The notes below the pieces were generated by a model that saw only the letters and a list, made by a program, of their open reading frames with translations, did not search any database and had not been told where the DNA came from. From Myxococcaceae bacterium JPH2 (GTDB lineage: Bacteria; Myxococcota; Myxococcia; Myxococcales; Myxococcaceae), in contig JAEMGR010000013.1 of NCBI GenBank assembly GCA_016458225.1, forward strand, positions 124,001-188,000: DNA of 64,000 nt, written 5' to 3'. Position numbers and translations under genes: made by a program. Of this stretch, positions 1 to 64,000 are shown one piece after another. Numbering within the stretch: position 1 is the first letter of the stretch; every line of letters begins with the position of its first letter.

Positions 1-222
1 CAGCGCAATCCACCCCACGCGGATGGGGGCGTGGAAGTGCAGGTCATCCATGGACGCCGTGACGACGACTTCGCGGCAGTGGCGCTGGGCCGCGATGGCG
101 CCGCAGATGTCGATCCACTGCATCACCTTTCCACCGAACGCGGCATCCAGATTGTTGGCGTCGGGCGGAAGGATGAGCTGGGTCATCACCACTTCCGAGT
201 CGCGGGACTTCTTGGGCGTCAT
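1..222 (-). CDS. acyl-CoA thioesterase, hotdog fold (partial, C-terminus off the window)
   Basis: Only the first 74 codons are present, read leftwards from an ATG at 222. The visible protein has the pattern of hotdog-fold acyl-CoA thioesterases (YciA/BFIT type): a stretch that includes LDAAFGGKVMQWIDICGAIA, then a strand followed by DDLHFHAPIRVG. In this family the Gly-Gly before the helix and the acidic residue in the helix belong to the CoA and active-site region. It would hydrolyse acyl-CoA to free fatty acid and CoA in the cytoplasm. It lies 43 nt downstream of the deoxynucleoside kinase gene on the same strand and may be the last gene of that operon. A second ATG at codon 13 (MTQLILPPD) is an equally possible start. 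Confidence 0.8.
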   Translation of the reverse strand, partial: MTPKKSRDSEVVMTQLILPPDANNLDAAFGGKVMQWIDICGAIAAQRHCREVVVTASMDDLHFHAPIRVGWIAL

Positions 223-265
223 CGAATGCACGGGTACACCTGTGATGCGGCGTGACGGAGGCCCG

Positions 266-1039
266 TCAGGCCAGGAAGGAAGACACGCGGTCGAGGAACT
301 CCTCGCGGCCGCGGCCTCGGCGAATGTCTTGCTGGGACACGTCCAGCACCAGGCAGTCCACGCCGTACTTCTCCTGGAGCACCTGGGGAAAGCTCGTGTA
401 GTAGCCGTTGAGCCCGCGAAGGAAGTCGCGCCCGATTCCCTTCTCCTCCTCGCGCCCGCGCGTGCGGATGCGGTCCAGGAGGATGTCCACGGAGCCCACC
501 TCGAAGCAGATGACCTTGTCGGGCCGGACGATGTTGCGCGACAGCCGCTGGAAGTACTCGTAGTACAGGTCCAGCTCCGAGTCCGTCAGGTGCCCCAGTC
601 CGTGCAGGTACTTGGCGAAGATTTCGGGGTCCTCGTAGAGCGTCCGGTCCTGCACGCAGCTCTTGCGCACCGAGTGGATGAGCTCGTGATGCTCCACGCG
701 CCGGATGAGGAACTCCAACTGGAGCGTGAACGACCACCGCTTCATGTCGGTGTAGTAGTCACGGAGGAAGCGGTTGTCGATGACGGGCTCGTCGAACAGC
801 TCGAAGCCGAAGGACTGGCTGAGCATCTTCGCGGCCGTCGTCTTGCCCGCGCCGATGTTCCCCGCGAGCGCCAGGAAGCGCCGGGACAGCGGCGCCTTGG
901 TGCGCACCGTGTTGCGCGGCTTGCGCGCGGGAGTCTCGGGCGGGGCGGGGGACGGAGTCGGCTCCGGAGTGGCAGCGGGAGCCGGCGGGGGAGGGGACGC
1001 GACCGAACGCGGGCGCTTGCGTGCGCTGGGACGGGGCAT
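266..1039 (-). CDS. deoxynucleoside kinase (dCK/dGK-like)
   Basis: A 257-residue P-loop kinase of the deoxynucleoside kinase family, which phosphorylates salvaged deoxynucleosides with ATP. The P-loop GNIGAGKTT spans residues 60-68 (Lys66). An E/DR-type substrate motif sits at 131-132 (DRTLYEDPEIF), and an Arg-rich LID (RIRTRGREEE) at about 190-199. The first 45-50 residues are a Pro/Ala-rich tail that bacterial family members usually lack. A GTG at codon 45 could be the true start, but neither start has a convincing ribosome binding site. The gene follows the glycerophosphodiesterase gene by 14 nt on the same strand, so it is probably cotranscribed. Whether it prefers dA, dG, dC or dT cannot be read from the sequence. 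Confidence 0.85.
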   Translation of the reverse strand: MPRPSARKRPRSVASPPPPAPAATPEPTPSPAPPETPARKPRNTVRTKAPLSRRFLALAGNIGAGKTTAAKMLSQSFGFELFDEPVIDNRFLRDYYTDMKRWSFTLQLEFLIRRVEHHELIHSVRKSCVQDRTLYEDPEIFAKYLHGLGHLTDSELDLYYEYFQRLSRNIVRPDKVICFEVGSVDILLDRIRTRGREEEKGIGRDFLRGLNGYYTSFPQVLQEKYGVDCLVLDVSQQDIRRGRGREEFLDRVSSFLA

Positions 1040-1053
1040 AGGGGCCCTGGGGC

Positions 1054-1872
1054 TTAACCCGGCTTGCTGAAGGCGTCCATTCGTTGGCGCAGCAGGTCGG
1101 GTCGGTCGGTCATGACTCCACCCACTCCCTCCCGGAGCAACAGGTCCATCTGCTCCGGGTCATCCACCGTCCACACGTTGATCCACTTGCCCCTCGAAGC
1201 CACCCAGGCGAGCAGCTCCGCGTCCACCAGCCGCACGTCGCCGAAGAACAGCGGCATGTCGAGCACGTGGTAGCGAGTGTCGTCGGGCGGCACCTCGCCT
1301 GCCTTCAAGCTGAGCACGGCGGCGGCCAGGGCATCGCGCGGGTAGAAGTGGCACGCCTCAGGAAGGGCGTGGACGAGCCGCTCGCCCACCGCGTCCAGCT
1401 CACTGCCCATGCAGACCCTGTCCACCGCGCCCTCTTCGCGCAGGAGCGCCGCGAACACGTGCTCGATGCCCGGCGTGTCCGGCTTCACCTCGACGTTGAG
1501 GCGCAGCGCGGGGAAGGCGCGCAACACCTCGCGCAGCGTGGGCAGCCGCACGCCCTGACCTCGGAAGGGGAAGTGGGCGCCGTCATCGGGTGTGAAGCCG
1601 TGCCCCGCGTCCAGGCGCTGAAGCTCGGCCAGCGTCAGCGCGGCCAGCGGCCCCTTGCCGTCCGTGCAGCGCTCCAGCGTCTCGTCGTGCGCCACCACCA
1701 GCTCGCCGTCGCGCGACAGGTGGACATCCAGCTCCAGCATGTCCGTGTGGTCGCGCTCCACGGCCTGGCGGAAGGCCACCAGGGTGTTCTCCGGCGCGAG
1801 CAGTGCGCCGCCTCGGTGGGCGATGTGCAGCGTGGGCTTCAGTCCGTGGAGGAAGGCGGGGCGAGACGTCAT
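1054..1872 (-). CDS. glycerophosphodiester phosphodiesterase
   Basis: A 272-residue GDPD-family TIM-barrel enzyme that cleaves glycerophosphodiesters to glycerol-3-phosphate and an alcohol. The N-terminal signature HRGG (His19, Arg20) is followed by PENT (Glu28), the metal-ligand pair ELDVHLSRDG (Glu47, Asp49), and AHDETLERCTDGKG with the second catalytic His at 62. The C-terminus has the family's WTVDDPEQM and GGVMTDRPDLL strands. No signal peptide is visible, so it resembles the cytoplasmic UgpQ group. Its ATG shares an ATGA with the stop of the upstream oxidoreductase (1869-1872), showing translational coupling. The order of transcription is oxidoreductase, this gene, deoxynucleoside kinase. 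Confidence 0.93.
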   Translation of the reverse strand: MTSRPAFLHGLKPTLHIAHRGGALLAPENTLVAFRQAVERDHTDMLELDVHLSRDGELVVAHDETLERCTDGKGPLAALTLAELQRLDAGHGFTPDDGAHFPFRGQGVRLPTLREVLRAFPALRLNVEVKPDTPGIEHVFAALLREEGAVDRVCMGSELDAVGERLVHALPEACHFYPRDALAAAVLSLKAGEVPPDDTRYHVLDMPLFFGDVRLVDAELLAWVASRGKWINVWTVDDPEQMDLLLREGVGGVMTDRPDLLRQRMDAFSKPG

Positions 1873-2897
1873 GGGATGAGGACGATGTTGCCGAACTGCG
1901 AGCGGTCTTTCAGCAATCGATGCGCGTGTGCGGCATCGGCCAGCGGGAGTGTCCGGTCCAACACGGGCCGCAGCTTCTTGTCCTGCACCAGCTTGAGCAC
2001 GCGGAACAGGTCGCCCTTGGAGCCCATGGTGGAGCCCAGGAGCGAGATGCGCTTGTAGAAGAGGACCCGCAAGTCGAGCTTCACCTCATGGCCGGACGTG
2101 GCGCCGCAGGTGACGAGCCGGCCCCCGTACGGCAGGCACGCCACGCTCTTGTCGAACGTGGCCGCGCCCGTGTGCTCGAAGACGACGTCCACCATGCGCC
2201 GCGAGGTGAGGCGCTTCACTTCCTCCAAGAAGTCCTTCTCCACGTAGTTGATGGTGTGGTCCGCGCCCAGCTCGCGGGCCCGCCGCAGCTTCTCCTCGGT
2301 GGAGGCCGTGGCGATGACGGTGGCGCCCATGAGCTTGCAGATCTGCACCGCCGCGCTGCCCACACCCGAGCCCGCCGCGTGCACCAGCACCGTCTCCCCC
2401 GGCTCGAGTTCCGCGCGGCGCACCAACATGGTCCACGCGGTGAGCATGGTGAGCGGCAAGCAAGCAGCCTCCGCGAACGTCAGCTCCTTGGGCTTGGGCA
2501 GAATGTTCTGGCGCGGCACGCTCACGTACTCGGCGTAGCCGCCGCGCACATGCTCCCCAAGCAGCCGGTAGTGGCGGCACAGGTTGTCCTCGCCGCACAG
2601 GCACCGCTCGCACGCGCCGCACGAGAGCCCTGGGTTCACGAGCACCTCGGTGCCCGGCGCCACGTCTGTCACCTCCGCTCCTACCTGCTCCACCACCCCC
2701 GCGATGTCGCTCCCCAACACGTGCGGCAGCTCCAGCCGCAGCCCCGGCCAGCCCTGGCGAACCCACACGTCCAGATGGTTGAGCGCCACCGCCTTGACCC
2801 GGACCCGCACATCGCGCGCGCCCACCGGTGGGTCGGGCATTTCCACGACTTGAAGGACTCCCTCGTCTCCGTGCTGCTGGAACGCCACGGCCTTCAT
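1869..2897 (-). CDS. medium-chain dehydrogenase/quinone oxidoreductase with structural zinc lobe
   Basis: A 342-residue MDR-superfamily oxidoreductase. I start it at the ATG at 2897 (MKAVAFQQHG), the usual N-terminus of the family, and not at the upstream in-frame start at 2990. The NAD(P)H-binding motif is AAGSGVGSAAVQ. The Cys cluster of the structural zinc lobe is present (CGACERCLCGEDNLC), but the catalytic-zinc position reads NHLDVWVRQG with no Cys, as in quinone oxidoreductases. It is therefore more likely an NADPH-dependent quinone or enone reductase than a classical alcohol dehydrogenase. It is the first gene of the minus-strand group ending near base 1, and its stop overlaps the GDPD start by ATGA. 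Confidence 0.88.
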   Translation of the reverse strand: MKAVAFQQHGDEGVLQVVEMPDPPVGARDVRVRVKAVALNHLDVWVRQGWPGLRLELPHVLGSDIAGVVEQVGAEVTDVAPGTEVLVNPGLSCGACERCLCGEDNLCRHYRLLGEHVRGGYAEYVSVPRQNILPKPKELTFAEAACLPLTMLTAWTMLVRRAELEPGETVLVHAAGSGVGSAAVQICKLMGATVIATASTEEKLRRARELGADHTINYVEKDFLEEVKRLTSRRMVDVVFEHTGAATFDKSVACLPYGGRLVTCGATSGHEVKLDLRVLFYKRISLLGSTMGSKGDLFRVLKLVQDKKLRPVLDRTLPLADAAHAHRLLKDRSQFGNIVLIP

Positions 2898-2951
2898 TTG
2901 GATGTCTCCCGGGTTCACTGAAGTGTCACCGGCAGCATGGCGCAGCGTTCC

Positions 2952-2981
2952 TTGCCGCCCCCCGCGAGGCGCCGGTATAAG
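2952..2981 (+). promoter_or_regulatory. sigma70-like promoter for the OB-like lipoprotein gene
   Basis: TTGCCG (2952-2957) and TATAAG (2976-2981) are separated by 18 bp in the divergent gap between the oxidoreductase and the lipoprotein. Transcription would begin near 2988, giving a leader of about 65 nt before the ATG at 3055. The boxes match 4/6 and 5/6 to the consensus. This is a visual match only. Confidence 0.5.
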
Positions 2982-3054
2982 GCCCGACATCCTCAGGCCG
3001 ACCGGCGTCGGACTTCAAGAATCGCGGCGCCCCAACGAATAGGAGACTTCAGTG

Positions 3055-4131
3055 ATGGAACTTCGAAAGGCGCTGGGCGCCGCAGCGGTGGTTGCGGCCA
3101 CCGCGATGATGGTTTCGGCGGGATGTTCGGGGCGCGATGAAGAGAACCCCGAGCCAGGGAACCCGGGTTGCACCGGCGTGTGCAGCCAGGATGCCGGGTT
3201 CGATGCCGGCGTGGACGCGGGCGTCGATTCCGGCGTGGACGCGGGCACGGATGCCGGGAGCAACACGGGCCCGACGATCGCGGAGATCCGCAAGCTCAAG
3301 TTCGCCACGCCCGTGACCCTCCACGACGTGGTCATCACCAGCATCGAGTACGAGAAGCTCAGCGACCAGAACGGCAAGGACTTCCGTTCGCGCTTCTGGG
3401 TGACGGACCCGGCGCGCCCCACCGAGGGCATCTTCGTCGACAAGTTCTACAGCGACACGCCCGTGGACTACCACCCGGCCGTGGGTGACAAGATCGACGT
3501 GGAGGGCTTCGTCAACACGGATCTCCCGTACGAGCAGTTCCGCGCCTATCGCCAGAAGGTCGTCAACGACTTCAAGAACTCGAAGATTCTGAAGATCACC
3601 CTCAAGGAGAAGGCGTCGCGTCCGGCGGACAACGTCGTGACGGTGCAGAACCTGAAGGACGCGATGCAGGCCTCTGGCCAGGCGGACGCCGGCTACGCGG
3701 GGACGCGCGTGCACCTGACGGGCGACATCGCGATGACGAACCCCACCCCGGCGGCGTTCGCGCGCGTGGACGCGCCCGGCACGGACGGCGGCCCGGCGAC
3801 CTTCTACGGCTTCGAGGTCGCCGACGGCATCCTCGTCAACCACGTCAACACCCGCGACCAGCACCTGTCGGACGGTGGCACGGTGGTCCGGTGTGACTGG
3901 CAGGCGGCGGTGAGCAACGGCGGCACGGTCCGGTTCCCCAACGGCATCAGCGGCGTCTGGGACACGTACTCGTTCTCCCAGTGCGATGGCACCGACTCCA
4001 ACACAGATGTGCTGACCTGCCACCGCCAGAACGGCTCGGTGCCGGGCTCGACCAAGAAGTTCACCTACGTCATCTACCCGGATGACTGCGGCGACGTCGT
4101 CGGCGAGTTCGACGCTGGGACCCCTCCGTAG
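3055..4131 (+). CDS. secreted lipoprotein with Asp-Ala-Gly spacer and OB-like domain
   Basis: A 358-residue lipoprotein. The ATG at 3055 is preceded by AGGAGA at 3041-3046; an in-frame GTG lies directly before it. The signal peptide ends in the lipobox VSAGC, so it should be lipidated and exported. A low-complexity spacer follows, built from repeated DAG units (DAGFDAGVDAGVDSGVDAG), a common myxobacterial feature behind a lipobox. The next ~90 residues (SRFWVTDPARPTEGIFVDKF, then VGDKIDVEGFV) resemble the OB-fold region of secreted nuclease-associated and DUF5689-like proteins. A Cys-containing tail ends in DDCGDVVGEFDAG. The exact function is not known to me. It is a single-gene unit with its own promoter and a strong terminator. 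Confidence 0.75.
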   Translation: MELRKALGAAAVVAATAMMVSAGCSGRDEENPEPGNPGCTGVCSQDAGFDAGVDAGVDSGVDAGTDAGSNTGPTIAEIRKLKFATPVTLHDVVITSIEYEKLSDQNGKDFRSRFWVTDPARPTEGIFVDKFYSDTPVDYHPAVGDKIDVEGFVNTDLPYEQFRAYRQKVVNDFKNSKILKITLKEKASRPADNVVTVQNLKDAMQASGQADAGYAGTRVHLTGDIAMTNPTPAAFARVDAPGTDGGPATFYGFEVADGILVNHVNTRDQHLSDGGTVVRCDWQAAVSNGGTVRFPNGISGVWDTYSFSQCDGTDSNTDVLTCHRQNGSVPGSTKKFTYVIYPDDCGDVVGEFDAGTPP

Positions 4132-4176
4132 TCCCTCGGGCGTGGGCCGGCCAGTCGCGCCGGCCCGCTCCGCATG

Positions 4177-4212
4177 CCGCCCCTCGCGCCTGTCGCGGGG
4201 GGCGGTTTTTTA
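4177..4212 (+). terminator. rho-independent terminator after the lipoprotein gene
   Basis: A 12-bp GC-rich stem (left arm 4177-4188, right arm 4194-4205) with a 5-nt loop is followed directly by six T residues. It lies 45 nt after the stop at 4131 and is a textbook intrinsic terminator. It separates the lipoprotein from the Ser/Thr kinase gene. Confidence 0.92.
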
Positions 4213-4338
4213 TTTCCAGGGGGCCCCTCCTGGATCCAGGCTGTCCGTCGGGAGCCGCCGCTGCTCCCCCTGACTCCTGATTGCAGGTAAGCTCCGGAAA
4301 AGGTCCACCGTTCAACCTGAAGGCACACCCAAGTTCCC

Positions 4339-6858
4339 GTGAGCTCGCCCCAGACGGCCATTCCGTTCGGAAAGTACCTCCTCATCAAGCGGCTCGCGGT
4401 GGGAGGGATGGCCGAGCTGTTCCTGGCCCAGGAGCCGCCCAATCCCGAGTTGGTGGTCCTCAAGCGCATCCTCCCGTACCTCTCGGAGGAGCCGGAGTTC
4501 GTCCAGATGTTCCTGGACGAGGCGCGCATCGCCGCGCAGCTGCACCACCCCAACATCGTGCAGGTGCATGAGCTGGGGAAGCTGGGCGAGAACATCTTCA
4601 TCGCCATGGAGTACGTGGAGGGCGTGGACCTTCGGCGCGTCATGTCCGAGGAGTCCAAGTTCGGCGCCGCGATTCCGTACGGCGTGGCGGCGCGCATCTG
4701 CGCGCAGGTGGCGGGCGGGCTCGACTACGCGCACCACAGCCGCGGCGTGGATGGGCGCCCGCTGGAGCTGATCCACCGGGATGTCAGCCCGCAGAACGTG
4801 ATGATTGCCTACGACGGGCGCGTGAAGCTCGTCGACTTCGGCATCGCCAAGGCCGGCGCGTTCATGGAGCGCAGCAAGCCCGGCGTCATCAAGGGCAAGT
4901 TCCTGTACCTGGCGCCCGAGCAGGTCATGCAGGAGCGGCTGGACCACCGCGCGGACATCTTCGCGCTGGGCTCCATGCTGTACGAAATCAGCACCGGCCG
5001 GCAGCCCTTCGCCAAGCCCACCACCGAGGGCATCCTCTACGCCATCCGGTACGAGGACCCCTCGCCGCCGCACCTGATGCGCCCGGACTATCCGGAGGCG
5101 CTGTCGCGCATCGTGATGCGCTGCCTGACCAAGGACCGCGCCCAGCGCTACCAGCGCGCCGCGGACGTGCAGGCGGACCTGGACGCGTTCCTCGCCTCGG
5201 GCACGCTGCGCCAGAGCACCGACGTCGCCGATTACATCTCCCGCCTGCTCGGGGAGGAGGAGGAGCGGACCATCCTCCACATCCCGCTGGCGGCGCCCAC
5301 GGGGCGCAAGGACGCCACGGTGCCGCTGTCGGCCCAGCGGTCCAATCCACCCATCTCCGCGGAGCCCACCGCGCCCATGTCGCGGCCCTCGCCCACGGTG
5401 CCGCCGCCGCGCCCGCCCGTGGCCACGCCCACGCCTACGCCGGGGGCTCGCTCGAGCAGCACGACGGTGCCCCTGCCGCCCGCGGGCCTCACCGCGCGCC
5501 CGGTGCCGCGCCGGCCCACGCACGAGACGCTCAGCGCCCCCGACTACGACAGCGAGCCGGAGCCCGCCACGCAGATGGCGCGGCCGCGAGACCTGCCCAC
5601 GGCGGACCCTGGCGACGACGAGGAGGAGTCCACCGCCATCCGCACCGTGCCGCTCACCGTTCCCACGAGCGACGACGCGGAGAACGGGGACGGCGAGTTC
5701 ACCGTTCCCTTGCGCAAGCGCCCGCGCATCGATGAGGTGCCCACCCGGCCCATGCCGGGCCCCGGCCGCCGGAGCATGACGCCCGACGAGCGCCCGGGTC
5801 CGCCCGTGCCCTCGCGCGTGCAGGAGTCCCCGGTGGGGCAGGCTCGTGCCACGCCGGATGCCCTGCGCCCGCGGCGTGCGACGAACCCGGCCTCGCCGCC
5901 TGCGTCGCCACCGCGCCGCTCCTCGGAGGAAGAGGACGAAGACGACGGCTCTGGAACGCTCTCGCTCACCCAGCCTGTCCAGCGTCCTTCTTCCCACCGG
6001 GACGATGCGCGCACGCAGGACAGCGCCATCACCCCGCCGGTTCCCGCCTCCACGCCTCGCGCGAGCCGGACCACGGGCCCTCCTCGGCCCGCGCCCCTGG
6101 ATGAGCCGTCGCTGCCCACGGGCGTGAGCCTGTCGGGCGCCACGGACCCGAACTCGTTCGCGGGCACGGGGGGGCTGGATGACGATGACGACGAGTCCAC
6201 CGTCGGTTCGTCGGAGGCCTTTGCCCGCCGCTCCGAGGATGACGAGGAGCGCGACACGCTGGCCCAACCCTCGTCGCCCTCGCGCGGCATCCTGGGCATC
6301 GTCCTGCTGGTGGGCGGCGGGCTGCTGTTCTTCCTGCTCGCCGCGGGCATCTTCTGGGCGCTGAACTCCCCGGCATCCTCCGAGCCGGAGCCGCTGCTCC
6401 CGGAAGTGGGCCAGGCGACGGCCATCGTCCCGCGCGGCGCCGAGCCTCGACGAGCGCCCGAGGTGGTGAGTCCTCCTGTCGTCACCGCGCCCGCGACGTC
6501 GGAGGGCGTCGACGCTGGAGCGCAGGACGCGGGTTCGATTCCCGCGGCCGAGAGTCCTCCCGCCGTGGTCGCGGCGCCCGATGCGATGGATGCCGGCGTT
6601 CCGACGCCGCAGGTGGCCGCGGCGCCCGTTGCCACCGAGGCCACGGTGCTCTTCGACGCGCCCGCGAAGACGATTCTCAGCCGGCCGGGCGGCGCCCGCC
6701 TGCCCATCAACAAGGTGCTGACCCTCCCCACGGGCCCCTTGCGCGTGAGCTTCGACTGCCCCGGACGGCGCGCACCTCGGGGCACTGAGACCTACGTCAT
6801 CCGACCCGACTCGGGGGAGGCCCAGGTGCTCAAAATCTCCTGCAAGGTCCGACGCTAG
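4339..6858 (+). CDS. Hanks-type Ser/Thr protein kinase, membrane anchored
   Basis: An 839-residue kinase with a GTG start. The kinase domain covers about residues 10-280. It has a glycine-rich loop (LAVGGMAELFLA), ATP-anchoring Lys42 (VVLKRI), helix-C Glu61, catalytic HRDVSPQN (Asp148, Asn153) and DFG at 166-168, followed by an APEQVM substrate-binding segment. All catalytic residues are present, so it should be active. A disordered Pro/Thr/acid-rich linker of about 350 residues follows, then one membrane helix near residues 650-675 (ILGIVLLVGGGLLFFLLAAG) and an extracytoplasmic tail of about 165 residues with no family I recognise. It probably senses an envelope signal. The linker holds many Thr and Ser residues that could be autophosphorylated and read by FHA proteins such as those at 50-59 kb. 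Confidence 0.93.
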   Translation: MSSPQTAIPFGKYLLIKRLAVGGMAELFLAQEPPNPELVVLKRILPYLSEEPEFVQMFLDEARIAAQLHHPNIVQVHELGKLGENIFIAMEYVEGVDLRRVMSEESKFGAAIPYGVAARICAQVAGGLDYAHHSRGVDGRPLELIHRDVSPQNVMIAYDGRVKLVDFGIAKAGAFMERSKPGVIKGKFLYLAPEQVMQERLDHRADIFALGSMLYEISTGRQPFAKPTTEGILYAIRYEDPSPPHLMRPDYPEALSRIVMRCLTKDRAQRYQRAADVQADLDAFLASGTLRQSTDVADYISRLLGEEEERTILHIPLAAPTGRKDATVPLSAQRSNPPISAEPTAPMSRPSPTVPPPRPPVATPTPTPGARSSSTTVPLPPAGLTARPVPRRPTHETLSAPDYDSEPEPATQMARPRDLPTADPGDDEEESTAIRTVPLTVPTSDDAENGDGEFTVPLRKRPRIDEVPTRPMPGPGRRSMTPDERPGPPVPSRVQESPVGQARATPDALRPRRATNPASPPASPPRRSSEEEDEDDGSGTLSLTQPVQRPSSHRDDARTQDSAITPPVPASTPRASRTTGPPRPAPLDEPSLPTGVSLSGATDPNSFAGTGGLDDDDDESTVGSSEAFARRSEDDEERDTLAQPSSPSRGILGIVLLVGGGLLFFLLAAGIFWALNSPASSEPEPLLPEVGQATAIVPRGAEPRRAPEVVSPPVVTAPATSEGVDAGAQDAGSIPAAESPPAVVAAPDAMDAGVPTPQVAAAPVATEATVLFDAPAKTILSRPGGARLPINKVLTLPTGPLRVSFDCPGRRAPRGTETYVIRPDSGEAQVLKISCKVRR

Positions 6859-6887
6859 TCGCATCGGACACTTGCTCGTATGGGCCA

Positions 6888-6905
6888 TCCTCCTCCTGGG
6901 GAGGA
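6888..6905 (+). other. small stem-loop after the kinase gene
   Basis: Arms 6888-6893 and 6900-6905 (TCCTCC/GGAGGA) form a 6-bp stem. An outer CACTTG/CAAGTG pair (6869-6874 and 6906-6911) could stack on it. There is no T tract. It could be a weak terminator or a 3'-end stabiliser. Confidence 0.3.
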
Positions 6906-6976
6906 CAAGTGGGACCGGGTGGGGTTGAGTGCCCTTAAGTCGTTGGAATCCCTCGGCTTTCTAGCAGGCGAGCGCG

Positions 6977-7005
6977 TTTACACGTGTCAGACGGGTCCGT
7001 AGAAT
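6977..7005 (+). promoter_or_regulatory. sigma70-like promoter directly before the HExxH peptidase gene
   Basis: TTTACA (6977-6982) and TAGAAT (7000-7005) are exactly 17 bp apart, each matching 5/6 to the consensus. The predicted start, near 7012, lies about 7 nt before the ATG at 7019, so the mRNA would have almost no leader. The -35 box overlaps a perfect 8-bp palindrome, ACACGTGT (6980-6987), that could be an operator. Confidence 0.6.
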
Positions 7006-7018
7006 CCCGCCCCACGTC

Positions 7019-7825
7019 ATGGCGCCCTCGAAGAAGCAGAAAAGCGTAGTGAAGAAGCGGAGTTACACGGCCGGTCGCGTCGTTCGGCAGAGCCCCGTGG
7101 ACCCCGAGCCGAACCGCTTGGTGAAGGTGTGGCGGCGGGTGCTCGAGCGCCGTCTGCGCACGCGCATGCGCGCGAAGGTGGCGGTCGAGATCCACGACAA
7201 CACGCACACGATGCTCACGTTCCAACGTCAGCGGGCGTTGTGGCGGCTGCGGCTGCACCACATGTTCCTGGCCGCGCCGGATGAGGTGCTCCAGGCGCTC
7301 GCCAGCTTCGTTCGGAAGGGGGACCCGGACGCCAGTGCGCTCCTGGACAAGTACATCGAGCGCAACCGGGTGTTCATCCGGCGCCTGTCCCCGGCGCAGA
7401 TGCGCCGACGCATCCGGTTGGAGCCGGTGGGACAGCACCACGACCTCTTGCGCATCTACGAGCGGCTCAACGAGCGCTACTTCCAGAGTCGCATCGACGC
7501 GGCCATCACCTTTGGCCCGGCGCCTCGGGTGAAGGCGCCGCGCAAGAGCATCAAGATGGGCTCGTACTCGGCGGACTCGAAGGTCATCCGCATCCACCCG
7601 GCGTTGGACCAGCCCGTGGTGCCCCGGTACTTCGTGGAGTGGATCGTCTTCCACGAGATGCTCCACCACGTGTACCGCGCGCGGCGGGGCGAGGACGGGC
7701 GGCGGTGCATCCACCCGCCGGCGCTGATGGCGCACGAGAAGCGCTTCCACGACTACTCGCGCGCGCTGGCCTGGGAGAAGGAGAACCTGGACCTGCTGCT
7801 GTGCGCCGGCATGGCCCCGGCTTGA
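7019..7825 (+). CDS. SprT-like HExxH zinc metallopeptidase-family protein
   Basis: A 268-residue protein whose C-terminal half carries a zincin motif FHEMLHH (His212, Glu213, His216) followed by a later His cluster, MAHEKRFHDY (about 238-246), which could give the third metal ligand. The preceding strands (SYSADSKVIRIHPALD, then PRYFVEWIVFHEMLHH) follow the pattern of SprT-like and WLM metallopeptidase domains. The N-terminal half is basic and helical, with no recognised domain. There is no signal peptide, so it should be cytoplasmic. No ribosome binding site is visible before the ATG, consistent with the near-leaderless promoter upstream. It runs convergent with the minus-strand gene ending at 7859. 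Its substrate is unknown; SprT relatives act on DNA-bound proteins. Confidence 0.72.
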   Translation: MAPSKKQKSVVKKRSYTAGRVVRQSPVDPEPNRLVKVWRRVLERRLRTRMRAKVAVEIHDNTHTMLTFQRQRALWRLRLHHMFLAAPDEVLQALASFVRKGDPDASALLDKYIERNRVFIRRLSPAQMRRRIRLEPVGQHHDLLRIYERLNERYFQSRIDAAITFGPAPRVKAPRKSIKMGSYSADSKVIRIHPALDQPVVPRYFVEWIVFHEMLHHVYRARRGEDGRRCIHPPALMAHEKRFHDYSRALAWEKENLDLLLCAGMAPA

Positions 7826-7840
7826 GGCAGACGGTGGAAG

Positions 7841-7865
7841 CCCCTGAGGCCCAGCGGCTCAGGGG
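7841..7865. other. hairpin between convergent genes
   Basis: Perfect 8-bp arms CCCCTGAG (7841-7848) and CTCAGGGG (7858-7865) have a 9-nt loop. The structure lies between the ends of the peptidase gene and the minus-strand gene, and the right arm covers the latter's stop codon. It could act as a shared transcript end, but there is no T tract on either strand. Confidence 0.4.
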
Positions 7866-9055
7866 AGGATGAGGCCGCCTGGGCTGCGCCGCTCCGTCGG
7901 GAGCGGGGCCCCGGTGGCCGGCGCGGTGGGCTCGGTGTCCTCGGAGAGGGAGCCGGCCGCCGCCAGGGCGAGCACCTTCTGGAACAGCGTGTGCGCGAAG
8001 CTGGAGAAGGGCTCGTCGGGCCCGTGGTAGAGGCGCCGCGCCTCGCCCCGCGCCACCTGGGCTTCGTGCGTGCGGTCCGTGTGCTCGAAGAAGCGGGCCA
8101 TGTGCCACAGGCGCAGGCCGTAGCGGCGGCGGACCTCCGGAGTGAAGAACGCGCGGGCGGCGCCGAGCACCATCTGGTGGAGCTGCTCCTGACGCTGCCC
8201 TTCGCTGAGGGCGAGCGGGCTGGAGGTGAGCGAACCCACTTGGGCGAGGAGCTGGCGCGTCTCGAGTTCTGGAGGCAGCCACTCGGCCACCTCAGGGGTG
8301 CTGTGGAGCTGGTAGCCCGCGAGGACGTGGCGCGTGTCATCGGGCTCGGGCGAGGGCGGGGCGGCGGGCTCGGCGCGGGGCTGCACGCCGTGGTGGCGCA
8401 GCATCGTGTCCAACTCGGCGGGGAAGGGCGTGTGCGACCGGAGGTTGGCGCCGGCGGCTTCGGCCAGCAACGCGGCGCCTTCCTCCTGTGACACCTCCAC
8501 GCCGTACCGGTTCTCGTGCCCGAGCTTGAGCATGCGGCGCACTTCGGCGCGGCTCGTGTCGACGCGGGTCAGCTTGAGCACACCGCGCTCATCCGAGACG
8601 ACGGCCTGCGCCACCTCCATGCCGCCGCGGATGGGGCGCGACAGCAAGAGGCCGAACTCGCCGTCCGAGGACATCAGCGTGACGAGCGCGGGCAGGGTGT
8701 CGGTCGTGGGCGCTGGCTGGGGTGGCCCGGGCGCAGCGGGGCGCGGTGCCTCGGCCACGGCGACGCCGCGCGAGCGCAGGCGGTACAGCGCCTTCTTGGC
8801 GGTCTTGGCCAGGGACTTCATCGAGGAGGCGGCGAGGGCCTCGGGCAGCACGGCGTGTCCGTCCACGACGGCGCCTTCCAGCACCGCGGCGGCCAGGGCC
8901 TCGGGGAGGGCTTCCACGTCGGCGGCGGTGAGCGAGGCGGTGTCTCGAACGAGCGCGCGCGCCCGGTCCACGGCATCGGGAGGGAAGGCGGGCAGCGGCG
9001 TGCCGGCGCGCAGCGCATCCAGCAAGGGGCGGGGCTCGGTGGGCGAGGGGCTCAT
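7859..9055 (-). CDS. protein of unknown function
   Basis: A 398-residue protein that I do not recognise. The ATG at 9055 has a good ribosome binding site (AAGGGGGA, about 5 nt upstream). The first ~90 residues are Leu/Ala-rich and helical and end in a basic segment (SLAKTAKKALYRLRSRG). A Pro-rich linker at about 110-125 leads into an alpha/beta region of about 200 residues, with strands such as ALVTLMSSDGEFGLLLSR and helices rich in Glu and Arg. The last ~40 residues are low complexity. There is no signal peptide and no membrane helix. It lies 90 nt downstream of the GT-C-like gene on the same strand and may share its transcript. Confidence 0.7.
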   Translation of the reverse strand: MSPSPTEPRPLLDALRAGTPLPAFPPDAVDRARALVRDTASLTAADVEALPEALAAAVLEGAVVDGHAVLPEALAASSMKSLAKTAKKALYRLRSRGVAVAEAPRPAAPGPPQPAPTTDTLPALVTLMSSDGEFGLLLSRPIRGGMEVAQAVVSDERGVLKLTRVDTSRAEVRRMLKLGHENRYGVEVSQEEGAALLAEAAGANLRSHTPFPAELDTMLRHHGVQPRAEPAAPPSPEPDDTRHVLAGYQLHSTPEVAEWLPPELETRQLLAQVGSLTSSPLALSEGQRQEQLHQMVLGAARAFFTPEVRRRYGLRLWHMARFFEHTDRTHEAQVARGEARRLYHGPDEPFSSFAHTLFQKVLALAAAGSLSEDTEPTAPATGAPLPTERRSPGGLILP

Positions 9056-9145
9056 GTGCGTCCCCCTTCTACCGCACGTCGAGCGGAATCGCGGTCTCGG
9101 CGCGGAGCCGCCGCCCAGCAGGCCACAGTCGCAAGGGCTCCAGGG

Positions 9146-10708
9146 TCAGCGGCGACGCACGAGCCAGCTCGAGCCGGCGTGCTCGGCGATGACGAGTTCG
9201 GACTGGAGCCTTGCGCCGAACACTCGCGATGGGTGCACGCCCCGGACGAGGAAGTGATCGTACCAGTCGCCCTCGGTGTCCCAGCGCATGTCCTGCGGGC
9301 GCCACTCGGAGGGGAAGGTCGGCGGCGCCTCGTCCCGGTAGCGCAGCGGCGAGTGGGGCGTGGAGGCGAAGGTGAAGTTGGGCACTCCGCCGCGAACGCG
9401 CGCCAGCACCGCGGCGCTGTGCAGGAAGACGGGGAAGCGCACCACGCGCGAGCCCGGGTCGAACACGAGCCCCATGACCTTGGGGCGCGACGCGGTGGCG
9501 GCGGCCAGCGCGTCCCACTCGGACGCCTCGCGCGAGAAGGCTCGGAACCCCGATGCCATCACCCCGGCCAGGAGCAGCGCGCACGCAGCGGCGGCCAGCC
9601 GCAGCGGACGCCACGTGTCCGGCGCGGCGGCGGGCATGGCGATGATGAGCAGGGCCGCCGCCAGGTGGGCGTAGCGCGTGTTGAGGTAGTAGACGTACCC
9701 GCGGATGTCGAAGGGCAGCAGGAAGAAGAGCGCGAGCCCCAGCAGCCCAAGCCCCAGCAGTCGGAATCGCGCCACGGAGCCCTCGGCGCGCGGGCCGGGC
9801 CGGACGAAGCCCAGCACCCAGCCTCCGAGCGCCACCGCGCCCACCGCGTACAGCGGCCAGCGGTCCGAGCCGTCATGGAACGTGTTGGCGAGGACCTGCA
9901 GGAACTCGGCGCGGTTCTGCTCGAAGCCCTTCCACGCCAGGTTCTGCGGCGAGAGCGGCGGACCCCAGGCGTGCCACGGTGCTCCCGGCTGGATGTCCGG
10001 CGCGTCACCGAATCTCAGCACCACCCAGGCGAGGAACAGCGCCACCCCAGGCGTCACGCCCAGGAGCGCTGCCACCCGAGGACGCACGCGGTCCATGAGC
10101 CGAGCCGCCTGGGCATCCTCCGGCACCGGTGTGGTGAGCAGCAGCCAGGGCAGGCCCACCGCGAGGAATCCAAAGGCCTGCACGTGGAAGAGGAGCACCG
10201 CGACCAGGCACGCCGCGAGCCCCACGGCCCAGGCTCGGCGGCGAGGCACATCCGTCAGCGTCCGCACGAACAGGCCGCAGCACAGGAACGTCAGCGGGAG
10301 CGCGGCGAGGTAGTTGATGAAGCCCCAGCCGAAGCTGTCCCCATACGCCAGCGGCAGCGCGAGCAGCGCGGGCCACGCGGGGCGCCCCAGCGAACGCAGG
10401 AGGAACGCCAGGCTCAGCGGGAGCCCCACCACGTAGGCGGTGAGGAAGACGCGGTTGGCCAACTCCAGCGGCAGCAGCCAGTTCAGCGCGCTGACCAGGT
10501 AGTAGTACCCGAGGTAGGGCGTCAGCGCGTGGCGCGCGGCGAAGAGCTGGGGATACAGCGTGGTGGGGTCATCCAGCCGGTGCAGGACCGAGATGAGGTA
10601 CAGGTGCTGCGGCAGGTCCACCATGGGCAGCGCGCGGGACACCCACAGCGGAAGGGCACCCAAGAAGAGCGCGGCGACGGTGACGAGGCGGTCGGTTCGG
10701 TTCGGCAC
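9146..10708 (-). CDS. polytopic membrane protein, GT-C glycosyltransferase-like
   Basis: A protein of about 520 residues from a GTG at 10708 (VPNRTDRLVTVAALFLG). The open frame continues upstream, but that part is arginine-rich, has no membrane character, and overlaps the divergent promoter and gene at 10800-11249, so I exclude it. It has about eleven hydrophobic segments. After the first comes a loop with an acidic DLPQH motif, which matches where GT-C enzymes (ArnT/PMT type) place their catalytic Asp. A non-membrane domain of about 130 residues closes the protein. By analogy it would move a sugar from a lipid carrier on the outer face of the inner membrane, but the family assignment is only structural. 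The start codon is uncertain. Confidence 0.65.
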   Translation of the reverse strand: MPNRTDRLVTVAALFLGALPLWVSRALPMVDLPQHLYLISVLHRLDDPTTLYPQLFAARHALTPYLGYYYLVSALNWLLPLELANRVFLTAYVVGLPLSLAFLLRSLGRPAWPALLALPLAYGDSFGWGFINYLAALPLTFLCCGLFVRTLTDVPRRRAWAVGLAACLVAVLLFHVQAFGFLAVGLPWLLLTTPVPEDAQAARLMDRVRPRVAALLGVTPGVALFLAWVVLRFGDAPDIQPGAPWHAWGPPLSPQNLAWKGFEQNRAEFLQVLANTFHDGSDRWPLYAVGAVALGGWVLGFVRPGPRAEGSVARFRLLGLGLLGLALFFLLPFDIRGYVYYLNTRYAHLAAALLIIAMPAAAPDTWRPLRLAAAACALLLAGVMASGFRAFSREASEWDALAAATASRPKVMGLVFDPGSRVVRFPVFLHSAAVLARVRGGVPNFTFASTPHSPLRYRDEAPPTFPSEWRPQDMRWDTEGDWYDHFLVRGVHPSRVFGARLQSELVIAEHAGSSWLVRRR

Positions 10709-10799
10709 GGGAAATGGGCGCGGACTGTATGCGGCGGTTCCCCTCCGAGCGAGCGGCCCTTGCGCCCTCGCGGGGTAGGCAAAGGTGGGGCCGCTGTTC

Positions 10800-10829
10800 T
10801 TGGCACTGGGGCGGGCGCTGGGGTATAGG
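10800..10829 (+). promoter_or_regulatory. sigma70-like promoter for the Cys-rich secreted protein
   Basis: TTGGCA (10800-10805, 5/6 to consensus) and TATAGG (10824-10829, 4/6) are 18 bp apart. The predicted start near 10836 gives a leader of about 40 nt to the ATG at 10878. The site lies in the divergent gap with the GT-C-like gene. Confidence 0.5.
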
Positions 10830-10877
10830 CGCACCTGTAGCAGGGGACGGCGACTGTCCCCGGCGAGGAGAGCGGAC

Positions 10878-11249
10878 ATGACGCGCATCGCGGCTGTGCT
10901 CACGGCGGGACTGCTGGCGGGTGGCCTGTTGGGCGCGCCGAGCAGGGCGGATGCCTGCGAGGCCCACGCGAAGGCCGCGGCAACCGCCACCGAGCCTGCC
11001 TCCCCCGAGGCGAAGCCGGCCGAGAAGTCCGAGGCGGCACGTCCGCTGGACGCGGTGGATCAGCTCCTGTCGGCCAAGTGCTCCTGCGGGAGCAAGGCGG
11101 ACTGCACCTGCAAGAAGGGCGCGTGCGAGTGCAGCAAGTGCAAGGGCCGCCACCCCACGCGCCAGGTGATGGACGCGCTGCGCGGCCGCACGCCGGAGCC
11201 CAAGCTCCAGGACGCGCGCTACGACGCGTCCGCCGGCATCTTCATCTAG
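10878..11249 (+). CDS. small secreted Cys-rich protein
   Basis: A 123-residue protein from the ATG at 10878, with GAGGAGA as ribosome binding site at 10865-10871. It has an N-terminal signal peptide (ALLTAGLL-like core, cleavage likely near the ADA-C junction), an Ala/Glu/Lys-rich middle, and then a compact cluster of eight Cys within about 25 residues (KCSCGSKADCTCKKGACECS and KCKG). The Cys spacing recalls metallothionein-like or small metal-binding knots. The tail (RYDASAGIFI) is conserved-looking but unknown. It is probably exported and either binds a metal or is disulphide-rich. The last 8 nt overlap the end of the convergent methyltransferase gene. Confidence 0.75.
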   Translation: MTRIAAVLTAGLLAGGLLGAPSRADACEAHAKAAATATEPASPEAKPAEKSEAARPLDAVDQLLSAKCSCGSKADCTCKKGACECSKCKGRHPTRQVMDALRGRTPEPKLQDARYDASAGIFI

Positions 11250-12054
11250 GCGTCTGCGCCGAGCCCTTCTGGGCCTTCACCACCAGCAGCGGCGGGAGCG
11301 AGACGCGCTCGAAGCGCACCATCCCCGCCGCGCTTGCCGCCGCCTTGAGGGAAGCCTCGGTGCGTGGATGAAGCCCGGCGCTCCGATGGAGCGCGGCAGC
11401 GGGGCGCCCCGGCGGCAGATAGGTGGCCGCCACCCAGCGGCCCTCCGGGCGCAGCACGCGGGCCACCTCCAACAGCAGCCGGCCCAGGTCCTCCACGAAG
11501 TGGAGCGAGCCCGCCATCAACACCGCGCCCAGGGACGCGTCCTGGAAGGGAAGGGCAGGAGCCTCGGCGCGCAGGAAGTCCACCGCCGCGCCGTCCTCGC
11601 GCGCCTGCGCCACGCCCTCCTCCAGCATCGCCCGTGACACGTCCAGGCCCAGCACCGGTGGGAAGCCCGGCTCGCGCGCGAGCCTCCGTGCGACGAGCCC
11701 GGTGCCGCAGCCCACGTCCAACACGGGGGCCTCGGGCTGACCCAGCAGCGTGCGCAAGAGGACGTACTCGCTCTCGCGGTCCAGGGGCTGTCGCGTGAGG
11801 GTGCGCTGGAGGGCGGGGCGCACGTAGCGCTCGAAGGAGCGGGCCACCCAGCGCTGCTCCAGGCCGCGCTGCACGGCCCCCATGCGCGGAGGCTCCAGGA
11901 CCAGGTCCGCCACCCCTTCCGCCACGGGGTAGCTGGCCCCGCAGTCTGAACAACGCAAGGGGCCGAAGTGGAGGACGGCAGCGTCGTCCGGAGGGCTCAG
12001 GCTGGAGCGCCTGCATCGGGGACACCGCAGCAACTGGAGGAGCGCACGCCGCAT
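11242..12054 (-). CDS. SAM-dependent methyltransferase with N-terminal zinc ribbon
   Basis: A 270-residue class I methyltransferase. Residues 11-38 form a treble-clef/Trm112-like zinc ribbon with CPRC (Cys11, Cys14) and CSDC (Cys35, Cys38). The SAM-binding motif VLDVGCGTG is at 111-119, followed by an acidic strand end (GLDVS) and a UbiE/COQ5-style motif (LPFQDASLGAVLMAGSLHFV). The layout matches rRNA guanine methyltransferase RlmA and related bacterial proteins, but I cannot fix the substrate. It starts 15 nt after the zinc-ribbon gene upstream on the same strand, which suggests one operon. Its 3' end overlaps the convergent Cys-rich gene by 8 nt. Confidence 0.85.
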   Translation of the reverse strand: MRRALLQLLRCPRCRRSSLSPPDDAAVLHFGPLRCSDCGASYPVAEGVADLVLEPPRMGAVQRGLEQRWVARSFERYVRPALQRTLTRQPLDRESEYVLLRTLLGQPEAPVLDVGCGTGLVARRLAREPGFPPVLGLDVSRAMLEEGVAQAREDGAAVDFLRAEAPALPFQDASLGAVLMAGSLHFVEDLGRLLLEVARVLRPEGRWVAATYLPPGRPAAALHRSAGLHPRTEASLKAAASAAGMVRFERVSLPPLLVVKAQKGSAQTPR

Positions 12055-12069
12055 GGGCGGCGCACCCTA

Positions 12070-12672
12070 TCAGGCGGAGGGGGCCTTCGAGCGGCCCGCG
12101 CGCGCGCCCTCGGCGACGAGCACGGGCCAACCTCGGGCCATGGCCTCGCGGAAGAAGGCGGCGAGCTGGCGCCGGCCGGTGTTCACCGCGCCCTGGAAGG
12201 GGTCGATGAGGGCTTCCTCGCCCAGGCTCCGGGCCGCGTTGAGTTCCACCGGCGTGCCGCAGCGCTCGCAGCGGATGGACACCTGCCGCACCAGCGCGAC
12301 GGGGACGGCGTAGCGCGCGCCGCACTCGGCGCACTTCCACACCAGGGCGCGCTCACCGGACTCACGCCGGGCCAGTGCTTCCAACTCGTCGGCGAGGCGC
12401 AGCAGGGCGGGCAGGTCCTGGGGCGGCTGCGCGAACACGGCGCTCGGGCCATAGCCCGCGCCGGGAGAGCCGTGGGCAGGAGGGCGGTCGCCTTGCAGCA
12501 GGGCGCGAAGCCGGTCCCGGGCGCGCTCGTCGCGGAACTCGGCGCCGGTGAGGGCTCGCTCCACGGCCTCGTGCATCGGAGGCAGCTCCGGCTCGAGGCG
12601 CTCATCATCCGGCAGCGTCTGCGACGAATCCGTCAGGCGGTGCCCTGGAACTGCGAGAAATCGGAAGGCCAC
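12070..12672 (-). CDS. zinc-ribbon protein of unknown function
   Basis: A 200-residue protein from a GTG at 12672, preceded by GGAGA at 4 nt spacing. The first 110 residues are acidic and probably poorly ordered or helical. A zinc ribbon follows, with CAEC (Cys114, Cys117) and CERC (Cys135, Cys138) around a short hairpin, similar to MJ0042-type ribbons found at the start of many myxobacterial proteins. The C-terminal ~60 residues hold a helix (NTGRRQLAAFFREAMARG) with no known function. It lies 81 nt downstream of nadA and 15 nt upstream of the methyltransferase gene, all on the minus strand. Confidence 0.65.
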   Translation of the reverse strand: MAFRFLAVPGHRLTDSSQTLPDDERLEPELPPMHEAVERALTGAEFRDERARDRLRALLQGDRPPAHGSPGAGYGPSAVFAQPPQDLPALLRLADELEALARRESGERALVWKCAECGARYAVPVALVRQVSIRCERCGTPVELNAARSLGEEALIDPFQGAVNTGRRQLAAFFREAMARGWPVLVAEGARAGRSKAPSA

Positions 12673-12753
12673 GGGCTCTCCATTGCACCCTGGCTCGCCC
12701 GGCGCAAGGCGGGAGTTGGCGAATGTCCGCCCTGGCGACAGTGTGACCCGGCC

Positions 12754-13686
12754 CTACCGAGACCACTCCAACATGCGCGTCAGGGGCGCGAGCGCCGCAC
12801 CCTGCAGGTCCAGTGGCAGCACCAGCTCGGGCGTCCGGTCCTTCATGCACCGGTACAGTTTCTCCAACGTGTTGAGTCGCATGTACGGGCACTCGTTGCA
12901 GGCGCACCCGTTGTCCGGCGGCGCCGGGATGAAGGTCTTGTGCGGCGCGCCCTTCTTCATCTGGTGGAGGATGCCGGCCTCGGTCACCACGATGAATTTT
13001 TCGGCGGGGTTCGTCAGCACGTGGTCCAGCAGGGCCTTGGTGGATCCGATGAAGTCCGCGTGGCGCAGCACGGCCTGCTCGCACTCGGGATGGGCCACCA
13101 CGCGCGCGTCCGGGTGCTCCACCTTGAGCTGCACGAGCTTCTTCTCGCTGAAGATCTCATGGACGATGCAGCTGCCCGGCCACAGCACCATGTCCCGCCC
13201 GGTCTCCTTCATCACGTGGCGGCCCAGGTGCTGGTCCGGCGCGAACAGGATGCGGCGGTCCTTCGGGACGCGGTTGACGATCTTCACCGCGTTCGAGGAC
13301 GTGCAGATGACGTCGCTCATCGCCTTCACCGCCGCGGAGCTGTTCACGTAGCTCACCACGAAGGCATCCGGATGCTGCGCCTTGAACGCCTGGAACGCGG
13401 CGGGGGGACAGCGGTCCGACAACGAACAGCCCGCCTTCAGGTCCGGCAGCAGCACCTGCTTGCCCGGGTTGAGGATCTTCGCGGTCTCGGCCATGAAGTG
13501 CACGCCGCAGAACACGATGACGTCCGCGCGCGTCGTCGCCGCCGCCTGCGCGAGCGCCAGACTGTCCCCCACGAAGTCCGCGACGTCCTGGACCTCGCTC
13601 TCCTGGTAGTAGTGCGCCAGGATGACCGCGTTCATGGAGCGCTTGAGCTCCGCGATCTCCCGCTCCAAGTCGACTGCGACGCCCAT
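12754..13686 (-). CDS. nadA: quinolinate synthase A
   Basis: A 310-residue NadA, which condenses iminoaspartate with dihydroxyacetone phosphate to quinolinate in NAD synthesis and carries one [4Fe-4S] cluster. I chose the ATG at 13686 because GGGAGG lies about 7 nt upstream; an in-frame ATG at 13713 has no such site. The family motifs AHYYQ (about 24-28) and DFVGDSL are present. The cluster cysteines correspond to Cys87 (KAGCSLSD), Cys173 (GSCIVHE) and a Cys in the final [10 protein letters not shown] motif (261-266), close to the spacing of the short-form enzymes. The NadB partner is not in this window. Confidence 0.96.
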
Positions 13687-14054
13687 CGGGGGCCTCCCTC
13701 GCTGGAGCGTCATTTAACCGGCATGCCGCACGGGGGCCAGCCTCACATCCCGCCCCCTCGGCCGCCCGCACGCGCAGCGGGTTCCGACGGTCGGATGACA
13801 CCCCCGGAGTGCGTGCCGCATCGCCCCTCTAGGCCCCGCTGCTGGGTTCGTTAAGATGCGCCCACGTTTCCCGCCGTCCTGCATCCTGACTTAAGAAAAA
13901 CTTGTTTGTCCTGTTTCCAGGATGATCAGGGGAGAACGACTCCCTGGGCCCGCGTCTGTCCTCAGGCGTTCGGGGGCTCAGGTGCCCACGTTCTTCCTAC
14001 CTGGCGAGTTATGCGGTCCGGGGCTGGAGGCAGTCCCCGGTACGAGGAGGACGT
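13687..14054. other. 368-bp divergent intergenic region between nadA and the signalling cassette
   Basis: I see no gene here. The segment around 13889-13920 is clearly less GC-rich than its surroundings and contains an inverted repeat TCCTG-N4-CAGGA (13909-13922) that could be a regulator site. I find no convincing -35/-10 pair. GAGGAGG at 14044-14050 is the ribosome binding site of the gene starting at 14055. Confidence 0.6.
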
Positions 14055-16466
14055 ATGAGCGTGTCCACGCGTGCTGTCCTGGTCGTCCATCCGAGCGCGG
14101 AGCGCCGTGCTCAACTCCGAGAAATCCTGGCGGAATATGAAGTTATCGAAGCGACCAACCGGTTGGATGCTTCGAAATTTCTCATTCGAACTCCGCCCGC
14201 CCTGGTCTTGACGACCCCGGAGCTGTTCCCGCGGCTGCTCAAGGACCTGGAGCGGTCCGCGCCCCGGGCGGTCCGCGTGGTGCTCTGCCCTCGCCGGACG
14301 GTCCAGGTGCAGCAGGAACTGGTGGACCTGGCGGCCGCCGGCCACATGTTCTTCACCTTGGAGGAGGAGCCGCTGGACGCGCTGCGCAAGGCGCTCCACG
14401 AGCTGATGCAGGTGCGCGGCTCGGGCCGGCGCGACCCCGCCGAGCCCTTCATGGCGCACTTCGAGGCCGGGGGCGTGCGCTACCAGGCGGAGGTGGCCGA
14501 CGTGGGGACGGGCGGCGTGGGCCTGCACCTCATGGGCGGCGTGCACGTGGAGCGGCTCACGCCCGGCACGCGGCTGGAGGGCCTGGTGCTGACGCGGCGC
14601 GACGGAACTCCGGTGCTCCATGCGGTGGGCGCGACGGTGCGCGTGCTGCGCGCGATGAACGGCGCGGGGGGCCACCACCTCGGGGTGTCCATGGAGCGGC
14701 CGCCGCGCTCGGACGAGGGCTCGCTGTCGGCGGTGCTCCAGGACCGCGTGGCCATCCACGGGTTGCTGCGTCGGGCGGTGCGGCGCGGCGCGGCGTTCTC
14801 GCTGCGCAGCCACGAGGGCAACCGGCTGGTGGACTTTGGCCATGCGCGCTTCGCCATGGAGTCCACGCGCCTCTTGCTGTCCGAGCAGCGCCACACCGCG
14901 GAGCTGTTCAACCCCGGTGACATGGTGCAGCTGTGCTTCGACCTGGGCGGCATGAGCCACGTGGGCACCACGGCGGTGCTCAGCCAGGACGGCGCGGTGC
15001 TCTCGGTGGCCATCCCGCGCTCGCTGACCGAGTACCACCGGCGCAACAGCCTGCGCTTCCGCTCCACGCCGGACCGGCCCTTCGCCATCTCCTTCGTGGC
15101 GCCGCTCACGGGGGAAGAGGTGTACCGCCCGCTCTTGGATCTGCATGTCGGCGGCGTTGCCTTCTCGTTCGACGCGGGACACGAGGTGTATCCGCCGGGC
15201 CTGAGGTTGGATGCCCTCACGCTGCACCTCCCCGGGGGCAGCACCGCGCGGTGCCGCGGACACGTGGTGGACACGGGCCCGCTGGCACACTCGGATGAGA
15301 CGCGCACCATGGAGCGTCCGCGCCGCTGCGGCGTGCGCTTCGACGAGCTGGATGACGTGGCGCACCGGGCCATCATGGAGGCCTTCATCCATGCGCGCTG
15401 CCCGTTCATCCACGACGGCTCGATGCTCCCGTTCCCCGCCATCTGGGACATGTTCCGCGCCGCGCGCGTGCGCTTCCCGGACTATCCGCTGGAGGGAGGG
15501 GCCTCCATCACCACGCTGGAGGACTCGCACCGCATGCTCGGCGATGGGCGCCACGGCTTGTCCAAGACGCTGGTGTTCGAGCGCGATGGCGACCTGCGCG
15601 GCCACTCGTCCGGCCTGCGCATCTATTCGCGCACGTGGATGTCTCAGCACCTCGTGGTGCGCCCGGGCTATCATCGGCAGGAGTCCATCTCTCAGGACCT
15701 GGTGAGCCTCGCGGTCGACTACGCCGAGTCGCTCGGTGACATCGACTACCTGCGCGGACTCTGGCGCGGCCACAACCGCTGGAGCGCGCGCATCTTCGGC
15801 GGCATCGCGGCGCGCATGCAGCGCCCGGGGCTCAGCAGCCTCCATGCGTATACGCCGTGCCGCATCCCCATCCAGCGCGCGCTGGCGATGGATCCGGGCT
15901 CGTGGCGCGTGCGCCCCGCCGCCGAGGAGGACGTGGCGTGGCTGGAGGCCTACCTGCGCGAGCATCAGGACATCGTCCGCCTGCGCAGCACGGACTTGCT
16001 CGGCGACGAGATGCGCCTGTCCACGCTGTCGCGGCGCTACTCCGAGCAGGGCCTCGTGCGCGGACGCGAGTTCGCCGTGGTGGACGGGCCTTCCGGGCCT
16101 CTTGGAATGGTTGTCATGGAATCCATGACTCCGGGCTTGTTTTGGGCCGAGTGGTTCAACGCCTTCTGGATGGTCATTCCCGACCCGGCGTTGCCGCACG
16201 CGGACGAGGTGCGGCGCGCGTTGGTGGCGCATGCATCGCGGCGGATGGCCGAGCGGGGCCGGCCCGTGGCAGAGTGCCTGGCCGAGGACGGGGACCTCTC
16301 CCTGCTGGCGACGCTGGGCTTCCAGAACCTCGGGCGCGTGTTCGAATGGAGCATTCATCGGACGCTGGCGCGCGAGTGGAACAACCAGCTCGTCTCCGTC
16401 TTCGAGCGTCTGTCGCGTCCACAAGAGGACGAGGCGACCCTGGAAGGGCACGAGACAGCGGCATGA
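14055..16466 (+). CDS. receiver-like / tandem PilZ-like / acetyltransferase-like signalling protein
   Basis: An 803-residue multidomain protein with a strong ribosome binding site. Residues 1-118 have the fold pattern of a response-regulator receiver, but the phosphoacceptor position reads VLTTPE, with no Asp, so it is probably pseudo. A PilZ-like unit follows (about 132-225). A second one (about 290-460) has a clear RxxxR at Arg330-Arg334 and Asp362-x-His-x-x-Gly367 in place of DxSxxG. The last ~180 residues (from about 615, SWRVRPAAEEDVAWLEAYL) look like a GNAT acyltransferase, and the region before them (470-610) may be a second, degenerate GNAT half. It could couple c-di-GMP binding to acylation. 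The stop overlaps the next gene by ATGA, and two more coupled genes follow. Confidence 0.7.
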   Translation: MSVSTRAVLVVHPSAERRAQLREILAEYEVIEATNRLDASKFLIRTPPALVLTTPELFPRLLKDLERSAPRAVRVVLCPRRTVQVQQELVDLAAAGHMFFTLEEEPLDALRKALHELMQVRGSGRRDPAEPFMAHFEAGGVRYQAEVADVGTGGVGLHLMGGVHVERLTPGTRLEGLVLTRRDGTPVLHAVGATVRVLRAMNGAGGHHLGVSMERPPRSDEGSLSAVLQDRVAIHGLLRRAVRRGAAFSLRSHEGNRLVDFGHARFAMESTRLLLSEQRHTAELFNPGDMVQLCFDLGGMSHVGTTAVLSQDGAVLSVAIPRSLTEYHRRNSLRFRSTPDRPFAISFVAPLTGEEVYRPLLDLHVGGVAFSFDAGHEVYPPGLRLDALTLHLPGGSTARCRGHVVDTGPLAHSDETRTMERPRRCGVRFDELDDVAHRAIMEAFIHARCPFIHDGSMLPFPAIWDMFRAARVRFPDYPLEGGASITTLEDSHRMLGDGRHGLSKTLVFERDGDLRGHSSGLRIYSRTWMSQHLVVRPGYHRQESISQDLVSLAVDYAESLGDIDYLRGLWRGHNRWSARIFGGIAARMQRPGLSSLHAYTPCRIPIQRALAMDPGSWRVRPAAEEDVAWLEAYLREHQDIVRLRSTDLLGDEMRLSTLSRRYSEQGLVRGREFAVVDGPSGPLGMVVMESMTPGLFWAEWFNAFWMVIPDPALPHADEVRRALVAHASRRMAERGRPVAECLAEDGDLSLLATLGFQNLGRVFEWSIHRTLAREWNNQLVSVFERLSRPQEDEATLEGHETAA

Positions 16467-17278
16467 CCTATCTGATGGAGTCGGATTCCGAGGCGCGGCG
16501 GCTGCTGGAGCAGGAGCGCTCCTCCCCGAGTCTGGAGCGCCTGCGGGTGACGGGGCTTCGCCCAGGCGCGGTGGTGCTCGATGCGGGCTGCGGTCCAGGA
16601 GCCATCACCGCGTCGCTGGTGAAGATGGTGGGGCCAGAGGGACGGGTCGTCGCGTTGGATCCCAGCGAGTCTCGGTTGGAAGAGGCCGCGCGGGTGCTGC
16701 ACGGGAATGACAACGTGGAGCTGATCTGCGCGGCGCTGCCTCAGGCGGGCCTGCCGGCGTCCATCGCGCAGACGGGGCTGCCGTCGGATCACTTCGACTA
16801 CACGTGGTGCCAGTACGTCTTCGAGTACCTGCGCGATCCCGAGACGGCGCTCGATGAGCTCATCCGCGTGACGCGGCCTGGCGGCAAGGTGGTGGTGGCG
16901 GACATCGACGGAGTGGGGCTGCTCAACTGGCCCTTCCCCGCGCTGCTGCGCGACGGCACCGAGAAGCTGATGCGCGCGTTGTCGGAGCAGGGGTTGGACT
17001 TGAACGTGGGGCGCAAGCTCTACCACCTGTTCCGCCAGCACGGCCTGCGCGACGTGCGCGTGCACCTGTCGCCGTTCTACGTGGTGGGGGGCCGCGCGGA
17101 CGACGCGATGGTGGCGGACTGGTCGCTGCGCTTCGACGTGCTCAAGCCCGTGGGCGTGCCCGCGCTGGGAGGCGAGGCCGCGTACACGCTCTTCCGCGAC
17201 GCCTTCCTGGAGATGCTGCGCGACGAGGAGACCTTCAAGTACGCCGTGGTGCTCACCACGGAAGGGACCAAGCCATGA
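16463..17278 (+). CDS. class I SAM-dependent methyltransferase
   Basis: A 271-residue methyltransferase. The start is the ATG at 16463, sharing ATGA with the stop of the PilZ-like gene; the open frame extends upstream only inside that gene. Motif I is VVLDAGCGPGAITASL, with the acidic end of strand 2 in VVALDPSESRLEEAARVL, and a UbiE-like motif follows (FDYTWCQYVFEYL). The C-terminal ~90 residues (DLNVGRKLYHLFRQHGLRDV) form the substrate cap, and the substrate is unknown. It ends in another ATGA overlap with the hybrid kinase gene, so the three proteins are probably made in linked amounts and work on one pathway. Confidence 0.85.
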   Translation: MTYLMESDSEARRLLEQERSSPSLERLRVTGLRPGAVVLDAGCGPGAITASLVKMVGPEGRVVALDPSESRLEEAARVLHGNDNVELICAALPQAGLPASIAQTGLPSDHFDYTWCQYVFEYLRDPETALDELIRVTRPGGKVVVADIDGVGLLNWPFPALLRDGTEKLMRALSEQGLDLNVGRKLYHLFRQHGLRDVRVHLSPFYVVGGRADDAMVADWSLRFDVLKPVGVPALGGEAAYTLFRDAFLEMLRDEETFKYAVVLTTEGTKP

Positions 17279-20190
17279 CGTCGGGAGGCGCGGCGCCGGA
17301 CGACCTGGCGCCAGTCCCCGCCGATACCCCGGAGATCAGCGTCCGAACCCTGCGCGGCTTCCTCCTGCACTTCGAGGAGGCCTATGGCCGTGAGCGGTTG
17401 GCCGCGCTGTGGGAGCGCGAGAAGCTGCCGCTGCCGCTGAGCTACGTGGAGACGCTGTCTCACTTCGTGTCGCTGCGCTTCGTGGAGTCCATGCTGGACC
17501 TCATGGTGCGCGACTCGGGGGACCCGGAGTTCGCGACCAAGGCGGGCATGCGCATCGCGAGCCCGGGCGCCATGGGCTTCGCGTACTACATGCTCAAGGC
17601 GCTCGCGACGCCGGCCGTCTGCTACGAGCGCACCGTGGAGCTGGGGCCCACCTTCAACCGGGTGGGCACCTTCCGCATCGTCCAGATGGGCAGCGACCAG
17701 ATGGTGCTGCGCTACACGTCGCGCATCCCCGAGCATGGCCGCAACCTGTGCCGCGCGCGCATGGGCAACTTCGCCTCGCTGCCCACCATCTGGGACCTGG
17801 CGCCCGCGGAGGTTCGCGAGACGCAGTGTCACGTGGAGGGCGCGCCCTGTTGTGAGTACCACCTGCGCTGGCAGGCCCTGCCGCCGGTGGCGTGGCGCCG
17901 CTACGTGGGCGGGCTGGTGGGCGTGGTGGGCGGGTTGATGGCGCATGCGCTCGCGCTGGGGCCCGCGGGCTTCTCCGTGGGCGCGTTCGCGCTGACGGGC
18001 TCCGCGCTGGGCGCGTGGCTGGACACCCGCGCGGAGCTGGAGCGCAAGGACCTGCAGCTCAACGAGCAGCACCAGGGGCTCAAGCGCTCGCTGGAGGACC
18101 TGCAGCGGCGCAACGAGGAGATCTTCCGCACCAACCTGGAGCTGGAGGACCGCGTCGAGGCGCGCACGCGCGAGCTGTCCGAGGCCAACTCCAAGCTCGA
18201 GGCCGCGCTCGTGCGGCAGCAGGAGCTGGATCGCGTCAAGAGCGAGTTCTTCGACAACGTGAGCCATGAGCTGCGCACGCCGCTCACGCTCATCCTGCTG
18301 TCGCTGGAGTCGCTCCAGAAGAAGGCGCCGGAAGACCTGCCCGACGTGCTGCGCCAGCACCTGGCCACGATGGACCGCAGCGCGCAGCGCCTCTTGCGGC
18401 TCATCAACAACCTGCTGGACCTGGCGCAGCTCGAGTCCGGCAAGGTGCGCCTGCGCTATCACCCGCTGGAGCTGTACGGCTTCCTCTCCACGCTGCTCCT
18501 GCCGTTTCGCACCATGGCGGAGAAGCAGGGCGTGGAGCTGGTGCTGGATGGGCAGACCGTCTCGCCGGTGCATGTGGACAGCGAGCGCATCGAGATCGTC
18601 TTCCAGAACCTGGTGTCCAACGCGCTCAAGTTCACCCAGGCGGGCCGCGTCACGGTGCGCGTGCGCGAGGACGACGCGGACGTGCACGTGGAGGTGGTGG
18701 ACACGGGGCCGGGCATCGCGCAGCGCGACCTCGCCGTCATCTTCGACCGGTTCGCGCAGGCGGACACGTCCGGCACGCGCCGGTTCGGCGGCACGGGCAT
18801 TGGCCTGGCGCTGGTGAAGGAGACGCTGGAGCTGCACTCGGGCGGCATCTCGGTGACGAGCGAGGTGGGCCAGGGCTCCAACTTCCATGTGCGGCTGCCC
18901 AAGGGCATGGCGCACGTTCGCGACGAGCTGCGCGAGCGCCGACGCCAGGATGTCCCCGTGCGCCGCGACCGCCGCATCTCCGGCAACTTCCCCTCGGTGG
19001 CGACGAGCACGCCCGCCGCCGCGCCCTCCTCCGCGCCGCATGATCATCCGGGGCCGGATCAACGCGCGCCCCGCGTGCTGGTGGTGGAGGACGACCACGA
19101 GATCCGCGCGTTCATCGCGGGCATCCTGGAGCAGCACTACCGCGTGCTGGAGGCGTCCAACGGCGAGGAGGGGCGTCAGCGCGCGATGACCGAGCACCCG
19201 GACCTGGTGCTCTCCGACGTGATGATGCCGGTGATGTCCGGACTCCAGCTCCTGGACGTGCTGCGCGCGTCGCCGCAGACGGTGGACATCCCCATCATCC
19301 TGCTCACCGCGCGTCAGGACGTGTCCGCGAAGGTGGAGGCGCTGGGCTCGGGGGCCAATGACTACCTGGGCAAGCCCTTCAGCCCGCGCGAGCTGCTGGC
19401 CCGCGTGGAGACGCAGCTGCGCCTGCGCGAGGCGGCGGTGCGCGCGGCGGAGAACGAGCGGCTGGCGGCCATCGGTCTGTTGACGTCGGGCTTCGCGCAC
19501 GAGGTGCGCAATCCGCTCAACGGGCTGATGAACGCGCTGGTGCCGCTGAAGGAAGTGGTGCAGGGCGGGCAGGGCACGGATCCCGACATGGGCGTGGCCA
19601 TGCTGGAGGTGATGGAGGAGTGCGGTCAGCGCATCCGCCACCTCGCCGAGTCGCTCCTGTCCTTTGTCCGCACGGCGGAGAAGCCGGTGGCCGTGCGCCT
19701 GGACGCCGCGCTGGACTCCACGCTGAGCGTGCTGGGATGGAAGGTGCCGCCGGGCGTGGTGGTGGAGCGCGCGTACCACTGCTCGGAGCCCGTGCTGGGA
19801 GACCCGGGCACGCTCAACCAGGTGTGGCTCAACCTGCTCGATAACGCGCTGCGCGCCGTGGGGGAGAGCGGGCGGGTGCGCGTGGCCACCGCGCGCGAGG
19901 GGGACGAGGTGCTCGTGTCCTTCAGCGACACGGGCGTGGGCATCCGCCCCGAGGACATGGAGCGCATCTTCCAGCCCTTCTTCTCCACCCGCGCGGCGGG
20001 CGAGGGCACGGGGCTGGGGCTCGCGCTCAGCCGGCGCATCATCCTCCAGCACGGAGGCCGCATCGGCGTGACGAGCAAGCCGGGCGAGGGGACGCGGGTG
20101 GAAGTCCGCCTGCCCTTGCGCCCGACGGTGGGCGGGGCGCCTGCTCCCACTCAGCCCTCCCAGGACAGGTGGACACGCCGGCTCGGCTGA
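17275..20190 (+). CDS. hybrid sensor histidine kinase with two transmitter modules
   Basis: A 971-residue protein. Residues 10-205 form a sensor related in pattern to V4R-like or AraC-associated ligand domains and end in GAPCCEYHLRW (Cys192, Cys193). Two hydrophobic stretches at about 211-249 may be a membrane hairpin, then a coiled coil leads to HisKA (NVSHELRTPL, His331) and a complete HATPase (N box NLVSNALKF, DTGPGI, GGTGIGLAL). A receiver follows (about 600-715) with phosphoacceptor Asp648 in LSDVMMP. It is followed by a second complete kinase: HisKA-like FAHEVRNPLNG (His742) and HATPase (DTGVGI, GTGLGLALS). The order is sensor, kinase, receiver, kinase. No separate output regulator is adjacent; the partner genes are the coupled PilZ-like protein and methyltransferase. 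Confidence 0.9.
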   Translation: MTSGGAAPDDLAPVPADTPEISVRTLRGFLLHFEEAYGRERLAALWEREKLPLPLSYVETLSHFVSLRFVESMLDLMVRDSGDPEFATKAGMRIASPGAMGFAYYMLKALATPAVCYERTVELGPTFNRVGTFRIVQMGSDQMVLRYTSRIPEHGRNLCRARMGNFASLPTIWDLAPAEVRETQCHVEGAPCCEYHLRWQALPPVAWRRYVGGLVGVVGGLMAHALALGPAGFSVGAFALTGSALGAWLDTRAELERKDLQLNEQHQGLKRSLEDLQRRNEEIFRTNLELEDRVEARTRELSEANSKLEAALVRQQELDRVKSEFFDNVSHELRTPLTLILLSLESLQKKAPEDLPDVLRQHLATMDRSAQRLLRLINNLLDLAQLESGKVRLRYHPLELYGFLSTLLLPFRTMAEKQGVELVLDGQTVSPVHVDSERIEIVFQNLVSNALKFTQAGRVTVRVREDDADVHVEVVDTGPGIAQRDLAVIFDRFAQADTSGTRRFGGTGIGLALVKETLELHSGGISVTSEVGQGSNFHVRLPKGMAHVRDELRERRRQDVPVRRDRRISGNFPSVATSTPAAAPSSAPHDHPGPDQRAPRVLVVEDDHEIRAFIAGILEQHYRVLEASNGEEGRQRAMTEHPDLVLSDVMMPVMSGLQLLDVLRASPQTVDIPIILLTARQDVSAKVEALGSGANDYLGKPFSPRELLARVETQLRLREAAVRAAENERLAAIGLLTSGFAHEVRNPLNGLMNALVPLKEVVQGGQGTDPDMGVAMLEVMEECGQRIRHLAESLLSFVRTAEKPVAVRLDAALDSTLSVLGWKVPPGVVVERAYHCSEPVLGDPGTLNQVWLNLLDNALRAVGESGRVRVATAREGDEVLVSFSDTGVGIRPEDMERIFQPFFSTRAAGEGTGLGLALSRRIILQHGGRIGVTSKPGEGTRVEVRLPLRPTVGGAPAPTQPSQDRWTRRLG

Positions 20191-20320
20191 GTGCGTCACG
20201 ACGGGCCGGAAATTCTGCCGCTTCTCAAGTGTCCTCTCTGTCAACGCAAAGGTGCGGCTCTGCTACAGTGCCGTGCCTTTTCCAGTCCTACCCCTCACAT
20301 CCTTTCGAGGAAGACACGGC

Positions 20321-21715
<1,395 letters not shown>

Positions 21716-21763
21716 CGCACGGCCGCGACGGACGAGGGCGCCTCACGGACCCTCGGACATGAC

Positions 21764-21801
21764 AACGCCGGAGCACCCTGGGGGCGCTCCGGCGTTTTTT
21801 G
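21764..21801. terminator. rho-independent terminator between convergent genes
   Basis: Perfect 10-bp arms (ACGCCGGAGC at 21765-21774 and GCTCCGGCGT at 21786-21795) are followed by a T run at 21795-21800. It ends the peptide transporter transcript. On the other strand there are only two T residues, so it is weaker for the convergent gene ending at 21883. Confidence 0.92.
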
Positions 21802-21882
21802 TTTGCCCCGAAAGTCAGGCCGGGGCGGCTCGCGCGCTTCGCTGACGGAGCCGCCGCATCGGGCGTGGCGCCAGGGGGCCTG

Positions 21883-23157
21883 CTACTTCGAGCAGGCCGT
21901 CACCCGGAACGAATCCTCGATGCCCGAGGAGTAGGTGAGCGGGGCGTAGGAGCCGCCGCCCTTGTACGTCCCCGAGAAGCCCAGGTCTTCGTAGAGCCGG
22001 CAGAACCCGCCGTCGCTCGCGACGCGCACGAGGGCCGCGCCACGGGTCGACTGCGCGAGCGGGATGCCCAGGTCGTTCTTCTCGATGACCGTCGTGCCGG
22101 AGGTGCGCAGCTTCACCAGCGTTCCGCCGAAGGACTTCACCTGCGCGGCGACCGGGCCGTTGAGCTTCGCGTCGCTCGTCGCCCAGGCCTTGGGGAAGCG
22201 ATCCACGCGGACCGCGGCGGCCAGGGCGTCCTTGAACTTCTTCGCCTGGACCTCGAGCGGCTTGAAGTGGTCGGCGCCGACCGTCACGCCCGTCGGGGCG
22301 ATGAGCTCGCCGAACTCGCTGGTGACCTGCTTGACGTGCTCGGCGGGGTTCTTGAAGCGCGCGAGCCAGACATTGGAGAGGATGCCCTCCTGCTCGAGCG
22401 CGGTGAGCGCCTCCTGGTCGACCTTGAGCTGATCCTCGAGGCGCGCCTTCGCCGCGAGCGACACGTAGGTCTCGGCGATCTTCTTGTGGTTCGCGGCCAA
22501 CTCGCAGACGACCTTCGGCTGCTTCTCGCGCTCCTTGTCCTCGTAGCGCTTCTGGATCGTCAGGTACTGCTGCTCCTCGCACTCCTCGGCGAGGGCGGGG
22601 AGCGCGAGGATCGCCGTGATGTCCTCCTGGACCTGCCCGAGGACGCCTCGCACCTTCCCGTCGACGACCATGAGCCCGGCCTGGATGGCGGCGCCGTGGC
22701 GATCCCCGATGTTGGTGAACCGGGCGCGGCGCTCCAAGTCGAGATCCGCCGCGTCGTGGGCCGCGTTCACCTCGTCGCTCGCCTGCTTCCACTTGGCGGA
22801 GGACTCCTTGAAGAACGTCTCGAAGCTGGAGGTGTCCCAGTCCTTGTCCTTCTCCTTGATGCGCGCGATGCGGGTCTCGACGTCATCGAGCAGCTTCGCG
22901 ATCTCATCGAGCGTGTTGGGGTTCTTCCAGTCCGACCGCTCGAACTTCTTGGTGAGGGTCTTCATCTTCACTTCGACCGTCTGGATGTCGACCTTGGCGG
23001 GGCTGTTGTTCGCGGCCGAGGGCGCGGCGAACGCCGTGCTGGCTGTCGCCAATTGCAGGGCGGCGGCAAGGAGAAGGGCGGCGCGGGCGCCTCGGCGGGC
23101 GCCGAGCTGCTGGGAGGAGGGACGGATGTGGGATCGCTCGAGCGACGGGGTCGGCAA
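21883..23157 (-). CDS. exported protein of unknown function
   Basis: A 424-residue protein. I choose a TTG start at 23157 because AGGAG lies 7 nt upstream on the minus strand; the open frame extends to 23223 without a ribosome binding site. The N-terminus is a long basic region followed by a hydrophobic core and a likely cleavage site (ALLLAAALQLATASTAFAAP), so it should be periplasmic or secreted. The mature part is highly charged and mainly helical, with coiled-coil-like segments (ETRIARIKEKDKDWD; YEDKEREKQPKVVCEL). The C-terminal ~45 residues, with two Cys (GGFCRLYEDLGFSGTY and RVTACSK), look like a small beta domain. I do not recognise the family. It sits between two peptide transporters. 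Confidence 0.72.
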   Translation of the reverse strand: MPTPSLERSHIRPSSQQLGARRGARAALLLAAALQLATASTAFAAPSAANNSPAKVDIQTVEVKMKTLTKKFERSDWKNPNTLDEIAKLLDDVETRIARIKEKDKDWDTSSFETFFKESSAKWKQASDEVNAAHDAADLDLERRARFTNIGDRHGAAIQAGLMVVDGKVRGVLGQVQEDITAILALPALAEECEEQQYLTIQKRYEDKEREKQPKVVCELAANHKKIAETYVSLAAKARLEDQLKVDQEALTALEQEGILSNVWLARFKNPAEHVKQVTSEFGELIAPTGVTVGADHFKPLEVQAKKFKDALAAAVRVDRFPKAWATSDAKLNGPVAAQVKSFGGTLVKLRTSGTTVIEKNDLGIPLAQSTRGAALVRVASDGGFCRLYEDLGFSGTYKGGGSYAPLTYSSGIEDSFRVTACSK

Positions 23158-23395
23158 GGAGGGACTCCTGATGGCTGGGATTGCGACGGGCCCGGGGCAG
23201 CGAACCAGCGCTTTCGCGCCCACCTCGTCGCTGTGGCTCAGTCGTACGAACCCGGTGCTGGCCGCGGCCGAGACTAGCCACAGCGAGACCGTGTATCAGC
23301 GAAATTCGTACACTGAGTATGAAAACATTCGGGAGCACCGGGCGGCTTCCGCTGGGCGGGCGCTCCGATGTCTTGCTTTGTCCCGAGGTCTTGCG

Positions 23396-23423
23396 CTGAG
23401 CCCCGGAGAACCGCGGGGCTCAG
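23396..23423 (-). other. stem-loop downstream of the second POT gene
   Basis: CTGAGCCCC (23396-23404) pairs with GGGGCTCAG (23415-23423), a perfect 9-bp stem with a 10-nt loop, 14 nt after the stop of the transporter gene ending at 23437. No T tract follows on the minus strand, so it is a possible transcript end only. The rest of 23158-23436 holds the promoter region of the exported protein, including a lower-GC stretch near 23290-23330. Confidence 0.5.
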
Positions 23424-23436
23424 CGGTTGATAACAG

Positions 23437-24894
23437 CTACGTCGCGGGCGCGGCGGCGGGGGCGGCGCCATCCACCTGCGCGGGAGTCGGGGCCTGGTAG
23501 TAGTCGCGGACCACGAAGCGGCGGGCGACGAGCGCCATGCCCACGGCGGCGACGGCGGCGAAGCTCGCATAGAAGAAGAACTGGCCGGCGCCGGTGAAGA
23601 CATTCAGCTCGGAGGCGATGGCCACCGCGAAGTTCGCCGTGGCGTTGCACACCAGCCAGATGGATTGCACCACGCTCTTCATCTCACGCGGCGCCTGGGT
23701 GTACGCGAACTCCAGGCCCGTGGTGGACACGAGAATCTCCGCCACCGTCAGCACGATGTACGGCAAGAGCTGCCAGGCGATGTTGAGCGTGGTGCCGTGC
23801 TCCATCATCACCTGATAGCCGCCCGCGATGACGTACGCGATGGCGCCCACCGCCAGCCCCAGGGGCATGCGCCGCAGCGGCGTCAGCTCGAGGCCCACGC
23901 GCTGCAGCGCCGGGTACACCACCGCCGTGAGGAACGGGATGAGCAACATCACCAGCGCGGGGTTGATGAACTGCATCTGGCTGGGCTCGAACTTCAGCGG
24001 GCCCACGTAGGGGTCCATGGCGCGGGCCTGGACCACCCACGTGGAGGCCTTCTGGTCGAACAGCATCCAGAAGAAGGGCACGAACGGGAGCATCAATCCG
24101 CTGATGCGCAACACCGCCTTGGCGCCCTCCACGGCCTCGGGCGGGTGCCGCTGCAGCGCGGCGTCCAGCCAGTGGGACTTCGCGCCCGCTTGGGCCTCCG
24201 GGCGCTTCCCCTGGAAGGCCGCGAACACGATCTTCAGGAACGAGTGAGGGTTGGGCCCCGAGGGCGGCACCATCACGTAGTGCTTGCGACCCAGCCAGAA
24301 CAGGAAGGTCGCGACGAACATCAGGACGCCGGGGATGCCGAAGGCCACCGCGGGCCCCAGGCGCTTGAGCGCCAGCGGGATGAACAGCGACGCGAACAAC
24401 GAGCCCAGGTTGATGGTCCAGTAGAAGATGGCGAAGATCTTCTTCAAGAGGTGCTTGTTCTTCGCCGAGAACTGGTCACCCACCATGGCCGCCACGCACG
24501 GCTTGATTCCGCCGCTGCCCACCGAGATGAGGAAGAGGCCGGCGAAGAAGCCCGGGATGCTGTTCTCGAACAGCGCGAGGCACGCGTGCCCGGCGCAGTA
24601 CACCAGGCTCAGCCACAGGATGACGCGGAACTTGCCGAAGAACCGGTCCGCCAGCCACCCGCCCACCAGCGGGAACCAGTACACGCCGAACATGAAGAAG
24701 TGGAAGAGCGCCTTGGCCCGCGTGGTGCGCATCTCCGTGTCCGGAATCTGCGTCAGCAGCAGGTAGTCGATGAGGAACACCGTGAGGATGTTCCGCATCC
24801 CGTAGAAGCTGAAGCGCTCACACGCCTCGTTCCCGATGATGTAGGGGATCTGCGGCGGAAAGCGGTCGTCCTGCCCGGTACGTGTCTCGGCCAT
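23437..24894 (-). CDS. POT-family peptide transporter, second type
   Basis: A 485-residue proton-dependent oligopeptide transporter. Helix 1 carries ExxER (NEACERFSFYGMRNILTVFL), and the signature region reads FAIFYWTINLGSLFASLF, close to the animal-type PepT/PTR branch, unlike the gene at 20321. A long loop (HSFLKIVFAAFQGKRPEA) separates the two bundles, followed by VPFFWMLFDQKASTWVVQA. The last ~25 residues are Ala/Pro-rich. It lies downstream of uvrA on the same strand after a 329-bp gap, so it probably has its own promoter in the AT-richer stretch around 25060-25130. Confidence 0.92.
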   Translation of the reverse strand: MAETRTGQDDRFPPQIPYIIGNEACERFSFYGMRNILTVFLIDYLLLTQIPDTEMRTTRAKALFHFFMFGVYWFPLVGGWLADRFFGKFRVILWLSLVYCAGHACLALFENSIPGFFAGLFLISVGSGGIKPCVAAMVGDQFSAKNKHLLKKIFAIFYWTINLGSLFASLFIPLALKRLGPAVAFGIPGVLMFVATFLFWLGRKHYVMVPPSGPNPHSFLKIVFAAFQGKRPEAQAGAKSHWLDAALQRHPPEAVEGAKAVLRISGLMLPFVPFFWMLFDQKASTWVVQARAMDPYVGPLKFEPSQMQFINPALVMLLIPFLTAVVYPALQRVGLELTPLRRMPLGLAVGAIAYVIAGGYQVMMEHGTTLNIAWQLLPYIVLTVAEILVSTTGLEFAYTQAPREMKSVVQSIWLVCNATANFAVAIASELNVFTGAGQFFFYASFAAVAAVGMALVARRFVVRDYYQAPTPAQVDGAAPAAAPAT

Positions 24895-25223
24895 GGGAGG
24901 GCGAACCTACCCAAGCCCACCCTCGGACTCCACCGGCCTCGTAGCCCCGAGGGCCTCGCTCGCCCGGCCACCGTCCCGCTCGCGCCCAGGTGCAACGCCA
25001 TTGCAGATGCAAGCCGGACGCGCTCGCCTGCCCACCCATCCGCAGTGTGCGGCTAAAAAGCTCTGGCGGTTTATGCCTGAATTATGTCTATGCCGGATTT
25101 GACATGAATTGAGGAGTCTCTATCATTCCGGACACTCCAAGGTGGGCGGAGGGGCGGGGCGCGGTCAGGGCCCCGTCCCTCTTCCCCTGAACCTCTGAGC
25201 GGGAGGAGACGCTCCGCCAGGAC
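24895..25223. other. 329-bp region between uvrA and the POT gene
   Basis: I see no protein gene here. A lower-GC block (about 25050-25130) contains a direct repeat TATGCC at 25072-25077 and 25089-25094 and a plus-strand promoter-like pair listed separately. A GC-rich imperfect stem-loop lies around 25155-25185 on the uvrA 3' side and has no T tract. Confidence 0.55.
25099..25126 (+). promoter_or_regulatory. orphan sigma70-like promoter pointing at the uvrA 3' end
   Basis: TTGACA (25099-25104, perfect) and TATCAT (25121-25126, 5/6) are 16 bp apart on the plus strand. No plus-strand gene lies downstream; transcription would run through a GC-rich stem-loop and then antisense to the end of uvrA. 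It could drive a small or antisense RNA. It could also be a chance match in the AT-rich block that holds the minus-strand POT promoter. Confidence 0.35.
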
Positions 25224-28100
25224 TCAGGCGGCGTCGTCCACGCGCTTGCCGACGCGGGCGCGGCGCGACTTGCTCAGGACGTGGCGCAGGTAGCGGCCGG
25301 TGTGGCTGCCCTCGACCTGGGAGACCTGCTCGGGCGTACCGGCGGCGAGCACCTGTCCGCCGCCCGCGCCGCCCTCGGGGCCCAGGTCCACGACCCAGTC
25401 CGAACTCTTGATGACGTCCAGGTTGTGCTCGATGACGAGCACCGAGTTGCCCGCCTCCACCAGCCGGTTGAGCACGGACAGGAGCTTGCGGATGTCCTCG
25501 AAGTGCAGGCCGGTGGTGGGCTCGTCGAGGATGTAGAGCGTGCGGCCGGTGGCCACGCGCGCCAGCTCTCGCGCCAGCTTGATGCGCTGGGCCTCGCCGC
25601 CGGACAGGGTGGGCGAGGGCTGTCCCAGGCGGATGTAGCCCAGGCCCACGTCATCCAGCGTCTGCATGACGCGCATGATGTCCTTGTGCGCGCCGAAGTG
25701 CTGCATGGCCTCGCGCACGCTCAAGTCCAGCGTCTCCGCGATGTTCTTGCCCTTGTAGCGCACGCGCAGCGTGGCCTCGTTGAAGCGCTGGCCGTGGCAC
25801 ACCTCGCAGGGGACGTACACGTCCGCCAGGAAGTGCATCTCCACCAGCTTCACGCCGTCGCCCTCGCACGCCTCGCAGCGTCCGCCCTTGATGTTGAAGC
25901 TGAAGCGCCCCGGCCCGTAGCCGAACGCGCGCGCCTCGGGCGTCATCGCGAACACCTCGCGGATGGCGTCGAACACCTTGGTGTACGTGGCCGGGTTGCT
26001 GCGCGGGGTGCGCCCGATGGGGCGCTGGTCGATGTCGATGACCTTGTCCAGGTGCTCCAGGCCCGTCACGGCTTTGTGCTTCCCCATCGGCTCGCGCGTG
26101 TCGTAGAGCGCGCGCGACAGGGCAGGGAAGAGGATTTCATTGATCAGCGTGGACTTGCCCGCGCCGGACACGCCGGTCACCGCGGTGAACATGCCCAGCG
26201 GCAGGTCCACGTCCACGTTCTTGAGGTTGTTCTCCGCCGCCCCGGTGATGCGGATCTGATGCTTGGGGTTGGGCACGCGGCGCCGGTCCGGAATCTCGAT
26301 CTCCTTGCGGCCGGACAGGTACGCGCCCGTGAGGCTCTGCGTGTCCGCCATCACCTGCTTGGGCGTGCCCTGCGCCACCACTTGACCGCCCAGCTCCCCC
26401 GCGCCGGGCCCGAAGTCCACCAGCCAGTCGGACTCCTCCATCGTCTCCTCGTCGTGCTCCACGACGATGACGGAGTTGCCCAGGTCGCGCAGGCGCTTGA
26501 GCGTGGTGAGCAGCTTGCCGTTGTCGCGCTGGTGCAGGCCGATGGAGGGCTCATCCAGGATGTAGATGACGCCCGTCAGCTCACTGCCCATCTGTGAGGC
26601 CAGGCGGATGCGCTGGCTCTCACCGCCGGACAGCGTGGACGCGGTGCGATCCAACGTGAGGTAGTTCAGGCCCACGTCCACCAGGAAGGACAGCCGGCTG
26701 CGGATCTCCTTCAGCAGCTCGCTGGCGATCTTCCGCTCGTGCTCGGACAGGCCCAGCGCGCCCAGGAACGCGTGCGCGTCCGCGATGGTCATCCGGCTGA
26801 GCTCCACCAGCGAGCGCGCGTGGACCTTCACCGCGCGGCTCTCGGGGCGCAGGCGCTCGCCCTTGCAGGCGGGGCACGGCTTGTCGCTGAAGTACTTCTG
26901 CAGCTCCGCCCGGCGCGCCTCGGAGGTGGTCGTCTTGAAGTTGCGCATCATCTTCTCGACGAGTCCCTCCCACTCCATCTTGTATTGGCCGCCCTCGCCC
27001 CACTCGACGGTGAACGCCTTGCCGGACGAGCCGTGCATCAGCGTCTCCTTCTCGCGCTTGGACAGCTTCGCGTAGGGCACGTCCAGGTCGATCTTGAACG
27101 CCTTGGCCAGGCTCTCCACGAAGTCCGCCGTCCAGCCCTCGCCGCGGTTCATGCCCGTGGCCCAGGGCTCGATGGCGCCCTCGCGGATGGAGCGCGACGG
27201 GTCCGGCACGATGAGGTCCGGATCCATCTCCGGCTTCGTGCCCAGGCCGTTGCAGTCGGTGCACATGCCCAGCGGGTTGTTGAAGGAGAAGGACGCGGGC
27301 GTCAGGTCTCCGAAGGACAGGCCGCAGGTGGGGCACGCGTTCAGCTCGCTCATCACGCGGTCGGACGCGATGGCGCCCGTCTCGTCGGTGACGATGAGCG
27401 TCCCCTTGCCCTCGCGCAGCGCGGTCTCCACCGAGTCCGTCAGCCGCGTGCGCACGTCCGCCTTGAGCACGAGCCGGTCGATGACGAGCGCGATGTCGTG
27501 CTTGGACTTCTTGTCCAGCTCGATGCGCTCCTCCAGGTTCTTGAGCTTCCCGTCGATGCGCGCGCGGGAGAAGCCGCGCTTCTGCGCGTCCGCGAGCAGG
27601 TCCTTGTGCTCGCCCTTGCGGTTCGTCACCAGCGGGGCCAGCACCTGCACCTTGCTGCCGGTGGGCGCCTTGAGGATTTCATCGACGATCTGCTGCGCGC
27701 TCTGCTTGCCCACCTTGCGACCGCACTGGGGGCAGTGCTGCACGCCGATGGAGGCATAGAGCACGCGCAGGTAGTCGTGGACCTCCGTGACGGTGCCCAC
27801 CGTCGAGCGCGGGTTGTTGCTGGCCGCCTTCTGCTCGATGGAGATGGTGGGCGACAGGCCCCTCAGGGTGTCGTACTTCGGCTTCTCCATCTGCCCGAGG
27901 AACTGCCGGGCATAGGAAGACAAGCTCTCCACGTAGCGACGTTGCCCCTCCGCGTAGAGGGTATCGAACGCGAGCGAACTCTTGCCGGATCCCGAGACTC
28001 CCGTGAAGACGACCAGCTTCTTCTTGGGGATGTCCAGGGACACGTTCTTGAGGTTGTGCTCCTTGGCGCCGCGAATGGAGACGACATCGGGTTCGGACAT
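25224..28100 (-). CDS. uvrA: excinuclease ABC subunit A
   Basis: A 958-residue UvrA, the damage-recognition ATPase of nucleotide excision repair. I use the ATG at 28100 (MSEPDVVSIRGAKEHNLKN); an in-frame GTG at 28118 has no ribosome binding site. It has two ABC ATPase halves, each with Walker A (GVSGSGKSSLAF and GVSGAGKSTLINE), LSGGE signatures and DEPS/DEPTTGLH Walker B regions. The CxxC zinc modules are all visible: CPQCGRK, CPTCG/CTDC, CPACKG, and the last CEAC...CEVC pair. Length is normal. A LexA-like operator lies 18 nt upstream of the start, suggesting SOS control. uvrB is at the other end of the window, so the two are not an operon. Confidence 0.98.
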   Translation of the reverse strand: MSEPDVVSIRGAKEHNLKNVSLDIPKKKLVVFTGVSGSGKSSLAFDTLYAEGQRRYVESLSSYARQFLGQMEKPKYDTLRGLSPTISIEQKAASNNPRSTVGTVTEVHDYLRVLYASIGVQHCPQCGRKVGKQSAQQIVDEILKAPTGSKVQVLAPLVTNRKGEHKDLLADAQKRGFSRARIDGKLKNLEERIELDKKSKHDIALVIDRLVLKADVRTRLTDSVETALREGKGTLIVTDETGAIASDRVMSELNACPTCGLSFGDLTPASFSFNNPLGMCTDCNGLGTKPEMDPDLIVPDPSRSIREGAIEPWATGMNRGEGWTADFVESLAKAFKIDLDVPYAKLSKREKETLMHGSSGKAFTVEWGEGGQYKMEWEGLVEKMMRNFKTTTSEARRAELQKYFSDKPCPACKGERLRPESRAVKVHARSLVELSRMTIADAHAFLGALGLSEHERKIASELLKEIRSRLSFLVDVGLNYLTLDRTASTLSGGESQRIRLASQMGSELTGVIYILDEPSIGLHQRDNGKLLTTLKRLRDLGNSVIVVEHDEETMEESDWLVDFGPGAGELGGQVVAQGTPKQVMADTQSLTGAYLSGRKEIEIPDRRRVPNPKHQIRITGAAENNLKNVDVDLPLGMFTAVTGVSGAGKSTLINEILFPALSRALYDTREPMGKHKAVTGLEHLDKVIDIDQRPIGRTPRSNPATYTKVFDAIREVFAMTPEARAFGYGPGRFSFNIKGGRCEACEGDGVKLVEMHFLADVYVPCEVCHGQRFNEATLRVRYKGKNIAETLDLSVREAMQHFGAHKDIMRVMQTLDDVGLGYIRLGQPSPTLSGGEAQRIKLARELARVATGRTLYILDEPTTGLHFEDIRKLLSVLNRLVEAGNSVLVIEHNLDVIKSSDWVVDLGPEGGAGGGQVLAAGTPEQVSQVEGSHTGRYLRHVLSKSRRARVGKRVDDAA

Positions 28101-28502
28101 GGGCGGGCGATCTATCACTGAATGGGTGTTCCGGTACGTGGAAAGGCGGACGCACCGAGTGATTGGGGACCAACGCGTGGGAGCGCAATGTGCATCCCCA
28201 GTCGGCCAACCCAGGGGAGCGCGGGCCCGCAGGGTGACGAAGGCGACGGACTGACCCTCGGACCGAGGCCGGTGTCAGGAGCTGGCGCTTCCGGAAACTC
28301 TTTCAGGGTTTCCGCGTTCGATGGGAATCCGGTTCCTCAGGATGGGTAAGGCTTTTCCTAGCCCGGCCAATGAGTTGTCGCGTCGGCCGCACGACGTCCC
28401 GCCTGCAGAGCCAGCGGGCATCCGGGTTGCAGACGTCCGGCCTAGCCGGGACGTGCCGCACGAGTGGGGGCTTCCCGGCGTCTGTGGGGAGGACGGCACC
28501 GT
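28101..28502. other. 402-bp divergent region between uvrA and the ASH/VWA lipoprotein
   Basis: I see no gene here. It contains the LexA-like box (28118-28134) close to uvrA and a perfect stem-loop, CGGAAAC (28292-28298) with GTTTCCG (28308-28314) and a 9-nt loop. No clear promoter pair for the plus-strand gene is visible. GGGGAGGA at 28486-28493 is the probable ribosome binding site of the gene starting at 28503. Confidence 0.55.
28118..28134. promoter_or_regulatory. candidate LexA (SOS) operator before uvrA
   Basis: CTGAATGGGTGTTCCGG matches 14 of 17 positions of the Myxococcus xanthus LexA consensus as I remember it (CTRHAMRYBYGTTCAGS), including the GTTC core and a GAA-N6-TTC dyad. It lies 18-34 nt upstream of the uvrA ATG, the expected place for an operator. 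This is a visual match to a remembered consensus. Confidence 0.5.
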
Positions 28503-31451
28503 ATGCGAGGACCTCGGGTGTGGGCGTGGGTGGCGGTGGTGGCGGCGTGCATGGCGTGTGGACGACCGTCCTCACATTCTGCGCGGACTGCATTCGAGGC
28601 CCGGCCGGAGTCACTTGAGTTCGGGGCCGCGGCGGTGGGCCGCACGAAGACGTTGAAGCTGCGGCTCACCAATGGTGGGCGCGCGCCGTACCGGGTGGAG
28701 GGCGCGACCTCCAATGTGGCGCACGTGCAGGTGCCGGCGTTCGAGCCCTTCACGCTGTCGGCCGGCGCGGAGCAAGAGGTGGAGGTGCGCTTCACGCCCG
28801 ACGTGGAGGGCGATGTACAGGGGCAGGTGCAGTTCCTCACCGATGCGGACGGCGAGGCCAGCGCGACGGTGCCGGTGTCGGGGCGCGGCGTGAAGGCGAC
28901 CCTGGAGGTTCCCGAGGCGCCGCTCGATTTCGGCAACGTGGGGTTGGGGCAGGTGGAGACGCTGCCCTTGACGCTGCGCAACACCTCGGCGGTGGACAGC
29001 CCGCTGGAGCTGGCGCTGGCCGGGGCGGACGCGGACGAGTTCTCCGTGGGGCCGGGGCTGCCCGCGATGCTGTCGCCGGGAGAGTCGCGGCAGGTGACGC
29101 TGTCCTTCGAGCCCACGCGGCTGGGCTCGGCGGAGGCGGAGCTGCGCGTGACGGTGTGCTCCGGGTGTGAGCCGGCGGTGGTGCCTCTCAAGGGCACGGG
29201 GGTGGCGAGCCTCCTGGAGGTGACGCCGCTGCACGTCGACTTCGGGCGCGTGGCGGTGGGCTCCACGGCGGAGGAGCGCATCACCGTGCGCAATCAGGGC
29301 ACGGAGCCCCTGCGCTACACGGGCGCCTCGCTGGTGGACGACCCGGGCGGTGTCTATCGGGTGGTGAGCGCGCCGTCGCTGCCGGGGAACCTGCTGCCGG
29401 CGGGTGGCTCGGTGGAGGTGCGCGTGGCCTTCACGCCGCTGGCTCCGGGGGCGGCGGGCGCGGGGCGGGTGTTGCTGGACGTGGGCAAGGCGGGCACCAC
29501 CACGCCGGGCCCCAAGGTGTCGCTGACGGGCGAGGGTGGGGGCTCGTGCGTCGCGGTGCTGCCGGAGCGCCTGGACTTTGGCCTGGTGGCGACCGGCATG
29601 ACGGCCACGCGGCAGGTGGAGGTGCTCAATCACTGCCGCGACGAGGTGCTCTTGAGCAACCTCGCCGTCGCCACGCAGCAGGGCGGCTACTTCACGCTGG
29701 CGCAGCCTCCGGCGAGCACCCCCATCGCGTCCGGGCAGTCGCTCAAGGTGGGCATCACCTTCAGCCCTCGGCCGAGCGCCACGGGAGGGAGCGCGGGGCA
29801 ACTGGGCGTCACCGTGCGCCATGGCTCCGCGTCCTCCACCCAGGGCGTGGCGCTGCTGGGCGAGGGGCAGGCGTTCTCGCCCTGCGTGTTCGCGGTGCCG
29901 TCCACGCTGGACTTCGGTGGAGTGCAGGTGGGCACGGAGGTGGCGCTGGGGGTGACGCTGCGCAACACGGGCACGGAGCGCTGCTACGTGGCCTCCATGG
30001 CGCTGGCCTCGGGGTCGGACGTGGCCTTCAGCGCGGACTCGGTGGAGAACGGCGTGCTCTCGCCGGGGCAGAAGGCGACGTTGGTGGTGCGCTTCAAGCC
30101 AGACGAGGAGGGCGACTTCACGGGCATGGCGGAGGCGTGGCTCAACCATCCGACGCTGGGCCACCCGCTGGTGACGCTCGTCGGCAAGGGTGTGAAGGGG
30201 TGCTTCTCGGTGCAGCCCTCCACGGTGGACTTCGGCACGGCGAAGCTGTCGTGCGGCCCGCGCACGCGGGACGTGGTGGCCATCAACCAGTGCTCGGGCC
30301 CGGTGTCCGTCTCGCGGCTGGGGTTGGAGCAGGTGGGCTCCGAGTTCGAGGTGAAGGGCGTGCCGGGCCTCCCCTTGGAGATTGCGCCGGGCGCGAAGCT
30401 CCGGATGACGGGCGTGTATGAGCCCGTGGACGACGGAGACGACGCGGCGGCGCTGCGCTTCACGCTGCCAGATGGGCAGGTCTACACGGCGGGGCTCGTG
30501 GGTCGGGGCGTGACGAAGGCCGAGCAGACGGACGTCTTCTTCCAGGAGTCCGAGGCGAAGGTCGACGTGCTCTTCGTCGTCGACAACTCGGGCTCGATGA
30601 TGGAGGAGCAGCAGAGCCTGGGGCAGAACTTCGCGGCGTTCCTCAGCGCGGCCAGCAAGGCCAACGTGGACTTCCGCATCGGCGTCACCACCACGGGCTT
30701 GGATCCATCGCCCGGCGGTTGGTCCGAGTGCCCGGGTGGCGCGCAGGGCGGTGAGAATGGCCGGCTCTTCCCCGCGGATGGCTCCAGCCCGCGCGTCATC
30801 ACCCCCAGCACGCCCAACGCGGCGGCGGTCTTCGCCAACAACACGAAGGTGGGTGTGTGTCATTGGAATGAGCAGGGCCTGGATGCCGCGTACCGCGCGC
30901 TCTCCGAGCCGCTGCTCAGCAGCGAGGACGACGTGCGCACGCCGCTCTTGCACGATGGCAACGCGGGCTTCCTGCGCGACGACGCCAAGCTGGCCATCAT
31001 CGCCCTGTCGGACGAGGAGGACTTCAGCTCGCAGCCGGTCTCCTTCTACGAGAACTATTTCCTGTCGCTCAAAGGGCAGGACAAGTCGCGTGTCAGCTTC
31101 AATGCCATCGTCGGCCCGCCGGACCTGACCACGTGCCCCACGGCGAGCAGCTCGGGCAGCCGCTACACGGCGCTGGCCCAGGCCCTGGGTGGCGTGGTGG
31201 ACAGTATCTGCACGCCGGACTGGGCCACCTCGCTGGAGAAGCTGTCGCTCAGCGCCTTCGGTCCCAACCGGAACTTCCCGCTGTCCGCCAAGCCCGCGGA
31301 CACCTCGAAGATTGTCGTCAAGGTGGACGGTGTGGTGCAGACCGGTGGGTGGATCTACGACGCGGCCACGAACACTGTTGTCTTCGATGCGGCGACCGCG
31401 CCCGCGCCTGGGGCGATGATCGAGATCACCTACCCGCTGGGCTGTGACTGA
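28503..31451 (+). CDS. lipoprotein with six ASH/HYDIN-type Ig repeats and a VWA domain
   Basis: A 982-residue exported lipoprotein. The ATG at 28503 has a GGAGGA ribosome binding site, and the signal peptide ends in a lipobox (AACMAC). Six repeats of about 105-115 residues follow, each opening with a motif like LxFGxVxVGxxxxxxVxLRN (for example LDFGNVGLGQVETLPLTLRN). They belong to the ASPM/SPD-2/Hydin (choice-of-anchor D) type. A von Willebrand A domain starts near residue 687 with a MIDAS motif DNSGS (Asp694-Ser698) and a later SDEEDF metal-site strand. The C-terminal ~70 residues form a final beta domain. It probably stands on the cell surface and binds a protein or polymer in a metal-dependent way. 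Confidence 0.85.
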   Translation: MRGPRVWAWVAVVAACMACGRPSSHSARTAFEARPESLEFGAAAVGRTKTLKLRLTNGGRAPYRVEGATSNVAHVQVPAFEPFTLSAGAEQEVEVRFTPDVEGDVQGQVQFLTDADGEASATVPVSGRGVKATLEVPEAPLDFGNVGLGQVETLPLTLRNTSAVDSPLELALAGADADEFSVGPGLPAMLSPGESRQVTLSFEPTRLGSAEAELRVTVCSGCEPAVVPLKGTGVASLLEVTPLHVDFGRVAVGSTAEERITVRNQGTEPLRYTGASLVDDPGGVYRVVSAPSLPGNLLPAGGSVEVRVAFTPLAPGAAGAGRVLLDVGKAGTTTPGPKVSLTGEGGGSCVAVLPERLDFGLVATGMTATRQVEVLNHCRDEVLLSNLAVATQQGGYFTLAQPPASTPIASGQSLKVGITFSPRPSATGGSAGQLGVTVRHGSASSTQGVALLGEGQAFSPCVFAVPSTLDFGGVQVGTEVALGVTLRNTGTERCYVASMALASGSDVAFSADSVENGVLSPGQKATLVVRFKPDEEGDFTGMAEAWLNHPTLGHPLVTLVGKGVKGCFSVQPSTVDFGTAKLSCGPRTRDVVAINQCSGPVSVSRLGLEQVGSEFEVKGVPGLPLEIAPGAKLRMTGVYEPVDDGDDAAALRFTLPDGQVYTAGLVGRGVTKAEQTDVFFQESEAKVDVLFVVDNSGSMMEEQQSLGQNFAAFLSAASKANVDFRIGVTTTGLDPSPGGWSECPGGAQGGENGRLFPADGSSPRVITPSTPNAAAVFANNTKVGVCHWNEQGLDAAYRALSEPLLSSEDDVRTPLLHDGNAGFLRDDAKLAIIALSDEEDFSSQPVSFYENYFLSLKGQDKSRVSFNAIVGPPDLTTCPTASSSGSRYTALAQALGGVVDSICTPDWATSLEKLSLSAFGPNRNFPLSAKPADTSKIVVKVDGVVQTGGWIYDAATNTVVFDAATAPAPGAMIEITYPLGCD

Positions 31452-31461
31452 ACCCTTGGGG

Positions 31462-31492
31462 CCACGGCGGACGAAGTTCTGTCCGCCAGTGG
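31462..31492 (+). other. stem-loop between the VWA lipoprotein and the Dbr1-like gene
   Basis: CCACGGCGGAC (31462-31472) pairs with GTCCGCC-A-GTGG (31481-31492), an 11-bp stem with one bulged A and an 8-nt loop. No T tract follows. It may protect the 3' end of the upstream mRNA or act as a weak terminator; the 80-nt gap allows read-through into the next gene. Confidence 0.4.
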
Positions 31493-31531
31493 CGCTCGGG
31501 TGCAAAGGCTGCTCGACAGGGTGGGGCCATT

Positions 31532-32461
31532 GTGCGCACCCTTCGCGCCAACATGCCGCAGGGCTCTCTCCTGGTCGCCGGGCTGGGCGACATCCATGGC
31601 CGCTTCCATCGCGTGGAGGCGTGGTTGGACGCGCTGGCGCAGGCGCGAGGCAGGGACGTGGACCTGGTGCTCGCGGTGGGCGACGTGGAGGCGTTCCGGC
31701 GCGCGGATGACCACCGGCGCAAGGCCGCCAAGCGCGCCATGCCGGCGGAGTTCGCCGAGTACGCGGATGGCGTGCGCCGGGTGAATCGTCCGCTGTATTT
31801 CATTGGCGGCAACAACGAGGACTTCGAGGCCCTGCACGATGTGCAGGACGGCGGCGAGCTGGCGCCCGGGGTGCATTATCTGGGGCGCTCCGGCCTGCGC
31901 GAACTCCGGGGCCTGCGGGTGGCGTACCTGTCTGGCATTCACGCACCGCGCTTCTATTCCCAGCCGCTCAAGCGGCCCTCGTCCCTGGATACGGCGAAGC
32001 AGGCGGGCTACTTCCGCGAGGCCGAGGTGGAGCGCCTGCTTTTGGCCCGTGACGTGGATGTGCTGCTCGTCCACGAATGGCCTCGAGGCATCGTGCAGCG
32101 GGCGCGCGATGAGCACCCGGATCCGCCTCGGCCGCTGCCTTCGTATTGGATTGGCAATCCGGTGACGCGGCGGGTGGTGGACACGCTGGAGCCGCGGTGG
32201 GTGTTGTGTGGCCACTCGCACAAGGCCTTCGCGATGACGCTGGAGGGACATGGGCGCTCCGGGGCGACGCGCGTGGCGTGTCTGGATCAAGCCTCGCGCC
32301 CGGACGAGTCGCTCTTCTGGATGGAGTTCGAGGGGCGCGAGGTGGTGCGCGCGGGCTGGGGGACCTCGGGCGCCGTGACGTGGGAGCCGCCGCGCCGCTG
32401 GGACATGTCCATGCTGCCGCCCCTGCGCGCGGAGGGCGACGGCGCGCCGCTCGGGCTGTGA
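31532..32461 (+). CDS. Dbr1-like metallophosphoesterase
   Basis: A 309-residue calcineurin-type phosphoesterase whose whole layout follows eukaryotic lariat-debranching enzyme Dbr1. GDIHG (Asp20, His22) is followed by DLVLAVGDVEAFR (Asp51), YFIGGNNEDFEAL (Asn94), APGVHYLGRSGLRELRGLRV, SGI, the hallmark VHEWPRGI (His181; Dbr1 has SHDWPR-I) and LCGHSHKAFA (His228, His230). Metal-ligand positions look complete, with Asp20 where many Dbr1 proteins have Cys. The residue after Asn94 is Asn95, whereas Dbr1 has a His thought to be the general acid. Substrate unknown: a 2'-5' or other phosphodiester is possible. The GTG at 31532 has GTGGGG 5 nt upstream; an ATG at 31553 is an alternative start. It is convergent with the gene ending at 32493. 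Confidence 0.85.
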   Translation: MRTLRANMPQGSLLVAGLGDIHGRFHRVEAWLDALAQARGRDVDLVLAVGDVEAFRRADDHRRKAAKRAMPAEFAEYADGVRRVNRPLYFIGGNNEDFEALHDVQDGGELAPGVHYLGRSGLRELRGLRVAYLSGIHAPRFYSQPLKRPSSLDTAKQAGYFREAEVERLLLARDVDVLLVHEWPRGIVQRARDEHPDPPRPLPSYWIGNPVTRRVVDTLEPRWVLCGHSHKAFAMTLEGHGRSGATRVACLDQASRPDESLFWMEFEGREVVRAGWGTSGAVTWEPPRRWDMSMLPPLRAEGDGAPLGL

Positions 32462-32492
32462 GCCCCGGGCACGCCGCCGCCTGCGCCTCTCG

Positions 32493-35396
32493 CTACTGCC
32501 GCACGAAGCCGCGCGCGCGAGCCCGCGCGATGCCGGACGGACGCAGCGTGGCCGACTCGAAACTCGGGTACTGGAAGCCCGAGCCCGGCGCGAAGACGTA
32601 GGCCGTCACCTCGTACGCCGTGGCCTGTCCGCTCGGAGAAGGACGGCTGGGCGCGAGCGTGCTCGGCAGCGGGAACGCGAAGGTGCGCACGCCGGCCTGC
32701 GACGGGCCCACGTACTTCCAATCCCACGTCATGCCGCGTGCGCCGCGCAGCACGGAGACAAGCCCGGTGCCCGCGGGCGCGGTGTACTGGTAGCTGCCCT
32801 CCAGCGCGGTGGGGGCCGAGGCGGTGTCACACTCGCTCACTCCCGGAGACAGGCTGCGCACGCCGTCCGGCAGCGCGAGCATTCCCACGCTGCCCGCGGT
32901 GGGGGCGTAGTTCCAGGCGGTCAGCGTCTCGCACAGGGCGGGGCGGGTGTTGTCGGCCTCGGCCTGAAGGGCCTGGGCCGCGGGGGCGATGGCCGGGAGG
33001 TACTCCGCGCTGAAGGCAGTCGTGGCTCCCGCGACCGCCACCGACTGTCCAATGGGCTGGACCGGGAAGCCGGGCTGCGTGCGCACCGCGCGGGTGATGA
33101 GTCCGTTGGACGTGCCGGCCCAGTCGAGCGGGAAGGCCACGTCACCCGTGGAGGTGGTCGTGGTGAGCGGGCCCGGGTCGAACGCGATGTCGAGCGAGGT
33201 GTCGCTGCTCAGCGGCCCCACGCTGCCCATGTCCTTGTGCGAGTACAGGTTGCCGCTCGACACATGGTACGCATACACAGACAGCGGCACGCCCGCCGGA
33301 ATCCCCGAGAGCGAGTACGTGGCGGTGCCGCCCGTCATGGCCACGGCGAAGGTCGTGAGCGAGAAGCCATTCGCGCCGACGACCCAGACCGTGGCGCTGC
33401 CCGTCGCCGCGCCGCCCGACAGCGTGCCGGACAAGGTGACGGTTCCTGCCGTGGCGGAGGACCGCTGTGCCCACGTCGTGCCATCGAACGTCCACACGTC
33501 ACCCGCGCTGGTGACGAGCACGAGGTTGCCGGTGACAGGGTCATACGCGAGGTTCTTGCCGCCCGCGGGAGGACTGCCCGCCGCGCCTTGCGCTGTCACG
33601 GTGCTCCAGGTGCCCATGCGGAAGCGGATGAGGTCATTGCGCGCGGTGCCGCTGGCGGTTCCGCCAAAGACATACAAGCCGTCCCCGGGACGGTAGGCCA
33701 TGCCGTGTCCGCGACGCCCCACGGGCATGGCGGGCGCGCCGGCCCACGCGTTGGTGGTGCGGTTGTACGTGGAGCATGACGTCTGGTCCGCGCCGCCGAA
33801 CGGCGTGCCGCTGGCTCCGCCGCACATCCACATGAGGTTGGTGCTCGTGTCGAGCGCGGCCGCGGCGAACGCGCGGGCGGTGGGGAGCGTTCCGGTGGGG
33901 GTCAACTTGCCCCAGCCTCCCACGAAGGTCCAAAGCTCGTTGTTGACCAGGAGCGCGCTCTGCGAGCCCGTGCCCGTCGTCCCGCCGAACAGCAGGATGC
34001 CGCCCGCGACAGGGGAGGGCGCGATGGCGGCGCCGGAGCGCGCGGTGGGGCCGGGCGCTCCAATCTGCTGCCACGTGTGCGTGGCGGACGAGAACTGCCA
34101 CGTGTCCGAGAGCTTCGCGCCCGAGCAGCTCTCCCCGCCGAAGAGGACGCTGAGCCCACTGCCCTTGAACTGGAACGCCGAGGCCACGCGCGCGGACGGC
34201 GTGGCCGTGCCCGTCATGCCAGGCGGAGCCCACTCCTCCCAAGCTGGGGTCGCCGGAGTGCCCAGCGCCACGGTGTCGTTGAGACAGCCCGTCGGCATGC
34301 CCGGCGTGCTGTTGCGTCCGCCGGTGACGATGAAGCGTGCGGCGGTGGTGTCCCACGTGGCGGCGGGCGAGGCGCGCCGCAGCGGCACGGGATACGTCGG
34401 GGCGACCAGCGTCACGCGCGATGCGTTCACCTGCGCCAGCGTGACGTTGAAGAGATTGCTGCCGTTGGCGGTGATGTCCACCGTGTCCGTCACGCCGTCG
34501 AGGCCCAGCCCGGTGAAGTACACGCGGCCCTGCGCATCGGTGAGCGCCTCGCGCGCAGGCGTGTACTCCGCGCCGTTCTTGCGCACGCGCACGCCCACGT
34601 TCGCGCGGGGCTGGTTGTTCTCTCCCAGGACGAACACGGTCAGGGCGTCCGTGATGGGGCTGCCCTCGGGCTCGACGCCCAGCGCGCCCATCGAGGCTTG
34701 AGGCTGAGGCGCCACGACCTCCAGCGACAGGGCGCCATGCGCCGCGTGCCCATTGGCATCCACCACGTCCACGTCCACGGCATGCACGCCCGCCGCGCCC
34801 GGAGTGGGGATGCCCGACAGCTCGCCCGTGTCTCCATCCAGGGACAGACCCGTGGGCAGGCCCGTGGCGCTCAGGTGCAGCGGCGCCTTGCCCGCGGAGG
34901 CGACGAGCGACTCCGAGACGCCCGGCGCCCGACGGTACGTGACACCCTCGGTGGCCCGCGTGAGCGTCGTCGTGTCGAGGCTCGGCGGGGCGTAGACCGA
35001 GAGCGAGAACGCCTGGGTGGACTCCGCGCTGACCGCATCCGTCACGGACACCGTGAACGTGGCGGTGCCCGAGGCGGACGGCGTGCCGGACAGCGCGCCC
35101 GTGCTCGCATCCAACGTCAGGCCCGCGGGCAGCGCACCCGCCACCACGGCCCAGGTGTAGGGCGACTGACCTCCAGTGGCGGACACGCCGGCGCTGTAGG
35201 CCTCGCCGGTGTAGCCGTCCCCGAGCGCCGCCGCGTCGATGACCGGGGCGTCGTCGAGGGCGCGCGCGATCTGGGTCGGCATGTCTGTCTTTGTGGCGCG
35301 GGCAGCCGGCGCGCCCGCCGTCGGAGTTTCATTCGAGCAGCCCGACAGCAGCGACGCGGTGAGACACGTGAGTCCAAGCAGACGCGTTGGGTTCAT
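32493..35396 (-). CDS. large Ig-like / Kelch-repeat lipoprotein
   Basis: A 967-residue lipoprotein from the ATG at 35396, with AAGGAG 4 nt upstream. The open frame reaches 35741 but the extension has no signal and is not used. The signal peptide ends in lipobox LLSGC. Two putative Ig (He_PIG) domains follow, each with the PAGLTLDASTGALSGTP type of motif, then a carboxypeptidase-regulatory or Big-like domain (ALTDAQGRVYFTGLGLDG). A Kelch/galactose-oxidase-type beta-propeller covers about 470-750, with blades containing FGG (VLFGGESCSG, LLFGGTTGTG, YVFGGTASGT). The C-terminal ~220 residues are beta-rich and unassigned. It is probably a surface adhesin or polymer-binding protein. No enzyme motif is seen. 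Confidence 0.8.
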   Translation of the reverse strand: MNPTRLLGLTCLTASLLSGCSNETPTAGAPAARATKTDMPTQIARALDDAPVIDAAALGDGYTGEAYSAGVSATGGQSPYTWAVVAGALPAGLTLDASTGALSGTPSASGTATFTVSVTDAVSAESTQAFSLSVYAPPSLDTTTLTRATEGVTYRRAPGVSESLVASAGKAPLHLSATGLPTGLSLDGDTGELSGIPTPGAAGVHAVDVDVVDANGHAAHGALSLEVVAPQPQASMGALGVEPEGSPITDALTVFVLGENNQPRANVGVRVRKNGAEYTPAREALTDAQGRVYFTGLGLDGVTDTVDITANGSNLFNVTLAQVNASRVTLVAPTYPVPLRRASPAATWDTTAARFIVTGGRNSTPGMPTGCLNDTVALGTPATPAWEEWAPPGMTGTATPSARVASAFQFKGSGLSVLFGGESCSGAKLSDTWQFSSATHTWQQIGAPGPTARSGAAIAPSPVAGGILLFGGTTGTGSQSALLVNNELWTFVGGWGKLTPTGTLPTARAFAAAALDTSTNLMWMCGGASGTPFGGADQTSCSTYNRTTNAWAGAPAMPVGRRGHGMAYRPGDGLYVFGGTASGTARNDLIRFRMGTWSTVTAQGAAGSPPAGGKNLAYDPVTGNLVLVTSAGDVWTFDGTTWAQRSSATAGTVTLSGTLSGGAATGSATVWVVGANGFSLTTFAVAMTGGTATYSLSGIPAGVPLSVYAYHVSSGNLYSHKDMGSVGPLSSDTSLDIAFDPGPLTTTTSTGDVAFPLDWAGTSNGLITRAVRTQPGFPVQPIGQSVAVAGATTAFSAEYLPAIAPAAQALQAEADNTRPALCETLTAWNYAPTAGSVGMLALPDGVRSLSPGVSECDTASAPTALEGSYQYTAPAGTGLVSVLRGARGMTWDWKYVGPSQAGVRTFAFPLPSTLAPSRPSPSGQATAYEVTAYVFAPGSGFQYPSFESATLRPSGIARARARGFVRQ

Positions 35397-35622
35397 GGGG
35401 CTCCTTGTGGGGTCATGGCTCTCGCCTCTCCGGCCCTCGGCGGAGGGTCGGTCTTGACTGGGTGTCCTGTCAGTCTTGGGAAGGCTTGAGTCGCGGGCAG
35501 GGTGGCGATTCAAGACATCCACGTCAAGAAAGGTTTTGACCGATGTCTGGGATGTCTCGCGTGGCGTGTCACATGACACCCACGGGAAATCAACGAGCCC
35601 GAGTGCGCCGAGGTGAAACAGA

Positions 35623-35658
35623 CTCCCGGGGCCTGGGTCGTGAGAGCCCGGCCCCGAG
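35623..35658 (-). terminator. possible terminator after the isoamylase gene
   Basis: On the minus strand GGGGCC pairs with GGCCCC, extended by CTC/GAG across a small bulge, and is followed by a short T-containing run (TCTGTTT). It lies 12 nt after the stop of the isoamylase gene and may separate it from the Kelch lipoprotein gene downstream. The stem is imperfect. Confidence 0.4.
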
Positions 35659-35670
35659 AGGGACGTCACG

Positions 35671-38085
<2,415 letters not shown>

Positions 38086-38234
38086 GATGTGGCTCCTGAC
38101 GCGGCAGGCTGGAATTCCGGAGGGGAATTGATTCAACGGGTCCGCGCTCTGCCCGGGGAATTCCGGTATGCATACCATCGCATCGAGGCGGTGCGCCGCC
38201 GGCCACGGGCGGGGTCTGTATCACCCGGTGGGCA

Positions 38235-39134
38235 TCAGAAACTCCCGGACAGGCCCACGTCGCGCGGGCCCACGGACAGGCTCAAGTGTGGGCCCGACGA
38301 AGGCGTCGCGTCGTCCGTCCGACCATGCAGCAGGAGGGGTACCGCCGCGCCGAACGCCGAGCCGAGGACCGCGCCCGTGACGACATCGGTGAGGTAGTGC
38401 TTGTCCGCGGCCATGCGCAGCAATCCCACGGACGTGGCCAGAGGCAGGCCGATGCCCCACAGCCAGGCTTGATGTGGGTCGCCGCGCAGCGCGGCCACGG
38501 TGCCCGCGGAGACGACCAGCGAGAACGCGAGCTGCGTGTGTCCACTGTAGAAAGACAGGTTGTTGTCGTTGGGGTGCGCGGTGAGGCGCTTGTCCGGCTC
38601 GGGCAGGACGTGCACGAAGGGCCGCTCGCGTCCCGCGGCGAACTTCACCGCCTGGTTGAACACGGAGCCGAGCATCGCGCTCTCCAGCATGATGGTCGCG
38701 TCCTGCGCGAAGCGCGCGCCGGAGTCCGGGCCGCTGGCGCCCACCGCGTACTTCAGGCCGAACATGGCGAGCGGTACGCCCGCGAAGCCCACGGCGTTGC
38801 TCCACGTGTCCGCGCGCCGTCGCGCGTCCGGCGTGTCACCGGCGAGCCCGCGTCCCCATCGGTCCAATCGGTTGAGCGTGTCGCGGCCATCGGGGGCTCG
38901 GTCGCACCAGCGGCAGTGCGCGGGCGCCAGCTCGTCCTTGAGCAGCGTCTCGCTCGTGAGCCAGAGCACGGCGGGGACACCGGTGAGCAGTCCATCCCGC
39001 GTCCAGTCGAAGCGCAGCGCATGGGGCGGTGCGGAGGCCTGCTCGGACTGGGCCCGGGCGGGGACGCCGGACACCAGCATCAGCAGGGCAACGAGGGCGA
39101 GGGAGCGAGGGGAGGGCCGCACGGTTGCGAGCAT
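38235..39134 (-). CDS. PAP2-family phosphatase, exported
   Basis: A 299-residue protein with a signal peptide (ATG at 39134; a GTG two codons earlier is also possible). It contains the three PAP2 motifs: KFAAGRERPF, SFYSGHTQ, and RMAADKHYLTDVVTG, with catalytic His in the second and third. Hydrophobic helices between them form the usual membrane bundle. It would dephosphorylate a lipid phosphate such as undecaprenyl pyrophosphate, phosphatidic acid or lipid A on the periplasmic side. The N-terminal ~100 residues, with a CRWC pair and an Asp/Arg-rich stretch, are not part of the PAP2 core. It is divergent from the AddB-like gene. Confidence 0.9.
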   Translation of the reverse strand: MLATVRPSPRSLALVALLMLVSGVPARAQSEQASAPPHALRFDWTRDGLLTGVPAVLWLTSETLLKDELAPAHCRWCDRAPDGRDTLNRLDRWGRGLAGDTPDARRRADTWSNAVGFAGVPLAMFGLKYAVGASGPDSGARFAQDATIMLESAMLGSVFNQAVKFAAGRERPFVHVLPEPDKRLTAHPNDNNLSFYSGHTQLAFSLVVSAGTVAALRGDPHQAWLWGIGLPLATSVGLLRMAADKHYLTDVVTGAVLGSAFGAAVPLLLHGRTDDATPSSGPHLSLSVGPRDVGLSGSF

Positions 39135-39308
39135 AGGCACGGTCAGCGTCCAGGTCGGGAGGTGTCCTGCCGAGGAATCCTGGAATCTCGTGGCCGCCTC
39201 CCTCCGCGGGGGGAGGGTGGGCGGGCCGCCGATAGAGCACAGTGGCGAGCGGCCGTCGAATCGAGCATGAAACCCCGCCGCGCCCCCGTTCTACACTCCG
39301 CCCCCCGC

Positions 39309-42300
39309 ATGTCCGCCCCTGGCCGCACGCTTCATGTGTTCCCCGACGCTGGCCGGCGTCAGGCCGCGCTGCGCGCCGAGCGACAGGGCCGGGGCGTCTC
39401 GGTGGGGACACACCTGCTCACCTGGGATGCGTTCGTGCAGGCGTTGGGTGGGGCGCGGGAGTTGAATCGGCGGCCCTGCTCGGCGCTGACCGCGCGGACG
39501 GTGGTGGCCACGCTGGGGCCGAGCCTCGGCGCCACACCGTACGGCGACTTCGTGCGCGAGCCCGGCTTCGCGCGCGCTGCCTTGGACGCCTTGCTGGACC
39601 TGAAGGCGGGCCGCCTGTCACCGCGCGAGCTGCAAGACGCGGCCGAGGCGCTGCCTCCCGAACGCCGTCCGCGGGTGCGGGTGCTGGCGCGGCTGTTCTT
39701 CCTCTACGAGCAGCGCCTCGCGGTGCTGGGACTGGCGGACCGCGAGGACGTCGTGCGGGGCGCGCGCGAGGCGTTGGACCGAGGCACCTGGCCCGCGGCC
39801 TGGGAGGACGTGAGCACGGTCGTCCTGCATGGCGTCTACGATGTGCGGCCCTCGGGTCTGGAGCTGCTGCTGGGGTTGGCGGCTGCATGTGAAGCGCGGC
39901 GCGTGGCGCTGCGGGTGGAGACGCCGGTGGGAGGTTCGCCGGTGGCGGACGCCGCGCTCGCCGCGCTCTTCCGCGCCTTCGAGAGCCGGGGCGAGACCAT
40001 GCCCCACGTGGACCTCTTCAAGGCGGACGTCACCTTCGAGGGCCGCCCCTTCACCGACCTGGGACGGCATCTCTTCTCACCGCGAGCGCCGCGCGATGTC
40101 CTGAAGGGCGCCGAGCCCGGGCCGAGGTTGTGGAGCGCCGCCACCGCGCGGGACGAGGCGCGCCTGCTCGCGCGAGACGTGCGGCGCCTGGTGTCCGACG
40201 GCACGTCGCCCGGAGACATCGCGGTGGCGTATCGCGAGTTGGGGCCGGAGGCGGGCTGGCTCGCGGAGGCACTGGGCGAGCTGGGTGTGCCGGTGCGGCT
40301 GCCGTGGGGTGAGCGGCTCGCGCTCGCGGGGCCGGTGCGCCTGGCGCTGGGCCTGCCGCAGTTGGTGGAGGACCGCTTCCCCGCCGAGCGCGTCGCGGAG
40401 CTGGTGAGCAGCCGTTACGCACCCACGCTGTCGCGCGGAGGCCCCGAGGCTCCGGCCTCGCTTTTCGCGTTGGCCGCGGTGCGGGATGATCGCCTCGGCG
40501 CGATGCGTGGGCGCGGCGCGTATGACGTGCGCCTGGATGGACTCGCGCGGCGATTGCTCGCGCTGTCCGGGGCGCGTCGCAAGGAAGACAGTGCCCGCGT
40601 GCACGCGGTGCAGGTGCTGCGCGAGCGGTGTCTGCTCTTGTTCCAACAGTGTCGCCGCATCCCCGAGGAGGGCAGCGCCGAGGAGCTGCTGAACGCGTGG
40701 TGGTCGGTGGTGGAGCGGTTGGGGCTGCTCGACTCGGAGGGGCCGCTGGAGCCTCGCGAGGAGGGCGAGCTGGGCGTGCGCGCGGTGGATGCTCGGGCCC
40801 GCGACGAGGCGGCACGGCGGGGGCTTCGCCACAGCGTGGACGAGCTGCGGCGCTCGCTGCGCGCGGTGGGCGGCGGTCCGAAGCTGCGGCGGCGCACGTT
40901 CGGTCGATGGCTGACGGATGCGCTCGCGGATCTCCACCTGCCCGCGCGAGGCCCGACGACGGGCGCGGTGGAGGTGCTTGACGCACGCGAGGTCCCGGGG
41001 CGCACGTTCCGACACCTGTTCCTGGCGGGCCTCACCGAGGGGCGCTTCCCCGGGCGCGAGGCGGCCTCGCCGCTGCTCGCGGACGCGGAGCGCATCGCCC
41101 TCAATCAGCACCTGGGCCGCGACGTGTTCCGCCTCACCGGCGGAGAGTTCGAGGACCGCGCGGCGTGGCGTCTCGCGGAGGACCGGCTGCTGTTCGCCAG
41201 CGCGCTCTCGTCGGCGGCGGAAGGGCTGAGCCTGTCGTACGCGGTGGAGGCGGCTGGGGGCCAGGAGCAGGTGCCCTCCGCGTTCCTGGAGGAAGTGCGG
41301 CGACTGACGGGGCTCAAGTGGTCGCCGCGTTCGCTGCCGCCCATCGCGCCGCTGGATGAAGTGCTCACCGCGACGGAGCTGCGGCGGTGCGTGGCGCTGG
41401 AGGCGGTGGCGTGGCCCAAGCTGCGCGTCACGGAGCCCGACCCGGCGGGCCCGCTGCTGCGCCATCGCTTCGAGTCCGAGGGCTGGTACCGCAGCGCCCG
41501 CGAGCTGGCGCACATGGAAGCGGCGCGTCTGCGCTTCTTTGGAGACCCCGATGCGGAGCCCGGCGAGTTCACCGGAGGCGTCCAGTCTCCCGAGCTGGGA
41601 GCGAAGCTGCGAGAGACGTTCCACTTCGGCCTCGAGAGGCCGCTGTCCGCGTCGGCGCTCGCGCGCTTCGGCAACTGTGGCTTCCAAGGCTTCCTTACGT
41701 ACGGACTCAAGGTCGCCGAGCCCGACGCGCCGGGCGAGGAGTTCGACGCGCGCGGGCGCGGCACGTTCTGGCACCGCGTGGTGGAAGAGGTGTTCAAGGC
41801 GCTGAAGAAGCAGGACCTGCTGGGCAAGCCACCGGAGGAGATTCCCGACGCGGTGCTGGACGCGGCGCTCGCCTCGGCCGTGACGCACTTCGAGAAGTTC
41901 CACCACGTCGGGCACCCGGAGCTGTGGAAGCTGGCCCGTGAGCGGGCGCGCGCGATGGCTCGGCGCATCCTCACCGATGATCGCCGGGGCCTGCCCTTCG
42001 AGGCGCTGTCGCCCGAGGGCTTCGAACTCGAGTTCGGACCCACGGCGGATGACGAGCGCTGGAGCAAGGTGCTGCTGCCCATCGCGAATGACGCCATCGT
42101 GTTCGAGGGGAAGATCGACCGGCTCGACGTGCGCGGCTCGGAGGTCGGCGTCATCGACTACAAGTCGGGCCGACTGGACAAACGCGCGCTGCGCGAGAAC
42201 CTGCTGCGCTCCGACTTCCAGCTCCCGCTCTATCTCTATGCGGCGCGCGAGAGCGGTCATGAGCGGGCGCGCGACGCGGCGTGGTTCTCGCTGCGCACGG

Positions 42301-42548
42301 GCGCCAGCATCCACCTCACCGAGGTCCTTCCGCCCGAGGAACTGGAAGACTTGTTGTCGAAGGACCCCGCGGTGCGCGAGCGCGTGAAGGGCTCGGGAGG
42401 ACTCAACCTGCCCAACGCGGTCGAGGGACTGGTGAACACGCTGCGGGCGGGTGAGTTCCCCGCGCGGCCCAATGACTGCGGCGCCTGCGGCTTCCGCGCG
42501 GTGTGCCGCATCACCGAGCGTCGCGTGACAGAGGAGGGGAGCGGATGA
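39309..42548 (+). CDS. AddB-like helicase-nuclease subunit (PD-(D/E)XK nuclease)
   Basis: A protein of about 1079 residues (ATG at 39309; an in-frame ATG at 39267 is equally possible, and neither has a good ribosome binding site). The N-terminal part has the degenerate UvrD-like fold of AddB/RexB subunits. No canonical Walker A is visible, so it is probably not a motor. The C-terminus is a RecB-type nuclease with GKID (Asp937) and IDYKSG (Asp950, Lys952), then a QLPLYLYA helix. Four Cys form the AddB-type iron-sulphur staple: Cys790 and CxxCxxxxxC at 1057, 1060 and 1066. The stop overlaps the AddA-like start by ATGA, as in classical addBA operons. Likely role: processing of double-strand breaks. 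Confidence 0.85.
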   Translation: MSAPGRTLHVFPDAGRRQAALRAERQGRGVSVGTHLLTWDAFVQALGGARELNRRPCSALTARTVVATLGPSLGATPYGDFVREPGFARAALDALLDLKAGRLSPRELQDAAEALPPERRPRVRVLARLFFLYEQRLAVLGLADREDVVRGAREALDRGTWPAAWEDVSTVVLHGVYDVRPSGLELLLGLAAACEARRVALRVETPVGGSPVADAALAALFRAFESRGETMPHVDLFKADVTFEGRPFTDLGRHLFSPRAPRDVLKGAEPGPRLWSAATARDEARLLARDVRRLVSDGTSPGDIAVAYRELGPEAGWLAEALGELGVPVRLPWGERLALAGPVRLALGLPQLVEDRFPAERVAELVSSRYAPTLSRGGPEAPASLFALAAVRDDRLGAMRGRGAYDVRLDGLARRLLALSGARRKEDSARVHAVQVLRERCLLLFQQCRRIPEEGSAEELLNAWWSVVERLGLLDSEGPLEPREEGELGVRAVDARARDEAARRGLRHSVDELRRSLRAVGGGPKLRRRTFGRWLTDALADLHLPARGPTTGAVEVLDAREVPGRTFRHLFLAGLTEGRFPGREAASPLLADAERIALNQHLGRDVFRLTGGEFEDRAAWRLAEDRLLFASALSSAAEGLSLSYAVEAAGGQEQVPSAFLEEVRRLTGLKWSPRSLPPIAPLDEVLTATELRRCVALEAVAWPKLRVTEPDPAGPLLRHRFESEGWYRSARELAHMEAARLRFFGDPDAEPGEFTGGVQSPELGAKLRETFHFGLERPLSASALARFGNCGFQGFLTYGLKVAEPDAPGEEFDARGRGTFWHRVVEEVFKALKKQDLLGKPPEEIPDAVLDAALASAVTHFEKFHHVGHPELWKLARERARAMARRILTDDRRGLPFEALSPEGFELEFGPTADDERWSKVLLPIANDAIVFEGKIDRLDVRGSEVGVIDYKSGRLDKRALRENLLRSDFQLPLYLYAARESGHERARDAAWFSLRTGASIHLTEVLPPEELEDLLSKDPAVRERVKGSGGLNLPNAVEGLVNTLRAGEFPARPNDCGACGFRAVCRITERRVTEEGSG

Positions 42549-45500
42549 GCGACACGCCCTCGCCCCTCGCGCTGGAGCGCAACCTCGCGTTGTTGGCCGG
42601 CGCCGGCGCCGGAAAGACATACAGCCTCGTCACCATGACGCTGCACCTGTTCTCGGGCGCTCGGACGGGAGGCGAGGCGCTGCGGCCCGCGCGGCTGTGC
42701 ATGCTCACGTTCACGGACAAGGCCGCGGCGGAGATGCGTCGCCGTGTGCGAGAGCGTCTGGATGCCTTGGCGCAAGGAGACGCGCCCGCTGGAGCAGAGC
42801 CGGTGCTGCGCGCGTCGTTGGAGCGGCTGGGGCGTCCGTTCCCTTCGACGGAGGCGTGGCGACAGGTGCGCGAGGAGTTGAGCGCGGCCACGGTGGGCAC
42901 GTTCCACTCACTCTGCGGACAGATGCTGCGTCGCGCGCCTCCCGCGGTGGGCATCGATCCTGCCTTCGAGGTGTTGGATCCGCTCGAGGCCTCGGGGCTG
43001 GTGCAGGACGTGGCGGAGCGCGTGGTGCTCGACGCGCTGGAGGAGCAGGACGCGCAGGTGCGCGAGCTGTGCTCGGAGCTGGGCTTCTCGGGCTCTGGGT
43101 TCTCGGATGGGCTCGTCGCCGCGCTCATCTCCGTGTACGCGACGCTGCGAGAGGAGGGCCTGCGTGCGGCCGCCGCGCGAGTGGGCGACGCGGCCGAGGG
43201 CCGTGCCCAGTTGGAGGTCCTCATCCAGGACAGCCGTCGACTCTGCGGCGAGGCGCGCGCCCATGATGCGAAGGGCGAGTGGAGTCAGCTGCTGGCCGCG
43301 TGCGACCGCGCGCTGGCTGGAATGACGCCCGAGACCTTCCTGGAGCCGGGCCACTTCCCGCTGCTGCGCTCGGTGCTGTTGTCCGAGCCGCGCAACCTCG
43401 CCCATCTGCGCAAGGGCGCGGGCGCGCTGGTGAAGGAGCTGCTCTGGAAGGTGAAGGGCAAGAGCGACGGCTCGGTGCGGCGCCTGGAGGATGCCTACGC
43501 CGCGTGGCGCTCGGCGCCCTTCGAGGCCACGTTCCGCGAGCTGCTCAGTCGACTGGAGACGCGCCACGACGCGGAGATGGCGCGGCGCAACGTCTTCGAC
43601 TTCACGTCCCTGCTCGTGAAGGCGCGCGACCTGCTGAGAGACTTCCCGGAGTTTCGCCAGCAGGTCCAAGAGCGCCTCGGCGCGCTGCTGGTGGACGAGT
43701 TCCAGGACACCAACCGCTTGCAGTTGGAGTTGGTGCTCTTGCTCGCGGAGCAGCGCGAGGGTGGGCCGCGCGAGCTGGCGCCGGACGCTGACCTGGTGGC
43801 CTCGCTGCCGCTGGAGCCCGCGTTCCTGTGCGCGGTGGGTGACCGCAAGCAATCCATCTACGAGTTCCGCGGCGCGGACGTGTCTGTCTTCACCGTGTTG
43901 GCGAAGAAGATTGTCGCGGAGGGCGGGGCGCAGGACTTCCTCCAGCACAACCGGCGCTCGGTGCCGGGCCTGCTGTCGTTCTTCAACCGCGCGTTCGCGG
44001 GCGTGCTCGTCTCGCGTCACGAGCCTCCACGTCCCTACGAGGTGACGTACGTCCCCGAGCAGGACGACCTGTCTCCCGTGCGTCCCGCGCTGCACGAGGC
44101 GCCCGTGGTGGAGCGGCTGATGCTCCCCGAGGCGGCGACCTCGCTCGATGTCCGCGAGTCGGATGCGGACGCGATGGCGCGACGGCTCCGATTGCTGCTC
44201 GCGCCTGGAGCACCCGCGACGGTGGCGCGCGAGGACGGAGAGGGGCCACGTCCCGCGCGCGGTGGCGACGTGGCGGTGCTCTTCCGGACGTTCACGCACC
44301 TGGAGGTCTATCGCCAGGCGCTCATTCGCCATGGCGTTCCGCACCGGGTGCTGCGAGGGCGAGGCTTCTACGGGGCACAGGAGGTGTTGGACCTCGCGTC
44401 GCTGCTGGCGCTGCTGGCGGACTCGGAGGACTCGCTGGCCTTCGCCGCGGTGCTGCGCTCACCGCTCGTGGGTTTGTCGGATGCCTCGCTCTTCCGCCTC
44501 GCGGGGGATGCGCCGCTGTCGCTCGCGTCCGCGGGCCTTCGAGACGCCGAGGTGCGGGGGCGACTGCCCGCGCGCGAGCGTGTCCGCCTGGAGCGCTTCC
44601 TGGACGTGCTGCCCGCGCTGCGTCGCGAGCGAGATCGCCTGGGCGTTCGCGCGCTGCTGCACGTCGCGCTGGAAGAGACAGGCTATCGCGAGGCGCTGGC
44701 GGGCTCGCCCTACGCGGAGCAGGCCAGCGCCAACGTGGACAAGCTGCTCGCCATGGCCGCACGACGCGACGAGCGCGGCACGGGCGGATGCGTGGCCTTC
44801 GCGCGCGAGCTGCGCATGCTGGCCGAGTCCGACCCGACGGAGGCACAGGCGGACCTGCTCGACGCGGATGATCCGCGCGCGGTGCAGTTGCTCACCATCC
44901 ACCGCGCCAAGGGCTTGGAGTGGCCCATCGTCGTCGTGCCCGCGCTGGGCGGACGGCGGCGCACCACCACGGCGCGAGCCCACTTCGAGCGCTCGCACGG
45001 GCTCGCGCTGCGCCCTTGGGTGCCGGACTCGCTGGAGACGTTCACTTCCGAGCGCTTCGAAGCCGTGCGCCAGGAACTGAAGGCCCGCGAGGATGCCGAG
45101 TACCGCCGCCTCCTCTACGTGGCGCTCACCCGCGCCAAGGACCTGCTCGTGCTGTCTGGAGGCGAGGAGCCGCGCGCGGGCAAGGACTCGTGGTGGCACA
45201 TGCTCGACGCGCGCGTGGCGGACGACGTCGAGGTGCGCGCGCTCGTGGAGGACGTGGACGTCAATGCGTTGCCTCCACCCCTTGAGCCCGAGCCTCCCGG
45301 ACCCGAGGACGTGGCGCGCGCGGAAGCCCGAGTGGAGGCCGCGCTGCTGCGCGTGGCGGGGCTCGACGAAACCCTCGCGGACGCGAGCGACGTGGTGGCC
45401 ACCGTCGCGGGAGTGCAGGACTTCCTCACGTGCCCGCGTCGCTATCACCACGTGCACCGCGTGGGGCTGTCCGCCTCGCCGCTGCCCTGGGAAGTGTCAC

Positions 45501-46204
45501 CGCAGGCCGCGTCTCCGCTCGTGGAGGAAGACGCGTGGCTCCCCGCGATGGGGTCGGACGCCCAGGTGGCGCGGCTGCTGCGCGACGTGGACCTCGTGAG
45601 GACCTCCGGTCCGGACGCGGACGCGGCGGATCGCAGGGCGCACCTGGAAGCGCTCTGGCGCGAGGCGGGGCACGCGCCGGACTCGGAGGACATGGAGGCA
45701 GCGCTGCGCACGGCCGAGCGCTTCCTGTGCACGGACTTCGCGCGACGACTGGGGGGCTCTCCTGCGGCTCGCGTGCACCGCGGCCTGTCCTTCGTGACTC
45801 ACCTGGAGGATGGGGTGGCGTTGGAAGGAGAGGTGGACATCTTGTGGGAGTCCCCCGAGGGGGAGGCCGTGGTGGTGGCGCTGAGGGCAGGCGGGCGGCA
45901 TCCCTTGGGCGCGGTGTCGTATGCGCACGCGCTGGAGGCTCAGGCGCTGGCGGCGCGAGGCCTGGTGCGCGAGGGCGTGCAGGTGCGCGCGGGAGTGGTG
46001 TTCCTCGGGGAACAGCGGCCCGAGCCGGAGTTCCTGGCCCAGGCAGCGGGGGAGCAAGAGGCGTCCCGGCGGCTTGCGAACGCGGTCCGGGCACTGGTCA
46101 AGGAAGAAGCGCGGGGCAAGTGGCCCGGACGTGACAAAGCAGCCTGCCAGGCCCTTCATTGCGGCTTCGCGGAACACTGTCACCCGGCCCCTCGCGCGTG
46201 CTAA
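42545..46204 (+). CDS. AddA-like UvrD-family helicase subunit with degenerate nuclease domain
   Basis: A 1219-residue superfamily 1A helicase. Motifs are complete: Walker A LAGAGAGKTYSL, Ia TFTDKAAAEMRRR, II LLVDEFQDTNRLQ, III AVGDRKQSIYEFRGAD, V LLTIHRAKGLEWPIVVVP and VI YVALTRAKDLL. The C-terminal RecB-nuclease-like region keeps GEVDIL (Asp1098). The next motif, normally Asp-Tyr-Lys, reads VALRAG (Ala1112, Arg1114), so nuclease activity is probably lost. Four Cys remain in positions that could hold a 4Fe-4S staple (Cys963, then 1201, 1206 and 1212, the spacing differing from CxxC). It is translationally coupled to the AddB-like gene, and purA begins 12 nt after its stop. It probably unwinds DNA at breaks while its partner cuts. 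Confidence 0.87.
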   Translation: MSDTPSPLALERNLALLAGAGAGKTYSLVTMTLHLFSGARTGGEALRPARLCMLTFTDKAAAEMRRRVRERLDALAQGDAPAGAEPVLRASLERLGRPFPSTEAWRQVREELSAATVGTFHSLCGQMLRRAPPAVGIDPAFEVLDPLEASGLVQDVAERVVLDALEEQDAQVRELCSELGFSGSGFSDGLVAALISVYATLREEGLRAAAARVGDAAEGRAQLEVLIQDSRRLCGEARAHDAKGEWSQLLAACDRALAGMTPETFLEPGHFPLLRSVLLSEPRNLAHLRKGAGALVKELLWKVKGKSDGSVRRLEDAYAAWRSAPFEATFRELLSRLETRHDAEMARRNVFDFTSLLVKARDLLRDFPEFRQQVQERLGALLVDEFQDTNRLQLELVLLLAEQREGGPRELAPDADLVASLPLEPAFLCAVGDRKQSIYEFRGADVSVFTVLAKKIVAEGGAQDFLQHNRRSVPGLLSFFNRAFAGVLVSRHEPPRPYEVTYVPEQDDLSPVRPALHEAPVVERLMLPEAATSLDVRESDADAMARRLRLLLAPGAPATVAREDGEGPRPARGGDVAVLFRTFTHLEVYRQALIRHGVPHRVLRGRGFYGAQEVLDLASLLALLADSEDSLAFAAVLRSPLVGLSDASLFRLAGDAPLSLASAGLRDAEVRGRLPARERVRLERFLDVLPALRRERDRLGVRALLHVALEETGYREALAGSPYAEQASANVDKLLAMAARRDERGTGGCVAFARELRMLAESDPTEAQADLLDADDPRAVQLLTIHRAKGLEWPIVVVPALGGRRRTTTARAHFERSHGLALRPWVPDSLETFTSERFEAVRQELKAREDAEYRRLLYVALTRAKDLLVLSGGEEPRAGKDSWWHMLDARVADDVEVRALVEDVDVNALPPPLEPEPPGPEDVARAEARVEAALLRVAGLDETLADASDVVATVAGVQDFLTCPRRYHHVHRVGLSASPLPWEVSPQAASPLVEEDAWLPAMGSDAQVARLLRDVDLVRTSGPDADAADRRAHLEALWREAGHAPDSEDMEAALRTAERFLCTDFARRLGGSPAARVHRGLSFVTHLEDGVALEGEVDILWESPEGEAVVVALRAGGRHPLGAVSYAHALEAQALAARGLVREGVQVRAGVVFLGEQRPEPEFLAQAAGEQEASRRLANAVRALVKEEARGKWPGRDKAACQALHCGFAEHCHPAPRAC

Positions 46205-47527
<1,323 letters not shown>

Positions 47528-47546
47528 GCGGCGCGTGGGTCGAGGC

Positions 47547-47580
47547 CCCACGGGATTGACTTTCGAATCAATCCTGTGGG
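47547..47580 (+). other. long stem-loop between purA and the thiolase gene
   Basis: Left arm 47547-47559 and right arm 47568-47580 form a 13-bp stem with one G-T wobble and an 8-nt loop. It ends 12 nt before the thiolase ATG, and no T tract follows. It is too good to be chance in a 65-nt gap. It could be a U-less terminator for purA, a processing site, or a structure that controls thiolase translation. Confidence 0.6.
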
Positions 47581-47592
47581 TCGATCCTCCCC

Positions 47593-48765
47593 ATGTCCGA
47601 CTCGAACACCGCCGTCATCGTGGACGCCGTGCGCACCGCGCGCGGCAAGAAGAAGGGGACGCTGGCCGGGGTCCACCCCATGGACCTGGCCGCGCACGCG
47701 CTGAGCGCGGCGCTGCGCCGCACGGGCGTGGACCCGCAGCGCGTCGATGACGTGGTGTTGGGCTGCGTCTCCCAGGTGGGCGAGCAGGGGCTGAACATCG
47801 CGCGCGGCGCGGTGCTGGCCTCGGGGATGCCCATCGAGGTGGCGGGCGCCACGGTGAATCGCTTCTGCGGCTCGGGCCTCCAGGCGGTGAACTTCGCCGC
47901 CATGCAGGTGATGTCGGGGCAGGCGGACCTGGCCATCGGCGGTGGCGTGGAGTCCATGAACCGAGTGCCCATGGGCTCGGACGCCGAGGGGCCGGGCTCT
48001 CCCGCCGCGCCGTCCCTGGTGGAGCGCTTCCCCAACCTGGTGCCGCAGGGCGTGTCCGCGGAACTCATCGCCGAGCAGTGGAAGCTGTCGCGCGCGCAGG
48101 TGGACGAGTTCGCGCTGAGCAGCCAGCAGAAGGCGGGCGCGGCGATCCGCGACGGTCGCTTCACGAAGGAGATCGATCCCTTCCTCGTGACGGGCGCGGA
48201 CGGCCAGCGCGTGGGCTTCGCCACGGATGAGCACTGCCGTCCGGGCACGACGATGGAGGCGCTCGCGGGGCTGCGGCCCGTGTTCAAGGAGAACGGCGTC
48301 ATCCACGCGGGCAACTCCTCGGGCATCGTGGACGGCGCGGCCGCGGTGGTGGTGGCGAGCGACAAGGCCGCGCGGGCCTGGGGGCTGCCTCGCCGCGCGC
48401 GCATCGTGGCCACCGCGGTGGCTGGCTCGGATCCGGTGCTGATGCTGACGGGCCCCATCCCCTCCACGCGCAAGGCGCTGGCGCGGGCCGGGCTGTCGGT
48501 GAAGGACATCGACTTGTGGGAGATCAACGAGGCCTTCGCGCCCGTGCCCATCGTGGTGGCGCAGGAGCTGGGCATCTCCCCGGACCGGGTGAACGTGAAC
48601 GGCGGCGCCATCGCGCTGGGGCACCCGCTGGGGGCCACGGGCGCCATGCTGGTCGCCACCTTGCTCAGCGAGCTGGAGCGGCGGGACCTGCGCTACGGCG
48701 CCGTCACCTTGTGCATTGGTTACGGAATGGGGGTCACCACCATCATCGATCGCCAGGTGGGCTGA
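47593..48765 (+). CDS. thiolase (acetyl-CoA C-acyltransferase)
   Basis: A 390-residue thiolase of the degradative/acetoacetyl type. Active-site residues are Cys92 (NRFCGSGLQ), His344 (GGAIALGHPLG) and Cys374 (CIGYGMG); His and Cys act in acid-base catalysis around the acyl-enzyme formed on Cys92. The last motif has Tyr377 where most thiolases have Gly, a small oddity in an otherwise typical protein. It works in fatty-acid beta-oxidation or in making acetoacetyl-CoA. No 3-hydroxyacyl-CoA dehydrogenase gene lies beside it, so pairing with a FadB-like partner is not shown here. No clear ribosome binding site is visible. Confidence 0.94.
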   Translation: MSDSNTAVIVDAVRTARGKKKGTLAGVHPMDLAAHALSAALRRTGVDPQRVDDVVLGCVSQVGEQGLNIARGAVLASGMPIEVAGATVNRFCGSGLQAVNFAAMQVMSGQADLAIGGGVESMNRVPMGSDAEGPGSPAAPSLVERFPNLVPQGVSAELIAEQWKLSRAQVDEFALSSQQKAGAAIRDGRFTKEIDPFLVTGADGQRVGFATDEHCRPGTTMEALAGLRPVFKENGVIHAGNSSGIVDGAAAVVVASDKAARAWGLPRRARIVATAVAGSDPVLMLTGPIPSTRKALARAGLSVKDIDLWEINEAFAPVPIVVAQELGISPDRVNVNGGAIALGHPLGATGAMLVATLLSELERRDLRYGAVTLCIGYGMGVTTIIDRQVG

Positions 48766-48819
48766 CGCAGCGTCGGCTTTCTGCTACGGCAATCGAGTAC
48801 CCGCACGGTGGGGGCTGAC

Positions 48820-49647
48820 ATGGTCGTCGTTGTCTCGCGCGCAAGGGCCTGGAGTGTCGCCGCGGCGCTGCTGCTGGGCGCGGCGGCGCCGTCCGTCCTG
48901 GCACAGCAGGCACCCGTCGCGGAGAGCGCGCCCTCCGAGTCCAACGCCACCCTGGCCGCTTCGCGCATCCGGGACGGGGACGTGCTGATGCGCGATCGCC
49001 GCTACCGCGAGGCGGCCTTCGCCTTCCTGGACGCCTCGCACGCGGACGCGGGCCACGTGGAAGCGCGCTTCAAGCTGGGCAACGCGCTGGCCGTGCTCGG
49101 CTACTACGCGCAGGCCATCGAGCAGTGGGAGGCCGCGGCGCGCCTCACCACGGACACGGCCATCCGCCAGAGCGCGCAGGACAACGTGGCGCGCGCGAAG
49201 GTGAAGCAGGCGCAGTCGGGCAGCTCGCCCCTGGCGGCGGGGCAGCCTCCGGGCTCGGGCCCTGTCGCGGAGCCCACGCGTGCCCAGGCTCGCAAGGCCT
49301 ACGAGATGGGTGTGCAGCGCATCGGCGAGCGCGACTTCGCCGGGGCGCTCCAGAGCCTCACGCAGGCGGTGCAGCTCGAGCCGATGTTGGCGGTCGCCTA
49401 CACGGCGCGGGGCAGCGCGAACATCGGGCTGCGCCGGTACCCCGAGGCCGCGGCGGATTACCAGTACGCACTGAGGCTGGAGCCCGAATCGGCCTCCCCA
49501 CTGTACGGGTTGGCCGAGTCCTACCGCGCCATGGGTCGCAACGCCGAGGCGCGCAGTCTGTACGAGCGCTACGCGGCGTCCACGGCCGCCGATGTGCGCC
49601 CTCCGCTGCAGGCGGAATCCCGACAGAAGGCGGAGCGTCTGCGTTGA
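48820..49647 (+). CDS. exported TPR-repeat protein
   Basis: A 275-residue protein from the ATG at 48820 (a GTG at 48808 is in frame; GGGGG just upstream of the ATG favours the ATG). A signal peptide (SVAAALLLGAAAPSVLAQ) is followed by a helical repeat region. A TPR-like pair covers about 50-105 (ASHADAGHVEARFKLGNALA), then a Ser/Gly/Pro linker, and at least three TPR units at about 140-250 (AYTARGSANIGLRRYPEAAA). It should sit in the periplasm or outer membrane as a scaffold for protein contacts. No partner is obvious; the next gene codes for a small membrane protein. Confidence 0.8.
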   Translation: MVVVVSRARAWSVAAALLLGAAAPSVLAQQAPVAESAPSESNATLAASRIRDGDVLMRDRRYREAAFAFLDASHADAGHVEARFKLGNALAVLGYYAQAIEQWEAAARLTTDTAIRQSAQDNVARAKVKQAQSGSSPLAAGQPPGSGPVAEPTRAQARKAYEMGVQRIGERDFAGALQSLTQAVQLEPMLAVAYTARGSANIGLRRYPEAAADYQYALRLEPESASPLYGLAESYRAMGRNAEARSLYERYAASTAADVRPPLQAESRQKAERLR

Positions 49648-49710
49648 CCGCCTGCCAGCCCGTGGGGGCTGCGTTTGAAACCCACCCGTGTCCGTCACTA
49701 ACTTCCAGGC

Positions 49711-50145
49711 ATGGACGGCAACGACGCGCATGCGGAAGGCAGGCAGGTGTTCCGTCCCCGTCGGGTCTTCGCGTTGAGCATGGGCGCGGCAGGCCTGATG
49801 TGGGTCGCGGTGCTGGTGTACCTGTTCCGGTTTGATGGCGTCCCGCTGAAGACATTCCTCTCGGCGGGCTTCTTCGTCCTCTTCTTCGCGGTCTCGGTCA
49901 CGTACTACGGCCGCACGCTCATCGTGGTGGACGCTCGCGGCGTCACGTACCGAGGGCTCGTGCGCACGCGCTGGTTCCCGTTCGCGGACATCCGCAAGCT
50001 GGACGTGCTCCCCGGGCCCGTGACGGTCTACGCCATCCGAGGCACGGGCGGCTTCGTGCACTTCACGAGCTTCTTTCGGCATCACCAGGACCTCGCCCGG
50101 CTCCTCGTCGAGCGGGCGGGACTGGCCCCACTGCACGGGGCCTAG
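49711..50145 (+). CDS. membrane protein with bacterial PH-like domain
   Basis: A 144-residue protein with two membrane helices (about 21-38 and 48-66) followed by a cytoplasmic beta-rich domain (LIVVDARGVTYRGLVRTRWFP then DIRKLDVLPG), the pattern of bacterial PH (bPH/YdbT-like) domains. Function unknown. It ends 10 nt before the end of the convergent FHA gene. Confidence 0.7.
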   Translation: MDGNDAHAEGRQVFRPRRVFALSMGAAGLMWVAVLVYLFRFDGVPLKTFLSAGFFVLFFAVSVTYYGRTLIVVDARGVTYRGLVRTRWFPFADIRKLDVLPGPVTVYAIRGTGGFVHFTSFFRHHQDLARLLVERAGLAPLHGA

Positions 50146-50155
50146 CCCGCGCTCG

Positions 50156-51013
50156 TCAGCCCGCCAGCAGCGCATAGGTAACGAGCAGCCCCACCAGGGC
50201 CGCGGTCGCCGCGAGGGTGAGGAGCCAACCTTCCGCGTGGCTTCGCCGTGTCTCGGGAGTCGCCGTGGGTGGGGCAGGTGGCTCGGGCGTGGAGGGCGCG
50301 GCTGGCGCGGATGGGAGCGGAGGCGGCTCCGGAGGCGCTTCGACGACAGGCGCGGGTGGTTCGTCCACCGGGGCCTGGAACCGCAGGAGTGAGCGCCCTA
50401 TCTCGATGATGTCCCCATCCGTCAGGGGCGTGGCCTGTCGCAGGGGCTTTCCGTTGAGGAAGACGCCGTTGGCGGTGCCCACGTCCTCGACCTGAAAGGC
50501 GCTGGCCTCATGGTGGATGCGCGCGTGGATGCGGGACACCGCGCGGTCGCGCAATCGCACCTTCACGCCACCACCGCGCCCGATATCCGTGAGCGCTTCC
50601 CCGAGCGCGAAGGTCCGCCCCATGTCGAGCCCGGTGAGGCAGGTGAGGGTGGCCGCGCGTGAGGCCACGCTCTCCGCGCCCAGGAGCAGCTCCTTGAGCA
50701 CCGCCATCGTCCCCACGCCGCGCTCCACGGGGACCTCGGGCTCCAGGACGCGCACGGACATCTGCTCGGTGAGCCCGAGCACTTCGCCCGGCAGCACCAG
50801 TCGGGCGACCCCGGGCGGAACGAAGACCTGGTTCACGGTGAAGGTCCGCGAGGACGCGACGGTGAGCCGCTGCTCCTCGATGCTCAAGGTCAACAGCCCC
50901 GGAGGCAGTCCCGCCAGATGGACTTGATCCTCGGGGCCACCGCCGAGGCGGTGCGTGCCCTCGGGAAGCTCGAAGGGCGTGGTGCTGTCCGGGTGTTCGA
51001 ACTGGAAGTGCAT
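50156..51013 (-). CDS. FHA-domain membrane protein
   Basis: A 285-residue protein. The N-terminal ~110 residues are beta-rich and may be a degenerate FHA or related sandwich. A clear FHA domain, which binds phosphothreonine, covers about 135-215: TDIGRGGGVKVRL, VSRIHARI (Ser/Arg/His core) and NGVFLNGKPL. A Pro/Ala-rich linker of about 40 residues follows, then one C-terminal membrane helix (LLTLAATAALVGLLVTYALL), giving a tail-anchored layout with the FHA domain in the cytoplasm. It may read phosphorylation by Ser/Thr kinases such as the one at 4.3 kb. A 111-nt gap separates it from the YqjF-like gene upstream. Confidence 0.85.
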   Translation of the reverse strand: MHFQFEHPDSTTPFELPEGTHRLGGGPEDQVHLAGLPPGLLTLSIEEQRLTVASSRTFTVNQVFVPPGVARLVLPGEVLGLTEQMSVRVLEPEVPVERGVGTMAVLKELLLGAESVASRAATLTCLTGLDMGRTFALGEALTDIGRGGGVKVRLRDRAVSRIHARIHHEASAFQVEDVGTANGVFLNGKPLRQATPLTDGDIIEIGRSLLRFQAPVDEPPAPVVEAPPEPPPLPSAPAAPSTPEPPAPPTATPETRRSHAEGWLLTLAATAALVGLLVTYALLAG

Positions 51014-51124
51014 GGGCGCGGCCGAAGCAAGTCCGAGGCCCTGAGCGCGTGACGCGCTTTCGCGGGGTTGGCGCGCGGCGGTGGTCCGCGACGTCCGCTC
51101 CCGTCCGGGGCCCGAGACGGCGCG

Positions 51125-51856
51125 TCAGCTCCGTGCGATGCGCGTGCCGGGATACACCGCGACCGCGGATCCATCCGCGACGAACGCCGAGCGGGGCTTC
51201 GCGCCGAGGCTCTCCACGAAGGCCGCGCCGTACAGGGCCCGCACGTCGCAGTCGAACGTGGGCTCCGTCGCGCGCCAGACGTTCCAGCGGGGATGTTCGA
51301 CGGCGTACTCCGCACAGCCGCCATCGCGCTGCGCGGTGTAGCCCCAGTAGTGCTCGGTGATGAACTCCTCCTCGGAGTTCGGTTCACTGGGGAGGGGCGC
51401 GCCTTCCGTCCTCGCGGAGAGCTGGTGCCAGCGCCCCGCGTACCGCCAGCCATACGCGACCTGTCCGGGCGCGCCATTCGCGGCGGCGTCCATCTCCACG
51501 GTGTGTCGCATGGGGACGGCGAGATAGGGCTCGTTGTAGAGAACGCGCGCCACGGTGGCGATGGCCCAGCGAGGGACCAACTCGCGCACGAACACGACAC
51601 CGCGGCGCCAGCCCTCGGGCCCCTTGCGCCGCACATAGAAGCGCAGGTTGACCTCGTCGAAGTCTCGATGGAGCGGTACCGCGATGCCACGCACGCGCGT
51701 GTCGAGGAACCGGAAGCCCACCATGCTGGCGAGCGCCTGTCCCTGCCACCGGTCCAACTCGGTGCCCATGGGGACGAGTGGCTGGAGGACCTCCGGCGCG
51801 ACCTCGTAGTTGAGCATCAGCAGGGAGCGCCAGGTCGCCGTGAGGAAGGGGCGCAT
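51125..51856 (-). CDS. YqjF/DUF2071-family protein
   Basis: A 243-residue protein from the ATG at 51856 (MRPFLTATWRSLLMLNYEVA); the open frame runs to 52021 but the family begins here. It matches the DUF2071 pattern: the N-terminal TWRSLLMLNYEVAPEVLQPLVP, then GFRFLDTRVRGIAVP and VNLRFYVRRKGPEGWRRGVVF. The fold is an acetoacetate-decarboxylase-like barrel; the function of the family is not established. The upstream gap of 136 bp is shared with the divergent CBM9-like gene. Confidence 0.85.
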   Translation of the reverse strand: MRPFLTATWRSLLMLNYEVAPEVLQPLVPMGTELDRWQGQALASMVGFRFLDTRVRGIAVPLHRDFDEVNLRFYVRRKGPEGWRRGVVFVRELVPRWAIATVARVLYNEPYLAVPMRHTVEMDAAANGAPGQVAYGWRYAGRWHQLSARTEGAPLPSEPNSEEEFITEHYWGYTAQRDGGCAEYAVEHPRWNVWRATEPTFDCDVRALYGAAFVESLGAKPRSAFVADGSAVAVYPGTRIARS

Positions 51857-51992
51857 GGTGGCGTCGTAGCGAACCCGATGCGCCGCGTCCAACCTCGCCC
51901 GCCGCCCGAGCGACTTGCGCGGCGTGGGAGGCAAGAAGCCCGCATCGTCCGTGCGCCTCGGGGCGCGAAGCTGGCTAGGATGCTCGGCCTCG

Positions 51993-53195
51993 ATGCGCCT
52001 CCATTCCACGTCCTGGTTCACGCTTCTGCCGTTGCTCTGCCTCGTTACGTCCTGCCGGGACGAGCAGGCGGGCCCGGCTCATCGCACGCCGCGTCTGCCC
52101 GCGGCCGCGCAGGTCCGCACGCGCGAGGGTGTGCCCTCGGACCTCACCTTCCGCGCGGACACGACCTTCGCGGGAGGCGCGGTGGCATACCTGGGCTCGC
52201 GCGTGACACCTGAGCACGCGGCGCCGGGGCAGCCCGTCACGCTGACGCACTACTTCATGGCGCGCCGGCCTCCGCCTGAGGGCTTCGGCTTCTTCGTGCA
52301 CGTGGTCGACGTGGCCAGTGGCCAGATGGTGGGCAACGCCGACCATGAGATTCAGGACGGCGCCGCGCCGCTCGCGACGTGGCCCGTGGGCAAGGTCATC
52401 GAGGACACGCATGTGGTGCCCATGCCGGCGAGCCCCGCGCGGCTGATGCTCGGCTTCTGGCGCGGCGACGACCGGCTGCCCGTGGACGATGCCCGCGCAC
52501 AGGACGGCGCGAACCGGATGCTCGGGCCCACGCTCGGCGGCGCGCCTCCGGAGCTGCCCGAGTACAAGGTGTCGCGAGTGAAGAAGGCCCCGGTCATCGA
52601 CGGCGTGCTGGATGACGCGGTCTGGAAGGATGCGCCCGCGGTCACGCTGGTGGGCAGCTTCGACGGGCGCCCTGCTTCACTCCGCACCGTGGCGCGGCTC
52701 GCGTATGACGACGCGAACCTGTACGTCGCCTTCGACGTGGAGGACCCCGATGTCTGGGGCACGCTGCGAGAGCGCGACGCCTCCATCTACGAGCAGGAGG
52801 TGGTGGAGATCTTCCTGGACGCCAACGCGGACGGGCGCACGTACAACGAGCTGGAGGTGTCGCCCCACAACGTGATCTTCGACGCGTACTTCCCCGCGCG
52901 GCGCCAGGGCATGGACCTGTCGTGGGACTCGGGCATGAAGACGGCGGTGAAGGTGCGCGGCACGCTGGATGATCCCTCGGACCGCGATGAGGGCTGGTCG
53001 GTCGAGATGGCCATTCCCTTCAACCGGCTCGCCGAGGTGCCGCACCTGCCGCCCCAGAAGGGAGACCGCTGGCGCTTCAACCTCTACCGATTGGAGCATC
53101 GCGATCGCCGACAGGTCGAAGGGCAGGCCTTCTCGCCGCTCTTCGTGGGGGACTTCCACGCGCTGCCTCGCTTCGCGTGGCTGACCTTCCAGTGA
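51993..53195 (+). CDS. lipoprotein with CBM9-like C-terminal domain
   Basis: A 400-residue exported protein. I place the start at the ATG at 51993 (MRLHSTSWFTLLPLLCLVTSC), which gives a proper signal peptide and lipobox; the open frame extends to 51915 without one. Residues ~50-180 form a beta domain (YLGSRVTPEHAAPGQPVTLT). Residues ~190-400 match carbohydrate-binding family 9-like domains found in envelope proteins: APVIDGVLDDAVWKDAP, LYVAFDVEDPDVWG, VVEIFLDANADG and WSVEMAIPF. It probably binds a sugar or related ligand at the surface; no catalytic motif is seen. It ends 7 nt before the small convergent gene at 53203. Confidence 0.8.
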   Translation: MRLHSTSWFTLLPLLCLVTSCRDEQAGPAHRTPRLPAAAQVRTREGVPSDLTFRADTTFAGGAVAYLGSRVTPEHAAPGQPVTLTHYFMARRPPPEGFGFFVHVVDVASGQMVGNADHEIQDGAAPLATWPVGKVIEDTHVVPMPASPARLMLGFWRGDDRLPVDDARAQDGANRMLGPTLGGAPPELPEYKVSRVKKAPVIDGVLDDAVWKDAPAVTLVGSFDGRPASLRTVARLAYDDANLYVAFDVEDPDVWGTLRERDASIYEQEVVEIFLDANADGRTYNELEVSPHNVIFDAYFPARRQGMDLSWDSGMKTAVKVRGTLDDPSDRDEGWSVEMAIPFNRLAEVPHLPPQKGDRWRFNLYRLEHRDRRQVEGQAFSPLFVGDFHALPRFAWLTFQ

Positions 53196-53202
53196 GCGCG
53201 TC

Positions 53203-53457
53203 TCACGCGTGAGGCGAGAGTTCCCAGTGCGCATCCGCCACGGAGCGCTCGGAGGGATCGCCGAGGAAGCGCAGGAAGCCATTCTGCTCGAGCGTGTCCA
53301 CCAGCTCCTCGGCCTCCAAGGCAGAGAAGCCCTTGGCCTCCACGAGCAGGTTGCGCATGAACGACTTGCCGCGCAGGTAGCCAATCGGCTCGCCGGGCGG
53401 CAGCAGGGCCTTCAGGTCGGCGGTGAGCTGCCGGAGGTCGATGTCCTCGAGCGTCAT
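53203..53457 (-). CDS. small protein of unknown function downstream of comEC
   Basis: An 84-residue protein from the ATG at 53457; the longer open frame upstream only overlaps comEC. It begins 4 nt after the comEC stop, so it is likely cotranslated. The sequence is acidic and helical (MTLEDIDLRQLTADLKALLP, then KGFSALEAEELVDTLEQNGF) with the look of a small winged-helix or DUF2795-like module. It has no Cys and no signal. I do not recognise a function. Confidence 0.6.
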   Translation of the reverse strand: MTLEDIDLRQLTADLKALLPPGEPIGYLRGKSFMRNLLVEAKGFSALEAEELVDTLEQNGFLRFLGDPSERSVADAHWELSPHA

Positions 53458-53461
53458 CCGC

Positions 53462-55918
53462 TCAAGGATGGGAATCCCCCGTGCGCTCGGCAACCCGCGG
53501 CGACGCGGGCCCCGTCTCCCGCGTGAGGAAGGGGACCAGGCGGACGTCCTGGCCGTCGCTCTCCAGGGTGATGGCGCCGTCCACGTCGGTGCGCCAGCAG
53601 GTGGTCCCCATCGCCGCGTAGCGCGTGACGACTTCCTCGTGTGGAAAGCCGAAGCGATTGCGACGGCCCACGCAGAACACCACATGGCGAGGCTGGGCCC
53701 GCGCGAGCAGCGCCTCCGAAGATGAAGTGCGCGAGCCGTGATGGGGCGCCTTCATCACCGTGACGGGCCCGCCGAGTTGCTCCAGGAGCGCCGCTTCGCC
53801 CTCTGCCTCCACGTCGCCCGGGAGCAGCACGGTGACGTCGCCATGCCGCACGCGCAGCACGATGCTCTGGTCATTCACCCCCTCCATCAGCTCGCGGTCC
53901 CGAGGAGGGCCGAGCACCTCCAGCGTCGCCTCGCCCAGCCTCACGGCGGGATGGCCCAGCTCCACCTGCTCCACCACGGCACCGCGCGCCGAATCCATCA
54001 CTGCCCGCGACAGCGCCCCTTCCGCGGTGCCAGCGGACAGCCACAGGCGCTCGGTGGGGACCTTCGCCAGCGTCGACACGAGCCCCAGCGCATGGTCTGG
54101 GTGTGGATGCGACAGCACGGCCAGCTCCAAGCGGGAGATGCCTTCGTGGTGAAGGAAGGGCACGACGATGCGCTCGCCCGGGTCCGCGCCCTGAGGCACG
54201 CCGCCCGCATCCAGTAGGGCGTGATGGCCACGGGAGCTGAGGACCACCGCATCCCCTTGGCCCACGGCGAGGAACGTGATGCGCAGCGCCGGAGCAGGAC
54301 GCAGCGAGGGCAGCAGTACCGCCAGCATCACGGCGACAGGCACGAGCGCGCCTCCCCACCGCCATCGTCCCGTGCCGAGTGCCCAGAGCCCCAGGCCCGC
54401 CGCATAGGCCAGGGCCATGCCCACGCCGAGCCCTGGCACCTCCACCGCCGCGAAGGGCAGGGCGGAGAAGACTCGGGTCACCCCGAGCAGGAGTTGAGAA
54501 GCCCACGCGCCTGCCCACAAGACAGGCGTCGCGAGCACGGGTGAGAGCACGAACAGGGCCGCCCCGCCAGCAGCGAGCCCGGTCAACAGCCCGCAGAGGG
54601 GCAGGGCGACGATGTTCGAAGCCAGGCCCGCGAGGCTCACGCGGCCGAACGCCTCGGCCACGATGGGCAATCCAGACAACGTGGCCGCCGCGCTCGCGCA
54701 GAGCGTTTGAAGGACGGCCTCGCGAGCCTTGCCCAACCATCGCCGCACGCGGTGGGGCTCTTGCGGATCCGGAGGCGCCAGGGGAATGGCGGCGCGGAGC
54801 GCGGGCGACAGGAGGATGAGCCCCAGCACGGCCAGGAACGACAGCCGGAGGGACAGGTCCACCACGCTGGAGGGCAGACCTGCCACGAGCACCAGCGCCG
54901 CCGCCGCGAGGCTGTTGAGCCCATCCGCGCGCCGCCATAGCGCCAGGCCCAGCAGCACCACCATGGTCATCACCGCCGAGCGCACCGCGGGCGATTGATT
55001 GTCGGTGAAAATCACATAGGCCCAGACAAACGGCACCGACACGGGCGCCGCCACGCGCCCGGCGTCGAGCCGCCGCCAGCGCGCGCCCACGCGGACGAGC
55101 AGCCATCTCAGGAGCGCCAGCGTCATCAGCGCGAGCGCCGCGACGTGAAGCCCCGACACGCTGAGCACATGCGCGAGCCCCGCGCGCGAGAAGGACTCCT
55201 CCCAAGCGTCATCCAGCGCGGCGCGCTGTCCCGCCGCGAGCGTGAGGAACAACGCGGCTGCGTCGCGGCTCGGGGCCACGGCGTAGACGGCCTTCGCCAG
55301 CCGACCTCGCGCATCCTCCACCCAGGTCCGCCACGCGGGGGCGGGGGAGAGGACCAGCAGGCGGTCGGCCGCGAGGCTCCCCGTGAAGGCCACGCCACGC
55401 CTGCGCCGAGATGACGAGAGGTCGCGCTCGCCTGGGTTCGCGGCGGGCGCATCGGGAGCCAGCTTGGCCTCGACCAGGATGCGTTGCCCTGGCAGGAGCG
55501 CACGGGGCCCTCGCGCGGTCAGGCTCGCGCGGAAGCGCGCGGGCTCCATCGACCCCTCGAGCGGACCTGCCCGTGCCACCACCAGCCCCACGCGCGTGGC
55601 GCCGTCGAAGGCATCGACTCGATCCACCTCGCCTTCGAGTCGCGCGGACCCACCCCGAGCCAGGGTCGCGGGGACCTCCACGCGCGCCTCCAGGCCCGCC
55701 AGGCCCGAGCCGGTGAGTCCCAATCCCAACAACACGGCGAGGTGTGCCCCGGGCAGCCGAGCAAGCGTGCCACCCGCGACGACGAGCAGCGCGCCACCGA
55801 GGAGAAATGCTCCGGCCGCGCCACCTGTTCGAGTGGGCCAGAGCGCTCCGAGCACGAGGCTCAGCGCAGGGAAAAAGAGAGGCCGCGACCCCAGGTCGCG
55901 CCACGCAAAACGCTCCAC
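53462..55918 (-). CDS. comEC: DNA-uptake channel protein ComEC/Rec2
   Basis: An 818-residue ComEC, the inner-membrane channel that brings single-stranded DNA into the cell during transformation. The start is a GTG at 55918 with a weak GGGGG site. The N-terminus has membrane helices and an OB-like DUF4131 domain. The Competence core follows, with the conserved LSVSGLHVAAL helix and several helices. The C-terminal metallo-beta-lactamase domain has HxHxDH (SHPHPDHALG) and KAPHHGSRTSSSEAL, and may degrade the second strand. Natural competence is known in M. xanthus. A small gene follows after 4 nt, and it diverges from cdnL. Confidence 0.95.
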   Translation of the reverse strand: MERFAWRDLGSRPLFFPALSLVLGALWPTRTGGAAGAFLLGGALLVVAGGTLARLPGAHLAVLLGLGLTGSGLAGLEARVEVPATLARGGSARLEGEVDRVDAFDGATRVGLVVARAGPLEGSMEPARFRASLTARGPRALLPGQRILVEAKLAPDAPAANPGERDLSSSRRRRGVAFTGSLAADRLLVLSPAPAWRTWVEDARGRLAKAVYAVAPSRDAAALFLTLAAGQRAALDDAWEESFSRAGLAHVLSVSGLHVAALALMTLALLRWLLVRVGARWRRLDAGRVAAPVSVPFVWAYVIFTDNQSPAVRSAVMTMVVLLGLALWRRADGLNSLAAAALVLVAGLPSSVVDLSLRLSFLAVLGLILLSPALRAAIPLAPPDPQEPHRVRRWLGKAREAVLQTLCASAAATLSGLPIVAEAFGRVSLAGLASNIVALPLCGLLTGLAAGGAALFVLSPVLATPVLWAGAWASQLLLGVTRVFSALPFAAVEVPGLGVGMALAYAAGLGLWALGTGRWRWGGALVPVAVMLAVLLPSLRPAPALRITFLAVGQGDAVVLSSRGHHALLDAGGVPQGADPGERIVVPFLHHEGISRLELAVLSHPHPDHALGLVSTLAKVPTERLWLSAGTAEGALSRAVMDSARGAVVEQVELGHPAVRLGEATLEVLGPPRDRELMEGVNDQSIVLRVRHGDVTVLLPGDVEAEGEAALLEQLGGPVTVMKAPHHGSRTSSSEALLARAQPRHVVFCVGRRNRFGFPHEEVVTRYAAMGTTCWRTDVDGAITLESDGQDVRLVPFLTRETGPASPRVAERTGDSHP

Positions 55919-56023
55919 GCCCGACCCCCGCCCGCCACCCTACGCGTCGCTCACACCGAGCGACTGCGCGTACAAAAGCGGACACCGTAGTCGGGCCCAC
56001 CTTGGGTGGTCAAGGCGATCTCG

Positions 56024-56052
56024 TTGCCCGTCGATGTGGTTTGTGGTAGTAG
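56024..56052 (+). promoter_or_regulatory. possible cdnL promoter
   Basis: TTGCCC (56024-56029) and TAGTAG (56047-56052) are 17 bp apart. The -35 box matches 4/6 and the -10 box 3/6 to the consensus, so the match is modest, but the position fits a start near 56059 and a 40-nt leader to the GTG at 56099. Confidence 0.4.
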
Positions 56053-56054
56053 TG

Positions 56055-56088
56055 CCCGGCTTGAAGGCCGGGGGTTGAGTCTTTCAAG
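56055..56088 (+). promoter_or_regulatory. cdnL 5' leader with two competing stems
   Basis: CCCGGC (56055-56060) can pair with GCCGGG (56067-56072). Alternatively CTTGAA (56060-56065) can pair with TTCAAG (56083-56088), which covers the first bases of the ribosome binding site AAGGAGG (56086-56092). The two stems share base 56060 and use overlapping loops, so they exclude each other. This could tune cdnL translation. Confidence 0.4.
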
Positions 56089-56098
56089 GAGGCAGTTA

Positions 56099-56593
56099 GT
56101 GCAGACCAGCTTCAAGACTGGTGACAAGGCGGTTTATCCGGGCCAGGGCGTCGGTGAGGTGATGGGCATCGAGCACACTGAAGTGGCCGGACAGCGCCAG
56201 TCGTTCTACGTGCTGCGCATCCTGGAGAACGGGATGCGGATCATGATCCCGATCAACAAGGTCGGCTCCGTCGGCCTGCGGGAGATCATCAGCGAGGAGG
56301 ACGTCAAGCAGGTCTACTCCATCCTGAAGGAGAAGGACATCTCCGTGGACTCGACGACGTGGAACCGTCGGTACCGCGAGTACATGGAGAAGATCAAGAC
56401 CGGCTCCGTGTTCGAGATCGCCGAGGTGCTGCGTGACCTCTACCTGCTCAAGGGCGACAAGGACCTGTCGTTCGGTGAGCGCAAGATGCTCGACACCGCT
56501 CGCTCGCTGCTCATCAAGGAGCTGTCGCTGGCCAAGGACTGCTCCGAGGAAGAGATCGAGTCGGACCTGAAGAAGATCTTCAACCTCGCCTGA
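56099..56593 (+). CDS. cdnL: CdnL, CarD-family RNA polymerase-binding regulator
   Basis: A 164-residue protein from a GTG at 56099, with a perfect AAGGAGG at 56086-56092 and 6 nt spacing; the longer open frame upstream is not used. The length equals M. xanthus CdnL, and the sequence fits it closely from memory. The N-terminal CarD/TRCF RNA-polymerase interaction domain (KTGDKAVYPGQGVGEVMGIE; VLRILENGMRIMIP) binds the RNAP beta subunit. The C-terminal helical DNA-contacting domain (TTWNRRYREYMEKIKTGS) includes the conserved Trp. CdnL stabilises open complexes at rRNA and other promoters and is essential in M. xanthus. A strong terminator follows, so it is its own transcription unit. Confidence 0.97.
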   Translation: MQTSFKTGDKAVYPGQGVGEVMGIEHTEVAGQRQSFYVLRILENGMRIMIPINKVGSVGLREIISEEDVKQVYSILKEKDISVDSTTWNRRYREYMEKIKTGSVFEIAEVLRDLYLLKGDKDLSFGERKMLDTARSLLIKELSLAKDCSEEEIESDLKKIFNLA

Positions 56594-56633
56594 CCCGTTA
56601 CCGCGGGCGGCCTGCTGCCTCCGGTACCACCTC

Positions 56634-56674
56634 CGCCCCGGGTTCCCTCGTTGGAATCCGGGGCGTCGTGTTTT
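56634..56674 (+). terminator. rho-independent terminator after cdnL
   Basis: A 13-bp stem with one G-T wobble (left arm 56634-56646, right arm 56653-56665) and a 6-nt loop is followed by TCGTGTTTT. It lies 41 nt after the cdnL stop and 7 nt before the next ATG at 56681. Confidence 0.88.
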
Positions 56675-56680
56675 CGGCCC

Positions 56681-57346
56681 ATGACCGAGCCCTCCTTCGA
56701 CCCTGAATCCGAGCTGGCCCTCGTGCGGGACGAGCGCGCGCGCCGCATCGAGGAACTGGAAGCGCGCCTCGCCACCCGAGGCCGCGTCGGCGTACGCCCC
56801 TCGGTGGCGCTGATGGGCATGGTGCTGGGCCTCGCCCTGCTGGGGGTGCAGTGGCGCGAGCTTGCGTACTTCGCCTCGTCGTCGACGCCGCTGACGCTGG
56901 GCGCGGAAGGGGACTATCGCTACGAGCGGCTCGTCACCAACCGCTACGCCCAGGTGCACGGCATCCCCACGTCGCGCGGGGCCTACGAGCGCCAGGGTGA
57001 CCGCTTCTCCGTGCTGGTGGGCCTGCGGGACTCGCCCTTCGTCGTGCGGCGCGCGCCGCTTCCTGGAGAGCACTGGGATGAGGGGCGGGCCCCGTCGCGC
57101 CCCGACCCCACGCCCTTCGCCATGCGAGGTCGCCTGCTCGCCGAGGAGGATGTCCCTCGTTACCGCGAGGCCTTCGCGCTGCTGCGCGCGCAAGGAGAGG
57201 TCCAGCCTCGCGATGGGCGGCTCTGGTTGCTCGTGGAGGGGGAGCGCCCCGGGGCGGACCGAGGGCGGTTGCTCGTCGCGTTGATGCTCAGTGCCTTCGT
57301 CTGCGTCAACGCGGTGCTGCTGGCGCGCGGGATTCGGCGCCGCTGA
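56681..57346 (+). CDS. membrane protein of unknown function
   Basis: A 221-residue protein with an N-terminal helical, charged segment (ALVRDERARRIEELEARLAT), one membrane helix at about 43-60 (ALMGMVLGLALLGVQW), a periplasmic domain of about 130 residues (EGDYRYERLVTNRYAQVHGI) and a second membrane helix near the C-terminus (LLVALMLSAFVCVNAVLLA). I do not recognise the family. The start follows the cdnL terminator by 7 nt and no strong ribosome binding site is visible. Its last 41 nt overlap the end of the convergent FHA/TPR-like gene. Confidence 0.75.
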   Translation: MTEPSFDPESELALVRDERARRIEELEARLATRGRVGVRPSVALMGMVLGLALLGVQWRELAYFASSSTPLTLGAEGDYRYERLVTNRYAQVHGIPTSRGAYERQGDRFSVLVGLRDSPFVVRRAPLPGEHWDEGRAPSRPDPTPFAMRGRLLAEEDVPRYREAFALLRAQGEVQPRDGRLWLLVEGERPGADRGRLLVALMLSAFVCVNAVLLARGIRRR

Positions 57347-58808
57347 GTCGGGTCAGTCCGTCGCGCGCCTCGCGATCCTCCGCGTCGTATTGGAGGGCTC
57401 GCTCGAAGTGCTCGCGCGCCTCGGCTTGACGACCTCCCTGGGCGGCCTCCCGACCCACCAGGGTGTGCAGTCCGGCCAGTTGCTTGCGCAACACCGGACC
57501 CTGCTTGCTCCAGCCATGTGACAGTTCGAAATCCACCGACAGGGCCGTGGTCAGCGAGGCGATGGCGCGGGGCAAGTCCCGCTTCGCCAAGGCCTTGCGC
57601 GCGTCGGCCTCCGCGGCCTCGTAGCGCGTCAGCAGGGAGTAGAGCGCCGTCAGCTTCGCGCCTTGGGCCCGCTCCCGCGCGGCGGCGACGTTGCCGGATT
57701 CGTAGCGGGCGCGGACATCCGCCTCCAGCGCCGAATTGCCTCCCGGCGACGACGTGACCGCCACGACCTGCGGCGCGCCCCCACGCTCCGAGGCCGCGCT
57801 GGCGGCTCGCGGGCGCACGCGGGGCTCCTGTGGCTCGTGTGACGCGGCGGCCGAACCCGCGCCTCGGTTTCCGGCACGCGACTCTTGTGCCTCACGCTGC
57901 GCCGCGGCCGAACCCCGGCCTCCCGCTCGGGCCACCTGGGCCGCGCTGCGGGCCTCGGTGGGGGCTTCCTCGGGCGGGTCGTCCGAGGGCTCCACTTCCG
58001 TGGCCGTCAGCTGGATTCCGGGTCGCGGGGGCTCGGGCGCGACCTGCTCGCCCGCTGGCGCCGCTGGAATCACTGGGGGCTTGGTCTCCGTCGCGCGGAC
58101 CGCCGCGAACGTCAGGAGGGCCGCCACGGCGGAGCCTCCGGCGGCGGCCAACAGCGCCACCCCCAGCGAGCTGGCGCGCATCCGGTGGGGCTTCTCCGGC
58201 GGAAGGGGCTCTGGCGGGACCACCGCGGGCAGCCCCGCGGCGGGCGTTCCACCTGGGCCTCGCAGGCGCAGCACGGCGTTGCCCAGGCTGACTTCATCGC
58301 CCGAGTTCAGCTCCACCTCCCCCGTGAGGCGCACCCGGTTGACGAACGTTCCGTTCTGGCTGCCCAGGTCTCTCAGGACGCAGTGGTTGCCCTTGCGGGT
58401 GAGCTGGGCATGGCGCCGGCTGATGGACGCGTGCTGGAGGCGCAGGTCCGACGAGGACGAGCGCCCCAGCGTCATGGCGCCCTGTTGCACTGGCACGAGC
58501 TGTCCGGCGCCAGGGCCTTTCTCCACGTACAGGAAGGCAGGGGGATGGCCCGGGTCCGAGTACTCCTTGTGCCAGTCGAGCCGAGGGGACAGCTCCCGGT
58601 CCGAGCCCGTCCGCTCGCCCCCTTTGCGCCGTCGTCCCTTGCGTGGCCCCGCTGGGAACTGGGGCACCCGCTGGGGGCGCGGGTCGTCCGCCTGGAGCGG
58701 CGCCACCTCGTCATCGTCGAAGGGGAGGTCCGCCGAATCGTCCGGGGCCGCTTGCTTTCCCGGCGGGCGGGGCGGTCGCGGCGGACGCTTGGGATTCGGT
58801 GGAGCCAT
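57306..58808 (-). CDS. FHA-domain membrane protein with C-terminal helical repeats
   Basis: A 500-residue protein from the ATG at 58808, with GGGAG 10 nt upstream; an ATG at 58817 is also in frame. A basic, Pro-rich N-terminus leads to an FHA domain at about 110-180 (MTLGRSSSSDLRL, ISRRHAQL, GSQNGTFVNR), the phosphothreonine-binding pattern with Arg, Ser and Asn in place. One membrane helix follows at about 220-240, then a long Ala/Glu/Arg-rich, probably disordered stretch, and a C-terminal TPR-like region (about 375-490, AREHFERALQYDAEDREARDG). It would place a phospho-reader in the cytoplasm and a repeat domain outside. It overlaps the convergent gene by 41 nt and diverges from cysS. Confidence 0.83.
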   Translation of the reverse strand: MAPPNPKRPPRPPRPPGKQAAPDDSADLPFDDDEVAPLQADDPRPQRVPQFPAGPRKGRRRKGGERTGSDRELSPRLDWHKEYSDPGHPPAFLYVEKGPGAGQLVPVQQGAMTLGRSSSSDLRLQHASISRRHAQLTRKGNHCVLRDLGSQNGTFVNRVRLTGEVELNSGDEVSLGNAVLRLRGPGGTPAAGLPAVVPPEPLPPEKPHRMRASSLGVALLAAAGGSAVAALLTFAAVRATETKPPVIPAAPAGEQVAPEPPRPGIQLTATEVEPSDDPPEEAPTEARSAAQVARAGGRGSAAAQREAQESRAGNRGAGSAAASHEPQEPRVRPRAASAASERGGAPQVVAVTSSPGGNSALEADVRARYESGNVAAARERAQGAKLTALYSLLTRYEAAEADARKALAKRDLPRAIASLTTALSVDFELSHGWSKQGPVLRKQLAGLHTLVGREAAQGGRQAEAREHFERALQYDAEDREARDGLTRLSGAESRAPAAPR

Positions 58809-58856
58809 GCGGACCATTCTCCCTGAGTCGGGCCGGGGACGGGAGTCTCCCGCCTG

Positions 58857-58901
58857 GTTGCCCGAGGTTGCGCCCGGAGCGGCCGGATTCTACCGGGCAA
58901 C
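58857..58901. other. inverted repeat between the FHA gene and cysS
   Basis: GTTGCCCG (58857-58864) and CGGGCAAC (58894-58901) are perfect 8-bp arms 29 nt apart, in the 195-bp divergent region. They could be a protein-binding dyad for either gene; no promoter boxes stand out. Confidence 0.3.
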
Positions 58902-59003
58902 GCCGGCTGATACCTCCGGGCCGCTGTGTATTGCTGGCCTGTGTGGGACCCGGGATCCTAGAGTGCCGGCCACACCCACCAACACCCGAGGAGACCCGCC
59001 ATC

Positions 59004-60473
59004 GTGTCCCCGCCCTCCATCCGGCTCTTCAACACGATGTCCATGCAGAAGGAGCTGCTCGAGACCCTCGTCCCGGGCAAGGTGGGGATCTACGTCTGTG
59101 GGCCCACGGTCTATAGCTACGTCCATATCGGGAATGCGCGCACGTTCACCTCTTTCGACGTGGTGGTCCGCTACCTGCGCTACCGCGGCTACGAGGTGAC
59201 CTACGTCCGCAACTACACGGACGTGGACGACAAGATCATCAAGGCCGCGCACGAGACGGGCGAGGCCCCCGTGGAGCTGGCGGCGCGCTTCGTGGAAGCG
59301 TTCCGCGAGGACGCCCGGGCGCTCCACCTGCTGGAGCCGGATGTCTCGCCGCGCGTGAGCCAGACCATCCCGGAGATTGTCGCCATCGTGCAGACGCTCG
59401 TGGACAAGGGCTACGCCTACGAGTCCCAGGGTGACGTGTACTTCTCCGTCAGCCGCGACGCGGACTACGCCAAGCTGTCCAAGCGCAACATCGAAGAGCT
59501 GTGCGTGGGCGAGCGCGTGCAGCCCGGTGACCAGAAGCGCGAGCCGCTCGACTTCGCGCTGTGGAAGGCGGCCAAGCCGGGCGAGCCGTCCTGGGACAGC
59601 CCCTGGGGCAAGGGACGGCCGGGCTGGCACATCGAGTGCTCGGCGATGAGCGAGAAGTACCTGGGCGCCTCGTTCGACATCCACGGCGGCGGACTGGACC
59701 TCATCTTCCCCCACCACGAGAACGAGATCGCCCAGAGCGAGTCCGCCACGGACCAGCGGCTGGCGAAGTACTGGATGCACTGCGGCTTCCTGGACCTGGA
59801 AGGCGCGAAGATGTCCAAGTCGCTGGGCAACGTGGTGCGCCTGCGCGACGCGCTCGAACGCGTGGACCCCGAGGCCCTGCGCTTCTTCTTCCTCTCCACG
59901 CACTACCGCCATCCGCTCAACTTCGCGGACAAGGCCCTCGCGGACGCCGAGGCGCGGCTCGAGTACTTCTACGAGACGCTGCGCAAGGTGGACGAGCGCG
60001 TGGGTGGCAAGGACTTCGCCGCGGGCCCGCTGCACGGAGAGCCCGGGCGCTTCTGCGCTGAGTTCGAAGCGGCCATGGACGACGACTTCAACAGCGCGGG
60101 CGCGTTGGCGGCCCTGTCCGGCCTGTTCGCGCTGATGAACGAGCTGACCGACAAGCCGCCCGTGAAGGACAAGGCGATGGTCGGCCGCACGCTGCAGGCG
60201 CTGCGCGAGGAAGTGCGCCAGGTGTCTTCCGTGCTCGGGCTGTTCGAGGACGCGCCCGCGGCGTGGTTGCTGCGTCGGCGGGAGCGCGCCGTGCGCGAGC
60301 GTGGCATCGACGTGGCGCAGGTGGAGCGGCTGCTCGAGGAGCGGGCGGCTGCGCGCGCGGCGAAGAACTTCGCCGAGTCGGACCGGGTCCGCGGACTGCT
60401 CAAGGAGCAGGGAGTGGAAATCATGGACACGCCAGGTGGCACGGTGTGGAAGGTGGCTCCCGCCTCCACCTGA
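59004..60473 (+). CDS. cysS: cysteinyl-tRNA synthetase
   Basis: A 489-residue class I synthetase that charges tRNA-Cys. The start is a GTG at 59004 with GAGGAG about 10 nt upstream. The catalytic HIGN motif is at His41-Asn44 and KMSKS at 269-273. The active-site zinc is held by Cys32, Cys212, His237 and Glu241, matching E. coli spacing. The C-terminal anticodon-binding helical region (AAARAAKNFAESDRVRGLLKEQG) is complete. Length is typical. The M28 peptidase follows after 44 nt on the same strand. Confidence 0.97.
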   Translation: MSPPSIRLFNTMSMQKELLETLVPGKVGIYVCGPTVYSYVHIGNARTFTSFDVVVRYLRYRGYEVTYVRNYTDVDDKIIKAAHETGEAPVELAARFVEAFREDARALHLLEPDVSPRVSQTIPEIVAIVQTLVDKGYAYESQGDVYFSVSRDADYAKLSKRNIEELCVGERVQPGDQKREPLDFALWKAAKPGEPSWDSPWGKGRPGWHIECSAMSEKYLGASFDIHGGGLDLIFPHHENEIAQSESATDQRLAKYWMHCGFLDLEGAKMSKSLGNVVRLRDALERVDPEALRFFFLSTHYRHPLNFADKALADAEARLEYFYETLRKVDERVGGKDFAAGPLHGEPGRFCAEFEAAMDDDFNSAGALAALSGLFALMNELTDKPPVKDKAMVGRTLQALREEVRQVSSVLGLFEDAPAAWLLRRRERAVRERGIDVAQVERLLEERAAARAAKNFAESDRVRGLLKEQGVEIMDTPGGTVWKVAPAST

Positions 60474-60517
60474 AAAGCCCCAGCGGGGACGCCAGGCTTC
60501 GTGTTACGCCCAGGGGC

Positions 60518-62221
60518 ATGAGTCACTTCTGGCCCCTGCTGATGTGTCTCGGTGCTGGCCCGGCCCTCGCCGCCGGTTCAGCACCCTCCGTTACCCCCGC
60601 GGAGAAGAGCGCGGCGCGAGCCATCGACGCGAACGTGCTCCGCGCGCATGTGCGCTTCCTCGCGGGGGACCTGCTGGAGGGCCGAGGTCCGGGGACTCGC
60701 GGTGACGCGCTGGCGCAGGCGTACATCGCCGCGCAGTTCGAGGCCGCAGGACTCCAGCCCATGGGCCAGGACGGCACGTACCTGCAACCCTTCGAGCTGG
60801 TCGGGCTCTCGGGCCATCCAGACACGATGTCCTTCCGCGCATCCGGCGCGGCCCCCGCCACCGAGCTGAAGTTCCGCGACGACTTCATCGCCGTCTCGGG
60901 TGTGCAGGCGCCCGAGGCGAAGCTGGAGCAGTCCGAGCTGGTGTTCGTGGGCTACGGCATCGTGGCGCCGGAGTACGGCTGGGACGACTTCAAGGGCGTG
61001 GATCTGCGCGGCAAGACGCTGCTCATCCTCAACAACGACCCCGAGGATGATCCGCGCCTGTTCGCCGGGCGCACGCGACTCTGGTACGGCCGCTGGGATT
61101 ACAAGTACGAGCAGGCCGCGAAGATGGGGGCCGCGGGCGCCATCATCCTCCACACGCAGCAGAGCGCGGGCTACCCCTGGCAGGTCGTCCAGAGCTCCTG
61201 GTCCGGTGAGCAGTTCGAGTTGCCCGCCGCCTCAGGCCCGCGGTTGGAAGTGAAGGCGTGGACCACCGAGGACGCCACGCGCCGCGTGCTGAAGCTCGCG
61301 GGGCAGGACCTGGACGCGCTCCGAGCCTCGGCCCAGAAGCGCGAGTTCAAGCCCGTGCCGCTCGGCGTGACGGTGTCGGCGAAGTTCGCCACCCAGGTGC
61401 GCCGTCGCCCCACGGCGAACGTGCTGGGCTTGCTGCCTGGAAGCGATCCCACGCTCAAGCAGGAGGTCGTGCTGTACAGCGCGCACCATGATCACCTTGG
61501 CATGAAGGCGGACCCCAAGCCGGGCGAGGACGCCATCTACAACGGCGCGGTGGACAACGCCTCGGGTGTGTCCGCGATGCTCGCCGTGGCCCGTGCGTTC
61601 CAGCAGCTGTCCTCGCCGCCGCGTCGCTCCATCCTCTTCGCCGCCGTGGCCGCGGAGGAGCAGGGCCTGCTGGGTTCCCAGTTCCTCGCCGAGCACCCGC
61701 CAGTGCCGCCGGGGCGCATCGCCGCGAACATCAACATCGACGGCGCGAACATCCACGGCCGTACGCGCGATGTCACCGTCATCGGGTTGGGCAAGTCCAA
61801 CCTGGATCCGCTCATCATCGCGCTGGCGAAGTCGCAGGGGCGCGAGGTGAAGGCGGATCAGCTGTCGGACCGGGGCTTCTTCTACCGCTCGGATCAATTC
61901 AACTTCGCGCGCCAGGGGATTCCGGCCGCGTACTTCGGCAGCGGCATGGACTTCGTGGGCCGGCCCGAGGGCTGGGGCAAGCAGCGGCGCGAGGAGTGGG
62001 AGGCCCGGCACTATCACCAGCCCTCGGATGAGCTGCGCCCGGAGTGGGACTGGTCCGGCGCGGTGGAGGATGTCCAGCTCTTCTTCCTGCTGGGCGCCCA
62101 GGTGTCGCGCCTTCCGGAGGCCCCGCGCTGGAACCGGGGCGACGAGTTCGAGGCGGCCCGCCTGCGTGCACTGGAGGCGCTCAAGACGCAGGCCGTCACG
62201 GGCGAGGCGGGGGCCCGGTAG
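60518..62221 (+). CDS. M28-family zinc aminopeptidase, exported
   Basis: A 567-residue protein from the ATG at 60518; the longer open frame only reads through cysS. A signal peptide ([18 protein letters not shown]) is followed by a PA-type insert (about 130-230) and a co-catalytic zinc domain. Expected ligands and catalysts are His323 and Asp325 (SAHHDH), Asp346 (GAVDNASG), Glu380 and Glu381 (AAEEQG), Asp408 (NINIDG) and His500 (HYHQPSDE). It should cut N-terminal residues from peptides outside the cytoplasm, which fits the two peptide transporters in the window. It lies 44 nt after cysS. Confidence 0.93.
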
Positions 62222-62222
62222 C

Positions 62223-62248
62223 GCCCGTCCGTTTTCCTCCAGACGGGC
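62223..62248 (+). other. stem-loop between the peptidase gene and uvrB
   Basis: GCCCGTC (62223-62229) pairs with GACGGGC (62242-62248) around a 12-nt T-rich loop, directly after the peptidase stop. No T tract follows the stem, so it is at best a weak terminator. I see no LexA-like box in the remaining ~50 nt before uvrB. Confidence 0.4.
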
Positions 62249-62298
62249 AGGCACGATCCTGCGTCGCCCCGACGTGCGGGGTGTTAAATCCAGGGATC

Positions 62299-64000
62299 AT
62301 GCCGGAGTTCCAGCTCGTCAGTGACCACACGCCGCAAGGCGACCAGCCACGCGCCATCCAGGAGCTCACCGAGGGCTTGCTGCGGGGCGACCGCTACCAG
62401 ACCCTCCTGGGCGTCACGGGCTCGGGCAAGACGTTCACGATGGCGAACCTCATCGCCAACGTGAAGCGGCCCACGCTCGTCATCGCGCACAACAAGACGC
62501 TGGCCGCCCAGCTCTACGGGGAGTTCAAGACGCTCTTCCCGCACAACGCCGTCGAGTACTTCGTCTCGTACTACGACTACTACCAGCCCGAGGCCTACGT
62601 CCCCTCGTCGGACACCTTCATCGAGAAGGACTCGTCCATCAACGACAACATCGAGCGGATGCGGCACTCGGCCACGCACAGCCTCCGCACGCGCGACGAC
62701 GTCGTCATCGTGGCCAGCGTGTCCTGCATCTACGGCCTGGGCGCGGCGCGCTCCTACGTGGACCTGGCCATCCGACTCACCACGGGCGCGGAGCTGGGGC
62801 GCGACACCTTCATGCGCCAGTTGGTGGAGGCGCAGTACGAGCGCAATGACCTCGACTTCCACCGCGGCACCTTCCGCGCGCGCGGCGACACGGTGGAGGT
62901 GTTCCCCATCTACGAAGAGGAGCGCGCGGTGCGCGTCAGCTTCTTCGGCGACGAGGTGGAGCGCATCACCGAGTTCGACCCGCTGCGAGGCGAGACGCAC
63001 GGCCAGCTCGAGAAGCTGGTCATCTTCCCCGCGAGTCACTACGTGGCCGGCCCCGAGGCGCGTCAGCGCGCCATGCAGACCATCCGCGAGGAACTCTCCG
63101 AGCAGCTCCAGGTCTTCAAGCGCGACAGCAAGCTGGTGGAGGCCCAGCGGCTCGAACAGCGCACCATGTATGACCTCGAGATGATCGAGCAGGTGGGGTA
63201 CTGCAACGGCATCGAGAACTACTCGCGCCACTTCTCCGGGCGCGCGCCGGGTGAGCCGCCTCCGTGCCTCATCGACTACTTCCCGCGCGACCTGCTCGTC
63301 CTCATCGACGAGAGCCACCAGACGGTGTCTCAGATTGGCGCCATGTATCGCGGTGACCGCGCGCGCAAGGAGACGCTCGTCTCGTATGGCTTCCGCATGC
63401 CCAGCGCGCTCGACAACCGCCCGCTGAAGTTCGGTGAGTTCGAGGAGCTGGTGCCGCAGGTCGTCTACGTCTCCGCGACGCCGGCCGAGTACGAGCTGCA
63501 GAAGTCCAAGGGCGTCGTGGTGGAGCAGATCATCCGCCCCACGGGCCTGACCGACCCCGAGGTGGAGACGCGGCCCGCCGGCAACCAGGTGGATGACTTG
63601 CTGGAGGAGGTTCGCCAGCGCGTGGCGCGCAGCGAGCGCGTGCTGGTGACGACGCTCACCAAGCGCATGGCGGAGGACCTCACCGAGTACTTCGCCGACG
63701 TGGGCGTGAAGGTCCGCTATCTGCACTCGGACATCGACGCCATCCAGCGCACCGCCATCATCCGCGACCTGCGCAAGGGTGAGTTCGACGTGCTGGTGGG
63801 CATCAACCTCTTGCGCGAGGGCTTGGACATTCCCGAGGTGTCCCTGGTCGCCATCCTCGACGCGGACAAGGAAGGCTTCCTGCGCAGCCACGTGTCGCTC
63901 ATCCAGACCATTGGCCGCGCGGCGCGCAACGTGAATGGCCGCGTCATCATGTACGCGGACCACCTCACCGACTCGATGAAGCGCGCCATGGAGGAGACGT
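62299..64000 (+). CDS. uvrB: excinuclease ABC subunit B (partial, C-terminus off the window)
   Basis: The first 567 residues of UvrB, the helicase-like subunit that takes damaged DNA from UvrA and recruits UvrC. The ATG at 62299 follows AGGG at 62292-62295. Walker A is [11 protein letters not shown] (about 39-49), and the beta-hairpin that clamps DNA is [15 protein letters not shown]. The [12 protein letters not shown] region, LIDESHQT (Walker B) and the helicase motifs [23 protein letters not shown] and QTIGRAARN are all in order. The missing end would hold the UVR domain. It is not adjacent to uvrA, which lies 34 kb to the left on the other strand. Confidence 0.98.

Follow-up and report, generated by a model that had tools for sequence, protein, structure and literature searches.

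The pixB operon in this window, a 64,000-nucleotide stretch of myxobacterial DNA, contains a block with its own history. PixB, the methyltransferase encoded downstream of it and the sensor half of the following hybrid kinase share one history. The kinase half of the same protein and both flanks of the operon share another. This is the pattern by which a synthase-sensor locus is recognized, in which the history of the signal genes and the sensor differs from that of the kinase core and its surroundings. We propose, with a probability of roughly 0.55, that the locus encodes a signal synthase gated by c-di-GMP together with the receptor kinase for its signal, and that the pair is maintained as interchangeable specificity types. 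The operon is real and conserved and is not an unknown system, and the comparisons provide strong new evidence for a polymorphic synthase-sensor locus. The folds of PixB and the sensor, the replacement of a kinase module by HD-GYP in two families and the shared history of the block are new here.

The pixB operon and its distribution

Three open reading frames of 803, 271 and 971 codons are present on the forward strand as predicted (Table 1), and the ATGA stop/start overlaps at 16463-16466 and 17275-17278 were confirmed. Among relatives, all 65 pixB/methyltransferase junctions and 63 of 65 methyltransferase/kinase junctions have an in-frame NTGA overlap, which is kept even where the proteins are only ~35% identical. 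The overlap is a conserved trait and did not arise by chance. The host genome measures 9.0 Mb and is myxobacterial. Of the named relatives, Citreicoccus inhibens is the nearest, with 98% identity over PixB. Two genes for POT-like transporters, assigned to this family by eye from sequence, lie downstream of the operon (window 20252-21715 and 23437-24894) and are syntenic in most relatives.

Table 1. Features of the pixB operon in the window
Feature	Position	Strand	Basis
pixB orthologue, 803 aa	14055..16466	+	57-58% identity to M. xanthus PixB; RxxxR motifs
PixB pseudo-receiver (aa 6-119)	14070..14411	+	Spo0F fold, Z 16.1, 1.8 Å over 111 residues
PixB PilZ-1 (aa 121-222), RGSGR at 121	14415..14720	+	Alignment; published PilZ domain (PMC8316039)
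PixB YcgR-N-like domain (aa 223-325)	14721..15029	+	MrkH 5kgo fold; PP4397/YcgR by sequence profile
PixB PilZ-2 (aa 326-447), RNSLR at 330, DLHVGG at 362	15030..15395	+	Pfam PilZ; 4xrn fold
PixB tandem GNAT acyltransferase fold (aa 448-774)	15396..16376	+	Structural matches, Z 15-16
Class I SAM methyltransferase, 271 aa	16463..17278	+	Pfam Methyltransf_11, 2.6e-17
Hybrid sensor kinase, 971 aa: sensor, TM hairpin, HisKA-HATPase, REC, HisKA-HATPase	17275..20190	+	ORF; Pfam
Kinase sensor domain (aa 12-205), H-NOX/VirS/V4R-like fold	17308..17889	+	AF2, pLDDT 91.6
Predicted TM hairpin (aa 210-250)	17902..18024	+	Hydropathy peak aa 210-233; Arg/Lys-rich on both sides
End of divergent block (kinase aa 200-300)	17872..18174	+	Sister-species comparisons; identity recovers at the sensor/transmitter junction

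Sequence comparison identifies the product of the first gene as the Myxococcus xanthus PixB (MXAN_2604) orthologue. The two RxxxR motifs of the window protein correspond to RESER at 121 and RNSLR at 331 in the M. xanthus orthologue (AM003), which are the published residues. In the published account (Kuzmich 2021, PMC8316039), an acetyltransferase region of M. xanthus PixB accompanies two PilZ domains, whose RxxxR motifs lie at R121 and R331. The protein binds c-di-GMP in vitro and suppresses reversals in a Frz-dependent manner; without it, cells hyper-reverse, again depending on Frz, and form no fruiting bodies (PMC8316039). A likely operon of pixB and two downstream genes was already proposed in 2021 (PMC8316039). 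The gene is upregulated during development (PMC8844925), when the c-di-GMP level rises about tenfold (PMC8316039). The window operon shares the two PilZ motifs, the acetyltransferase region and the two downstream genes with the published one. The original prediction had presented the operon as a candidate for an undescribed system, and for its first gene this fails. A search with the few guessed locus tags available for it found no literature on the two genes downstream of M. xanthus pixB.

We surveyed 195 genomes of the phylum and found 73 pixB-like genes in 72 of them. The methyltransferase and then the kinase follow directly in 66 of the 73 loci. Chance co-occurrence of the three genes is rejected. 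The seven exceptions comprise five contig ends, one locus in another family without the methyltransferase (L049) and one second tandem pixB copy. Separate occurrence of the homologues in most relatives had been named as evidence against a single system; they stay together. Mere local synteny is also rejected, because the cassette is whole in five loci that lack the usual nadA and POT flanks (L035, L037, L091, L092 and L096). In L149 (G109), two tandem pixB-like genes precede the methyltransferase and kinase genes. An extra stretch encoding a receiver plus kinase lies directly 3' of the cassette in a metagenome-assembled genome (L035:12782-13861), and likewise in L037. The Myxococcus-type locus L084 comes from a public record under the name Comamonas sp. 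KCTC 72670, which is probably a mislabelled myxobacterium. A plasmid search gave no match.

Domain structures of the three proteins

An AlphaFold2 model of PixB, built with 19 orthologues (mean pLDDT 83), adds to the published picture of two PilZ domains and one acetyltransferase domain (PMC8316039) a pseudo-receiver, a YcgR-N-like domain and a tandem arrangement of the GNAT region. In the alignment, the pseudo-receiver lacks the phospho-Asp and the acidic pocket: residues 12-14 are H-P-S, and the phospho-Asp position, 54, is T. His12 is present in all 15 full-length Myxococcaceae rows. Pfam PilZ matches two stretches of PixB (E 7.5e-10). R330 of PilZ-2 is invariant and R334 is found in 18 of 19 rows. 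The predicted structure of PilZ-2 matches the PilZ/c-di-GMP structure 4xrn (Z 15.1), and residues 223-450, comprising the YcgR-N-like domain and PilZ-2, match MrkH 5kgo (Z 14.7 over 212 residues).

Tandem GNATs rank first among the structural matches of the C-terminal region. The model resembles a histidine acetyltransferase (9emp, Z 16.2, 4.4 Å over 272 residues) and the tandem GNAT of the clavulanate pathway (2wpx, Z 15.8); MAB_4324 (7q3a) is also among the predicted matches with Z 15-16. Foldseek matches of this region include N-myristoyltransferases. Pfam gave no match to the pseudo-receiver or the GNAT part. Of the canonical pyrophosphate-loop motif for acyl-CoA, [R/Q]xxGx[G/A], the first lobe has a degenerate version, RQESIS, in which R541 is kept, and the second lobe has none. 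GNAT-fold enzymes elsewhere vary this loop, and a degenerate loop is no proof of inactivity. PixB is likely to catalyze acyl transfer, with a degenerate CoA loop.

The N-acyl amino acid synthases Nas343 and Nas354 also combine a GNAT-like acyltransferase fold with PilZ, and c-di-GMP control has been proposed for them (PMC4897644). They differ from PixB in having a single NAS domain of the FeeM type. PixB gave no Pfam or PDB sequence-profile match to FeeM. FeeM- and LuxI-type structures are not among the best 50 structural matches listed for PixB, which excludes nothing. A second PilZ-GNAT family of ~700 residues occurs across the Myxococcaceae (L002, on contig C3 of the same genome, and L021-L031), and is not polymorphic in the pairs checked.

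The methyltransferase is by its sequence an ordinary class I SAM enzyme, with profile matches to 3mgg and phosphoethanolamine N-methyltransferases.

In the kinase, Pfam assigned HisKA, HATPase, Response_reg, HisKA and HATPase in this order, and the phosphorylation sites H331, D648 and H742 are invariant in 66 sequences. Pfam made no assignment in the N-terminal 205 residues; among orthologues, weak matches to Arabinose_bd (PF12625) and to V4R were found in 8 of 17 each. A PDB sequence search with the sensor domain gave no match. Its predicted structure resembles H-NOX (Z 14.8, 2.9 Å over 172 residues), VirS (8rcw, Z 12.4) and the phenol sensor MopR (5kbi, Z 9.4). The fold resembles that of small-molecule and lipid sensors, among them VirS, MopR and palmitoylated TRAPPC3. 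The kinase sensor shares its fold with the H-NOX, VirS N-terminal and V4R (MopR/PoxR) domains, but sequence identity is only ~9-14%. It also differs in that the alignment shows no conserved proximal haem histidine in the corresponding helix, and on this ground haem/NO sensing by the kinase is rejected. Of the H-NOX motif YxSxR, Y and S are kept and R occurs in only 2 of 14 rows. The TM hairpin lies between sensor and kinase. Both are thus expected on the same side of the membrane, with a predicted cytoplasmic location for the sensor. The same sensor domain also occurs away from pixB, in an open frame of 528 aa (G103:C1:5840426-5840989) and in open frames of ~590-620 aa in five further genomes (G067, G072, G075, G164 and G056).

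The domains named in the original prediction were confirmed. PilZ, the SAM methyltransferase and the two kinase modules were supported by Pfam and the pseudo-receiver by its predicted fold; the GNAT-like part was also found, as a tandem GNAT.

In two distant families (L047 and L049), HD-GYP takes the place of the kinase's second transmitter (E 1e-37 to 1e-42), and the HHExxDGxGYP motif is intact in L047. This ties the locus to the breakdown of c-di-GMP as well as its binding.

A block with its own history

Two divergent types of PixB, an addition to the published account (PMC8316039), are found within the genus Myxococcus. At the same syntenic locus, M. xanthus and M. llanfairpwllgwyngyll are 89% identical in nadA, 78% in the POT gene and 69-82% in the kinase from the coiled coil to the second transmitter. 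Within the block, identity is 28-40% for PixB, depending on the domain, 47-48% for the methyltransferase and 40-46% for the kinase sensor. M. llanfairpwllgwyngyll resembles Corallococcus in exactly this stretch.

Distance matrices from 49 genomes fall into two sets. The first contains all PixB domains, the methyltransferase and the sensor, TM and coil segments of the kinase, with mutual rho of 0.70-0.94. In the second, the first kinase module, the receiver and the second kinase module correlate with the flanks (rho 0.67-0.89). Correlation between the sets is ~0.2-0.6. In partial Mantel tests on 61 taxa that controlled for kinase and flanks, the sensor correlated with GNAT at 0.92 and with the methyltransferase at 0.81 (p 0.001). 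With flanks controlled, the first kinase module and the sensor, parts of the same protein, gave -0.02.

Trees show the same division. The genus Myxococcus is one clade in the kinase tree (99*), and a grouping of Citreicoccus with the M. xanthus type is rejected by the kinase data (AU p 6e-5). This pairing is found in the sensor, methyltransferase and PixB trees, which reject the Myxococcus clade (AU p 1.3e-6, 5e-5 and 4e-61, respectively). Mapped on the kinase tree, the block requires at least 5 changes among four major types, and at least 9 among seven finer types.

Three pairs of sister species were compared (G151/G142, G135/G143 and G148/G134). Their flanks are 94-100% and their kinase cores 80-99% identical. 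Within the block, most domains of PixB reach 26-71% identity, and the methyltransferase and sensor 41-76%. Divergence within the block thus reaches up to 74% between species more than 90% identical at the flanks. On the 5' side, the drop in identity falls either immediately ahead of pixB or past the receiver-like domain, at about PixB residue 110. Fast evolution of the PixB family was considered as the cause and rejected. In the same three pairs, the other PilZ-GNAT protein is 83, 97 and 93% identical, compared to 36, 64 and 63% for PixB, and a weakly constrained linker in the kinase (aa 546-600) is 69-95% identical.

The main caveat is that the block is contiguous, and its shared history could possibly reflect hitch-hiking on one recombination tract, since homologous recombination tends to end in conserved sequence and the kinase core supplies it. 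The pixB and methyltransferase genes would then be exchanged for reasons of their own, carrying the adjacent sensor half along, and the kinase would sense something unrelated. The tract ends do lie in conserved sequence, the kinase core is the next conserved stretch, and fast evolution is common in sensor domains. However, rate alone is insufficient to account for the pattern, since the kinase linker is conserved in the sister pairs and its partial correlation with the sensor is 0.00. The block also ends in the same zone in all three pairs. We consider hitch-hiking unlikely.

A proposed signal synthase and receptor kinase

Exchange of the block, with the kinase transmitter left in place, resembles what is known from two quorum-sensing systems. 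In the Bacillus ComQXPA locus, a polymorphic block of signal-making genes and a kinase forms pherotypes, specificity types that differ among close relatives (PMC4408185). In Ralstonia, the phylogeny of PhcB and PhcS tracks signal type and not phylotype (PMC11960443). The PhcB-PhcS-PhcR/Q operon also contains a methyltransferase and a sensor histidine kinase, and its matched synthase and sensor types are independent of the species tree (PMC11960443); this likeness is one of operon content and phylogenetic pattern. Phc differs in that no c-di-GMP-binding acyltransferase is known there and its output is a LysR regulator. The pixB cassette differs from ComQXPA in its enzymes, an acyltransferase and a methyltransferase, and in having no isoprenyl transferase or peptide gene; since the genes overlap, there is no space for a ComX pre-peptide gene. 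The most economical mechanism would be that PixB and the methyltransferase produce the ligand of the kinase. Most likely, the two enzymes would make an acylated and methylated signal that the co-encoded kinase senses.

According to this mechanism, PixB, as a tandem-GNAT acyltransferase with two PilZ domains, would acylate an amine, and the methyltransferase would modify the product. Synthesis would be gated by c-di-GMP as it rises in development. The soluble H-NOX-like sensor on the cytoplasmic side of the TM hairpin may bind the product, and binding would determine how far the hybrid kinase, with its two transmitters, is phosphorylated; the output of the kinase would feed reversal control and development. 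The product may act between cells; a methyl-capped acyl compound would be membrane-permeable and would thus fit a cytoplasmic sensor. The original prediction of one system, in which a sensor kinase is joined with c-di-GMP, acyl transfer and methyl transfer, is supported as a conserved, co-inherited trio. The direction of flow is probably different from the one predicted. There, a sensed ligand controlled the enzymes; co-diversification suggests that the kinase senses a product of the enzymes.

Several observations count against a signal, the degenerate CoA loop of the GNAT lobes among them. In growing M. xanthus, the acetyltransferase domain of PixB alone is sufficient for reversal control (PMC8316039). 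The distant relative with L049 has PixB and the kinase and lacks the methyltransferase. At the syntenic site in one member of the Myxococcaceae (G009, L154:4610-7561), pixB and the methyltransferase gene are missing and the kinase is intact, with 983 aa. This kinase is possibly an eavesdropper, a receptor without the putative synthase.

Matched types could also arise by protein contact, if PixB, perhaps with the methyltransferase, binds or modifies the kinase sensor within a complex inside the cell, linking c-di-GMP to a phosphorelay. Translational coupling at the conserved junctions favours a fixed stoichiometry, and the phosphorylation-dead receiver fold of PixB could dock on the kinase. The common history includes all PixB domains, PilZ among them, and the predicted cytoplasmic location of the sensor would permit contact. 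However, the sensor has the fold of a ligand-binding domain, and the kinase of L154 persists without PixB and the methyltransferase. Deep, repeatedly exchanged allelic types are also typical of signal/receptor pairs such as ComQXPA and PhcBS, not of housekeeping complexes. Protein contact is an improbable explanation. Alternatively, PixB could be a purely intracellular c-di-GMP effector whose acetylation target, a protein or small molecule, lies upstream of Frz; its operon partners would be regulators that have no signal. This would agree with c-di-GMP binding by PixB, the need for its acetyltransferase domain in reversal control (PMC8316039) and the HD-GYP output in two distant families, but is less likely still, since it leaves unexplained why the enzyme genes share a history with only the sensor half of the kinase.

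PixB itself is known, and the polymorphic synthase-sensor cassette appears to be undescribed. A literature search on Myxococcus and pherotype found no relevant paper; by title and abstract, the matches were on other topics. Multicellular development in M. xanthus depends on PixB among other c-di-GMP receptors, and the history it shares with the methyltransferase and the sensor half makes the question of its substrate directly testable. If the proposed synthase and receptor are correct, myxobacteria, the classic social bacteria, would have a signal/receptor pair with specificity types, and c-di-GMP would be linked to production of an intercellular signal. More tentatively, the locus may represent a hitherto unrecognized form of small-molecule communication with several distinct 'dialects', in which PixB gated by c-di-GMP and the methyltransferase make the acylated and methylated signal, a haem-free H-NOX-like domain reads it, and the block is exchanged between species.
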